In this document: positions 1 to 33,519 of the stretch, one piece after another | How the letters are laid out: the number at the start of each line of letters is the position of its first letter | Numbering within the stretch: the stretch's first letter is position 1 | Assembly: GCA_021850705.1 (NCBI GenBank) | Contig: JAJZKU010000010.1 | Coordinates: 1 to 33,519 of the forward strand | Reading direction: 5' to 3' | Length of the DNA stretch: 33,519 nt | Source: Microcaldota archaeon | GTDB taxonomy: Archaea > Micrarchaeota > Micrarchaeia > Micrarchaeales > CABMGC01 | Translations under genes and position numbers: made by a program | The notes under the pieces: generated by a model | What the model saw: only the letters and a program-made list of their open reading frames with translations | Told to the model about the DNA's origin: nothing | Databases searched by the model: none

Positions 1-850
1 CCGACTGCATATTTATTGGATTGGAGAAGTAAAGGTATGTCGTTACGGGATTTGCATAATTTCCGCTCTGCTTTGCAGCAGCTACCTTCTGCGGATTCTG
101 CGTAAAGTCCTTTATCTTGTTAAGGGCACTTGCAAGAGAGGCAGGATCCCTTGTCATCCTTGCACCGTTTGCATCAGCCATATACTCCCTCCTTCTTGAT
201 ATGGCAAGTCTGAGGAGCATTGCGACCAATGGGGCGAGCAGTGCCAATACCAACTCTACAATCAGTACAAGTCCGCCATTGCTCCTGTTCCCGCCTATTC
301 CACCGAAGAAGAATGAGTACCTGAAGAAAGCCGCAATTATGCCTATGACGCCTCCAAAGACAATGGCAAGCATCATGAACTGTATGTCGTTGTTGTATAT
401 GTGGGATATCTCATGCGAGAGGACACCCTCGAGCTCCTGCCTGTTCATCATTGAGAGAAGTCCGGTTGTCACAGCTATGGAAGCGTTGTTCTTGTTTCTC
501 CCAGTTGCAAATGCATTAGGATCCTTGGTATCTATTACGTATATCTTGGGCATCTTTATCTGCCCGGCAGCAGCAAGCCCTCCTACTATTTCATATAGTA
601 CAGGATAATCTTTCTGGCTTGCAGGTTTAGCCCTTGATAATTTAAGCACTGTGCTTGCCCCGTAAAAGTATGAGAAGAGCGCATATGCAGCTATTATTAT
701 GCCGCCTATTATCAATCCGAACAGACCTCCGCCAAGCAGCCACACTACCAAGTATATTATCGCGAAGAAGAGTAGAGAGAAGAGCATCATCAGTATTATT
801 GACTTCAGCCTGTTTCTCGCTATTTCGTCAAAGAAGCTCGCCACTCTCAT
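1..850 (-). CDS. htpX: HtpX-like M48 membrane zinc metallopeptidase (3' part beyond window)
   Basis: I translated the minus strand from the ATG at 850. The frame stays open to the window edge, so about 283 residues are visible and the C terminus is missing. The N terminus carries two hydrophobic segments (roughly residues 15-60). A zinc site reading HEISH follows at about residue 146, and EYMADANGA at about residue 225 gives the likely third ligand. This is the M48B/HtpX layout, a membrane-embedded endopeptidase that degrades damaged membrane proteins with the active site facing the cytosol. HtpX normally reads HELSH, so Ile here is a mild variant. The gene follows lemA closely (11 bp gap) on the same strand, a pairing seen in many genomes, so co-transcription is likely. 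Assignment is firm; substrate is unknown. Confidence 0.93.
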   Translation of the reverse strand, partial: MRVASFFDEIARNRLKSIILMMLFSLLFFAIIYLVVWLLGGGLFGLIIGGIIIAAYALFSYFYGASTVLKLSRAKPASQKDYPVLYEIVGGLAAAGQIKMPKIYVIDTKDPNAFATGRNKNNASIAVTTGLLSMMNRQELEGVLSHEISHIYNNDIQFMMLAIVFGGVIGIIAAFFRYSFFFGGIGGNRSNGGLVLIVELVLALLAPLVAMLLRLAISRRREYMADANGARMTRDPASLASALNKIKDFTQNPQKVAAAKQSGNYANPVTTYLYFSNPINMQS

Positions 851-861
851 CACCAGTTAAA

Positions 862-1521
862 CTACTTGCCGCCTGCTTTCTTCCCAGCCTTTGGCTGATT
901 CTGTGAAGGCTGCTGTCCTCCCTGCTGAGACTGTGCAGCAGGCTGCTGCGGAGCCTGTGAATTGAGGTCGCTGAAGTCTACCTTGACTACAGCCTTTTCC
1001 TCATCAGGTGCCTGGAAGAAGTCAGCCTTCTTGAAGTTAAACGTAGACGCAATCCATACGTTAGGCACGGTCTGCGTTGCATTGTTGTAATCAAGAACAT
1101 AATCGTTATAAGAGGTCCTTACAAAGGCTATCCTGTCCTCTGTAGCTGCGAGCTCCTGCTGCAGCTGCTGGAAGTTCTGCGATGCCTTAAGGTCCGGATA
1201 GTTCTCAGCCACTGCGAATATCGACTTCAGGGCCTGGCTTAGCTGGTTGTTTGCAGCAGCTTTGTCCTGGACCGAACCGGTAACAAGAGATGCCCTTATC
1301 TTTGTAACGTCTGTAAGTACTCCGCGCTCATACTTGGCATAGCCCTTTACGGAATCTATCAGATTAGGTATCAGGTCATACCTTCTCTTAAGCTGCACAT
1401 CTATCTGCGCCCACGCATCCTGTACCCTGTTCCTCTTCACTACAAGGCCGTTGTACATCGCCCCTATGGCTATAAGGACCAAAAGAACAACTATGCCTCC
1501 TATTATTTCAAGCAATACCAT
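862..1521 (-). CDS. lemA: LemA family membrane protein
   Basis: The 219-residue protein has one N-terminal transmembrane segment (about residues 4-24). The diagnostic LemA core follows: YNGLVVKRNRVQDAWAQIDVQLKRRYDLIPNL, then a long helical region. The last 30 or so residues are low-complexity (Gln, Pro, Ala, Gly, Lys), including QQGGQQPSQNQPK, and probably unstructured. LemA proteins are single-pass membrane proteins of unclear biochemical role that often sit beside M48 peptidases, as here with htpX downstream. The ATG at 1521 lies about 35 nt after a T/A-rich box A (1552-1563 on the minus strand), so the leader is very short. Family assignment is secure; function is not. Confidence 0.95.
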   Translation of the reverse strand: MVLLEIIGGIVVLLVLIAIGAMYNGLVVKRNRVQDAWAQIDVQLKRRYDLIPNLIDSVKGYAKYERGVLTDVTKIRASLVTGSVQDKAAANNQLSQALKSIFAVAENYPDLKASQNFQQLQQELAATEDRIAFVRTSYNDYVLDYNNATQTVPNVWIASTFNFKKADFFQAPDEEKAVVKVDFSDLNSQAPQQPAAQSQQGGQQPSQNQPKAGKKAGGK

Positions 1522-1551
1522 GATCTCACAGCAGGAAGCGTTTCCGACCGA

Positions 1552-1564
1552 TTTTTTTAAATAA
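1552..1564 (-). promoter_or_regulatory. Box A (TATA) of lemA-htpX
   Basis: The minus-strand sequence TTATTTAAAAAAA lies 30-43 nt upstream of the lemA ATG. Archaeal TATA boxes sit about 25 nt before the transcription start, which would give an almost leaderless lemA transcript. Confidence 0.55.
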
Positions 1565-1590
1565 GCTTCCGATACAATTATGAATAATAA

Positions 1591-1600
1591 GTATATATAC
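1591..1600 (+). promoter_or_regulatory. Box A (TATA) of tRNA-Thr
   Basis: GTATATATAC lies centred about 20 nt before the first base of the tRNA at 1616, close to the usual archaeal TATA position. Confidence 0.6.
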
Positions 1601-1615
1601 TTATCTTCACGTTAC

Positions 1616-1687
1616 GCCTCCGTAGCTCAGTGGTAGAGCGTCTGCATGGTAAGCAGAAGGTCGCGAGTCCAATTCTCGCCGGTGGCT
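1616..1687 (+). tRNA. tRNA-Thr (anticodon GGT)
   Basis: The 72-nt sequence folds into a complete cloverleaf: acceptor GCCTCCG/CGGTGGC, D stem GCTC/GAGC, anticodon stem TCTGC/GCAGA with loop ATGGTAA, and T stem GCGAG/CTCGC with loop TCCAATT. The anticodon is GGT, which reads ACC/ACT. The discriminator is T73 and no CCA is encoded. One oddity is a T-T mismatch at acceptor pair 4:69 inside an otherwise G-C stem. No intron is seen. Confidence 0.95.
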
Positions 1688-1703
1688 TACAGCGGATGAC
1701 GAA

Positions 1704-1826
1704 ATGCAGAGAAAGGTAATATGCTTTACGGGGCAGAGTGCAGTTGGGAAGAGCACTATTGCAAAATAGCTCTGCAATAATATGGAATTACTGATTCAGG
1801 CAAATATTCTGATAAATAGGGATTAA
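1704..1826 (+). pseudogene. Decayed P-loop kinase fragment (APS-kinase-like start)
   Basis: From the ATG at 1704 the frame reads MQRKVICFTGQSAVGKSTIAK, then TAG at 1767. It continues in frame with LCNNMELLIQANILINRD and ends in TAA at 1824-1826, directly before the Nudix ATG. GQSAVGKS is a perfect Walker A P-loop, and the preceding hydrophobic strand ending in FTG resembles adenylylsulfate kinase and related small kinases. Nothing after about residue 40 is recognisable, so this looks like the 5' remnant of a nucleotide-binding kinase whose remainder has been deleted. A translated 21-residue peptide cannot be excluded. Confidence 0.5.
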
Positions 1827-2336
1827 ATGGAAGAGATGATAGATATAGTGGATGAGAACAACAGGGTTATTGGTGAAGCTCCAAGAAAAGGCATACATAA
1901 GACGGACAAGATGCACCGTGCAGTGCATATATTCCTATTTGACAAATCCGGAAGGATGTGGCTCGAGCTAAGGTCCGCAGATACCGATACCTTTCCGCTG
2001 CATTACAACTCAGCAGCCGCAGGTCATGTCAGCAAGGGCGAATCAACGTTAAATGCTGCTATCCGTGAAGTGGACGAGGAGCTAGGCGTTCCGGTAAAGC
2101 TCAAAATGCTGTATACGCAAACGCCTTCAGAAGCTACTGCAAACGAGTTCATAACGCTATATGTAGCAATGACTGACAAAGAGCCTAGAAAGCATGAAAT
2201 GACAGAAAAGCTGGAGAGATTCACAATTCCCGAGGTAGACAAGATGATAAGCAGCGGAGTAAAGGTCGCCCCATCATTCCTGACTCTATACAAATGGTGG
2301 AAGGAGAACGGAATGGTAAAAGGAGAGGAGCAGTAA
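1827..2336 (+). CDS. Nudix hydrolase, IPP-isomerase/YfcD-like
   Basis: The 169-residue protein contains an exact Nudix box: GHVSKGE, seven residues, then REVDEELGV, with the metal-binding REXXEE core. The N-terminal part (DIVDENNRVIGEAPRKGIHKTDKMHRAVHIFLFD) matches the fold shared by type I isopentenyl diphosphate isomerase and YfcD-type Nudix hydrolases. I do not see the IDI catalytic Cys or its Glu motif, so a pyrophosphohydrolase is more likely than a true isomerase. The substrate is unknown. No GGTG site precedes the start, so the transcript may be nearly leaderless. The gene lies directly after the P-loop remnant and is convergent with the CDGSH gene. Confidence 0.85.
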   Translation: MEEMIDIVDENNRVIGEAPRKGIHKTDKMHRAVHIFLFDKSGRMWLELRSADTDTFPLHYNSAAAGHVSKGESTLNAAIREVDEELGVPVKLKMLYTQTPSEATANEFITLYVAMTDKEPRKHEMTEKLERFTIPEVDKMISSGVKVAPSFLTLYKWWKENGMVKGEEQ

Positions 2337-2373
2337 CAAATCCAAAAGAACAGCAGCTCCTCTGCGTTAAGGT

Positions 2374-2631
2374 TTACTCCTTGTACCCTTCATACACTTC
2401 AGAGCGGGAGTGCTCCTTGTCATACGTGTAGACGTGCTCGCTCTCTTCTCCATGTGTTTTTGCATGGCTTCCGTCGCAGAACGGCTTGTTCTTTGACAAT
2501 CCGCATGCACAGATGTGCACTTCGTACTTGAGCAGCTTCTCATCGTTTGTAAGGTTCTTAAAACCTGCAAGATCCCCAAGCTTCACAGCATAGGGATGGT
2601 CTCTCTCATGAACAATTATTCTCTTTCCCAT
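2374..2631 (-). CDS. CDGSH-type iron-sulfur protein
   Basis: The 85-residue protein carries the full CDGSH signature, C-A-C-x2-S-x3-P-x-C-D-G-S-H, with ligands C41, C43, C52 and H56. Proteins of this family bind a redox-active [2Fe-2S] cluster through three Cys and one His and act in redox or iron homeostasis. I place the start at the ATG at 2631, not at the in-frame ATG at 2658. A box A (minus-strand TTATTAAT, 2660-2667) would start transcription near 2638, downstream of the earlier ATG. The protein has no membrane segment, so it is a soluble prokaryotic-type member. It is convergent with the Nudix gene. Confidence 0.9.
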   Translation of the reverse strand: MGKRIIVHERDHPYAVKLGDLAGFKNLTNDEKLLKYEVHICACGLSKNKPFCDGSHAKTHGEESEHVYTYDKEHSRSEVYEGYKE

Positions 2632-2659
2632 ATTACCACAAGAATATATGTCTGCCAAA

Positions 2660-2667
2660 ATTAATAA
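2660..2667 (-). promoter_or_regulatory. Box A (TATA) of CDGSH gene
   Basis: Minus-strand TTATTAAT lies about 30 nt before the ATG at 2631 and only a few nt before the alternative ATG at 2658. It therefore decides the start choice. Confidence 0.5.
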
Positions 2668-2709
2668 GCAATCTGTCTGCTGCTTGCAGATTACTGCATA
2701 TTGTAAAAT

Positions 2710-4674
2710 TTACCATACTCCTATATACTTCCTCGTTTGCTGAATACCATCCTTCGGAGGGAAGGCCTTGTCAAAGGCAGGGTTGTTCTGAGAAGGTATT
2801 ATCGCCCTGTACTTAGCCGGCGAGTGCGGATCAACTACGATATACATCGTGGTCAATTCCTTGCTATAAACAGATCTCCACACCTGTGCATACGAGATGA
2901 AGAACCTTTGGCTCTGATCGAAGCCGTCAACCACAACATTCCCTGCAGGATCTTTGCCAAGCCTTCGCATCAAAGCATCATATGCGATGTTAACCCCTCC
3001 AAGGTCCGCAAGGTTCTCTCCCATGGTCAGCTTGCCGTTTATGAAGACTCCAGGAAGAATCTCTTTTGAAGAGTACTCCTTTTCCACAAGGTCTGCAAGC
3101 TCATTGAACTTCTTCTCATCATCTGTTGTCCACCAGTCATTAAGATTTCCATCTGCGTCATGCGACCTTCCATTATTGTCGAAGCCATGCGTGATCTCAT
3201 GCCCTATCACTGTTCCTATGCCTCCATAATTGACTGCATAATCAATATTCTTGTCGAAGAACGGTGGCTGCAGTATGCCTGCAGGGAAGACCACTCTGTT
3301 GTCAGAAGGGGAGTTGTAAGCGTTTACATCCTGGGGGTTCATCTGCCACTCCTCTTTGTCAACCGGGAGTCCTACACGCCTGGTATACCTCAAAGTCTCA
3401 AATACTGATGTACGTATGACATTGCCTACATAATCATCAGGGTCTGTCACAAGCCCTTTATAATCGCGGAATCTATCGGGATAGCCGACCATTACCTTCA
3501 TCTTGCTAAGTTTCTCTATCGCCTTAGCCTTTGTCTCATCTCCCATCCATGTAAGAGCCTGTATCCTCTCCTTGAGAACTTCTATAAGGTCCGAAACCAG
3601 CTCCTCTGTCTTCCTCTTGGCTTCCTCATCAAAGTGCTCCTTTACATATATGCTTCCGAGAGCTTCTCCTACGCACGCATTCACCATCCTTATAGCACGC
3701 TTCCATCTGACGCGCTGCTCCTTCTGGCCAAGGAGCTTCCTCCCGAACATGTCAAAATGCTCTTCATCAGCCTGCTTGTGCAGCATTGAAGCATACTCGT
3801 TTATCACATTCCAGTAAAGGTAAATCTTTATCCTATCCAGACTTTCATTAATCATCATAGAATTTATGAAGTCAAGGAAGTCAGGTTGCCTGACTATTAT
3901 GTAAGGAACATCAGGAACCTCAAATCTCTTCATATCCTCTCTAAGCATCAGATTTCCATATCTCTTCTCAAGCTCATCGGTCTTAATCTGATTATAGTTC
4001 TTTATATCGTTGATTACATCTTCGCTCGCCCAGCTTGCCTTTGCAATCTTGGTCTCTATATCAAGAACTGTATCTGCCCACTCTTTGGCTTTGCTCTCCT
4101 CCATGCCATATAATATGAACATCTTCTTCATGTGTTCTAGGTAGTATCTGCGTATCTCTGCCATATCTTCCTTAAGGTAATAATCCCTGTCAGGCAGAGA
4201 CAAGCCTCCTTGATTTATGTAAAAGGCATATACCGAAGACTTTTTGTCATCAGGCGCCACGAAGAATCCGAAGAAAGGATAAATGCCAAGCATATTTAGT
4301 TCAGGAATCGAACGTGCAAGTTCCTCCTTTGAATTTATGCTACTGGCCAATTTCCATGCATTCTCAATAGGCTTGAATTTCAGTTCCTCTATCCTTTCTG
4401 TATTCATGGCAGATGAATAAATATCTCCGACAAGCTTTGCATAAAATCCTGCATCACTCTTCCCAGATGCGCATCTCTCTGCTATCTCATGCAGGTAATC
4501 CAGATTAAGCTCACTCAACTCCCTGAACGCACCTATGGAAGGGAGATCAGGGGGCAGAGGATGCGTGTCTATCCATTTTCCAGCCGCAAACCTGTAGAAA
4601 TCCTCTCTCGGATCTACGGATTTATCCATATACTCTAGAGAAAATCCTATGTTCCTGTTTGTACTATCGCTCAT
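2710..4674 (-). CDS. pepO: M13 (neprilysin/PepO-type) zinc metallopeptidase
   Basis: The 654-residue length is typical for M13. The zinc site is HEITH (H492, E493, H496), followed by GFDNNGRSHDADGNLNDWW. The third ligand motif GENLADLGG lies near residue 553. The substrate-side block NAYNSPSDNRVVFPAGILQPPFF is also intact. The N terminus begins with the family's YMDKSVDPREDFYRFAAGKWI and has no signal peptide or transmembrane anchor, so the enzyme probably works in the cytosol on peptides. The conserved C-terminal Cys of the extracellular eukaryotic relatives is absent (ends KYIGVW), as expected without disulfides. A minus-strand A/T-rich box near 4695-4705 suggests a nearly leaderless transcript. 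Confidence 0.95.
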   Translation of the reverse strand: MSDSTNRNIGFSLEYMDKSVDPREDFYRFAAGKWIDTHPLPPDLPSIGAFRELSELNLDYLHEIAERCASGKSDAGFYAKLVGDIYSSAMNTERIEELKFKPIENAWKLASSINSKEELARSIPELNMLGIYPFFGFFVAPDDKKSSVYAFYINQGGLSLPDRDYYLKEDMAEIRRYYLEHMKKMFILYGMEESKAKEWADTVLDIETKIAKASWASEDVINDIKNYNQIKTDELEKRYGNLMLREDMKRFEVPDVPYIIVRQPDFLDFINSMMINESLDRIKIYLYWNVINEYASMLHKQADEEHFDMFGRKLLGQKEQRVRWKRAIRMVNACVGEALGSIYVKEHFDEEAKRKTEELVSDLIEVLKERIQALTWMGDETKAKAIEKLSKMKVMVGYPDRFRDYKGLVTDPDDYVGNVIRTSVFETLRYTRRVGLPVDKEEWQMNPQDVNAYNSPSDNRVVFPAGILQPPFFDKNIDYAVNYGGIGTVIGHEITHGFDNNGRSHDADGNLNDWWTTDDEKKFNELADLVEKEYSSKEILPGVFINGKLTMGENLADLGGVNIAYDALMRRLGKDPAGNVVVDGFDQSQRFFISYAQVWRSVYSKELTTMYIVVDPHSPAKYRAIIPSQNNPAFDKAFPPKDGIQQTRKYIGVW

Positions 4675-4769
4675 TATATCAAGAGATAACTGGATGCTTA
4701 AAAATTATAATTGCATGCACCCAGAGTCTTTAGTCTTGTAGAAGGATATGCTACGCAATCTTGATAATA

Positions 4770-4840
4770 AGCCAGGAAAGGGAGTTGAACCCCTCTACTC
4801 CGCTCTGCAGGCGGACGCATAGCCGATCTGCCATCCTGGC
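4770..4840 (-). tRNA. tRNA-Cys (anticodon GCA)
   Basis: The minus strand folds into a cloverleaf. The acceptor stem GCCAGGA/TCCTGGC is perfect. The anticodon stem is TCCGC/GCGGA with loop CTGCAGA, giving anticodon GCA. The T arm is AGGGG/CCCTT with loop TTCAACT. The discriminator is T73, the universal identity base for tRNA-Cys. CCA is not encoded. The D stem is short (GCA/TGC). A TATA-like sequence on the minus strand at 4873-4884 could be its promoter. Confidence 0.95.
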
Positions 4841-4932
4841 AACAGTAGCACAAGGCTAAACTGTAAGAACCACATATTATAAAGGTACATTGCTTAATAA
4901 ATTTGTCCTGCCAAGGGCAAAGGGTGTTTGAT

Positions 4933-6057
4933 ATGGCAATAGCATTCGAAACGATACCTAAAGAGCTTGTCTCGGAGTCATCCGTTTATGACTACAAGAC
5001 GCCTCTTGTGAAGTTGATAGAGAAGATAAACGAGGAAGGAGCGGTTGTTGTAACAAGGAATAAGCGCTACTATGGGATAGTGGACAGGAAGGCACTAGGG
5101 AAGAAAAGAAACCTTACTGTGTCCGAAACGCTTCCTGTAGGGAAGCTTGCCATTAAGACTGCTGTTGTAAATGCAGGTTCAAGCATAAGCAGCGTTATAA
5201 AGGAGTTCAATTCCTCTTCCATAAATGCACTCCCTTACATGGAGAACAATAAGGTAAAAGGTATGCTGAAGAGGAACGGCATACTCAAGGCAATGCTCTC
5301 ACTTCACATGCTATCGGACAAGACCGTATCAGAAGCAATGAGCTTCCCAATACTTGTAATAGAGCAGGATGAGGATGTAAGAAGGGCAAAGGAGCTCATG
5401 GAGCAGTACAAGGTAAAGAAGCTGCCAGTTGCCTCTGCAAAAGGGGAGATATACGGAGTGCTTAGGTACAGTGACATAATTAGATTTGGAATGAAAGAGG
5501 CAAGCAGGAGTTCCAAGAGCAACAAAGGTACAGTATCGATGAGCGGGACAAAGGCAAGTGATATAGCAACCCATGATTTCAGGACTGTAGACTCTGACTC
5601 AAATCTGGAAGGGGCAGTCAGGGATTTCATCAACAACAAGAGCAGTACGATCATAGCTACAAGGAAGGGCAAGCCAGTAGGCATACTGACAATAAGCAAC
5701 ATATTCGAGCTTGCATCAAAGGAGATAAGCACAACCGATTATGACATAGTGCTCTCAGGCCTTGATGAGTACACAAAGGAGTACGAAAGCGATCTGCTAA
5801 ACGAGCTTAACAAAATGGCAGAGAAGATAGACAGGTTCAGCGGCATAAAGGTCAGCTATATACACCTTAATATAAAGAGGATAAAGTCCAGGAGCTACCA
5901 GCTGAAGGCAATGGTCGGCCTTACAAACAAGGGAGTGACAACCATACACGTTGAGGACTTCAACCTGTATAGCACCATGCAGAAGCTAGAAAAGATAATG
6001 TACGACAAGATTAAAAATCAGAAGGAGCTCATAATAACAAACAGGGAGAGAGATTGA
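4933..6057 (+). CDS. CBS-domain protein fused to an HPF/S30AE-like ribosome-binding domain
   Basis: This 374-residue protein has four CBS motifs. The clear ones are around residues 125-180 (SEAMSFPILVIEQDEDVRRAKELM...KLPVAS...GVLRYSDI) and 205-265 (DIATHDFRTVDSDSNLEGAVRDF...GKPVGILTISNI), with two more diverged units before them. CBS pairs bind adenine nucleotides. The last 90 residues (NKMAEKIDRFSGIKVSYIHLNIKRI...HVEDFNLYSTMQKLEKIMYDKI) fit the alpha-beta pattern of HPF/YfiA ribosome hibernation factors. The likely role is energy-sensing control of ribosome dormancy. I chose the ATG at 4933 because GGTG lies 6 nt before it; an upstream in-frame start at 4903 has no such site. The pilin gene follows directly. 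Confidence 0.85.
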   Translation: MAIAFETIPKELVSESSVYDYKTPLVKLIEKINEEGAVVVTRNKRYYGIVDRKALGKKRNLTVSETLPVGKLAIKTAVVNAGSSISSVIKEFNSSSINALPYMENNKVKGMLKRNGILKAMLSLHMLSDKTVSEAMSFPILVIEQDEDVRRAKELMEQYKVKKLPVASAKGEIYGVLRYSDIIRFGMKEASRSSKSNKGTVSMSGTKASDIATHDFRTVDSDSNLEGAVRDFINNKSSTIIATRKGKPVGILTISNIFELASKEISTTDYDIVLSGLDEYTKEYESDLLNELNKMAEKIDRFSGIKVSYIHLNIKRIKSRSYQLKAMVGLTNKGVTTIHVEDFNLYSTMQKLEKIMYDKIKNQKELIITNRERD

Positions 6058-6068
6058 CTGGTGGGAGA

Positions 6069-6539
6069 ATGCGATCAAGAAGCAGGAAGGGCCAATCGAG
6101 CTTTGAGCTTCTACTTACGCTCTCCTTCGGACTTGCAATACTCCTTCCTGTAGTAGTAATCGCATTCATACAGGTTTCAAATGCAAATACCTCTTTCGGC
6201 AGTGCGGAGTCGCAGCAGGCAGCATCAAATCTTGCAAGCGTAGCTTCGATAGTTGGGAATGAAGGGCCTCCTGCAAGAGCCATAACCAGCATAAATGTTC
6301 CTCCAGGCGTAAGCAACATATACATAGGAAATACTACAAACGGTGTAGGGAACCTGGTCATATTCGTAGTTGACTCGGCTGCAGGCCCGAGCTACATAAC
6401 CGAATACGTGCCTGTATCGGTAAGCGGAAACCTGCAGGGAATAACGACTCCTGGAACATATCTTATAAACGTAACTGCAGTCGCATCCTGTCCAAGCGAC
6501 CCTGTTGTAAGATGCGTTTACATGCAGGCAGTAACCTAA
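6069..6539 (+). CDS. Pilin-like secreted protein with class III signal peptide
   Basis: The protein starts MRSRSRKGQSSFELLLTLSFGLAILLPVVVIAFIQ. K7-G8/Q9 with E13 at position +5 is the class III (type IV pilin-like) signal. An EppA/PibD-type prepilin peptidase would cut after G8, and the hydrophobic helix would drive assembly. About 115 extracellular residues follow, rich in Ser, Thr, Asn, Val and Gly, with two Cys near the C terminus (ASCPSDPVVRC) that could form a disulfide. The ATG at 6069 is preceded by GGTG at 5 nt, which favours it over in-frame starts at 6054. It is probably translated from the CBS-HPF mRNA. No other pilus genes are in view. Confidence 0.8.
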   Translation: MRSRSRKGQSSFELLLTLSFGLAILLPVVVIAFIQVSNANTSFGSAESQQAASNLASVASIVGNEGPPARAITSINVPPGVSNIYIGNTTNGVGNLVIFVVDSAAGPSYITEYVPVSVSGNLQGITTPGTYLINVTAVASCPSDPVVRCVYMQAVT

Positions 6540-6550
6540 CTCTTTTTTAG
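6540..6550 (+). terminator. Poly-T termination signal after the pilin gene
   Basis: CTCTTTTTTAG lies immediately after the pilin stop codon. Archaeal RNA polymerase terminates at such U-tracts without needing a hairpin. Confidence 0.45.
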
Positions 6551-6580
6551 TCTTTCCTTATTGATACTAATCTATCCTAT

Positions 6581-6665
6581 GCAGGGATAGCAAAGCTTGG
6601 CCAAATGCGGCAGGTTCAGGGCCTGCTCCCGTAGGGGTTCGAGAGTTCAAATCTCTCTCCCTGCA
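6581..6665 (+). tRNA. tRNA-Leu (anticodon CAG)
   Basis: This 85-nt class II tRNA has acceptor GCAGGGA/TCCCTGC with A73. The anticodon stem GCAGG/CCTGC surrounds loop TTCAGGG (anticodon CAG). A long variable arm (TCCCGTAGGGGTTC) and T stem GAGAG/CTCTC with loop TTCAAAT complete the fold. The long variable arm and A73 are Leu identity features. CCA is not encoded and no intron is present. Confidence 0.96.
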
Positions 6666-6701
6666 TACTAATATCAGAATAAGACAGAGTATCGGCAAGC
6701 A

Positions 6702-6709
6702 TTATAAAT
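6702..6709 (+). promoter_or_regulatory. Box A (TATA) of the mer-like operon
   Basis: TTATAAAT ends right at the in-frame ATG at 6710. A transcript start about 25 nt downstream falls near 6730, so that ATG is not transcribed and the next one (6749, with GGTG at 5 nt) is the better start. The regulator in this operon probably binds near here, but I see no convincing dyad. Confidence 0.55.
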
Positions 6710-6748
6710 ATGATTGTGCAATCATATATTGTGTCAATAGGTGCAGGT

Positions 6749-7243
6749 ATGATAAACGCAATACGCCTGGTACTCGGCTCTAAAACTTACCTGTTTGCTT
6801 TTCTAGTAATCGCAATATTATCATTTCTCGGTTATTCGTTTCTCATTTCAAGCTCTTCGTTAAATCTCCTTCAGCCCAAAATAATACTTGGCCTAAATGC
6901 TTTCTCCCTTACAGTATCTGTTCTAGTAAGCGTGCTTCTCGGATTCTCTCTTGCTGCCAATGCCTATGCATTTTCAAACAATACCTCGATGAGTGGCAAG
7001 ACAGGGTTCGGTGCAATACTTGCCGCACTGCTGCCCAGTAGCCTATGCTGCACATCGGTCATACCTGCAATACTGGCTGCGTTTGGCGCATCTACATCCA
7101 CAATAATAGGAACGGCAGGCGCTATTCAGGGACCGTTTGCAACCTATGAGCCACTCTTTATTATATCCTCGATAATACTTCTTGCCTTCAGTGTCTTTCT
7201 CGTGACAAGAAATATTGAGAAATGTTGTAAGGTGAAAAAATGA
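6749..7243 (+). CDS. merT: MerT-like mercuric ion transport membrane protein
   Basis: The 164-residue protein has about four hydrophobic segments. The second half follows the MerT pattern: a membrane helix with a vicinal Cys pair (SSLCCTSVIPAILAAFGAS, C100-C101), a connecting loop, the YEPLF segment, another helix, and a C-terminal Cys pair (C159-C160) at the cytosolic face. In MerT the membrane Cys pair takes Hg(II) and hands it to cytosolic thiols and then MerA. The MerT call rests on these Cys positions and on the merA gene in the same operon. An in-frame ATG at 6710 overlaps the TATA box; the ATG at 6749 has GGTG at 5 nt and is preferred. The stop overlaps the next start (ATGA). Confidence 0.7.
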   Translation: MINAIRLVLGSKTYLFAFLVIAILSFLGYSFLISSSSLNLLQPKIILGLNAFSLTVSVLVSVLLGFSLAANAYAFSNNTSMSGKTGFGAILAALLPSSLCCTSVIPAILAAFGASTSTIIGTAGAIQGPFATYEPLFIISSIILLAFSVFLVTRNIEKCCKVKK

Positions 7244-7797
7244 AAAAAAGCTTGATGATAGGTGCGGTAGTCAGTATTGTGGTAATCGCAGCTGTGCTGT
7301 TGTTTATTCAGTCAAATCAGAATATCAGGAGTGAAAATACCAAAAACATCACTATAGGGTCTAAAGCTCCGGATTATAATTTTCTTCTGGATAACGGTTC
7401 ATATGCAAATCTATCAAAATACAAAGGGCATACTACGCTCTTATGGTTTGTAGCTACATGGTGTTCTACCTGCGCCCAGGGGAATCAGGTTGTAAATCAG
7501 AACTATCAATTCTTCAAGAGCCGTGGAATCAAGATAGTGGAACTGGAAATGTACAATGACCTCGGTTACCAGGGTCCTGCTATAGCCAACTTTGTAAGCT
7601 CTTATGCACCAAACGCTTACTCCAACAATACAGTAATACCTGCTCTTGCAGGATATAATATGACTGCAAGTTACGACCCTAAGGGCTATCTTGACATATA
7701 CTATCTTATCTCTTCAAATGGCACTGTGTTATACATAAACGGGTCTCCTTCATATACTCTGGGCCAGTTGGAAGGGGCAATAAACAGCTCTTTATAG
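7240..7797 (+). CDS. Membrane-anchored TlpA/thioredoxin-like protein of the mer operon
   Basis: The 185-residue protein has an N-terminal membrane anchor (residues 5-25). A TlpA/AhpC-type thioredoxin domain follows: IGSKAPDYNFLLDNGSYANLSKYKGHTTLLWFVATWCSTCAQG, with redox pair C75-x-x-C78. The domain should lie outside the membrane. Classical mer loci encode the small periplasmic Cys protein MerP between MerT and MerA. No MerP is present here, so this dithiol protein may collect Hg(II) for MerT or keep its cysteines reduced; that is inference. GGTG lies 5 nt before the ATG and the start overlaps the MerT stop by 4 nt, so the two are translationally coupled. Confidence 0.8.
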   Translation: MKKSLMIGAVVSIVVIAAVLLFIQSNQNIRSENTKNITIGSKAPDYNFLLDNGSYANLSKYKGHTTLLWFVATWCSTCAQGNQVVNQNYQFFKSRGIKIVELEMYNDLGYQGPAIANFVSSYAPNAYSNNTVIPALAGYNMTASYDPKGYLDIYYLISSNGTVLYINGSPSYTLGQLEGAINSSL

Positions 7798-7806
7798 CGT
7801 GATCAT

Positions 7807-8139
7807 ATGGACAAATTGGAGTTTAAGGTATTTTTCTATGCGATAGGAGATTACAGCAGATTCAGCATACTGGAGGCACTTGAAAAGAAGGACCTTAATG
7901 TAAGCGAGATTGTCGAGATTACTGGCATTGAGCAGAGCAACGCCTCCCATCATCTGCACTGCCTGCTTAATTGTGGTTTCGTTAAGGTCAGAAAGGAGGG
8001 AAAGGAGCGCATATACGCAATAAATACAGAAGTAAAGCAGACGGTAAGGAGCATAATAAAGCACATAAACTATTACAAAACGCAGATAATATCATGTGAT
8101 ATTGCAAACAAGGAGTACATTTCAAAGGTGGTTAGATAG
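7807..8139 (+). CDS. ArsR-family winged-helix metalloregulator (MerR-equivalent)
   Basis: The 110-residue protein has an ArsR/SmtB fold: FYAIGDYSRFSILEALEKKDLNVSEIVEITGIEQSNASHHLHCLLNCGFVKVRKEGKERIYAI. SNASHHLHCLLNCG is the recognition helix. Two Cys lie in and after that helix and a third is near the C terminus (IISCDIA), so a Cys-based metal site like that of CmtR-type sensors is possible. The typical ELCVC metal motif is missing. It most likely represses this operon until Hg(II) or a similar soft metal binds. Archaeal mer operons described in Sulfolobus also use an ArsR-type repressor. A perfect anti-SD match (GTGATC) precedes the start. Its stop overlaps the proposed merA start. Confidence 0.8.
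   Translation: MDKLEFKVFFYAIGDYSRFSILEALEKKDLNVSEIVEITGIEQSNASHHLHCLLNCGFVKVRKEGKERIYAINTEVKQTVRSIIKHINYYKTQIISCDIANKEYISKVVR
8127..8138 (+). promoter_or_regulatory. Shine-Dalgarno site and AUA start of merA
   Basis: GGTG at 8127-8130, spacer GTTAG, then ATA at 8136-8138. Genes in this window with ATG starts show the same GGTG plus 5 nt spacing (7240, 6749, 9668, 23506, 25011). This site is what decides the unusual start. Confidence 0.55.
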
Positions 8140-9551
8140 AGGAGTTTGAATATGCGATATTTGGACAGGGTTCTGCAGCATTTGCGGCAGCCATAAAAGC
8201 AAACGAGCTTGGAATCAAGACGGTAATGATAGGCCATGGTGCAACTGAAGGTGCAGTACTGGGAGGAACATGCATAAATGTCGGGTGTGTACCAAGCAAG
8301 AGGCTGATAACAGTAAGTACGTTCTTAGAGGAACTAAGAAAAAGAAGATATTCGGGACTGCGATACGAGATTGGAAAGATTGAATACGGGAAGATAGTCG
8401 CAGAGAAGGACAAACTGGTAGATGAGTTAAGAGGCCAGAAGTATACAGATGTACTGGGTGCGCTTGAGAACATAACCTTCATGGACAAATTAGGCAGATT
8501 CGAAGATGCGAATACTATTATTGCAGGGAAAAAAGAGGTGCATTCGAAAAATACACTTATAGCGACAGGTGCAAGAGCATCTGTCCCGAAGATCAAGGGG
8601 ATAGAAAAGGCAAGATACCTTACAAATGAAGAAGCTTTGTCAATGAAAGAGCTTCCGGAATCATTGATAGTAGTAGGCGGGAGGGCGCTGGGCCTTGAAT
8701 TCACACAGCTATTTGCAAGGCTCGGTGTCAGAGTCACATTGCTCCAGAGAAGCAACAGGATAATACCAAACTGGGAGCCTGAGATAGGAAACTATATGAC
8801 AGAGTATATGGATGAGGATGGGATCAAGATAGTTACCAGTGCAGAATTAGTCAGTATAGATTCGGGAAAAAGGTCAACGAGCATAACTGCGAGAGTCAAT
8901 GGAAAGGAGCAGGTCTTCGAAGCGCAGGAGATACTCTTTGCAACCGGAAGGACGGCAAACATAGAAGAACTTAACCTTAATTCCGCAGGCGTGAAGCTGA
9001 ATGAGAGGAACTTCATAAAAGTTGACAAAGGGCTAAAGACCACCGCAGGGAACATATATGCTGCAGGGGATGTTACTGGAGAGCCGATGCTCGAGACGCT
9101 TGCTGCAAAAGAGGGCAATATTGCAACATCAAACATCTTTGAGAAGGCAAATAAGACCATAAACCTGAATGAGGTGCCGAGTGCGATATTCACATACCCT
9201 GAAGCTGCAATGGTAGGCATGACTGAAGAGCAGGTTATAAAAAACAAAATAAGGTGCAGCTGCAGCCCTCTAGAGTTGCGATTCGTAGCAAAGTCAGCGA
9301 TAATAGGAGATACCAGGGGTCTGGTAAAGATAGTGATAGACCATAAGACAAAGAAGATATTGGGAGTGCACATACTTGCCCCACATGCGGCAGAGCTGAT
9401 ACACGAAGGGGCGCTTGCGGTCAAATTCGGCCTTACTATAGATGACCTAATAGACACTGTGCACGTATTCCCAACGCTGAGCGAGAGCCTGAAGCTTGCG
9501 GCAATGGCTTTCTACCAGGACATCTCCAAGCTCAGTTGCTGTACAGTATAA
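8136..9551 (+). CDS. merA: Mercuric reductase MerA, probable AUA start
   Basis: MerA reduces Hg(II) to volatile Hg(0) using NADPH and FAD. The 471-residue product has the FAD loop FGQGSAAFAAA (G10, G12), the redox pair GGTCINVGCVPSK (C46, C51), the NADPH-binding region (IVVGGRALGLEFTQLFARLG), AAGDVTGEPML for the second FAD contact, and the C-terminal vicinal pair C468-C469 (LSCCTV) that delivers Hg(II) in MerA. It lacks an N-terminal NmerA domain, like many core MerA proteins. The first ATG in frame (8226) would delete the FAD loop. Between the in-frame stop (8133) and 8226 there is no ATG, GTG or TTG. AUA at 8136 has GGTG 5 nt upstream and overlaps the regulator's stop as ATAG. Confidence 0.88.
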   Translation: MEEFEYAIFGQGSAAFAAAIKANELGIKTVMIGHGATEGAVLGGTCINVGCVPSKRLITVSTFLEELRKRRYSGLRYEIGKIEYGKIVAEKDKLVDELRGQKYTDVLGALENITFMDKLGRFEDANTIIAGKKEVHSKNTLIATGARASVPKIKGIEKARYLTNEEALSMKELPESLIVVGGRALGLEFTQLFARLGVRVTLLQRSNRIIPNWEPEIGNYMTEYMDEDGIKIVTSAELVSIDSGKRSTSITARVNGKEQVFEAQEILFATGRTANIEELNLNSAGVKLNERNFIKVDKGLKTTAGNIYAAGDVTGEPMLETLAAKEGNIATSNIFEKANKTINLNEVPSAIFTYPEAAMVGMTEEQVIKNKIRCSCSPLELRFVAKSAIIGDTRGLVKIVIDHKTKKILGVHILAPHAAELIHEGALAVKFGLTIDDLIDTVHVFPTLSESLKLAAMAFYQDISKLSCCTV

Positions 9552-9625
9552 CTTTCCATGCGCATTCCTGAACACAGATCTCATATAAAAAATCGTATAA
9601 CTGCCACAGTTCCACTAAAACCCAG

Positions 9626-9637
9626 CATATAATAAAT
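9626..9637 (+). promoter_or_regulatory. Box A (TATA) of small secreted protein gene
   Basis: CATATAATAAAT lies about 25 nt before a predicted transcript start near 9657. A GGTG ribosome site (9659-9662) and the ATG at 9668 follow. Confidence 0.5.
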
Positions 9638-9667
9638 CTGTCCGGCATATAGGATAAAGGTGAGTCT

Positions 9668-9961
9668 ATGAATAAGACAACAGCGATAGGAATATCTGTA
9701 TTGGCAATAACCATGCTGTTCAGCATGGTATCTGCACAAGGAACACTGCAGTCTCCAGGATACAACCAGGCAAACGAAGCAGGAACATGCCATGGCGTGT
9801 TCGGCTCGTATTTTGGAACTGTAATCGGAGGTCTAGGTTCTTTAATAAACTCTCTTGAACCTGCAACAGGAAATTTGGGTACAGGAACATCCAACAGCAA
9901 CCCGTTTTATTGTTCCTACACCGGTGAGACATTAACGTCTCCTTGGCATCCCGTATCATAA
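9668..9961 (+). CDS. Small secreted protein with Sec signal peptide, unknown function
   Basis: This is a 97-residue protein of no family I recognise. It opens with a clear Sec signal peptide, MNKTTAIGISVLAITMLFSMVSA, with cleavage likely before QG. The mature part of about 74 residues is Gly, Ser, Thr and Asn rich and has two Cys (GTCHGVF and FYCSYTG) that could form one disulfide outside the cell. The signals around it are complete: TATA box, GGTG at 5 nt, and a hairpin terminator just after the stop. It therefore looks like a well-expressed single-gene unit. It lies downstream of merA, but the separate promoter argues that it is independent. Confidence 0.7.
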   Translation: MNKTTAIGISVLAITMLFSMVSAQGTLQSPGYNQANEAGTCHGVFGSYFGTVIGGLGSLINSLEPATGNLGTGTSNSNPFYCSYTGETLTSPWHPVS

Positions 9962-9966
9962 ACGAG

Positions 9967-10010
9967 TTTTTTTGAGGTAAGGGCTCTCCTTACCTCTATC
10001 TTTATTTAAT
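9967..10010 (+). terminator. Hairpin with flanking T-tracts
   Basis: A T7 run (9967-9973) is followed by a perfect 9-bp stem, GAGGTAAGG (9974-9982) with CCTTACCTC (9988-9996) around the loop GCTCT. T-rich sequence (TATCTTTATTT) follows. It sits 6 nt after the stop of the secreted-protein gene. Hairpin terminators are uncommon in archaea, so the stem may instead stabilise the mRNA 3' end. Confidence 0.6.
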
Positions 10011-10154
10011 GTATTTGGTCTACTACAGTCTGCGTGTTAATCATTGCAGATGCGCTTAGAGAAAGGCCAACGCATGGCCAACAGCAAAAATCACACACTG
10101 CTATTTTTCCATGCTCTCTGTTAAATGACGAAAAGGACTCAGGTTTCTACAATA

Positions 10155-10166
10155 GCTATATAAATG
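10155..10166 (+). promoter_or_regulatory. Box A (TATA) of DUF488 gene
   Basis: GCTATATAAATG lies about 25 nt before the expected transcript start near 10186. The GGTG site at 10188-10191 follows. Confidence 0.5.
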
Positions 10167-10197
10167 AAAAGCAGCAAAATAAAACCAGGTGCCAATC

Positions 10198-10551
10198 GTG
10201 TTAGTAGGAGTCAAACGTATCTACGATAAGGCAAGCATAACTGATGGGAAGAGAGTCTTCGTTGACAGGCTATGGCCACGAGGAGTCAAGAAGAGTACTG
10301 CAAATGTGGATGTGTGGATGAAGGATATAGCCCCGAGCAATGAGCTTCGATTGTGGTTCGACCATGACCCTAAGAAATGGGAATCCTTCAAGGCAAAATA
10401 TATGAAGGAGCTGGAGGAGAACAAGCGCTCAGAGGACATATTGGCGATGGTTGAGAAGAGCGACGTAACGCTGCTCTATGCTGCAAAGGACACTGAGCAC
10501 AATAACGCGGTGGTCCTAAGCGAGTTCATAAAATCCAGAGCCAAGGGCTGA
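10198..10551 (+). CDS. DUF488 (YeaO-like) family protein
   Basis: The product of about 117 residues matches DUF488 along its length: VGVKRIYDKASITDGKRVFVDRLWPRGVKKSTANVDVWMKDIAPSNELRLWFDHDPKKWESFKAKYMKEL. The blocks DRLWPRG, IAPSxELRxWF and HDPxKW are characteristic. The biochemical role of the family is unknown. I prefer the GTG at 10198, which has GGTG 6 nt upstream, over the GTG at 10189, which overlaps that site. It is a single gene with its own promoter, convergent with the eS1 gene. Confidence 0.88.
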   Translation: MLVGVKRIYDKASITDGKRVFVDRLWPRGVKKSTANVDVWMKDIAPSNELRLWFDHDPKKWESFKAKYMKELEENKRSEDILAMVEKSDVTLLYAAKDTEHNNAVVLSEFIKSRAKG

Positions 10552-10619
10552 AGCTGAACATAAGACATACTAATGCTGGGTATAAAAAGATTCAGATCAA
10601 GTAACGGATAAAGGAAGGA

Positions 10620-11183
10620 TCAGAATTCAAGCTTCCTTACTTCAAGTTTTGCCATCCTTGTTATGTTCTTCACCGCATCCCTTGCCCCGGATTGCAGTGA
10701 GTTGTCCATAACTCCCTTTATTATCTCATCCTTGTTCTTGCCTGATATGTATTCCTTGCAGTATTCCTGCAGCTTCTTCCTTATCTGGCTTTTCTTAGGA
10801 GTTGCAAGTTTGGAAAAGGATACTGCGATAAGCTTTACGACTACCGGTTTGCCCTCCTTGTCGGCAAACTTGTCCACGGTGTATATGACACTTGAATGCC
10901 TCCTTACGAGGGAGTGCGTGTAGCTGAACATCTGTTCCATGAACTCCAGCTCTGTGTGTGCAGCATTATTCTTGGCGTCAGTGACTCTCAGTCCTACTGA
11001 AAGGAAGGAGTGTTCAGGCTTGTGCGTAAGCCATGACATGTTCACTTCTATTATCCTGCCGAGTGCTTTTTCCTCTTCGTCTGCAGGTATTTCCCCTATG
11101 GATGCCTCGCCAAATACCTTCGGTGAGTAGACCTCAAACCACTTCTTCATCTTCCATTTCTCTGCGCTCTTCTGTGCCATCAT
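10620..11183 (-). CDS. rps3ae: 30S ribosomal protein eS1 (S3Ae)
   Basis: The 187-residue protein matches archaeal S3Ae. KKWFEVYSPKVFGEASIGEIPADEEEKALGRIIEVNMSWLT is the family's N-terminal block, and the core (SVGLRVTDAKNNAAHTELEFMEQM... HSSVIYTVDKFADKEGKPVVVKLIAVSFSKLATPKKSQIRKKLQEYCKEYI) follows. It binds the small subunit near the mRNA exit. The start overlaps the uS15 stop by one base (TGATG), so the two are translated from one mRNA. An ATG-ATG pair leaves the exact first codon uncertain by three bases. Confidence 0.95.
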   Translation of the reverse strand: MMAQKSAEKWKMKKWFEVYSPKVFGEASIGEIPADEEEKALGRIIEVNMSWLTHKPEHSFLSVGLRVTDAKNNAAHTELEFMEQMFSYTHSLVRRHSSVIYTVDKFADKEGKPVVVKLIAVSFSKLATPKKSQIRKKLQEYCKEYISGKNKDEIIKGVMDNSLQSGARDAVKNITRMAKLEVRKLEF

Positions 11184-11647
11184 CAGCTACCTTTTACAAT
11201 CAATGCTGCCTTCTCAGGGTCGTACTTCCAGTCTTCAGGAATAGCGCCGGTCATCTTATAGTACTTTGTCATGCGCCATATCTTGGATTCAACCCTTCTT
11301 AAACTTGTAGTGTTATGCTTATCATTCTTGTTCTTTGCAAGATGCCTTCTTATCTTTACAGCCCTCTTGAGGAGATCCATAAAGTCCTGCGGGTACTCTC
11401 CGCCTACCTTCTCCTCTTCAAGAACTATGCGGAGCCTCTTACCGAAATAATGCTTGATGTAAGGTATGTTGTGTTCGTCTCGCAGCTTCTGACCTATCGC
11501 AGCATGGTGCATACCCTGCTTCGCATACTCTGCTATGAGCTTCGCTGCCTCTTCCTTTGAAGGTGCCCCTTCCGGTATTACCACTTGCTCAGCAACAGGC
11601 TTTCGTGACTTTGCCTTTCCATGCTTTCCAGTGTGCATTCTTGCCAT
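11183..11647 (-). CDS. rps15: 30S ribosomal protein uS15
   Basis: The product (about 154 residues) is the long archaeal/eukaryotic form of S15. It starts MARMHTGKHGKAKSRKP, continues with a helical extension (PSKEEAAKLIAEYAKQGMHHAAIGQKLRDEHNIPYIKHYFGKRL), and ends with the rRNA-binding core (DLLKRAVKIRRHLAKNKNDKHNTTSLRRVESKIWRMTKYYKMTGAIPEDWKYDPEKA). It binds 16S rRNA in the central domain. I use the ATG at 11647 because all archaeal S15 proteins start with MARMH; the upstream ATG at 11656 adds only MFL. A perfect 17-nt palindrome lies about 20 nt upstream. Confidence 0.96.
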   Translation of the reverse strand: MARMHTGKHGKAKSRKPVAEQVVIPEGAPSKEEAAKLIAEYAKQGMHHAAIGQKLRDEHNIPYIKHYFGKRLRIVLEEEKVGGEYPQDFMDLLKRAVKIRRHLAKNKNDKHNTTSLRRVESKIWRMTKYYKMTGAIPEDWKYDPEKAALIVKGS

Positions 11648-11666
11648 TAAAAACACTTAGAACTGA

Positions 11667-11683
11667 CCAAAGCTAAGCTTTGG
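11667..11683. promoter_or_regulatory. Perfect 17-nt palindrome in the uS15-eS1 leader/promoter
   Basis: CCAAAGCT-A-AGCTTTGG is a perfect inverted repeat ending 20 nt before the uS15 ATG. Two A/T-rich boxes on the minus strand (around 11690-11698 and 11708-11717) place it at or just after the transcript start. It could be an operator or a leader hairpin. Confidence 0.5.
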
Positions 11684-11791
11684 CACTTTGTATAATTCCT
11701 CGCTAACGTTTATAAGTATTACTATAAGTCTGCAATCCTGTATAGAAACGGCAGCAATATAATTATTTACTCAAATCATTATAGGAAAATC

Positions 11792-14167
11792 ATGATAAAA
11801 TTCGATGATGTAAAGGTATGGTCCATATCCGGAGAGCTTGAGATTACAAAATCATGGAGAGATTCGGAGCGGTACGCTTTTGACGAAAAATCAAGCAAGC
11901 CTGTATACTCTCTGGATACCCCTCCGCCATACATAAATTCCCCCATACACATAGGCCACGCCGCTACTTATTGTCTCATGGACATGTTTGTGAGATACAG
12001 AAGGATGAAGGGCTATCAGGTACTCTTCCCACTTGGCCTTGACAGGAACGGTCTCCCTGTTGAGATAGCTGCAGAGAAGAAGTATAACATATCTGCATTC
12101 AAAGTAGGCAGGGAGAAGTTCATAGACGCATGCGAAAAGCTTCTACAAGAGACATCGCTGACCACAATAGACAGCTTCGAGAAGCTTGGAATATCCTTCA
12201 CCTCTTATAAAACAGGAAGCCATATCGGAGCCGTGTATCTTACAGATTCTCCTGAATACAGGGCGCTCACGCAATCTACATTTATAGAGCTCTATAAGAA
12301 GGGTCTTGTATACGAGGATAACAGGGTTAGCAACTGGGATCCAAAGCTGCAGACAACAGTTGCAGACAATGAAATCGACTACATGGATATAAATTCCACA
12401 TTCAATCATGTGCAGTGGACCGTGAAAGAGACTGGGGAGAAGATAGTGGTAGCGACGACAAGACCTGAGCTTATAGCAACATGCAAGATGGTGATATACA
12501 ATCCTGATGACGAGCGCTACAAGCATCTGGACGGTAAAACCGCAATAACCCCTATATTCAACAAGGAGGTTAAGATAGCCGCGCATCCCTTCGCACAGGT
12601 TGAGAAGGGGACAGGACTAGTGATGATGTGCTCTGCAGGAGACCTTACTGACATAAGGTTCTTCAGGGAGATGAATCTCGAGGTAGTCATAGCCATAGGG
12701 AAGGACGGCACGATGAATGAGAATGCAGGCTTCCTAAAGGGGCTTAAGGTAAAGGATGCCAGGGCAAAGATGATAGAGACACTTAAAGAGAATGGCCTTC
12801 TTTTAAAGCAGGAGAGCATAACACACAGAACCCCGGTATCAGAACGTTCAAAGGCTGAGATAGAGTTCATAGCCATGCCTGAATTCTATCTGAAGCAGGT
12901 CGAGTTCAAAGAGCACATACTGAAGATGCAAAAGCACATAACGTTCTATCCTGAGGAAGCGAGGAAGACACTTGAAGCTTGGATAGACCAGGTATCGATA
13001 GACTGGCCAATATCGAGGAGGAGATTCTACTCAACAGAGATCCCACTGTGGTATTCGGGGGAGATGGTCGTATTGCCAAAACAAGGGAGGTATTACAGGC
13101 CTTGGAAGGAAAGCCCTCCTGATGATGCAGACGTATTCAAAAATGGAAAGAAGATAGGCACAGTATCGGATTTCAAGGACGCAGAATGGAAGGGCGAGGA
13201 ACGGGTATTTGACACCTGGTTCGACTCATCCATATCAAATCTGCTGATAACAAAGTACGGTTCAAATCCAGAGTTATTCAGGAAGGCATATCCGGTATCG
13301 CTAAGGCCGCAGGGCAAGGAGATAATACGAACATGGCTGTACTACACGCTTCTCAGAGGCTATCTTGAAACGGGGAAAGCAAGCTTCAAAGATGTATGGA
13401 TCCATCAGCACATAGTGGATGAGAAGGGGGAGAAGATGTCAAAATCACTGGGCAATGTGGTAGACCCCCAGGAGATACTGCGTGAGTTTGGGGCAGAATC
13501 ATTCAGGCTATGGGTGGCGAGCGAGGGAGATCTATCGAAACAGGACATATCATGCACAAAGGACAAGATACGTGGGGAGATCAAGACAATAAACAAGATC
13601 TTTAACGTGGCAAGATTCATACTTCAGTTCAAAAAGTCAGATGAGCCTGCAGAACTTACCAAGCTGGACCAGTTATTCATAGACTATATAGAGGATATTA
13701 CTGCATATGCAGATAGGGAGTATGAGAGATATGACTTCTTCCGCCCGGCTCTCGGGCTGAAGCAGTTCCTGTGGGAAGAGTTTGCATCGCATTATCTTGA
13801 GATGGTCAAGAACAGGGCATACAATACTGACAACAGGTTCACCGAGCAGGAAAAGAACTCTGCAATATTCTCTCTTTACTATATATTTGAGAGATTTATA
13901 GCTCTTGAATATCCGATAATACCACAGGTATGCACTGTTATAGGCGAGAGGTATGGAATTGATTTGCAAAACGCAAGCTTTCCAAAGGCAGGGAAGGTAA
14001 GCTCTGACATATCAATAATACCCTTGATAAAGGAGTTTAACTCGATTGTATGGAAAGCAAAGAAGGAGAAAGGAATAGCGCTAAACGCAAAGATAGACGG
14101 CATAAAGATTCCTGAGGAACTGGCAGAGTTCTCAAAAGACCTGAAAGCATGCCATAATCTAGTATAG
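11792..14167 (+). CDS. valS: Valyl-tRNA synthetase
   Basis: The 791-residue class I synthetase joins valine to tRNA-Val. The ATP site has PPPYINSPIHIGHA (HIGH at residues 53-56) and EKMSKSLGN (KMSKS at 548-552). The surrounding sequence, with GYQVLFPLGLDRNGLPVE and the long insert with editing-domain motifs VATTRPELI and GTGLVMMCSAGD, fits archaeal ValRS better than IleRS or LeuRS. The block that usually has zinc-binding Cys before IxxTPxE reads THRTPVSERSKAEIEFI, so the zinc ligands seem to be lost. The C-terminal anticodon domain is present and short. A TATA-like box near 11756-11768 suggests a nearly leaderless transcript. Confidence 0.88.
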   Translation: MIKFDDVKVWSISGELEITKSWRDSERYAFDEKSSKPVYSLDTPPPYINSPIHIGHAATYCLMDMFVRYRRMKGYQVLFPLGLDRNGLPVEIAAEKKYNISAFKVGREKFIDACEKLLQETSLTTIDSFEKLGISFTSYKTGSHIGAVYLTDSPEYRALTQSTFIELYKKGLVYEDNRVSNWDPKLQTTVADNEIDYMDINSTFNHVQWTVKETGEKIVVATTRPELIATCKMVIYNPDDERYKHLDGKTAITPIFNKEVKIAAHPFAQVEKGTGLVMMCSAGDLTDIRFFREMNLEVVIAIGKDGTMNENAGFLKGLKVKDARAKMIETLKENGLLLKQESITHRTPVSERSKAEIEFIAMPEFYLKQVEFKEHILKMQKHITFYPEEARKTLEAWIDQVSIDWPISRRRFYSTEIPLWYSGEMVVLPKQGRYYRPWKESPPDDADVFKNGKKIGTVSDFKDAEWKGEERVFDTWFDSSISNLLITKYGSNPELFRKAYPVSLRPQGKEIIRTWLYYTLLRGYLETGKASFKDVWIHQHIVDEKGEKMSKSLGNVVDPQEILREFGAESFRLWVASEGDLSKQDISCTKDKIRGEIKTINKIFNVARFILQFKKSDEPAELTKLDQLFIDYIEDITAYADREYERYDFFRPALGLKQFLWEEFASHYLEMVKNRAYNTDNRFTEQEKNSAIFSLYYIFERFIALEYPIIPQVCTVIGERYGIDLQNASFPKAGKVSSDISIIPLIKEFNSIVWKAKKEKGIALNAKIDGIKIPEELAEFSKDLKACHNLV

Positions 14168-14200
14168 ATGGAAGATAACATCAGAATTTGCAATTAATTT

Positions 14201-14602
14201 TCAGTCCTCCCGAAGAGTATGCTTTATCTTATCTGTAAGCTCTTTCAGCTCCCTTACCTCTTCCTGCTCCTTTTCAGAGAGTGTCCTGTCTCCTGACTCT
14301 ATATGCTTCTCTATGGCTTCAACGAGCTCGAGCCACTCTTCAGACTCCTCCTTTATGAACTCTATTACCTCCTTGTTCTCAGAGAAAAGATCAAGCAGCT
14401 TAAGTATATTCTGATTATCTACTCTTTCTTCTCCTACAGCTAATCTGTTCTTTATATGCTCCCTAAGCTCGCGTACCGTACTGTCGTCTACGATCTCATT
14501 CCTCTTAACAAGTCCCTTAAGTCCCTCTACCATCCTTGTCATAGAGTCTGTAAGTATGTTGAATAACCTGCTAAGCGAGATCTTTGAAAGTTCTTCTCTC
14601 AT
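14201..14602 (-). CDS. Highly charged helical protein, unknown function
   Basis: I do not recognise a family. The product, about 133 residues from the ATG at 14602, is almost entirely charged amphipathic helix. It has long heptad-like stretches such as ELREHIKNRLAVGEERVDNQNILKLLDLF and EWLELVEAIEKHIESGDRTLSEKEQEEVRELKELTDKIKHTL, which suggest coiled-coil packing. No signal peptide, membrane segment, Cys or catalytic motif is visible. Alternative starts lie at 14611 (ATG) and 14614 (TTG). It is convergent with valS and lies downstream of the Lrp-like regulator on the same strand, separated by a 188-nt gap holding an inverted repeat. Confidence 0.65.
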   Translation of the reverse strand: MREELSKISLSRLFNILTDSMTRMVEGLKGLVKRNEIVDDSTVRELREHIKNRLAVGEERVDNQNILKLLDLFSENKEVIEFIKEESEEWLELVEAIEKHIESGDRTLSEKEQEEVRELKELTDKIKHTLRED

Positions 14603-14666
14603 CAAAACCATCAATATGAAATACAGATATAAGATAAATATAACTTATTCCTAATATTTTGACAGG

Positions 14667-14681
14667 GTTACCTGCGGTAAC
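14667..14681. repeat. Inverted repeat GTTACC-TGC-GGTAAC
   Basis: A 6-bp dyad with a 3-nt centre lies in the gap between the regulator gene and the helical-protein gene. Its right arm begins the 11-mer GGTAACTATAT (14676-14686), which recurs at 16301-16311 on the other side of the regulator gene. It may be a binding site for that regulator. Confidence 0.4.
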
Positions 14682-14802
14682 TATATACTCCATAAAGCTT
14701 TTAAAGTTGCAAAAAAGACAAAAACATAAGCGATATCAGATGGAAGGCAGAGAAGGAGATTACAGATAAAATGTGCACGGAGTGTGCAGAAAACCAGAAC
14801 CT

Positions 14803-16215
14803 TTATCTGTTTCCATTTATCATTTCCTTTAGTTTTTCAGGATTATAATTGTAATGAGAGACAAGTATCTCATACTGCCTTGTCTTTATCTTATCAGAAA
14901 ATCTGCTGTTAACAGAACCTACTATTATGTCCGTTACTACTATCTCATATATCCTGGCGCCTCCTGTATCTTTGATAAGTCGTTCTGCAATTGCCTCCGG
15001 GTTCTGATCTTTGAATACATGTGCCATCAGCAAGACTCCTTTCGGGGACATTATATCGCATGCGAACGAGTAGGTGTCAACCTGCAGGTCATTCTCTTTT
15101 ATGAGATCAAGCATAAATCTCTCTCTGCCCTTTAACCAGCTATCTATATTTATAATATTCAGTATGAACAGCGCATCAAACCTTGATGACAGGTTCCTCA
15201 TATTCACAGTAGCCCTCTTTATTATTCCCCTGTCGATAAGCCTGTGATAAGCGTAATTGGATCTTCCCCTTTCTGTATGAATCTCCCTGTCGATAGAGGC
15301 GAAGTCCGCAGCAGCATTCTTGTTCATTGCCATCAATACATTATATTCCACTTCTGTTATCTGGTCATGCTCTGGTCTCGGCTTCTCCCTTGTTCTCTTC
15401 CATACCTTCTCCTTCAATACCTCGAAGAACTCCTTTCTAAGCGGTATGAAACCCAATCCGCTGAAATACGCCGGAGACATTGTCCATTCAATATCATAAG
15501 AGGATAAAACCTCGCGTGTGAAGTCGTACAGTGCGCCTCTTGCATTGCTGTTAGATTCTGCAACAAGAAGAACTACTATGTCATATTCGCCTTTTGTTAT
15601 CATGGCTGCCTGAACATAAGGATACTTCTCAAGCTCCTCCTTCATCTGATTAAGCACAGGCTTTTTATTGAGGAACTTTCCAAAAGCGACATAATCTACA
15701 TATCCAAACTTCTCTATGTCTATCTCCAGCACATATTCCATATCATATCTTCTCTCAAGGTTTCTCAGATGATATGCCACAGTGGTCTCTTTTATCCCAG
15801 TTATCTTTACAAGCTCAGGTATCGTCTTCCTCGCATCCATACTTAACGCCCTGAGTATATCACGCTCATGCCTTTCCGTCTCCCTTTTCCTTATGCCTTC
15901 ATCTACTATTTTCGTCTCAGCTTCCTTCTGGGAATCCTGCAGAGCCGAAAGCCTCTCCCTGTTCTCTTTTTCCATCTCCTTTAGTTCTTTTGTACGTTCA
16001 TCCCTGTGCTCAGCAGGTATGAACATTCCATCATCTGTGAACCATCCCAGATACTTCGTAACCTTATCTGATCTGCCCTTCTCTTTGTTATACACGCTTG
16101 TAGCCTGGAAGAGCCTGTACCTTCCACGCAGCATCTTTGCCTCAACATAATGGCCATACTCCTTGCGTATGCGTTCAACGGCTCTTTCTATGTTCTCGGG
16201 CAGTTTCTTGGGCAG
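14803..16215 (-). CDS. Large Lrp/AsnC-like transcription regulator, probable CUG start
   Basis: The 470-residue protein has two winged-helix units. The first (about residues 120-165: ERDILRALSMDARKTIPELVKITGIKETTVAYHLRNLERR) is AsnC-like and is followed by an Lrp ligand-type fold (VDYVAFGKFLNKKPVL...YDIVVLLVAESNSN). The second unit is TEVEYNVLMAMNKNAAADFASIDREIHTERGRSNYAYHRLIDRGII, again followed by a sensor-like domain. The annotated-style ATG at 16134 would begin inside a conserved N-terminal block. The frame stays open upstream (PKKLPENIERAVERIRKEYGHYVEAK) with no ATG, GTG or TTG before the in-frame TGA. CTG at 16215 has GGTG exactly 5 nt upstream, and a TATA box (16247-16257) gives a 13-nt leader. 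It probably autoregulates or controls neighbours; ligand unknown. Confidence 0.75.
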   Translation of the reverse strand: MPKKLPENIERAVERIRKEYGHYVEAKMLRGRYRLFQATSVYNKEKGRSDKVTKYLGWFTDDGMFIPAEHRDERTKELKEMEKENRERLSALQDSQKEAETKIVDEGIRKRETERHERDILRALSMDARKTIPELVKITGIKETTVAYHLRNLERRYDMEYVLEIDIEKFGYVDYVAFGKFLNKKPVLNQMKEELEKYPYVQAAMITKGEYDIVVLLVAESNSNARGALYDFTREVLSSYDIEWTMSPAYFSGLGFIPLRKEFFEVLKEKVWKRTREKPRPEHDQITEVEYNVLMAMNKNAAADFASIDREIHTERGRSNYAYHRLIDRGIIKRATVNMRNLSSRFDALFILNIINIDSWLKGRERFMLDLIKENDLQVDTYSFACDIMSPKGVLLMAHVFKDQNPEAIAERLIKDTGGARIYEIVVTDIIVGSVNSRFSDKIKTRQYEILVSHYNYNPEKLKEMINGNR

Positions 16216-16246
16216 ATATCCACCACATAAGTAATGACAGCTTCAG

Positions 16247-16257
16247 ATATTTAAAAG
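16247..16257 (-). promoter_or_regulatory. Box A (TATA) of the Lrp-like regulator
   Basis: Minus-strand CTTTTAAATAT predicts a transcript start near 16228. That leaves room only for the GTGGTGG ribosome site before the CTG at 16215. Confidence 0.55.
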
Positions 16258-16348
16258 TAACGCTTTTATTGATTCTATACGTAATACTCAATTTTAGATG
16301 GGTAACTATATTTATAATAACATACTATTCATAGCGTAAAAGCATAAA

Positions 16349-16371
16349 ATATGCATGTTAACGGTGCATAT
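16349..16371. promoter_or_regulatory. Dyad ATATGCA-N9-TGCATAT, candidate operator
   Basis: Perfect 7-bp arms at 16349-16355 and 16365-16371, with a 9-nt spacer containing GTTAAC. The half-site spacing of about 16 bp suits a dimeric winged-helix protein. It lies between the divergent promoters of the Lrp-like regulator and the structured RNA/GGDEF unit. Confidence 0.45.
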
Positions 16372-16402
16372 CCCTATTTATAGACGGGAATGAAGACTCT
16401 AT

Positions 16403-16413
16403 TCATATATAAT
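16403..16413 (+). promoter_or_regulatory. Box A (TATA) driving the structured RNA/leader
   Basis: TCATATATAAT is a strong archaeal TATA box. A start about 25 nt downstream lands near 16433, exactly at the base of the long hairpin. Confidence 0.55.
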
Positions 16414-16432
16414 AGGTAAGGCATAACTATTT

Positions 16433-16516
16433 CAGCTGGATGAGATGGATTAAGCCCGAAAGGGCCTTGTTCTTGTATCCCCAACCAACCCACCACTCCA
16501 TCTCATCTGCTTTCTT
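16433..16516 (+). ncRNA. Candidate structured small RNA or long leader of the GGDEF gene
   Basis: An uninterrupted 11-bp helix is formed by GATGAGATGGA (16439-16449) and TCCATCTCATC (16497-16507), with two further wobble pairs outside. Inside it is a GNRA-capped hairpin GCCC-GAAA-GGGC (16454-16465), then an unpaired C-rich 28-nt strand ending CCCAACCAACCCACCAC-like (16469-16496). A pyrimidine tract (TTTCTTCTT) follows. The predicted start matches the helix base. I know of no family with this shape: it lacks box C/D motifs and an H/ACA pocket. CCACCAC could pair with GTGGTGG ribosome sites, including that of the divergent regulator. It could also be the 5' leader of the GGDEF mRNA. Confidence 0.55.
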
Positions 16517-16542
16517 CTTAAGCGGGCGACAAAGCTTAAGGA
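16515..16542 (+). repeat. Second hairpin downstream of the candidate RNA
   Basis: CTTAAGC (16517-16523) pairs with GCTTAAG (16534-16540) around a 10-nt loop GGGCGACAAA, with two extra outer pairs. It ends about 47 nt before the GGDEF ATG, so it is either part of that mRNA's leader or a 3' processing structure of the small RNA. Confidence 0.45.
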
Positions 16543-16588
16543 AATCACAGGATTACACTAAAAAAGATAAAGTAGAGGAATTGTTAAA

Positions 16589-17467
16589 ATGACAACGAAG
16601 AGACATGACCATGATAATGGCGAAAAGATTACGGAGCAGACACCAAGACCAACAAACATGCACGGAGCCCACGCTAGGCAACCGATGTCAGTGGAGCGCC
16701 ATACAATACAGTTCTTAAAGGATAAGAATGCAGATTTGGAAGCAAAAGTCAAGAAACTGGAAAATGATAAACACGAATTGATTAAGGCACTAGCAGTTGC
16801 ATCAAGGATATCCCTTGAAAATGACGAGCTCAAGAAGAAAAATGAGGCTCTGGAAAGATTCACACTTGACGGGCTAACTGGTCTGGGAAGAGTTGAGTTG
16901 TTCAACAATAAGGGTTTTCCCGAGGCGTTTGGCAATGCAATGAGGTACGATCTTAACCTTGCCATTATAATAATAGACCTTAATGACCTCAAGAAGACCA
17001 ATGATATTGATAGTTACGAGGCAGGTAACAGGCTGCTCCGCAAAACTGCAGAAGTAATAAAAGAGACGACAAGAGTCAACGATTCAAAGTACAAATTAGA
17101 AGCAGGGTACAGGTGGGGCGGAGACGAATTCATAATAATTGCAAACATACCTGATGGCAATTCAAAAGAAGTCGATTCAAGTGCAAAGAGTATACTGCGC
17201 AGGCTTGAAGATGCTCTGGTTGCAAACGGTGTTAACTGTTCAATAGGAGCATGCGTAATGGCTCCAAAAAGATCCATGCCTGTTGATGAGGACAAAGGTT
17301 CAAGGATAACCTATATGGAAAAGCCCACAGTTGAGCACGAGATTAAACTATCTCGCGGAGATGTAGGCATGATAAGGGACGCAATGTTTAAAAGCGCAGA
17401 GAAAGAGATGAAAAAGGACAAGTCCCACAAGAAAGGGAAGCATATTTCAACTCTGAAGCGCGAGTGA
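16589..17467 (+). CDS. GGDEF-domain protein (putative diguanylate cyclase)
   Basis: The 292-residue protein has an intact GGDEF motif at residues 177-181 (YRWGGDEFIII). The family's earlier blocks are also present: DGLTGLGRVELFNNKGF, then LAIIIIDLNDLKKTNDIDSYEAGNRLLRKTAEVI, which supplies the metal-binding Asp and the LKKTND equivalent of FKxxND. Active enzymes of this family make cyclic di-GMP from two GTP. No RxxD inhibitory site is seen before GGDEF. The N terminus is His-rich and disordered, then a coiled coil (residues 40-90); no sensor or membrane domain is present, and the C terminus is a Lys-rich tail. GGDEF proteins are rare in archaea, so activity needs testing. The cobalamin gene follows 4 nt later. 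Confidence 0.85.
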   Translation: MTTKRHDHDNGEKITEQTPRPTNMHGAHARQPMSVERHTIQFLKDKNADLEAKVKKLENDKHELIKALAVASRISLENDELKKKNEALERFTLDGLTGLGRVELFNNKGFPEAFGNAMRYDLNLAIIIIDLNDLKKTNDIDSYEAGNRLLRKTAEVIKETTRVNDSKYKLEAGYRWGGDEFIIIANIPDGNSKEVDSSAKSILRRLEDALVANGVNCSIGACVMAPKRSMPVDEDKGSRITYMEKPTVEHEIKLSRGDVGMIRDAMFKSAEKEMKKDKSHKKGKHISTLKRE

Positions 17468-17471
17468 ACTG

Positions 17472-18014
17472 ATGTCAGTCTATTATACCGGTACCGGAGA
17501 CAAGGGAGAGACGAACACACTCTCTGATAAAAGGGTGTCAAAGGCAAGCGGTATAATAGAAGCCATAGGCTCTGTCGATGAGCTTAACAGTGCAATAGGG
17601 ATTGCATTATGCAAGGTAAACGACGACAGCCTGAAGAAAGGTCTTGAATCCATACAGAATACTCTCTTCATAATAGGTGCGAACCTCGCAAGTTTCTCAA
17701 ATCCTAATATAGAGAAGGCAAAGATCAATCCTGAATCGGTAAAGCTTCTTGAAGAAGGGATAGAGAGCATGTCAAAGGAGCTTCCTGAATTGAAGGAGTT
17801 TGTCCTTCCCGGAGGAAGCGATGCAGCCGCAAGCCTTCATCTCGCAAGGGCTATAGCAAGAAGGGCAGAGCGCGATATAGTAAGGGCTTCGGAAGAGCAT
17901 GAGATAGACGGAAATGCAAAGGCATACATAAACCGCCTTTCATCATATCTGTTCGTTGCAGCTCTCTATTCAAATTACAGATCAGGTACAGCGGAGAAGC
18001 ATCCGACATACTGA
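17472..18014 (+). CDS. pduO: PduO-type ATP:cob(I)alamin adenosyltransferase
   Basis: The 180-residue protein has the PduO family blocks in order: YYTGTGDKGETNTLSDKRVSK (ATP phosphate-binding N terminus), IGSVDELNSAIG, FVLPGGSDAAASLHLARAIARRAERDIV, and AYINRLSSYLFVAALYSNY. It transfers adenosyl from ATP to cob(I)alamin to make coenzyme B12, and works as a trimer in the cytosol. In a small genome the likely use is to serve a B12-dependent enzyme such as class II ribonucleotide reductase, with corrinoid obtained from outside; that is inference. The ATG lies 4 nt after the GGDEF stop, so the two are probably one operon. Confidence 0.93.
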   Translation: MSVYYTGTGDKGETNTLSDKRVSKASGIIEAIGSVDELNSAIGIALCKVNDDSLKKGLESIQNTLFIIGANLASFSNPNIEKAKINPESVKLLEEGIESMSKELPELKEFVLPGGSDAAASLHLARAIARRAERDIVRASEEHEIDGNAKAYINRLSSYLFVAALYSNYRSGTAEKHPTY

Positions 18015-18033
18015 AGCAGAATGTGCAATGCGC

Positions 18034-18495
18034 TTATGCGCTGAAGTATTCCTTAAACTTGCTTGTAACACTAAGCTTCTTGCTCCTTCCGTAATTCTTT
18101 CTCTCAACAAATCCTTTCTCCGAGAGTTCCTTCACATATTCATATATGCCAGAGCCGAAGGATTTGACAAGCGTGCTCTGGAGCACACCGTTGTTCTTGC
18201 TGACATATGCGAGAACGCGCAGTGCACCCTTGCTTATGTCCGGAGCAGTGGCCATTGAACTGAGCTTCTTAGAATAAGGATCCCTAAGGCTGAACATATA
18301 TTTGCTGTCGATCTCAACTATCTCTATCGCGCTGTCCCTTGAGTTGTAGTCGCTCTGCAGCTCCTTTAGTATCTTGTTCATAATGCCAGGAGAGGCAATT
18401 CCTGTAATAGAGCAGAGCTCTTTGGAGCCAAGTGCACTGGACGACATAAAGAGTGCGGCTTCTACAAGCTTCTTATACTCGCTATCCTGCTCCAT
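18034..18495 (-). CDS. scpB: Segregation and condensation protein ScpB
   Basis: The product of about 153 residues has the two tandem winged-helix domains of ScpB: KKLVEAALFMSSSALGSKELCSITGIASPGIMNKILKELQSDYNSRDSAIEIVEIDSKYMFSLRDPYSKKL, then SKGALRVLAYVSKNNGVLQSTLVKSFGSGIYEYVKELSEKGFVERKNYGRSKKLSVTSKFKEYF. ScpB dimerises and joins ScpA and SMC in chromosome condensation. It follows scpA directly. The ATG at 18495 gives a start just past the scpA stop; a TTG at 18510 would overlap it by 8 nt and is the alternative. Confidence 0.9.
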   Translation of the reverse strand: MEQDSEYKKLVEAALFMSSSALGSKELCSITGIASPGIMNKILKELQSDYNSRDSAIEIVEIDSKYMFSLRDPYSKKLSSMATAPDISKGALRVLAYVSKNNGVLQSTLVKSFGSGIYEYVKELSEKGFVERKNYGRSKKLSVTSKFKEYFSA

Positions 18496-18502
18496 CTGAC
18501 CA

Positions 18503-19201
18503 CTATACAATCCTTACAAATATCTCGTCGAAGAACCTGTCCTGCCTCAGCGCTATCCTATTCTCGCTTGCGAGATAGAGCATAGGTATAAACAGGTCAA
18601 GCATCACATTCCTCATGCTTTTGTCCTTTGCAAGAGCGCTGAAAAGAGCCACCTTTTCAGAATCAACATTCTCTTTTATATAATTGTAAACCTTTTCAGA
18701 GTCAGCCTTTATGTCTGTGCTTCCTACCTGGAAGGATATCGGAGGCCTTACAAAGCTAGATGCGATACCTCTCTGCTCCTTTATCTTCATCGCATCATCA
18801 AGTGCGCTTATCAGTTCTTCAAGGGAGACCCTTCTCTTAGGGGGAAGCCTGGATCTGAAACTCAACGGCTCGACAACTATACTCTCTATTCCACTGCTCC
18901 CGTAATACTGCTCTTCAGGTTCGGGATCAGGGGCAGTTATAACAAGCAAAGTGCTCTTCATCCTCAGCAATATCGATGCTGCAAGCATTATATTTGCAGG
19001 AACCTTGAGGTCAAGGCTCTTCATTCCCCTTACTGCATCCATGTAATTGTCAACTATCTGCACTATGTCAATTTCCCAGGGGTTGAGCTTGTTCTTATCC
19101 ACAAGTTCTATGATGAGCTCCTTCCACGTGGGCTCTTTAGAGACAAGCCCTACAACGTCTATTCCATGTGCTGCCTCTTCAGTGAGTTCCTGCATCGCCA
19201 T
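18503..19201 (-). CDS. scpA: Segregation and condensation protein ScpA (kleisin)
   Basis: The 232-residue protein shows the ScpA N-terminal block WKELIIELVDKNKLNPWEIDIVQIVDNYMDAV followed by LKVPANIMLAASILLRMKSTLL. Its C-terminal winged helix (KSMRNVMLDLFIPMLYLASENRIALRQDRFFDEIFVRIV) contacts the SMC head. ScpA is the kleisin that bridges the SMC heads and recruits ScpB. The middle linker is acidic and variable as usual. Start choice between ATG at 19201 and 19195 is open. A minus-strand A/T box at 19213-19228 serves as promoter. The SMC gene is not in this window. Confidence 0.92.
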   Translation of the reverse strand: MAMQELTEEAAHGIDVVGLVSKEPTWKELIIELVDKNKLNPWEIDIVQIVDNYMDAVRGMKSLDLKVPANIMLAASILLRMKSTLLVITAPDPEPEEQYYGSSGIESIVVEPLSFRSRLPPKRRVSLEELISALDDAMKIKEQRGIASSFVRPPISFQVGSTDIKADSEKVYNYIKENVDSEKVALFSALAKDKSMRNVMLDLFIPMLYLASENRIALRQDRFFDEIFVRIV

Positions 19202-19252
19202 GCTTTTCTATCACAATTATAAAATAAATACCTTGCTGTTATTCACAAGCTA

Positions 19253-19265
19253 CCTTTTATATATA
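19253..19265 (+). promoter_or_regulatory. Box A (TATA) of the ALDH gene
   Basis: CTTTTATATATAT, centred about 25 nt before the ATG at 19284, predicts a leaderless mRNA. It excludes the far longer upstream open frame that runs antisense to scpA. Confidence 0.6.
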
Positions 19266-19283
19266 TTTTTTACAAGAATCATA

Positions 19284-20909
19284 ATGGTTTCTATGGCAAC
19301 TTTCAAGAACGAATCTACTTTCAAGAGATATTCTGAGTCTGGAAGAGAGAGCGAGTTTGACAGGCTTTTTGATGAAGCGGTATCGGAAGTAAAGCAGAAG
19401 CATATGGGCAAGGGACATCCTTTATACATAAACGGAGAGGAGAAGTATGCTCGGGAAGAGATAAGCGAGTATTCTCCTATAGATGGCTTGTACATAGGCA
19501 AGTTCCAGAAAGCTACAAGGGAACAGACCGACATGGCAATAATGGCCGCAGCAGAAGCATTCAAGAGCTGGTCACAGACTGATTATAAAGAACGCGTAAA
19601 AATATTCAGAAAAGCAGCCGAACTCTTTTCAAAGCACAAATTCAGGGTAGCTGCAATACTGAGCATAGAGAACGGCAAGACAAGGTATGAGTCTATAGGC
19701 GAGGTTGACGAGGCCATAGACTTCCTGAATTACTACTCATTAGAGCTTGAAAAGAACAAAGGCTATGTAAGGAGGACAAAGCTCGATGAGAGCAAGGTTC
19801 ATGTAAAGGCAGCATTCCAGGGGGCTCCAGGAAAGGCTGAGAGAGTGACCATAGCGTTAAAGCCATACGGCGTATTCGGGGTCATCGCGCCTTTCAATTT
19901 CCCAATATCGATATCCGTAGGCATGTCTACAGGCGCACTTATAACCGGCAATACTGTTGTGTTCAAACCATCCTCTACAGACAACATGACCATGCTGACC
20001 GGCCTCGAGATATATCGCATATTCTCTGAAGCCGGGCTCCCGAAAGGAGTATTCAATTATATAACAGGACCAGGATCAGAGGTCGGTGACGAACTTGTGA
20101 TGAGCAGATACGTCAGCGGGATAGTATTTACCGGTTCAAAGAATACTGGCCTTTCAATGATAGCAAAGACATTGCAGGCGGGCATGCAGAAGGCATTCAT
20201 AGTGGAGATGGGAGGGAAGAATCCTGTCATAGTCTCAAAGAATGCGGATCTTGAAGCTGCAGCATCGGGCATCGTCAGCGCAGCATACGGGTACTGCGGA
20301 CAAAAATGCAGCGCCGCCTCAAGAGTGTACGTGCACGAGGCTGTAAAGGAGGAGCTCATCTCAAAGATACTAGACCAGATGCACTCACTGAAGATAGGCG
20401 ATCCGTTAAAGAAGGAGAACTACATAGGTCCTTTGATAAGCGCAAGCGCTCTCAAACGCTATAATCAGAGCGTCGAAGAGATAAGGAAGACCGGGAGAAT
20501 AATATACGGAGGCAAAGTTGTCAGCACACAAAGCGGCATATATGTTGAGCCTGTGCTTGCAGAAGCAGACCATTCAAATCCTCTATTTCACAAGGAGCTC
20601 TTTCTCCCATTCCTTCTTGTAGACACATACAAGAAGCTTGACGAGGCGATAGCAAAGGCAAACGATACTGAGTACGGACTTACTGCAGGAATGTACAGCA
20701 TGAAGAAGAGCGAGATACGTGAATATTCAAAGGCAATACAGTCAGGTGTCGTATACATAAACAGGGAGACAAGCGCCACAACCGGTGCAATAGTAGGGCT
20801 GCACACATTCGTAGGATGGAAGGGCAGCGGACTCACAGGGAAAGGCACGGGGAGCAAGTTCTACCTGCAGCAATTCACGAGAGAACAGAGCCTCTCCATA
20901 GTGGGCTGA
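19284..20909 (+). CDS. Aldehyde dehydrogenase, 1-pyrroline-5-carboxylate dehydrogenase-like
   Basis: The 541-residue protein is a complete NAD(P)-dependent aldehyde dehydrogenase. It has PFNFPIS with the oxyanion Asn, FTGSKNTG for cofactor binding, the general base E308 (VEMGGKNP) and catalytic C342 in GYCGQKCSAASRVYV. The GQKCSAxSR form and the overall length resemble RocA/PutA-type P5C dehydrogenases, which oxidise glutamate semialdehyde to glutamate in proline catabolism. The specificity is inferred, and other aldehydes are possible. Start: the TATA box at 19253-19265 gives leaderless initiation at the ATG at 19284 (or 19293). The frame is open further upstream but that part is antisense to scpA. 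Confidence 0.88.
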   Translation: MVSMATFKNESTFKRYSESGRESEFDRLFDEAVSEVKQKHMGKGHPLYINGEEKYAREEISEYSPIDGLYIGKFQKATREQTDMAIMAAAEAFKSWSQTDYKERVKIFRKAAELFSKHKFRVAAILSIENGKTRYESIGEVDEAIDFLNYYSLELEKNKGYVRRTKLDESKVHVKAAFQGAPGKAERVTIALKPYGVFGVIAPFNFPISISVGMSTGALITGNTVVFKPSSTDNMTMLTGLEIYRIFSEAGLPKGVFNYITGPGSEVGDELVMSRYVSGIVFTGSKNTGLSMIAKTLQAGMQKAFIVEMGGKNPVIVSKNADLEAAASGIVSAAYGYCGQKCSAASRVYVHEAVKEELISKILDQMHSLKIGDPLKKENYIGPLISASALKRYNQSVEEIRKTGRIIYGGKVVSTQSGIYVEPVLAEADHSNPLFHKELFLPFLLVDTYKKLDEAIAKANDTEYGLTAGMYSMKKSEIREYSKAIQSGVVYINRETSATTGAIVGLHTFVGWKGSGLTGKGTGSKFYLQQFTREQSLSIVG

Positions 20910-20913
20910 TCCT

Positions 20914-21336
20914 TTGGAGGAAGGCATTTACCTTAAGCTTCTTGGTATGTTCTCAGATAAGAAGTATAAACATGTACGTGCAAGGATAGGCAGGTTAAAC
21001 CTTGACATGGAGATAGCGGACAATTCATACAAGAGGGCAAAGGGTTTGATGTACAGAAAAACGATGCGAAAGGACAAGGGCATGCTGTTCATATTTGATT
21101 CTGAAAGGCAGTACTCTTTTTGGATGCTTAATATGCAATTCAGCATAGACCTGATATGGCTTGACAGGAACATGCGCATTGTTGACATAACAAGAGATGC
21201 AATGCCATCACATTCCATATTCAGTTCAAAGAGCTATTCTCCGCGTGTGCCTGCAATGTATGTGATAGAGACACGCAGCGGCTTTGCGTCCTCTTCAAAA
21301 TTAAAACTTGGTAATAAACTAAGGATTGATTTTTAA
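20914..21336 (+). CDS. DUF192 family protein
   Basis: The product of up to 140 residues matches DUF192: MEIADNSYKRAKGLMYRKTMRKDKGMLFIFDSERQYSFWMLNMQFSIDLIWLDRNMRIVDITRDAMP. GLMxR, GMLFIF and FWMxNMxxxIDLIWLD are the diagnostic blocks. The family's function is unknown; many members are exported, but no signal peptide is visible here. The start is uncertain. TTG at 20914 and ATG at 20947 are standard options, while an in-frame ATT at 20926 has GGAGG 5 nt upstream. The gene lies 4 nt after the ALDH stop, so it is co-transcribed. Confidence 0.85.
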   Translation: MEEGIYLKLLGMFSDKKYKHVRARIGRLNLDMEIADNSYKRAKGLMYRKTMRKDKGMLFIFDSERQYSFWMLNMQFSIDLIWLDRNMRIVDITRDAMPSHSIFSSKSYSPRVPAMYVIETRSGFASSSKLKLGNKLRIDF

Positions 21337-21397
21337 TGGACACCTTATAGATTATAAAGCAATAACAATATAGTTATAGGAAAAGTAAACGGGTATT

Positions 21398-22243
21398 ATG
21401 ATGATTAATGTTCCATCAGATGTTTCAAGAAGCGTCTCAGCTGTTAAAAGACGCATATCTGCGCTTGATAGGAAAGATTTCATCAACCATGAGTTATACC
21501 TTCCTTCTTCACATATTCTAAACAGCAAGGGCAAGTATCTGAGGCCTACACTTGTCCTTCTCTCAGCGCACTCCATAGGTGCAGATCCTAAAAGTTATAT
21601 CGACCTTGCAGCCGCCGCAGAGCTTCTCCATACATCGTCGCTCGTGCACGATGACATAATAGACGGCGATAGGACAAGAAGAGGTGTGCCTGCAGTGCAT
21701 GTCAAGTATGGTACAGAAGCCGCAATACTGGGCGGAGATGCCCTAATATCAAAGGCGATACAGCTCTCATCAGCATACGGCAAGAGAGTAATGGATTCGA
21801 TGGCAAATGCCGCACTTGAGATGTGTGCAGGTGAGCTTCTAGATTACTCTTTCTACAAGAACAGGAAGATACCTGATATAGACGAATATCTTGAAATAGC
21901 AAGGCTGAAGAGCGCTTCCCTAATAGGCGCATCATGTTCATCAGTACCTATACACAAGCAGGACAAGAGGGCGAAGGAGTTTTACTCTTTCGGCCTGAAT
22001 TTTGGGATTGCCTTCCAGATAAAGGATGACATATCGGACATAAATGACGAGAAAAGGTCAAAGCGCAACAAACCAAACCTAATAATATCAATATCTGAGC
22101 ATGAAGGTCTTTCAAACAAAGAAGCTGCTGATAAGGCAGGGATAATGATGGACAAATATATAGGAGAAGGCCTGGCAAGCATAAAGTCTAAAAAGACCCG
22201 TGATATGCTGTCTAAATATGCAGAGCTTCTCTACTCCTACTGA
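21398..22243 (+). CDS. idsA: Isoprenyl diphosphate synthase (geranylgeranyl-type)
   Basis: The 281-residue protein has both Asp-rich motifs of trans-prenyltransferases: LVHDDIIDGDRTRRG (D85, D86, D89, plus the Arg pair) and QIKDDISDIND (D210, D211, D214). It also has the KGKYLRP diphosphate-binding loop. It condenses IPP units onto allylic diphosphates, most likely making the C20 precursor of archaeal ether lipids. The residue five positions before the first motif is Ser, a small side chain, so a somewhat longer product cannot be excluded. The length is a little short for the family. Its 3' end overlaps the convergent methyltransferase gene by 7 bp. Confidence 0.92.
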   Translation: MMINVPSDVSRSVSAVKRRISALDRKDFINHELYLPSSHILNSKGKYLRPTLVLLSAHSIGADPKSYIDLAAAAELLHTSSLVHDDIIDGDRTRRGVPAVHVKYGTEAAILGGDALISKAIQLSSAYGKRVMDSMANAALEMCAGELLDYSFYKNRKIPDIDEYLEIARLKSASLIGASCSSVPIHKQDKRAKEFYSFGLNFGIAFQIKDDISDINDEKRSKRNKPNLIISISEHEGLSNKEAADKAGIMMDKYIGEGLASIKSKKTRDMLSKYAELLYSY

Positions 22244-22926
22244 CGCACTCCGTTTATTATGAATGCCACTCCTGGGAAAACCGTACTTATCCTGACATCA
22301 TTGAAACCGTTCTTCTCAAGAATAGATGCAGCATTATGCTTGTCATATGCTGCAACGCTGCTAGTCAGCCAATCATAGGCTTCCTTGTCCACAAGCCTGC
22401 CTATCAGGCGCATTATCTTGAAATAAAAAATGAATAGATGCTTGGAAGGGCCATCTGGAACTGCCATATCAAGAAGTATTATCCTTCCACCAGGCTTGAT
22501 AATCCGTTTTGCCTCTCCGGCAAATCTGTTAAAATCATCAAGATTCCTTAGCACAAAAGATGAGACCATCGTGTCGAATGAATCCTCTACGTATTGCAGA
22601 TTAAGTGCATCTCCTCTTGCAAACCTTATGCTGCTTATCTTTTTAGCAGCGGCTTTGTTCCTGCCCAGGCTCATCATCTCCTCGTTCATGTCAACCGCCT
22701 CTATCCGTATCTTCCTATCCTTCTTCATAGCACGAAGCGCTATTCCTATTGAGAGATCGCCTGTTCCCGCTCCTATGTCAATTATGTCTGTGCATCCTGG
22801 ATCGGAGAGCGCCTGTATCTCTACATGCCTTCTCCAGAGTTTGTCAGTTCCAAGGCTGAAGATATGATTCATCAGGTCGTAACGCCTGTATATCCTTGTA
22901 AAAAGATTATTTATTCTCTCAGACAT
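22237..22926 (-). CDS. UbiE/MenG-like SAM-dependent methyltransferase
   Basis: The product of about 229 residues has the UbiE-type opening INNLFTRIYRRYDLMNHIFSLGTDKLWRR and the SAM motif IDIGAGTGDLSIGIA. These are followed by the conserved motifs AVDMNEEMMSLGRNKA, FDTMVSSFVLRNLDDFNRFAGEAKRIIKPGGRIILLDMAVP and the C-terminal VFPGVAFIINGVRQ. UbiE/MenG methylates the quinone ring carrying a prenyl tail. The prenyl synthase gene next door suits a prenylated substrate, but the real substrate is unknown. I use the ATG at 22926, which has GGTG exactly 5 nt upstream. The start lies 16 nt after the archease stop. Confidence 0.85.
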   Translation of the reverse strand: MSERINNLFTRIYRRYDLMNHIFSLGTDKLWRRHVEIQALSDPGCTDIIDIGAGTGDLSIGIALRAMKKDRKIRIEAVDMNEEMMSLGRNKAAAKKISSIRFARGDALNLQYVEDSFDTMVSSFVLRNLDDFNRFAGEAKRIIKPGGRIILLDMAVPDGPSKHLFIFYFKIMRLIGRLVDKEAYDWLTSSVAAYDKHNAASILEKNGFNDVRISTVFPGVAFIINGVRQ

Positions 22927-22942
22927 CAGCACACCAATTTTT

Positions 22943-23377
22943 TTATACGTCTGCAGTTACCTTTATGCTATACCTTCCTGCCTTCTTTGTGAATTTCATG
23001 CCATGCGGAGTGACTGCCTTTATGCTCAACAGCCTGCAGTCATCACCAGAATCCTTGTAATAAAGCCTTCCATGCAGGCTATGCCTCTTCTTTACCTCAA
23101 AGAGCCTGTCTACCCTGAACTCAAATGCATTCAGTCCCTTCTCATCAACTTCCTCAAGCACATGTTCCAGAGTGAACCAGGTCAGGTACTCAAGGCTGTC
23201 TGCGCTCTCGTTGACCATTATGCTCTTTACAGGCGCCCTCACGCCGCTTATCTTAGGCAGATCAAGCATGGCATTTAACATAGCCGCGCAAGCATTCTCT
23301 ATGCACTCTTCAATGCTTCTCCCATTGGCTATAAATGCTATATCGGCAGTATGATCAACGTATCTGAATCCTTTCAT
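22943..23377 (-). CDS. Archease, cofactor of RtcB RNA ligase
   Basis: The 144-residue protein matches the archease family: FRYVDHTADIAFIANGRSIEECIENACAAMLNAML, then SADSLEYLTWFTLEHVLEEVDEKGLNAFEFRVDRL and the terminal AVTPHGMKFTKKAGRYSIKVTADV. D8 in the HTAD block and the C-terminal acidic residues are the usual metal site. Archease stimulates RtcB in tRNA splicing and repair, so the organism should have intron-containing tRNAs, although the four here have none. A minus-strand TATA (23405-23416) gives a very short leader. The methyltransferase follows in the same operon. Confidence 0.93.
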   Translation of the reverse strand: MKGFRYVDHTADIAFIANGRSIEECIENACAAMLNAMLDLPKISGVRAPVKSIMVNESADSLEYLTWFTLEHVLEEVDEKGLNAFEFRVDRLFEVKKRHSLHGRLYYKDSGDDCRLLSIKAVTPHGMKFTKKAGRYSIKVTADV

Positions 23378-23404
23378 GAAAGAACCTGCAGTGATTAACA
23401 GACA

Positions 23405-23416
23405 GTATATAATATT
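23405..23416 (-). promoter_or_regulatory. Box A (TATA) of archease-methyltransferase operon
   Basis: Minus-strand AATATTATATAC lies about 30-38 nt before the archease ATG at 23377. Confidence 0.5.
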
Positions 23417-23505
23417 TCCCTACATTTAAATACTGTCCTGTGAAGACAAGAGTAACTGCTGAAATATGATGAAGTCCATATCGGCTGAGGACAAATGGTG
23501 CTTAG

Positions 23506-25014
23506 ATGAGAAGGTCAGAGATACTGTCTACAGCAATAGTTATCCTAGCTCTACTGCTCTTCATGGCAGCTTATATGAACTCGGTTCAGCCTGGGATAAG
23601 CGACACCAATCCTTCAACATACGTAATAATACCTATCCTGATGCTTCCCATATTCTTCATATTTAAACTCAAGGAGAAGATACTTCCTGAAGTAAAGAGA
23701 AAAGATATAGCAATAGGTGTGCTTCTTTCCATAATCGGCATAATCGCTACTGCATACATGAAATATGCGCTCTCATTCGAATTCTCTGCTTTTGGAATCG
23801 GCTTTCTTATGCTCCCGGTATTCGTAGCTTCATTCTCAATACTTGCATACGGCATAAAAAACATGAAGAGATTTGTCTCAGTTATAATATATTCAATATT
23901 CACCTCCCCTATCGTTCTTCTACCTGTACTTCTGCAGAATCAGAATTTCACCGCAATAAACAGCACGATAGTATACTGGATAGAAAAACTGTTTATATCC
24001 GGACTAAAATTCTCCCCTCCGATAACCATAACGCTGAACAACGTGAGTATAGGCATTGGCCAGACCTGCGTAGGTCTTGGCGCAATACTCGGCCTTCTCT
24101 TCATGCTGATTCCATTGGCATACTTCTACAACGGTACAAACAAGGGCAAAATGAAGTGGGTAATATCAGGAATAGTGCTGCTGCTCATATTGAACATAGC
24201 CCGCATGTCAATAATAACTTCACTGTGGTTTGCCACAGGCCCTTCACAGACTCTTCTTACAATACATCTATTCATAGGAGTGCTCCTTTTCTATCTCACT
24301 CTTATAATAATGATACTTGCCGCGCGCAAGTTCGGCCTTGAAATCCCCCATTTCAATAATGCCAAAGGCAAAAAGATCAAGGAGTATTCATATGCTCTTG
24401 CAGCAGCAGTTGTAATTGGCATAATCTATTACGCTATATTCAGTTACGGGAATTCATACATGTCTCCAATGAACCTTACTATAAATCCAAGCTTCAACTT
24501 TACCCAAAATTACACTGTGCAATACTTCAACAACGCCATCAAGATGAAAAACTACACAAGCGAAATACTGATATATCAAAATAATACTGCGGTAACATTA
24601 TACCTGTATAACAAGACGACAACGGACAAGAACGTAACTCTTGTAATACTTACAAAGCCCTACGAGAACCCTATCCAGAATCTGCTGAATAATTCCACCT
24701 CTACGGAGTCATTCACCTTCATGAACAGTTCAGGATACATAACCAATTATTATCAGTTCTCTTCAAGCGGATCACAACTCTCCGTATTTGAAAGAAGCGA
24801 AGTATTCCAGATAAGCCAATACAATTACACTGAGATAAAAGAGTATGCCATAATTCCAAACGGATTATTCTCCAAGATAAACGTTCAAAACTGCTATCCG
24901 ACAGACTGGCACTCCTACCTCCTGAATCTATTCAATCCTGCCTTATACAATTCTACGGAGCAGGCTCAGATGAATAACAGATACTGCCTATATAATTCTC
25001 TGGTGTCACGATGA
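23506..25014 (+). CDS. Archaeosortase/exosortase-family transpeptidase with C-terminal ectodomain
   Basis: The 502-residue protein has eight or so membrane helices in residues 1-315. It shows the exosortase triad: C188 in IGQTCVGLGAILGLLFMLIP, R233 in LNIARMSII and H254 in TIHLFIGVLLFYL. Archaeosortases cut a C-terminal sorting signal and attach surface proteins to lipid. About 190 residues after the last helix form an extracellular domain with many N-glycosylation sequons (NxT/S) and few Cys. Such a long C-terminal domain is unusual for simple archaeosortases. No protein here has an obvious PGF- or PEF-type signal, so the substrate is unknown. GGTG lies 5 nt before the ATG. The next gene overlaps by 4 nt (ATGA). 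Confidence 0.85.
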   Translation: MRRSEILSTAIVILALLLFMAAYMNSVQPGISDTNPSTYVIIPILMLPIFFIFKLKEKILPEVKRKDIAIGVLLSIIGIIATAYMKYALSFEFSAFGIGFLMLPVFVASFSILAYGIKNMKRFVSVIIYSIFTSPIVLLPVLLQNQNFTAINSTIVYWIEKLFISGLKFSPPITITLNNVSIGIGQTCVGLGAILGLLFMLIPLAYFYNGTNKGKMKWVISGIVLLLILNIARMSIITSLWFATGPSQTLLTIHLFIGVLLFYLTLIIMILAARKFGLEIPHFNNAKGKKIKEYSYALAAAVVIGIIYYAIFSYGNSYMSPMNLTINPSFNFTQNYTVQYFNNAIKMKNYTSEILIYQNNTAVTLYLYNKTTTDKNVTLVILTKPYENPIQNLLNNSTSTESFTFMNSSGYITNYYQFSSSGSQLSVFERSEVFQISQYNYTEIKEYAIIPNGLFSKINVQNCYPTDWHSYLLNLFNPALYNSTEQAQMNNRYCLYNSLVSR

Positions 25015-26003
25015 GGTTTGAGTATTCTGCAGGCGCATTCGTATACAGAAAAAGGGCTTCAGGCATAGAACTGCTTCTGCTGAAAAGAAAAGGATCTGAC
25101 GCATATGACCTTCCAAAAGGCCATATAGAGAAAGGAGAAAATGCAGTGCAGGCGGCGGTAAGGGAGATAAAGGAAGAAACCGGCCTCGATGCAATATTTC
25201 TGCCATTTTTTCAGACATCTACCCATTACATATTTACAAGGAAAAAAGTAAGAATATCAAAGAGCGTCAAGTTCTTTATATCGAGATCACAGGGCAACAA
25301 GGTAACCATCTCAAATGAGCATAAGGGTTACACCTGGTGTTATTTCGATAAAGCAGCAGCTCTGTTGAAGTATAAGGATTTGCTTGATGTACTCTCCCAG
25401 GTAAAGGATTACATTGAAAGATATGAAGCTATCCAGAAGCTCAATAGCGAATATGCACAGCTGCCAAAAACTACAAAGGTATGGGAGCTCTCCAAAAACT
25501 TTGTTCCTGGAGAGGGTCCATTAAATCCTGACATAATGCTGATAGGCCAGGCCCCCGGGGCAAATGAGGATATACAAAGAAGGCCATTCGTAGGAAGGAG
25601 CGGTCAGCTTCTCGACAAGCTTCTGAAAGAGACCAAGATAGGAAGGGAAAACGTCTATATAACAAGCGTTGTCCAGTTCTTCCCATTCAAGAACAGGGAA
25701 CCTTCAAAGGAAGAGATAGCTCTATGCAGACCTTTTATCGAGCGCCAGATGTCCATAATAAAACCTAAATGCGTTGTGCTTCTTGGAAGAATAGCGGCAA
25801 AGGCCATACTGGGTGAGGAATCAGTATCTGAAAACAGAGGCAGGATAATCAGGAAGAATGGCATAAAGCACCTGATAACACTGCATCCTTCTGCAGTTCT
25901 GAGATTCCCTAAAAACGAGCCTCTGCTAAAAGAAGATCTGAGAACAGCAGCAGAGGAATTGAAAAAGGATAAAAAGGGGAATGTCAATATTATAAAGGAT
26001 TAA
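25011..26003 (+). CDS. Nudix hydrolase fused to family-4-like uracil-DNA glycosylase
   Basis: Residues 1-140 form a Nudix domain with an exact box at G37-L59 (GHIEKGENAVQAAVREIKEETGL); AGAFVYRKR and DLPKGH suggest Ap4A-hydrolase-like activity. Residues 150-330 form a UDG superfamily domain: GQAPGANEDIQRRPFVGRSGQLLDKLL (from G179), then IKHLITLHPSAVLR (H292) as the second motif. Family 4 UDGs hold a [4Fe-4S] cluster with four Cys. Here the CxxC pair is gone, the VxC position holds F223, and only C239 remains. The fusion would couple nucleotide-pool cleaning with uracil removal. The ATG overlaps the archaeosortase stop, with GGTG at 5 nt. Confidence 0.88.
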   Translation: MRFEYSAGAFVYRKRASGIELLLLKRKGSDAYDLPKGHIEKGENAVQAAVREIKEETGLDAIFLPFFQTSTHYIFTRKKVRISKSVKFFISRSQGNKVTISNEHKGYTWCYFDKAAALLKYKDLLDVLSQVKDYIERYEAIQKLNSEYAQLPKTTKVWELSKNFVPGEGPLNPDIMLIGQAPGANEDIQRRPFVGRSGQLLDKLLKETKIGRENVYITSVVQFFPFKNREPSKEEIALCRPFIERQMSIIKPKCVVLLGRIAAKAILGEESVSENRGRIIRKNGIKHLITLHPSAVLRFPKNEPLLKEDLRTAAEELKKDKKGNVNIIKD

Positions 26004-26078
26004 GGGCCCGTAGCTTAGCCTGGTCGGAGCGTTCGACTGATAATCGAAAGGTCATGAGTTCAAATCTCATCGGGCCCA
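26004..26078 (+). tRNA. tRNA-Ile (anticodon GAT)
   Basis: A complete cloverleaf: acceptor GGGCCCG/CGGGCCC with A73, D arm AGCTTAGCCTGGTCGGAGC, anticodon stem TTCGA/TCGAA with loop CTGATAA (anticodon GAT), and T stem ATGAG/CTCAT with loop TTCAAAT. No CCA and no intron. Its first base follows the stop codon of the glycosylase fusion without a gap, so it is probably processed out of that mRNA. Confidence 0.96.
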
Positions 26079-26144
26079 TAAATCAAATGCTTCCAGTGTA
26101 ACTAGCAAGTAATTAAGGGCTTGGTTCATAGACAAATTCAGATG

Positions 26145-27122
26145 CTAGAATGTTTCCTGATAATTGGCCGGAGCAAAATGCCCGTTATTCACATAGTTTA
26201 CCTTGAACTGCCCTCCTCTGCCAATATCTGTAATTGTAGTATCAAGCTGGTATCCTCTCATAATCTCCATAAGAAATACTCCCATAGAGTTTTTTGATCC
26301 GTTAAGCGTATCATTCAAATCTGAAACTCCGCTTCCTGTAAGCTTTGGTGTGCAGGAGTTAAACTCTACGGTTCCAAAATCAGGCATACCTTTCAAGGTA
26401 TATCCTTTCCCATTTGACGCATCCCAAGGTTTTTCCACTATGCACTCTGCAGAGTTCACATCAGCCTTATAATGCACGCTTTCTGAGATGCTCTTCCCGG
26501 TACTCAGGTTGACAAAATTTATCTTCCACGAAGTGCTGCTGCCATTTTTGTTCATATTATCTATGCTTACCCTTACCTTATCTCCACTCTTCACGCTTAA
26601 TCCAGATACATACTTCAAAGGGTGAGGCAACATCTCTATCCAAACCTTGGCACCGTTCATACTTACTGCGATGCCTGCCTGTATCAGTCCTTCCGAAGGA
26701 CTGCCTCCTAATCCAGTCCATACATCTATATCCTTTTTATTGTAACTTATTACTGCAGGAACTTTGAAGACAGTAGAAACTCCACTAAATGCCCCTTTAT
26801 CTGTATCCACCACTTTATATCCAGCCCAGTTGCCACTAGTTACTAACTCATGGTTATACTTACTTAATGCATGCAGGCGGGTCTCCTGGTCACCAAGCCT
26901 TTCATGCGCTATTGCCTTATAGTCTTGAGGATTTGTCTTATCATGACTATATCGATTAACACCTATTGCAATAGCTGTTGTCATTGCAACGCCCAGAAAA
27001 AATCCTGCCCAAGCTGCCCTGTCTCCCAAGACCTTTTCCATATCTGCCTCTGCATTCCTATGGGCATCTTTAAGCTGGTCCATGCGTTTATGGTTCTTGA
27101 AATCTACCATTACTATACTCAT
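26145..27122 (-). CDS. Membrane-anchored glutamic peptidase (G1/eqolisin-like)
   Basis: The 325-residue protein has a single membrane helix (about residues 37-55: AWAGFFLGVAMTTAIAIGV) after a charged cytosolic stretch, so the C-terminal domain lies outside. That domain has the G1 pattern: SGNWAGYKV (from S96), DVWTGLGG (W135), LIQAGI with the likely catalytic Q148, VWIEMLP, and AECIVEKP with E226 or E230 as the catalytic Glu. Eqolisins use a Gln-Glu pair and work at very low pH, which fits an acidophile. Two Cys (C227, and one in EFNSC) could form a disulfide. Start at ATG 27122 is supported by a TATA at 27144-27152, predicting a leaderless mRNA. Confidence 0.8.
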   Translation of the reverse strand: MSIVMVDFKNHKRMDQLKDAHRNAEADMEKVLGDRAAWAGFFLGVAMTTAIAIGVNRYSHDKTNPQDYKAIAHERLGDQETRLHALSKYNHELVTSGNWAGYKVVDTDKGAFSGVSTVFKVPAVISYNKKDIDVWTGLGGSPSEGLIQAGIAVSMNGAKVWIEMLPHPLKYVSGLSVKSGDKVRVSIDNMNKNGSSTSWKINFVNLSTGKSISESVHYKADVNSAECIVEKPWDASNGKGYTLKGMPDFGTVEFNSCTPKLTGSGVSDLNDTLNGSKNSMGVFLMEIMRGYQLDTTITDIGRGGQFKVNYVNNGHFAPANYQETF

Positions 27123-27215
27123 AACTATTCCCTATAAACTAGATATATAAGAACAAATATCATATTTAAATGACGTCTATTAATCAGACGCAAGACGAAG
27201 CTAAAAGAAAGGGTT

Positions 27216-27704
27216 TTACACCGAATATCTGCTTAAGAGCACGCTTCTGCCCTTTATAAGCTCCATGAAGCTGTCTATGTTAAGTATTGTCCCTCCCCTG
27301 GTATGTATGCCAAGATTCTGAAGTATAAACACATCTTCGGTACTAAGACCATTTATCTTGAATACATTCCTTCCTATATGTCCTGCAGCGTCAAATATGC
27401 CTGCAATATAGCTTGCAGACTTGACATCTCTTTTGGTGAATATCTTTGGCGAGCTTTTTATAATGGACTTAAGCTGCTTTGCAATCTGCGAATGGTAGAA
27501 GCATACATGTATATAATTCTCCCCCTCCTCAACCAATATCTTCCTTGAATCTATCTTAAAATCCTTAAGGGCAATCTCAACAAAGCGCTCCTCAAGCTCA
27601 TGCATGCCTGTCTTTATCCCTATGGCGTTGTTCTCCTCCTTTGTCTTTGACATGAGCCCTGCCATATAATAGGCACTGGGCCCTAGCTTTATCTTCATAA
27701 CCAT
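27216..27704 (-). CDS. LAGLIDADG-like domain protein, probably domesticated
   Basis: The 162-residue protein has two motifs like those of LAGLIDADG endonucleases: AYYMAGLMSKTKEENN near the N terminus and SYIAGIFDAAGHIGRN at about residue 98. The second keeps the helix shape (YIAGIFDAxGHI), but the first lacks the acidic metal residue, so DNA cleavage is doubtful. The second half (KINGLSTEDVFILQNLGIHTRGGTILNIDSFMELIKGR) resembles the beta-sheet part of the fold. It is free-standing: no intein or intron surrounds it. A regulator or RNA-binding role after loss of mobility is possible. Starts at ATG 27704 or 27698 are both plausible; a TATA-like box lies at 27717-27727. Confidence 0.6.
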   Translation of the reverse strand: MVMKIKLGPSAYYMAGLMSKTKEENNAIGIKTGMHELEERFVEIALKDFKIDSRKILVEEGENYIHVCFYHSQIAKQLKSIIKSSPKIFTKRDVKSASYIAGIFDAAGHIGRNVFKINGLSTEDVFILQNLGIHTRGGTILNIDSFMELIKGRSVLLSRYSV

Positions 27705-27767
27705 ATGTAGCAGTTGTTTTATTTAAGCATTCTGAAAAAGGAGCATTCCTGGTTAACCTTTGGTCTG

Positions 27768-30700
27768 CTAAGAATCATTCCTTGGCGGTTCCTGATTAGC
27801 GTTATTCTCCTTATTCTGTTCTTGTTGTCCCGTTTCAGGAGACTTTGTTACAGGATCAGCTGGTTGCGGTTCATGACTCTCTTCATGATGTTTTTCAGGT
27901 TTCTCTATATTCCTATCCGCATTTCCAGATACTGGACTGTCTATCAATACTGTCTCTGCACCTGTATTCCCAACCTCTCCATTATTGCCAGGTCTTCCAA
28001 TCTTGCCATGATGACGCAGCATAAGGAATATTATTACCCCAATAGCGGTTGCAGTAGCAACTACTAATGCTATGTACTCAATCGCGCTTGTTCCTGAAGA
28101 GGTTTCTGACTTCTGCACTGTATTTGTATTCACAGGCACGGTAGTCAAAACAGTTGAAGTCGGTGCAAGTATCGCTAATTTTTCTGTGACTCCGCATACT
28201 CTGGGCGAAACGCTTATTATGCATGCCTGGAGTGTGTAATTGCCATTTTTCAGTGTGTTTATGTTGAACGATGCGAGACCATCCCCTTCGGCCTGCAATA
28301 CGCCGTTGGCATATATTGCAACTGTGTACGAGGAATTTGTAGCATAAGCTGTAATGTATCTTGAAGTCCCTGCAAAGAAACTACTGCTGTTTAGGTCTAC
28401 AGTCACATTGTAATTCTGTGGCTGCACAGTGTTTGAGGCCGAAGCCTGACTGCTGTTATAGTATATTTGCAGTGTTACAGTATCTATTATTGGAAGGTAT
28501 GAGACATAACTCAGGTTAAGTGAATATCCGTTTCCTATAGAAACCGGAGTTCCCATATCCAAGGAATAACTTTCACCATTCACAGTCACATCTGCAGATT
28601 TTGGAGATATTGAATTAAGTGTTATCCCGAATAGTCTTCCATTAATCTTTACATTTTCTGAGTTGTCCTGCGTGATATTTAGAATCTGCCATCCCTGAAT
28701 CGAGGAAGTGTTATACGGCAATACTGTTGGCAATGATGATCCACCACCGCCTGCTCCTCCTCCACCGCCACCACCAGATCCCCCACCATTGTTGCTTGGA
28801 GGCGCAGTTGTTGTAGATATTGTAGATGCCGAAGTAGTTGTGCTACTAGAGGTTACAGTTGTAGTGGATGTTGAAGTGGTAGTTGCTGTCGTGAAGGTTA
28901 TGTTAAGTGGTTGCAACTGTACCGGAGATGGCAGATATGCATTTGCGAGCGCTACTGCATCCCAGAACCTGTACTCGTTTTCCCAGGCTATCCTTGAATC
29001 TCCTGCGTTTCCAGCATCAAGCTGCCTTCCCACTTCTACGTACTGCCATCCCTGGTCATTACTTGCGTTTCTCCATTCTACTCCTGAACGTGAGAGATCT
29101 GGTCTGTACTGTCCGTTTATCCACACCTTGAAATAACCGTTTGCGATTCCTGGTGTATTTAACACAGCTTCTACCTGTATCTCGTACCACTGGTTAAAGT
29201 TCAGGTATGGGGGATCCATATAAATCTCAGAATCGGTAAATGAACCATTTACAATCTCTGACTGTGCACCGTCTGCAAGCTGTATCCCGCTTACCAGAGA
29301 GGTATAATTTATGCTGATATAATTACCTGCGCTGGAAGTCAGGGTAAGGTGCGTTGCGTTTGTTACAGATGCTATCGTGTAATTCTTGCTTCCGTTGATG
29401 AGTATTCCCTTTCCATTCCAGCTGCCATCAGTGGGGAACTGATGCCCAGAGACCCAGTTTACAGAAGTGCCATCTATGCTCACATTCCCGCGGAAAGGAG
29501 TGAAATCATAGGAACTAATTATGAACGCTTCTCCTACGCAAGGCAATCCTGTCGATCCGCCACATGCATCCTTTATATAGTAAACTTTCCTCTGTCCATA
29601 CGGTCCCCCATGTGTTGGTGCCTGGAAATATACGTATCCTCTCAGGAACATTGTAGTGGGCCTGTTGTTCTGGAAGGAGTCTCCAAAGAAGTTGTTAATG
29701 TCATCTGTTCCAGATATATACTTGACATTGTTCTGGATGCCCAGATTCTGGCTAAGGGTGCACTCTGTCGAATTTGTACATGATGCGATTTTATGCGAGA
29801 GTCCGAGCCACCATTTATCTGCGATAAAGTATCCCGTATTTCCGCCTGCTGTATGATTCAATACCATCTGAATCGAATTTGCGACAGACACTATCGTTCT
29901 CCCTTGCTCATATATTGTGATATTCTGGTTTACCCAGCTGCCATTAGCAACAAACTTGCTTCCAGAAAGCCAGTACAACGTGCTTGCATTGTTTGTCACC
30001 ATCCCGTAATAACCTCCAAGATAAATGCCACTATTGCCCCAGTTAGGGTCGAACGGGTCACCGCTTACCAGAGTCATCTTAGTTCCGTTTATGTCTACTA
30101 TCCCCTGCCTGAAAGGATACCATATCATTGCCTCATGCGTCCCAAAGATAGGATTTGGAGTTATCGTATTGTCAAATGTGGTCTGCCCTCCGGATACAGT
30201 ATACAGATATCCTCCTGTAAAACAGCAGTTGGGTGTCTCATTCCATCCTGCAAAGTTAAGATTATTCGTAAAATTGTCAGACAGGAACGTGTATCCATAA
30301 TCAAATGTACCATTCCATACTGAATTGGCGCCAAAAGGGGAATGTACGCTGACCGAGACGTTATTTTCTGCAGTTCCAGGTGGTACAGTTACCTGCATAC
30401 TTGAATAATTTATAATATTGACTGTGGTTGCAGTAGTGCTTCCGAAATCGACAGATGTTCCGCTGAAGAACCCAGTTCCATTAACTTCTACTATACACCC
30501 TCCCTGCGCTATGCATGAGTCGGGAAAGACATTTGTTATCGATATTGTGCTCTTCGTGTACAGTGGTTTTATGTATATGCTGTTTATAGTCTCTGCGCCG
30601 CCACTGCTTCCGTCACGTACTATCACATTTACTTCAAGGGCATTGTTCCCTACCTGATAAGGTATCTGCCATGAAACAGTATTACTTGTATAAGAATTTG

Positions 30701-33074
30701 ACACCAGATAATTTCCGACTACACGGCCTGTAGTTATATTAGAGATAAGGAAATTATACGTATATGGAGAGGAGCCTCCTGTTATGCTGGCAGTGAAGCT
30801 GATTATGTTCCCAGTATCTTCTGTTACTGGAAATGCAGGGGATGAGGAGATGCTTGCCGCAGAGAGTGTAGGATTCACTGAAAAGGAAGATGAATAAGAC
30901 GAAATGACTCTGCCGCTTCCCGAAGTTAGTATTACATTCGCAACTTCAAGAGAGTTGGAGACGTCTGCATGTGTTGTAGGGAAGATATAGGTTACTGAGT
31001 TTGCAGTCTGTCCTGTTAATAGGTCGTTGTGTGTTATTACGGAAGGAGTTATGCTATTGGATATCAGTATATTGTAAGTGTATGGTCCAGTGCAGTTGTC
31101 CTCTGTCACTACAAAACTCTCATACTGCCCTATGTCTATTATTGTATTGGAAGGGTTTGTTATGAACACTGTGCATGATGGTGTCAGACGTGCACTACTA
31201 AAACTTACAGATGGCATAATGCTAAGAGGCGGCATATGCCTCGAATACATATAGTAGAATGAGGCATTTCCGACCATTGATGATAATATAGGATATGTCT
31301 CAGTCTGCTTGGGGAAACTCACACTTATCGGCATTGCATTGCTTCCATAACTGTACGTTATTAGTTGTCCGGCACCTCCATTCCCTCCTGCAGCCCATGC
31401 AGTTCCTGCCGAACCTCCCAGGGCACCTGATAAATCATAATTTCCTGCAGTATACCCTCCGCTACCGTACGCTATCAGCAGGGCGCCTCCTCCTGACCCA
31501 CCTGCTCCGGAACCAGCCTTGTACAATGAGGTTTCGTTTATGCTCCCTGCAATAATTCTATTCGCTTCTATGAACGTGCCAGTTGAAGTGCCATCGCCTC
31601 CACTGCCTCCATTTGCTCCACCACCACCACCTCCGCTTTGCAGATATGTCAAAGGAGCGTTGCCCCATTTAGCAACATTGGCAGCATCTACTACCGAAGG
31701 TGCAGCTGGTGTTGCGCCATTCTGTCCTGTTCCTGTTGATCCTAAACCTCCTCCTATCAACGTGTTTGCACCGTTGCCTCCTACGAGGGATAACAATACG
31801 TTGCCTCCGCCTGCTCCACCACTGCCTCCAAAAGAGTATGGGATTGCCCCACAGCTCCCACCATTATAACCTGCAGCACTGTTTCCATTGCAGGCTGATG
31901 AAGGTGTTAATCCACGTATCTGCCCCTCATTATCAATTGTACCTGTACACATTATCCTGTTAACTGCAAGTTCTGCTTTGGCAGAGGTCAGTGTAAGGTT
32001 ACTGCATGCGATATTGGAAATGCGGAGAGGACCATTGTAATAACCAGGCTGGAAGGATAAAAGCATATTGGATGTTTCACTTCCCATGCTGCTTCCATAA
32101 TTTATTGCAGTGTAGTTTATCTCCCCTGAATCGTTGAAACCTATGCTTATAGTGTGCGGTGCTTTAAGATCTGTAATGTTTGAACCGCTCTGCATGTGGG
32201 GAATTTGACCGTAATTATAAAGATATATATAAGGACTATACGTGTAAGTGCCAGAGATGGTTCCTATACCTGGAAAAGCTCCCAGACCGTTGCCGCTGCT
32301 TGTGTTTGAAAGACTCAGAGCTTCTGTCCAGGCATCAGTTGCCGAAGAGTATGCAGTTGCGTTAACAAGAACGGTTATTATGTTTCCAGGCGCAGTTACT
32401 CCTGCCACATTGTCAAATGTCCATCCCTGCACTCTCAGGCCATTATCAGAATACTCTATTCCTTTAGGCCCGTATCCTGCTCCTCCTTTATACCAGCTAT
32501 TTGAATATGAGAAGTTCCAGTACTGGTTGAATACACTGCTTCCGTCATCATACTCTCCGTAATCGCAGAGTATGGTATTGGAAGGATTTGGACATGAAAG
32601 TTGTGGTGCTTCTCCTGTGTCTATCTTATTAAGGAAATTTGTTGTCTTTGTTCCAAACCCTATCGCAATTGTATTTGTGGCTGTCGTATGTGCTGCGATG
32701 GAAGGGCCATACTTTATCCAGAAGATCACATTCTGGCTTGTATAAATGGTGTTAGCAGGCTGGTACCAATCAAGCTGATTGCCTTCCATCCATGAAGGAA
32801 CAACCGTTCCATTATTTGTATAGAAGAATTCGGTATTATTCAGGGAATTCGCTTCATACTGCTGGTATGCAAGCGCATTGAATGATATCATCACCTGCAG
32901 TCCGTTTACAGTTGCGCTTGACTGGGGATTGCTTATGCTGATATTTGCATAATGAACTACGCTTGCAGGTATGACAAATCCGGATGCCATCGTTATACTT
33001 GATACTAACACAACAAATGTCGATACAAGTAAAGAATAGCGGATTATGTTATTTACTTTTCCTAACATATGCAT
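27768..33074 (-). CDS. Giant modular surface protein (1768 residues)
   Basis: This is the largest gene in the window. After a signal peptide (residues 1-31, ending TMASG) come: a DUF2341-like beta domain (about 40-170); a Gly-rich block (about 410-570, e.g. GGSGGAGGGN, SGGGGGGANGGSGG); Ig-like repeats (620-860); an IPT/TIG domain (about 870-960: ISITNVFPDSCIAQGG...VPPGTAENNVSVSV); a LamG/polysaccharide-lyase-like lectin region (1050-1390: GYFKVWINGQYRPDL); a Thr/Ser linker and Gly run (1400-1445); two more beta modules; a membrane helix (about 1663-1685); and a charged cytosolic tail of about 80 residues. It has many NxS/T glycosylation sites. It looks like an adhesin for host or matrix contact. 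It is not an archaeosortase substrate by its C terminus. Confidence 0.85.
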   Translation of the reverse strand: MHMLGKVNNIIRYSLLVSTFVVLVSSITMASGFVIPASVVHYANISISNPQSSATVNGLQVMISFNALAYQQYEANSLNNTEFFYTNNGTVVPSWMEGNQLDWYQPANTIYTSQNVIFWIKYGPSIAAHTTATNTIAIGFGTKTTNFLNKIDTGEAPQLSCPNPSNTILCDYGEYDDGSSVFNQYWNFSYSNSWYKGGAGYGPKGIEYSDNGLRVQGWTFDNVAGVTAPGNIITVLVNATAYSSATDAWTEALSLSNTSSGNGLGAFPGIGTISGTYTYSPYIYLYNYGQIPHMQSGSNITDLKAPHTISIGFNDSGEINYTAINYGSSMGSETSNMLLSFQPGYYNGPLRISNIACSNLTLTSAKAELAVNRIMCTGTIDNEGQIRGLTPSSACNGNSAAGYNGGSCGAIPYSFGGSGGAGGGNVLLSLVGGNGANTLIGGGLGSTGTGQNGATPAAPSVVDAANVAKWGNAPLTYLQSGGGGGGANGGSGGDGTSTGTFIEANRIIAGSINETSLYKAGSGAGGSGGGALLIAYGSGGYTAGNYDLSGALGGSAGTAWAAGGNGGAGQLITYSYGSNAMPISVSFPKQTETYPILSSMVGNASFYYMYSRHMPPLSIMPSVSFSSARLTPSCTVFITNPSNTIIDIGQYESFVVTEDNCTGPYTYNILISNSITPSVITHNDLLTGQTANSVTYIFPTTHADVSNSLEVANVILTSGSGRVISSYSSSFSVNPTLSAASISSSPAFPVTEDTGNIISFTASITGGSSPYTYNFLISNITTGRVVGNYLVSNSYTSNTVSWQIPYQVGNNALEVNVIVRDGSSGGAETINSIYIKPLYTKSTISITNVFPDSCIAQGGCIVEVNGTGFFSGTSVDFGSTTATTVNIINYSSMQVTVPPGTAENNVSVSVHSPFGANSVWNGTFDYGYTFLSDNFTNNLNFAGWNETPNCCFTGGYLYTVSGGQTTFDNTITPNPIFGTHEAMIWYPFRQGIVDINGTKMTLVSGDPFDPNWGNSGIYLGGYYGMVTNNASTLYWLSGSKFVANGSWVNQNITIYEQGRTIVSVANSIQMVLNHTAGGNTGYFIADKWWLGLSHKIASCTNSTECTLSQNLGIQNNVKYISGTDDINNFFGDSFQNNRPTTMFLRGYVYFQAPTHGGPYGQRKVYYIKDACGGSTGLPCVGEAFIISSYDFTPFRGNVSIDGTSVNWVSGHQFPTDGSWNGKGILINGSKNYTIASVTNATHLTLTSSAGNYISINYTSLVSGIQLADGAQSEIVNGSFTDSEIYMDPPYLNFNQWYEIQVEAVLNTPGIANGYFKVWINGQYRPDLSRSGVEWRNASNDQGWQYVEVGRQLDAGNAGDSRIAWENEYRFWDAVALANAYLPSPVQLQPLNITFTTATTTSTSTTTVTSSSTTTSASTISTTTAPPSNNGGGSGGGGGGGAGGGGSSLPTVLPYNTSSIQGWQILNITQDNSENVKINGRLFGITLNSISPKSADVTVNGESYSLDMGTPVSIGNGYSLNLSYVSYLPIIDTVTLQIYYNSSQASASNTVQPQNYNVTVDLNSSSFFAGTSRYITAYATNSSYTVAIYANGVLQAEGDGLASFNINTLKNGNYTLQACIISVSPRVCGVTEKLAILAPTSTVLTTVPVNTNTVQKSETSSGTSAIEYIALVVATATAIGVIIFLMLRHHGKIGRPGNNGEVGNTGAETVLIDSPVSGNADRNIEKPEKHHEESHEPQPADPVTKSPETGQQEQNKENNANQEPPRNDS

Positions 33075-33177
33075 AATACCTTATAAAATATCAATAATTA
33101 TAATAACTGGCATTAAAAAGTCTGCTTTCAGTTACGTTTAAAAATCTGGACGCGTGGCTTACGCTATTCTAATCATC

Positions 33178-33210
33178 AAAACGAAGAAAAAGAAATGTGA
33201 AATGTAGCTT
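33178..33210 (-). terminator. T-rich tract downstream of 16S rRNA
   Basis: On the minus strand the region reads ATTTCTTTTTCTTCG about 70 nt after the 16S 3' end, a plausible U-tract terminator for the rRNA transcript. Confidence 0.4.
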
Positions 33211-33267
33211 GAGCATGTTGAAGAATCGCGAACAGCTGTTTTACGCACACGAATATGGTATATATAT

Positions 33268-33519
33268 TGAGGTGATCTATCCGCAGGTTCCCCTACGGAT
33301 ACCTTGTTATGCCTTAGCCCCCCTCACAGAACCTTAATTCGAAAGCATCTAAAGATGCTGCCTCACTAAGGCCCTACTTGGATGACTTGGCAGGCGGTGT
33401 GTGCAAGGAGCGGGGACAAATTCACCGCTCGTTGGTGACAAGCGATTACTAGGGATTCCAACTTCATGAGGGCGAGTTTCAGCCCTCAATCCGGACCGGG
33501 ACTGGTTTTAGGGATTGGC
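33268..33519 (-). rRNA. 16S ribosomal RNA, 3' end (partial)
   Basis: The minus strand matches the last 250 nt of 16S. It contains GTAATCGC, TTGCACACACCGCC, helix 45 (GTAGGGGAACCTGC) and the anti-Shine-Dalgarno end GATCACCTC, which defines the GGTG/GAGGTGATC ribosome sites used in this window. The gene continues past the window edge. Helix 44 has two paired exchanges at the decoding site: 1404 is U (33392) with 1497 A (33310), and 1406 is C (33390) with 1495 G (33312). A1408, A1492 and A1493 are kept. No tRNA-Ala or 23S follows within the next 3 kb; a surface-protein gene on the same strand comes instead. Confidence 0.97.

Follow-up and report, generated by a model that had tools for sequence, protein, structure and literature searches.

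Predicted initiation at a CTG codon in an Lrp-like regulator gene and at recurrent near-cognate codons in an order of Micrarchaeota

The 33,519-nt stretch of DNA analysed here (hereinafter the window) belongs to a Micrarchaeota genome (G000; 647-kb assembly, 79% complete) and carries on its minus strand a gene for a winged-helix regulator that, judged by comparison with its homologues, is very probably translated from a CTG codon at 16215-16213. CTG, ATA, ATT and ATC codons behind a precisely spaced Shine-Dalgarno (SD) core recur at the starts of further genes in related genomes. The common gene finders allow only ATG, GTG and TTG as start codons, and this Micrarchaeota lineage appears to tolerate codons outside their range. 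On balance we favour, with some reservation, a reading in which start-codon discrimination is relaxed across the order: AUA, AUU, AUC and CUG, and perhaps ACG and GUA, would be regular starts of SD-led genes and long kept as such in RNase HII, either through a changed initiation apparatus or through strict SD spacing in place of proofreading of the codon.

The regulator gene and its start position

The regulator frame opens after a TGA and extends from stop to stop over 14803-16242. Our reading of the open reading frame agrees with the original prediction, made from the window alone, in finding no ATG, GTG or TTG between this TGA and an ATG at 16134, and therefore none between the upstream stop and the conserved protein start. 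Counted from the CTG, which is expected to be read as Met (residue 1), the gene occupies 14803-16215 and encodes a protein of 470 aa. The GGTG SD core at 16224-16221 lies exactly 5 nt before the CTG, as had been predicted, and this distance is the optimum for the genome. A TATA-like TTTAAATA at 16255-16248 on the same strand, retained in the orthologues and most paralogues, is a putative promoter element. The TATA box of the original prediction is thus present, but its transcript start 13 nt upstream of the CTG is not reproduced: by consensus only, transcription is predicted to start near 16226, ~10 nt 5′ of the CTG.

The codon aligned to the regulator CTG in the four same-genus orthologues is CTG in two (G001 and G004), ATC in G002 and TTG in G005, and GGTG stands at the 5-nt distance before it in all four. 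At this position GTG occurs in three regulator paralogues and TTG in two, the other arrangement being an adjacent ATG/TTG pair; GGTG precedes each of these. In a more distant paralogue (L041), a TTG adjoins the start position and GGTG is absent. Most of about 20 distant Micrarchaeota homologues (~30% identity) align an ATG with the CTG, and a TATA-like box often lies shortly 5′ of it. The CTG is therefore homologous to the start codons of its relatives, and this shared position in the orthologues, most paralogues and most distant homologues supports the predicted start at CUG. In this genus, SD-led non-AUG starts seem to have taken the place of an AUG start of the regulator.

Among the five genus members, regulator codons 2-27 differ almost only at third positions, with 2, 1 and 14 changes at codon positions 1, 2 and 3 between G000 and G002, and 3, 0 and 12 between G000 and G005; the 27 codons that follow the ATG behave alike. 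This third-position type of change, together with the homologous start positions, argues that the 27-codon N-terminal segment (16135-16215), which NTG-only gene calling misses, is translated and that its natural beginning is the CTG. The description of these codons as protein-like and probably conserved is thereby borne out. Orthologues lacking the extension, named at the outset as evidence that would count against it, did not appear: the four same-genus orthologues and the paralogues with their 5′ end covered all share it.

Counted from the CTG, residues 114-154 match the HTH_24 winged helix above its cut-off; in the longer frame used for the search, these are residues 123-163. The similarity to LrpA and PH1519, both of the Lrp/AsnC family, comprises the winged helix and the region that follows it and is limited to residues 114-224. 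LrpA, LysM and AsnC models give 29-36 bits against NCBIfam cut-offs of 180-250, and by these models the regulator is Lrp-like but not a member of Lrp/AsnC. The earlier Lrp-like label is accordingly fair for residues ~114-224 and leaves the rest of the protein uncovered; compared with Lrp/AsnC, the 470-aa regulator has ~110 extra N-terminal residues and an unmatched second half. Its conserved neighbour in the genus is a divergent gene for a GGDEF-domain protein with an intact WGGDEF motif (16589-17467, plus strand), a class of protein that to our knowledge is unusual in archaea.

Apparent near-cognate starts in other genes and genomes

A second such gene in the window is merA (8136-9551, plus strand), which encodes mercuric reductase. 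It was cited in the original prediction as an independent case at the same spacing, and its apparent ATA start at 8136 indeed follows GGTG-GTTAG, with an in-frame TAG directly preceding the ATA. The match to TIGR02053 begins at residue 5, which corresponds to profile position 2, and the protein was also aligned to solved MerA. Elsewhere, the window encodes an M13 peptidase (2710-4674, minus strand) and an exosortase-like membrane protein (23506-25014, plus strand). Apparent near-cognate starts are not confined to the two genes first named, the regulator and merA; more genes and several codons are involved across the order.

The genome survey covered 627 kb of G000 and, as with every comparison genome, a part of G004, two relatives that are not independent, with hexamer-based gene finding. 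GGTG lies exactly 5 nt before an NTG start in 28 of 527 G000 genes, against 0-11 at any other spacing, which makes this arrangement (hereinafter GGTG-5) the sharp SD optimum of the genome. Genes with at least 10 coding-like codons before any NTG number 37 in G000 and 26 in G004. Nine of the 37 have GGTG-N5 before CTG, ATA, ATT, ATC or ACG, whereas in-phase control spacings average 1.4 (Poisson P ~2e-5, relatedness ignored); in G004, six of the 26 have such a site, compared with 1.0. When the gene filter is dropped, CTG alone shows a modest enrichment at GGTG-5 (5 vs ~1), and ATG, TTG and GTG still dominate these sites.

The G000/G004 gene pairs checked include FEN1 (ATA), PMM (CTG) and three further CTG genes behind GGTG-5. 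In the pair of PAC2-like genes, the CTG follows GTGAT at a matching spacing, and one gene behind GGTG-5 has ATA in G000 and ATG in G004, a direct swap. The PMM start codons among genus members are CTG, CTG, CTG, TTG and GTG. Some starts are uncertain (UMP kinase with ACG, a topoisomerase, and a C19 gene with GTA), the SD being weak or the codon two changes away from ATG. The GTA belongs to a predicted gene start on G000 C19 (L062; plus strand, 0-based 5624) and is conserved behind GGTG-5 on G004 C22; it too is uncertain.

Two housekeeping genes were followed across orthologues. All five genus members with a FEN1 gene (L080:10698-11753, minus strand, and L133-L136) show ATA immediately behind an in-frame stop; in other genera ATG or TTG occupies this position. 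The 48 RNase HII loci of the order (L162-L190 and L215-L234 among the loci compared) have at the start position ATA in 17, ATT in 14, ATC in 9, ATG in 6, GTT in 1 and another codon in 1; ATA, ATT or ATC thus stands there in 40 of 48. The numbering agrees with that of a solved RNase HII, residue 3 corresponding to residue 3. In 29 of the 48 loci, the codons from the upstream stop to the catalytic Asp include no NTG; in some, GTG or TTG occurs a few codons from the start position. GGTG precedes this position by 5 nt in most of the loci. By contrast, outside the order but within the same class, ATG is at or next to the position in 12 of 13 loci and GGTG-5 is found in none of the 13 (Fisher P ~1e-7 for order versus outside, relatedness ignored).

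In a genome outside the order (G074 C1, joined from L275-L294), candidate ATA and ACG starts lie behind GGTG-5 at reverse-strand positions 209720 and 206927. Since this outside genome has two candidates, the trait may predate the order.

Initiation apparatus and alternative explanations

The accepted view is that aIF1 polices start selection in archaea. Relatives of G000 have both aIF1 and aIF1A, with aIF1 also in those that share the CTG, and the aIF1 sequences look ordinary by eye. aIF1 gave no match in the 79%-complete G000 assembly, and the sequence examined did not yield the 16S 3′ end. Loss of aIF1 was considered as a cause and rejected, as relatives with the CTG retain the factor; with aIF1A present in relatives as well, no lost factor explains the near-cognate starts. 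An altered initiator tRNA was likewise rejected, the only initiator tRNA found in G000 having a standard CCGGG-CTCATAA-CCCGG anticodon arm.

Comparison of homologous sequences establishes, at its own level, the start position, the SD spacing, the coding character of the extension and the recurrence across genes and genomes. In the mechanism that we propose, the regulator mRNA would have a short leader and be translated from the CUG at 16215. Pairing of its GGUG core with the 16S 3′ end, at the fixed 5-nt distance from the CUG, would bring this codon into the P site. There Met-tRNAi of the ordinary kind, with anticodon CAU, would accept it with one mismatch to give a Met-PKKLPENIER... protein. 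Synthesis would thus begin with Met, need no special factor and presumably yield little protein. The order appears to use such SD-positioned near-cognate initiation, at CUG, AUA, AUU, AUC and perhaps ACG, for a minority of its genes, whose translation it probably keeps low, in line with the bacterial cases. The reported discrimination of aIF1 from other archaea against non-canonical starts (PMC6237735) counts against this mechanism; either strict spacing overrides aIF1, or Micrarchaeota aIF1 is laxer.

Translation of the regulator from the ATG at 16134-16132, with the 27 upstream codons untranslated, would use the first canonical start of the frame, but we rejected this start as highly improbable: the ATG lies 27 codons inside a conserved protein and lacks GGTG at the preferred spacing, the upstream codons evolve in the manner of protein, and the ~30%-identity homologues include the segment and begin upstream of it with ATG. 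Equally hard to credit is access to the extension by frameshift from an out-of-frame ATG at 16229 or by readthrough past the TGA. Although an out-of-frame ATG lies just 5′ of or overlaps the GGTG in G000, G001 and G004, it is absent from G002, G005 and the paralogues, and the predicted transcript start falls at or after it; moreover, the CTG position, where GGTG-5 is kept, is also where similarity between the proteins sets in. All genomes are apparently draft assemblies and many are MAGs, so assembly or sequencing errors might have turned ATG or another NTG into CTG and ATH. This seems the least credible explanation, the same non-NTG codon appearing in independent assemblies amid synonymous divergence (CTG three times, FEN1 ATA five times, RNase HII AUH 40 times).

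Also unlikely, but deserving more weight than the foregoing explanations, is a change in the initiator tRNA or in an initiation factor that puts near-cognate codons on a par with AUG, so that they are not weak starts of low expression. The use of several near-cognate codons, in FEN1 and RNase HII among other genes, would be compatible with it; the standard anticodon arm of the only initiator tRNA found, the ordinary look of aIF1 and the dominance of ATG, TTG and GTG at GGTG-5 sites argue against it.

Implications and comparison with known systems

Where AUA, AUU, AUC and CUG starts are kept in core genes, the annotated proteins of the lineage lack part or all of the N-terminus; NTG-only annotation would strip RNase HII of its catalytic motif. 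The lineage offers a natural system for testing strict SD spacing as a substitute for codon matching, and suggests that weak start codons in archaea act as setters of low protein levels.

Near-cognate initiation itself is already known, and the order-wide conserved set is what is new: our searches of the open-access literature turned up neither an account of such starts in Micrarchaeota or DPANN nor an archaeal AUH/CUG set conserved across an order. A 2020 review of archaeal initiation names, in the parts consulted, AUG, GUG and UUG as start codons (PMC7531240), compared with AUA, AUU, AUC and CUG in the Micrarchaeota order here; SD-led initiation as described in those parts has in common with our cases the placement by SD-anti-SD pairing, the initiator tRNA and the aIF1 family. 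Of 61,358 ancestral AUG starts in tight prokaryote groups, 2 became CUG and 1 became AUU, and the SD matters more for non-AUG starts (PMC5622118). The near-cognate codons are the same as ours, but there they are rare changes and here a conserved, recurrent class.

Bacterial infC has an AUU start. Streptomyces sigR has a GTC start (PMC5472188). Both resemble the present cases in that a natural start other than AUG, GUG or UUG is conserved in one gene and tied to low or regulated translation. However, infC and sigR are single bacterial genes read with IF3, whereas here several genes and codons are involved in an archaeal order with aIF1, aIF1A and aIF2, and the product of the regulator gene, in contrast to that of autoregulated infC, is of DNA-binding type and not an initiation factor.

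Follow-up and report, generated by a model that had tools for sequence, protein, structure and literature searches.

What is the structured element that occupies the intergenic region between a divergently oriented regulator gene and a GGDEF gene in a Micrarchaeota genome, and does it act on the adjacent gene or elsewhere? The window analyzed here, the whole 33,519-nt stretch of contig JAJZKU010000010.1 (assembly GCA_021850705.1, Microcaldota archaeon), had been described in a first-pass annotation as carrying a structured RNA with a C-rich loop at positions 16433-16545, which was proposed to be either a small RNA blocking Shine-Dalgarno (SD) sites or a ligand-sensing leader of the GGDEF mRNA. 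The GGDEF (diguanylate cyclase-like) gene lies on the plus strand at 16589-17467 (Pfam PF00990, E 6.7e-14; TIGR00254). Its product, encoded by an archaeal symbiont, retains an intact RWGGDEF motif and has an I-site that is degenerate by eye. When more distant GGDEF-like matches are included, such proteins were found in 37 of 98 related genomes in total. The divergent regulator on the minus strand (14803-16215) contains an HTH and an Lrp/AsnC-like (RAM) region as well as a second weak HTH match, and its start codon is uncertain, possibly CTG at 16215-16213. For the N-terminal region of this regulator (GRYRLFQATS...YLGWFTDDG), which is conserved throughout the regulator family, Pfam gave no match. 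A 16S match places the window in Archaea, and the named relatives recovered by a profile search from a five-sequence regulator alignment are metagenome-assembled genomes of Candidatus Micrarchaeota.

Fold and predicted transcript start

Folding of 16433-16545 on the plus strand recovered the helix, the GNRA-capped stem, the C-rich strand and the second hairpin that the annotation had placed there. The closing helix P1 consists of a perfect 11-bp core (16439-16449 with 16497-16507; GATGAGATGGA/TCCATCTCATC) lengthened by G-U and U-G pairs, with the 5′ arm at 16437-16449 and the 3′ arm at 16497-16509. It encloses the inner hairpin P2 (16454-16465; GCCC GAAA GGGC), capped by a GAAA tetraloop of the GNRA type, and a mostly unpaired stretch at about 16466-16496, which includes the C-rich strand UAUCCCCAACCAACCCACCAC at 16475-16496 (mean unpaired probability 0.79). 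The second hairpin (UUCUUAAGC/GCUUAAGGA, with GGCGACA in its loop) follows at 16515-16542. The minimum free energy was −36.7 kcal/mol, compared with −25.4 ± 3.5 kcal/mol for dinucleotide shuffles (z −3.27; 0 of 200 shuffles as good), whereas the opposite strand reached a z of only −1.65. An alternative pairing that appeared upon refolding, UCUGCUUU/AAAGUAGA near the SD of the GGDEF gene, was rejected, being by eye unconserved in congeners G002 and G005. In agreement with the annotation, which had recognized no known RNA family, the Rfam 15 covariance models, including those of the c-di-GMP riboswitches, gave nothing at gathering score or at E ≤ 5 on the plus strand of this region, and matches were at chance level only (e.g., mir-1497, 19.4 bits against a cut-off of 80). 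Elsewhere in the window, positions 23436-23490 (plus strand) gave a borderline Rfam match to the C/D-box RNA sR14 (38.3 bits, cut-off 38).

A TATA-type box, TATATAATAG, is located at 16406-16415 on the plus strand, beginning about 31 nt and ending about 21 nt before the helix, and the transcript is predicted to start near 16433-16437. A CATAATATT-like sequence, which recurs between the TATA box and the RNA start (16420-16429 in the window, and equivalent sites elsewhere), may be a promoter element or an operator of the regulator. Using the TATA motif TATATAAAAG, learned from the promoters of the loci described below, we scored the interval between the RNA and the following gene at 31 loci, and TATA-like sites there were not above chance (mean score 1.2, compared with 1.9 in shuffles; p 0.98). 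The promoters upstream of the RNA scored 8.7, though the motif was learned on those same promoters. Locus L127 of G002 was an exception, with a TATA-like site in this interval.

Copies within the genus and in other genera

Equivalent copies, referred to as A-type, occupy the same position in four congeners (G001, G002, G004, and G005). From the inner stem through the 3′ arm, all five A-type sequences are 100% identical, while the adjoining GGDEF proteins share only 49-66% identity and the regulators 62-88%; since the loop stayed identical while the neighboring GGDEF proteins diverged this far, its conservation exceeds chance. Diverged B-type copies were identified on contig C11 of the window's own genome and at G002:C46 and G004:C26, all divergent from paralogs of the window regulator (46-57% identical to it). 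Their downstream gene encodes not a GGDEF protein but an 85-aa protein, which in the C11 copy matched the Lrp/AsnC ligand-binding domain weakly and under the curated cut-off (PF01037, E about 1e-4). Therefore, the element travels with the regulator family rather than with GGDEF.

The first-pass annotation had proposed to look for compensatory base changes in relatives, and these were present in P1: the arms read GATGAGATGGA/TCCATCTCATC, GATGAAGTGG/CCATTTCATC or GATGAAATGAA/TTCATTTCATC, with three pairs altered on both sides and 95% of cells paired. The covariation score over five distinct sequences was 0.269, compared with 0.183 ± 0.032 in shuffles (2 of 500 reached the observed score) and a maximum of 0.138 when the arms were slid. 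This count was made on a trimmed A- plus B-type alignment omitting the variable inner stem, because MAFFT misaligned the 5′ arm of the full sequences, whose inner loops differ in length. The inner stem P2 has another sequence in B-type than in A-type copies and still pairs. The second hairpin was rejected as a core part, its stem being gone in congener G005 and in the B-type paralogs. A search for the exact helix pattern in 79 family genomes gave matches within the genus only.

A common layout extends over several Micrarchaeota genera in the intergenic region divergent from the Lrp/AsnC-like regulator, which is present in 85 of 98 related genomes and often multi-copy. A TATA box is followed by a 5′ arm, rich in G and located where the transcript is predicted to start, then by a C-rich strand and the complementary 3′ arm. 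The divergent intergenic regions of 96 regulator genes were scanned for inverted repeats enclosing 35-95 nt. The results showed repeats at p ≤ 0.05 in 24 regions and at the floor p of 0.016 in 17 (expected about 5 and 1.6, respectively), compared with 5 and 2 of 70 TATA-anchored windows at other loci. The arm sequences change by genus (e.g., CGTTTGTGGGG, GATGGTGGGAA, AAGCCAGGGG, and TGGTGTTGGG), with a consistently G-rich 5′ arm mostly located about 27-33 nt past the start of the TATA motif, and the 3′ half of the loop contains 38% C and 9% G across the family, compared with 19% and 22% overall. The helix is not universal, as some genera show the C-rich strand alone, between other hairpins. 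An RNA-like segment, CUGUUUU..AAACAG-ACCCAACAUACCCAAUCCCAA-hairpin, is strictly conserved in L108 and L110 (genus g10) and in L105 and L128, likewise in divergent position; the gene downstream in L108 and L110 encodes a Nop-domain-type protein (C/D-box RNP core; PF01798 in L108), not a RAM protein.

Leader ORF and alternative readings

The G-rich 5′ arm contains an SD and an ATG at normal spacing at 29 of 48 loci, compared with 7.1 in composition-preserving shuffles and 2 when the stretch was read backwards. The resulting ORF of 25-60 codons crosses the structure. Its frame runs for 25 or more codons without a stop at 86% of the loci, compared with 38% and 34% for the other two frames (one locus per group: 19 of 22 vs. 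13 of 44, p 1e-5). Among loci with no more than 235 nt to the start of the next gene, the stop falls between −10 and +45 nt from the downstream start in 19 of 22 cases, compared with 11 of 44 for the other frames (p 2e-6), or in 10 of 13 compared with 4 of 26 with one locus per group (p 3e-4). These family counts come from incomplete metagenome assemblies, with loci and some start positions chosen by eye and related loci that are not independent; since related loci inflate the uncollapsed p-values, the collapsed ones are preferable.

In the window, the leader ORF of 50 codons begins at the first AUG (16440) within the 5′ arm of P1 and extends to 16592 on the plus strand, where an ATGA overlap joins its stop to the start of GGDEF. 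Both this AUG and a second one (16445) have an unpaired probability of 0.0 in the predicted fold. The equivalent ORF of the four A-type congeners has 41-50 codons and stops 18-32 nt before GGDEF. The SD has been lost in A-type copies, CAGCTGG (window) or CAGTCAG standing in place of CAGGTGG, and no recognizable SD precedes the AUG of the window ORF. Moreover, a 1-nt indel places G000, G001 and G004 in a different frame from G002 and G005 over identical loop DNA, which implied that the peptide is not the conserved thing.

Several leader ORFs showed features of their own. Small ORFs with zinc-finger-like Cys/His patterns (CxxC ... H ... C) were noted in or directly after the leader region at L148, L206, L117, L203, L109, L165, L190, L192, and L202, and the two that were tested had no Pfam match. 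In L148/L206 and L117/L203, Cys and His residues occur in pairs within the leader ORF itself, which by eye appears to encode a small protein of zinc-finger-like type. In G010, the tandem paralogs L190 and L202 have leader ORFs whose first 19 codons (MGCGYSKECFFLSLCYGSP) show five base differences, none of which changes an amino acid, before an indel shifts the frame. The leader ORFs of L171, L172, L199, and L212 (genus g32) share a conserved VL-x-CPP core and stay in frame despite a 3-nt indel.

Neither the paralogous family nor the leader ORF had been noted in the first-pass annotation. From these counts, we propose that the window element is a structured, translated 5′ leader of the GGDEF mRNA, a member of a Micrarchaeota family in which the start of a short ORF is sequestered and its translation coupled downstream. 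We put the probability of this reading at slightly above one half (about 0.52). It is built on the helix and its covariation, the strand, the family, the SD/AUG enrichment, the open frame, the stop position, and the absence of an intervening promoter signal, all of which are observed in sequence.

The readings that compete with it differ in whether the element works as RNA, and if so in cis or in trans. An inverted repeat lying always divergent from a DNA-binding regulator would covary equally in DNA, and P1 might therefore be an operator of the multi-HTH regulator instead of an RNA helix. We consider this very improbable, since the arm spacing ranges over 47-90 nt with no helical phasing, the inner hairpins are nested, and transcription is predicted to start upstream of the repeat. 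In addition, mismatches inside the helices, scored symmetrically, comprise 27 G-T and 11 A-C, an excess suggesting RNA transcribed from the same strand rather than a DNA operator. As for action in trans, an independent small RNA about 80 nt long, terminated by the U-rich tract that follows P1, would pair through its exposed CCCAACCAACCCACC with the GGTGG-type SD sites of the genome, and the strong promoter motif of its own fits such a unit. The complementarity on which the annotation based its SD-blocking proposal does exist, as CCACCAC in the loop matches a minus-strand GTGGTGG (16220-16226) close to the start of the regulator, and this match reflects that GGTGG is the common SD in this genome; specific blocking was not supported. 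Across the loci, C-rich strands paired with the start regions of their own regulator or downstream gene no better than with those of loci unrelated to them (p 0.50 and 0.89 by permutation, respectively), and no second site antisense to the 12-nt core of the window strand (complement GTGGTGGGTTGG) was found within one mismatch in the assembled genome, which is 79% complete. Together with the lack of an intervening TATA signal, so that the downstream gene has no promoter signal of its own, these results favor a leader acting in cis over an RNA that specifically blocks SD sites, and the annotation's other proposal, a leader of the GGDEF mRNA, gains from the usual presence of a co-directional gene and from the ORF overlapping the GGDEF start, with ligand sensing as a possible role. 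A further point in favor of the small-RNA reading is that the terminal helix of A- and B-type copies is followed by the U-rich tract. This tract is missing from most other genera, and we regard the small-RNA reading as unlikely.

A closer competitor accepts the cis leader and dispenses with its translation: the RNA would bind a protein or ligand, the C-rich strand being the recognition site and the window ORF incidental, with the divergent regulator or the small RAM-domain protein as possible binders. Several observations speak for it. The loop is identical in five species whatever the reading frame, ACCCAACATACCCAATCCCAA is kept in L105, L108, L110, and L128 despite frame shifts, and every copy found adjoins this Lrp/AsnC-like regulator family. 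Furthermore, the fraction of Pro codons is alike in the three frames (0.108, 0.093, and 0.111), which led us to reject peptide-level conservation as the source of the C-richness and to assign it to the RNA. However, a non-coding leader leaves the SD/AUG enrichment, the frame-specific openness and the stop position unexplained, and its ligand or partner is putative. We therefore hold it to be possible and clearly less probable than the translated leader.

Proposed mechanism and relation to known systems

In the translated-leader reading, transcription would begin at the 5′ arm or shortly upstream of it, and the nascent leader would fold so that the C-rich 3′ arm pairs over the start of the short ORF, in most relatives over both SD and AUG, leaving the C-rich, G-poor strand exposed. 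Opening of the helix, or a factor bound to the C-rich strand, would then let ribosomes read the leader ORF across the structure. The regulator and its RAM-domain neighbor are candidates for opening the helix or reading the C-rich strand, by position only. Leader translation would end at the start of the next gene and could be coupled to it by termination-reinitiation, for which the ATGA in the window would be suited. Transcription, translation, the direction of control, and the signal are all what we infer from the sequences. Given the lost SD in the window and the frame shift among congeners, what would matter in the window copy is the RNA itself and ribosomes passing over it rather than the peptide.

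Such an arrangement has partial counterparts. The mgtQ leader upstream of mgtB in Salmonella is a structured bacterial leader with a short ORF (PMC8092293). Like it, the element has a short ORF overlapping stem-loops before the gene, and structure in the start region is predicted to control downstream translation; unlike mgtQ, it is archaeal, has its SD and AUG within a helix closing on a C-rich strand, shares no sequence with mgtQ, and its short ORF usually ends at the next start. Translational coupling of overlapping archaeal genes was demonstrated in Haloferax, according to the account of Huber et al. (2019) given in PMC7531240. As in the termination-reinitiation described there, the upstream stop overlaps or abuts the downstream start, whereas the upstream cistron here is a 25-60-codon leader in a conserved hairpin, not an ordinary gene as in the overlapping genes of that account. 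With the bacterial C-rich-loop small RNAs that block ribosome-binding sites, the element shares an unpaired C-rich strand complementary to the SD, but no specific targets were found, a separate transcription unit is not evident, and a co-directional gene is usual. Like the c-di-GMP riboswitches (Rfam GEMM families), it precedes a GGDEF gene and has a GNRA-capped stem; unlike them, it has paralogous copies preceding non-GGDEF genes, in addition to the lack of an Rfam match. Archaeal uORFs are known generally from Ribo-seq of Methanosarcina mazei (PMC11456600).

Our literature search found no paper on this element or on any structured translated leader in Micrarchaeota. Gated short-ORF leaders are already known in bacteria; this Micrarchaeota family is absent from Rfam, and no description of it was found in the literature searched. 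To our knowledge, almost nothing is known of RNA regulation in DPANN archaea.

A broader and more doubtful proposal is that of a lineage-wide module, in which each Lrp/AsnC-like regulator would be paired with a leader of conserved shape and fast-changing sequence, whose C-rich strand would gate ribosome entry to a coding ORF through a dedicated factor, possibly the RAM-domain partner of the regulator. If this were true, the production of c-di-GMP by an archaeal symbiont would be gated by the window leader. A family whose shape persists while its sequence turns over, repeated across several genera next to a multi-copy regulator family, would show leader-ORF control in DPANN archaea, and this control would also be tied to a GGDEF protein.
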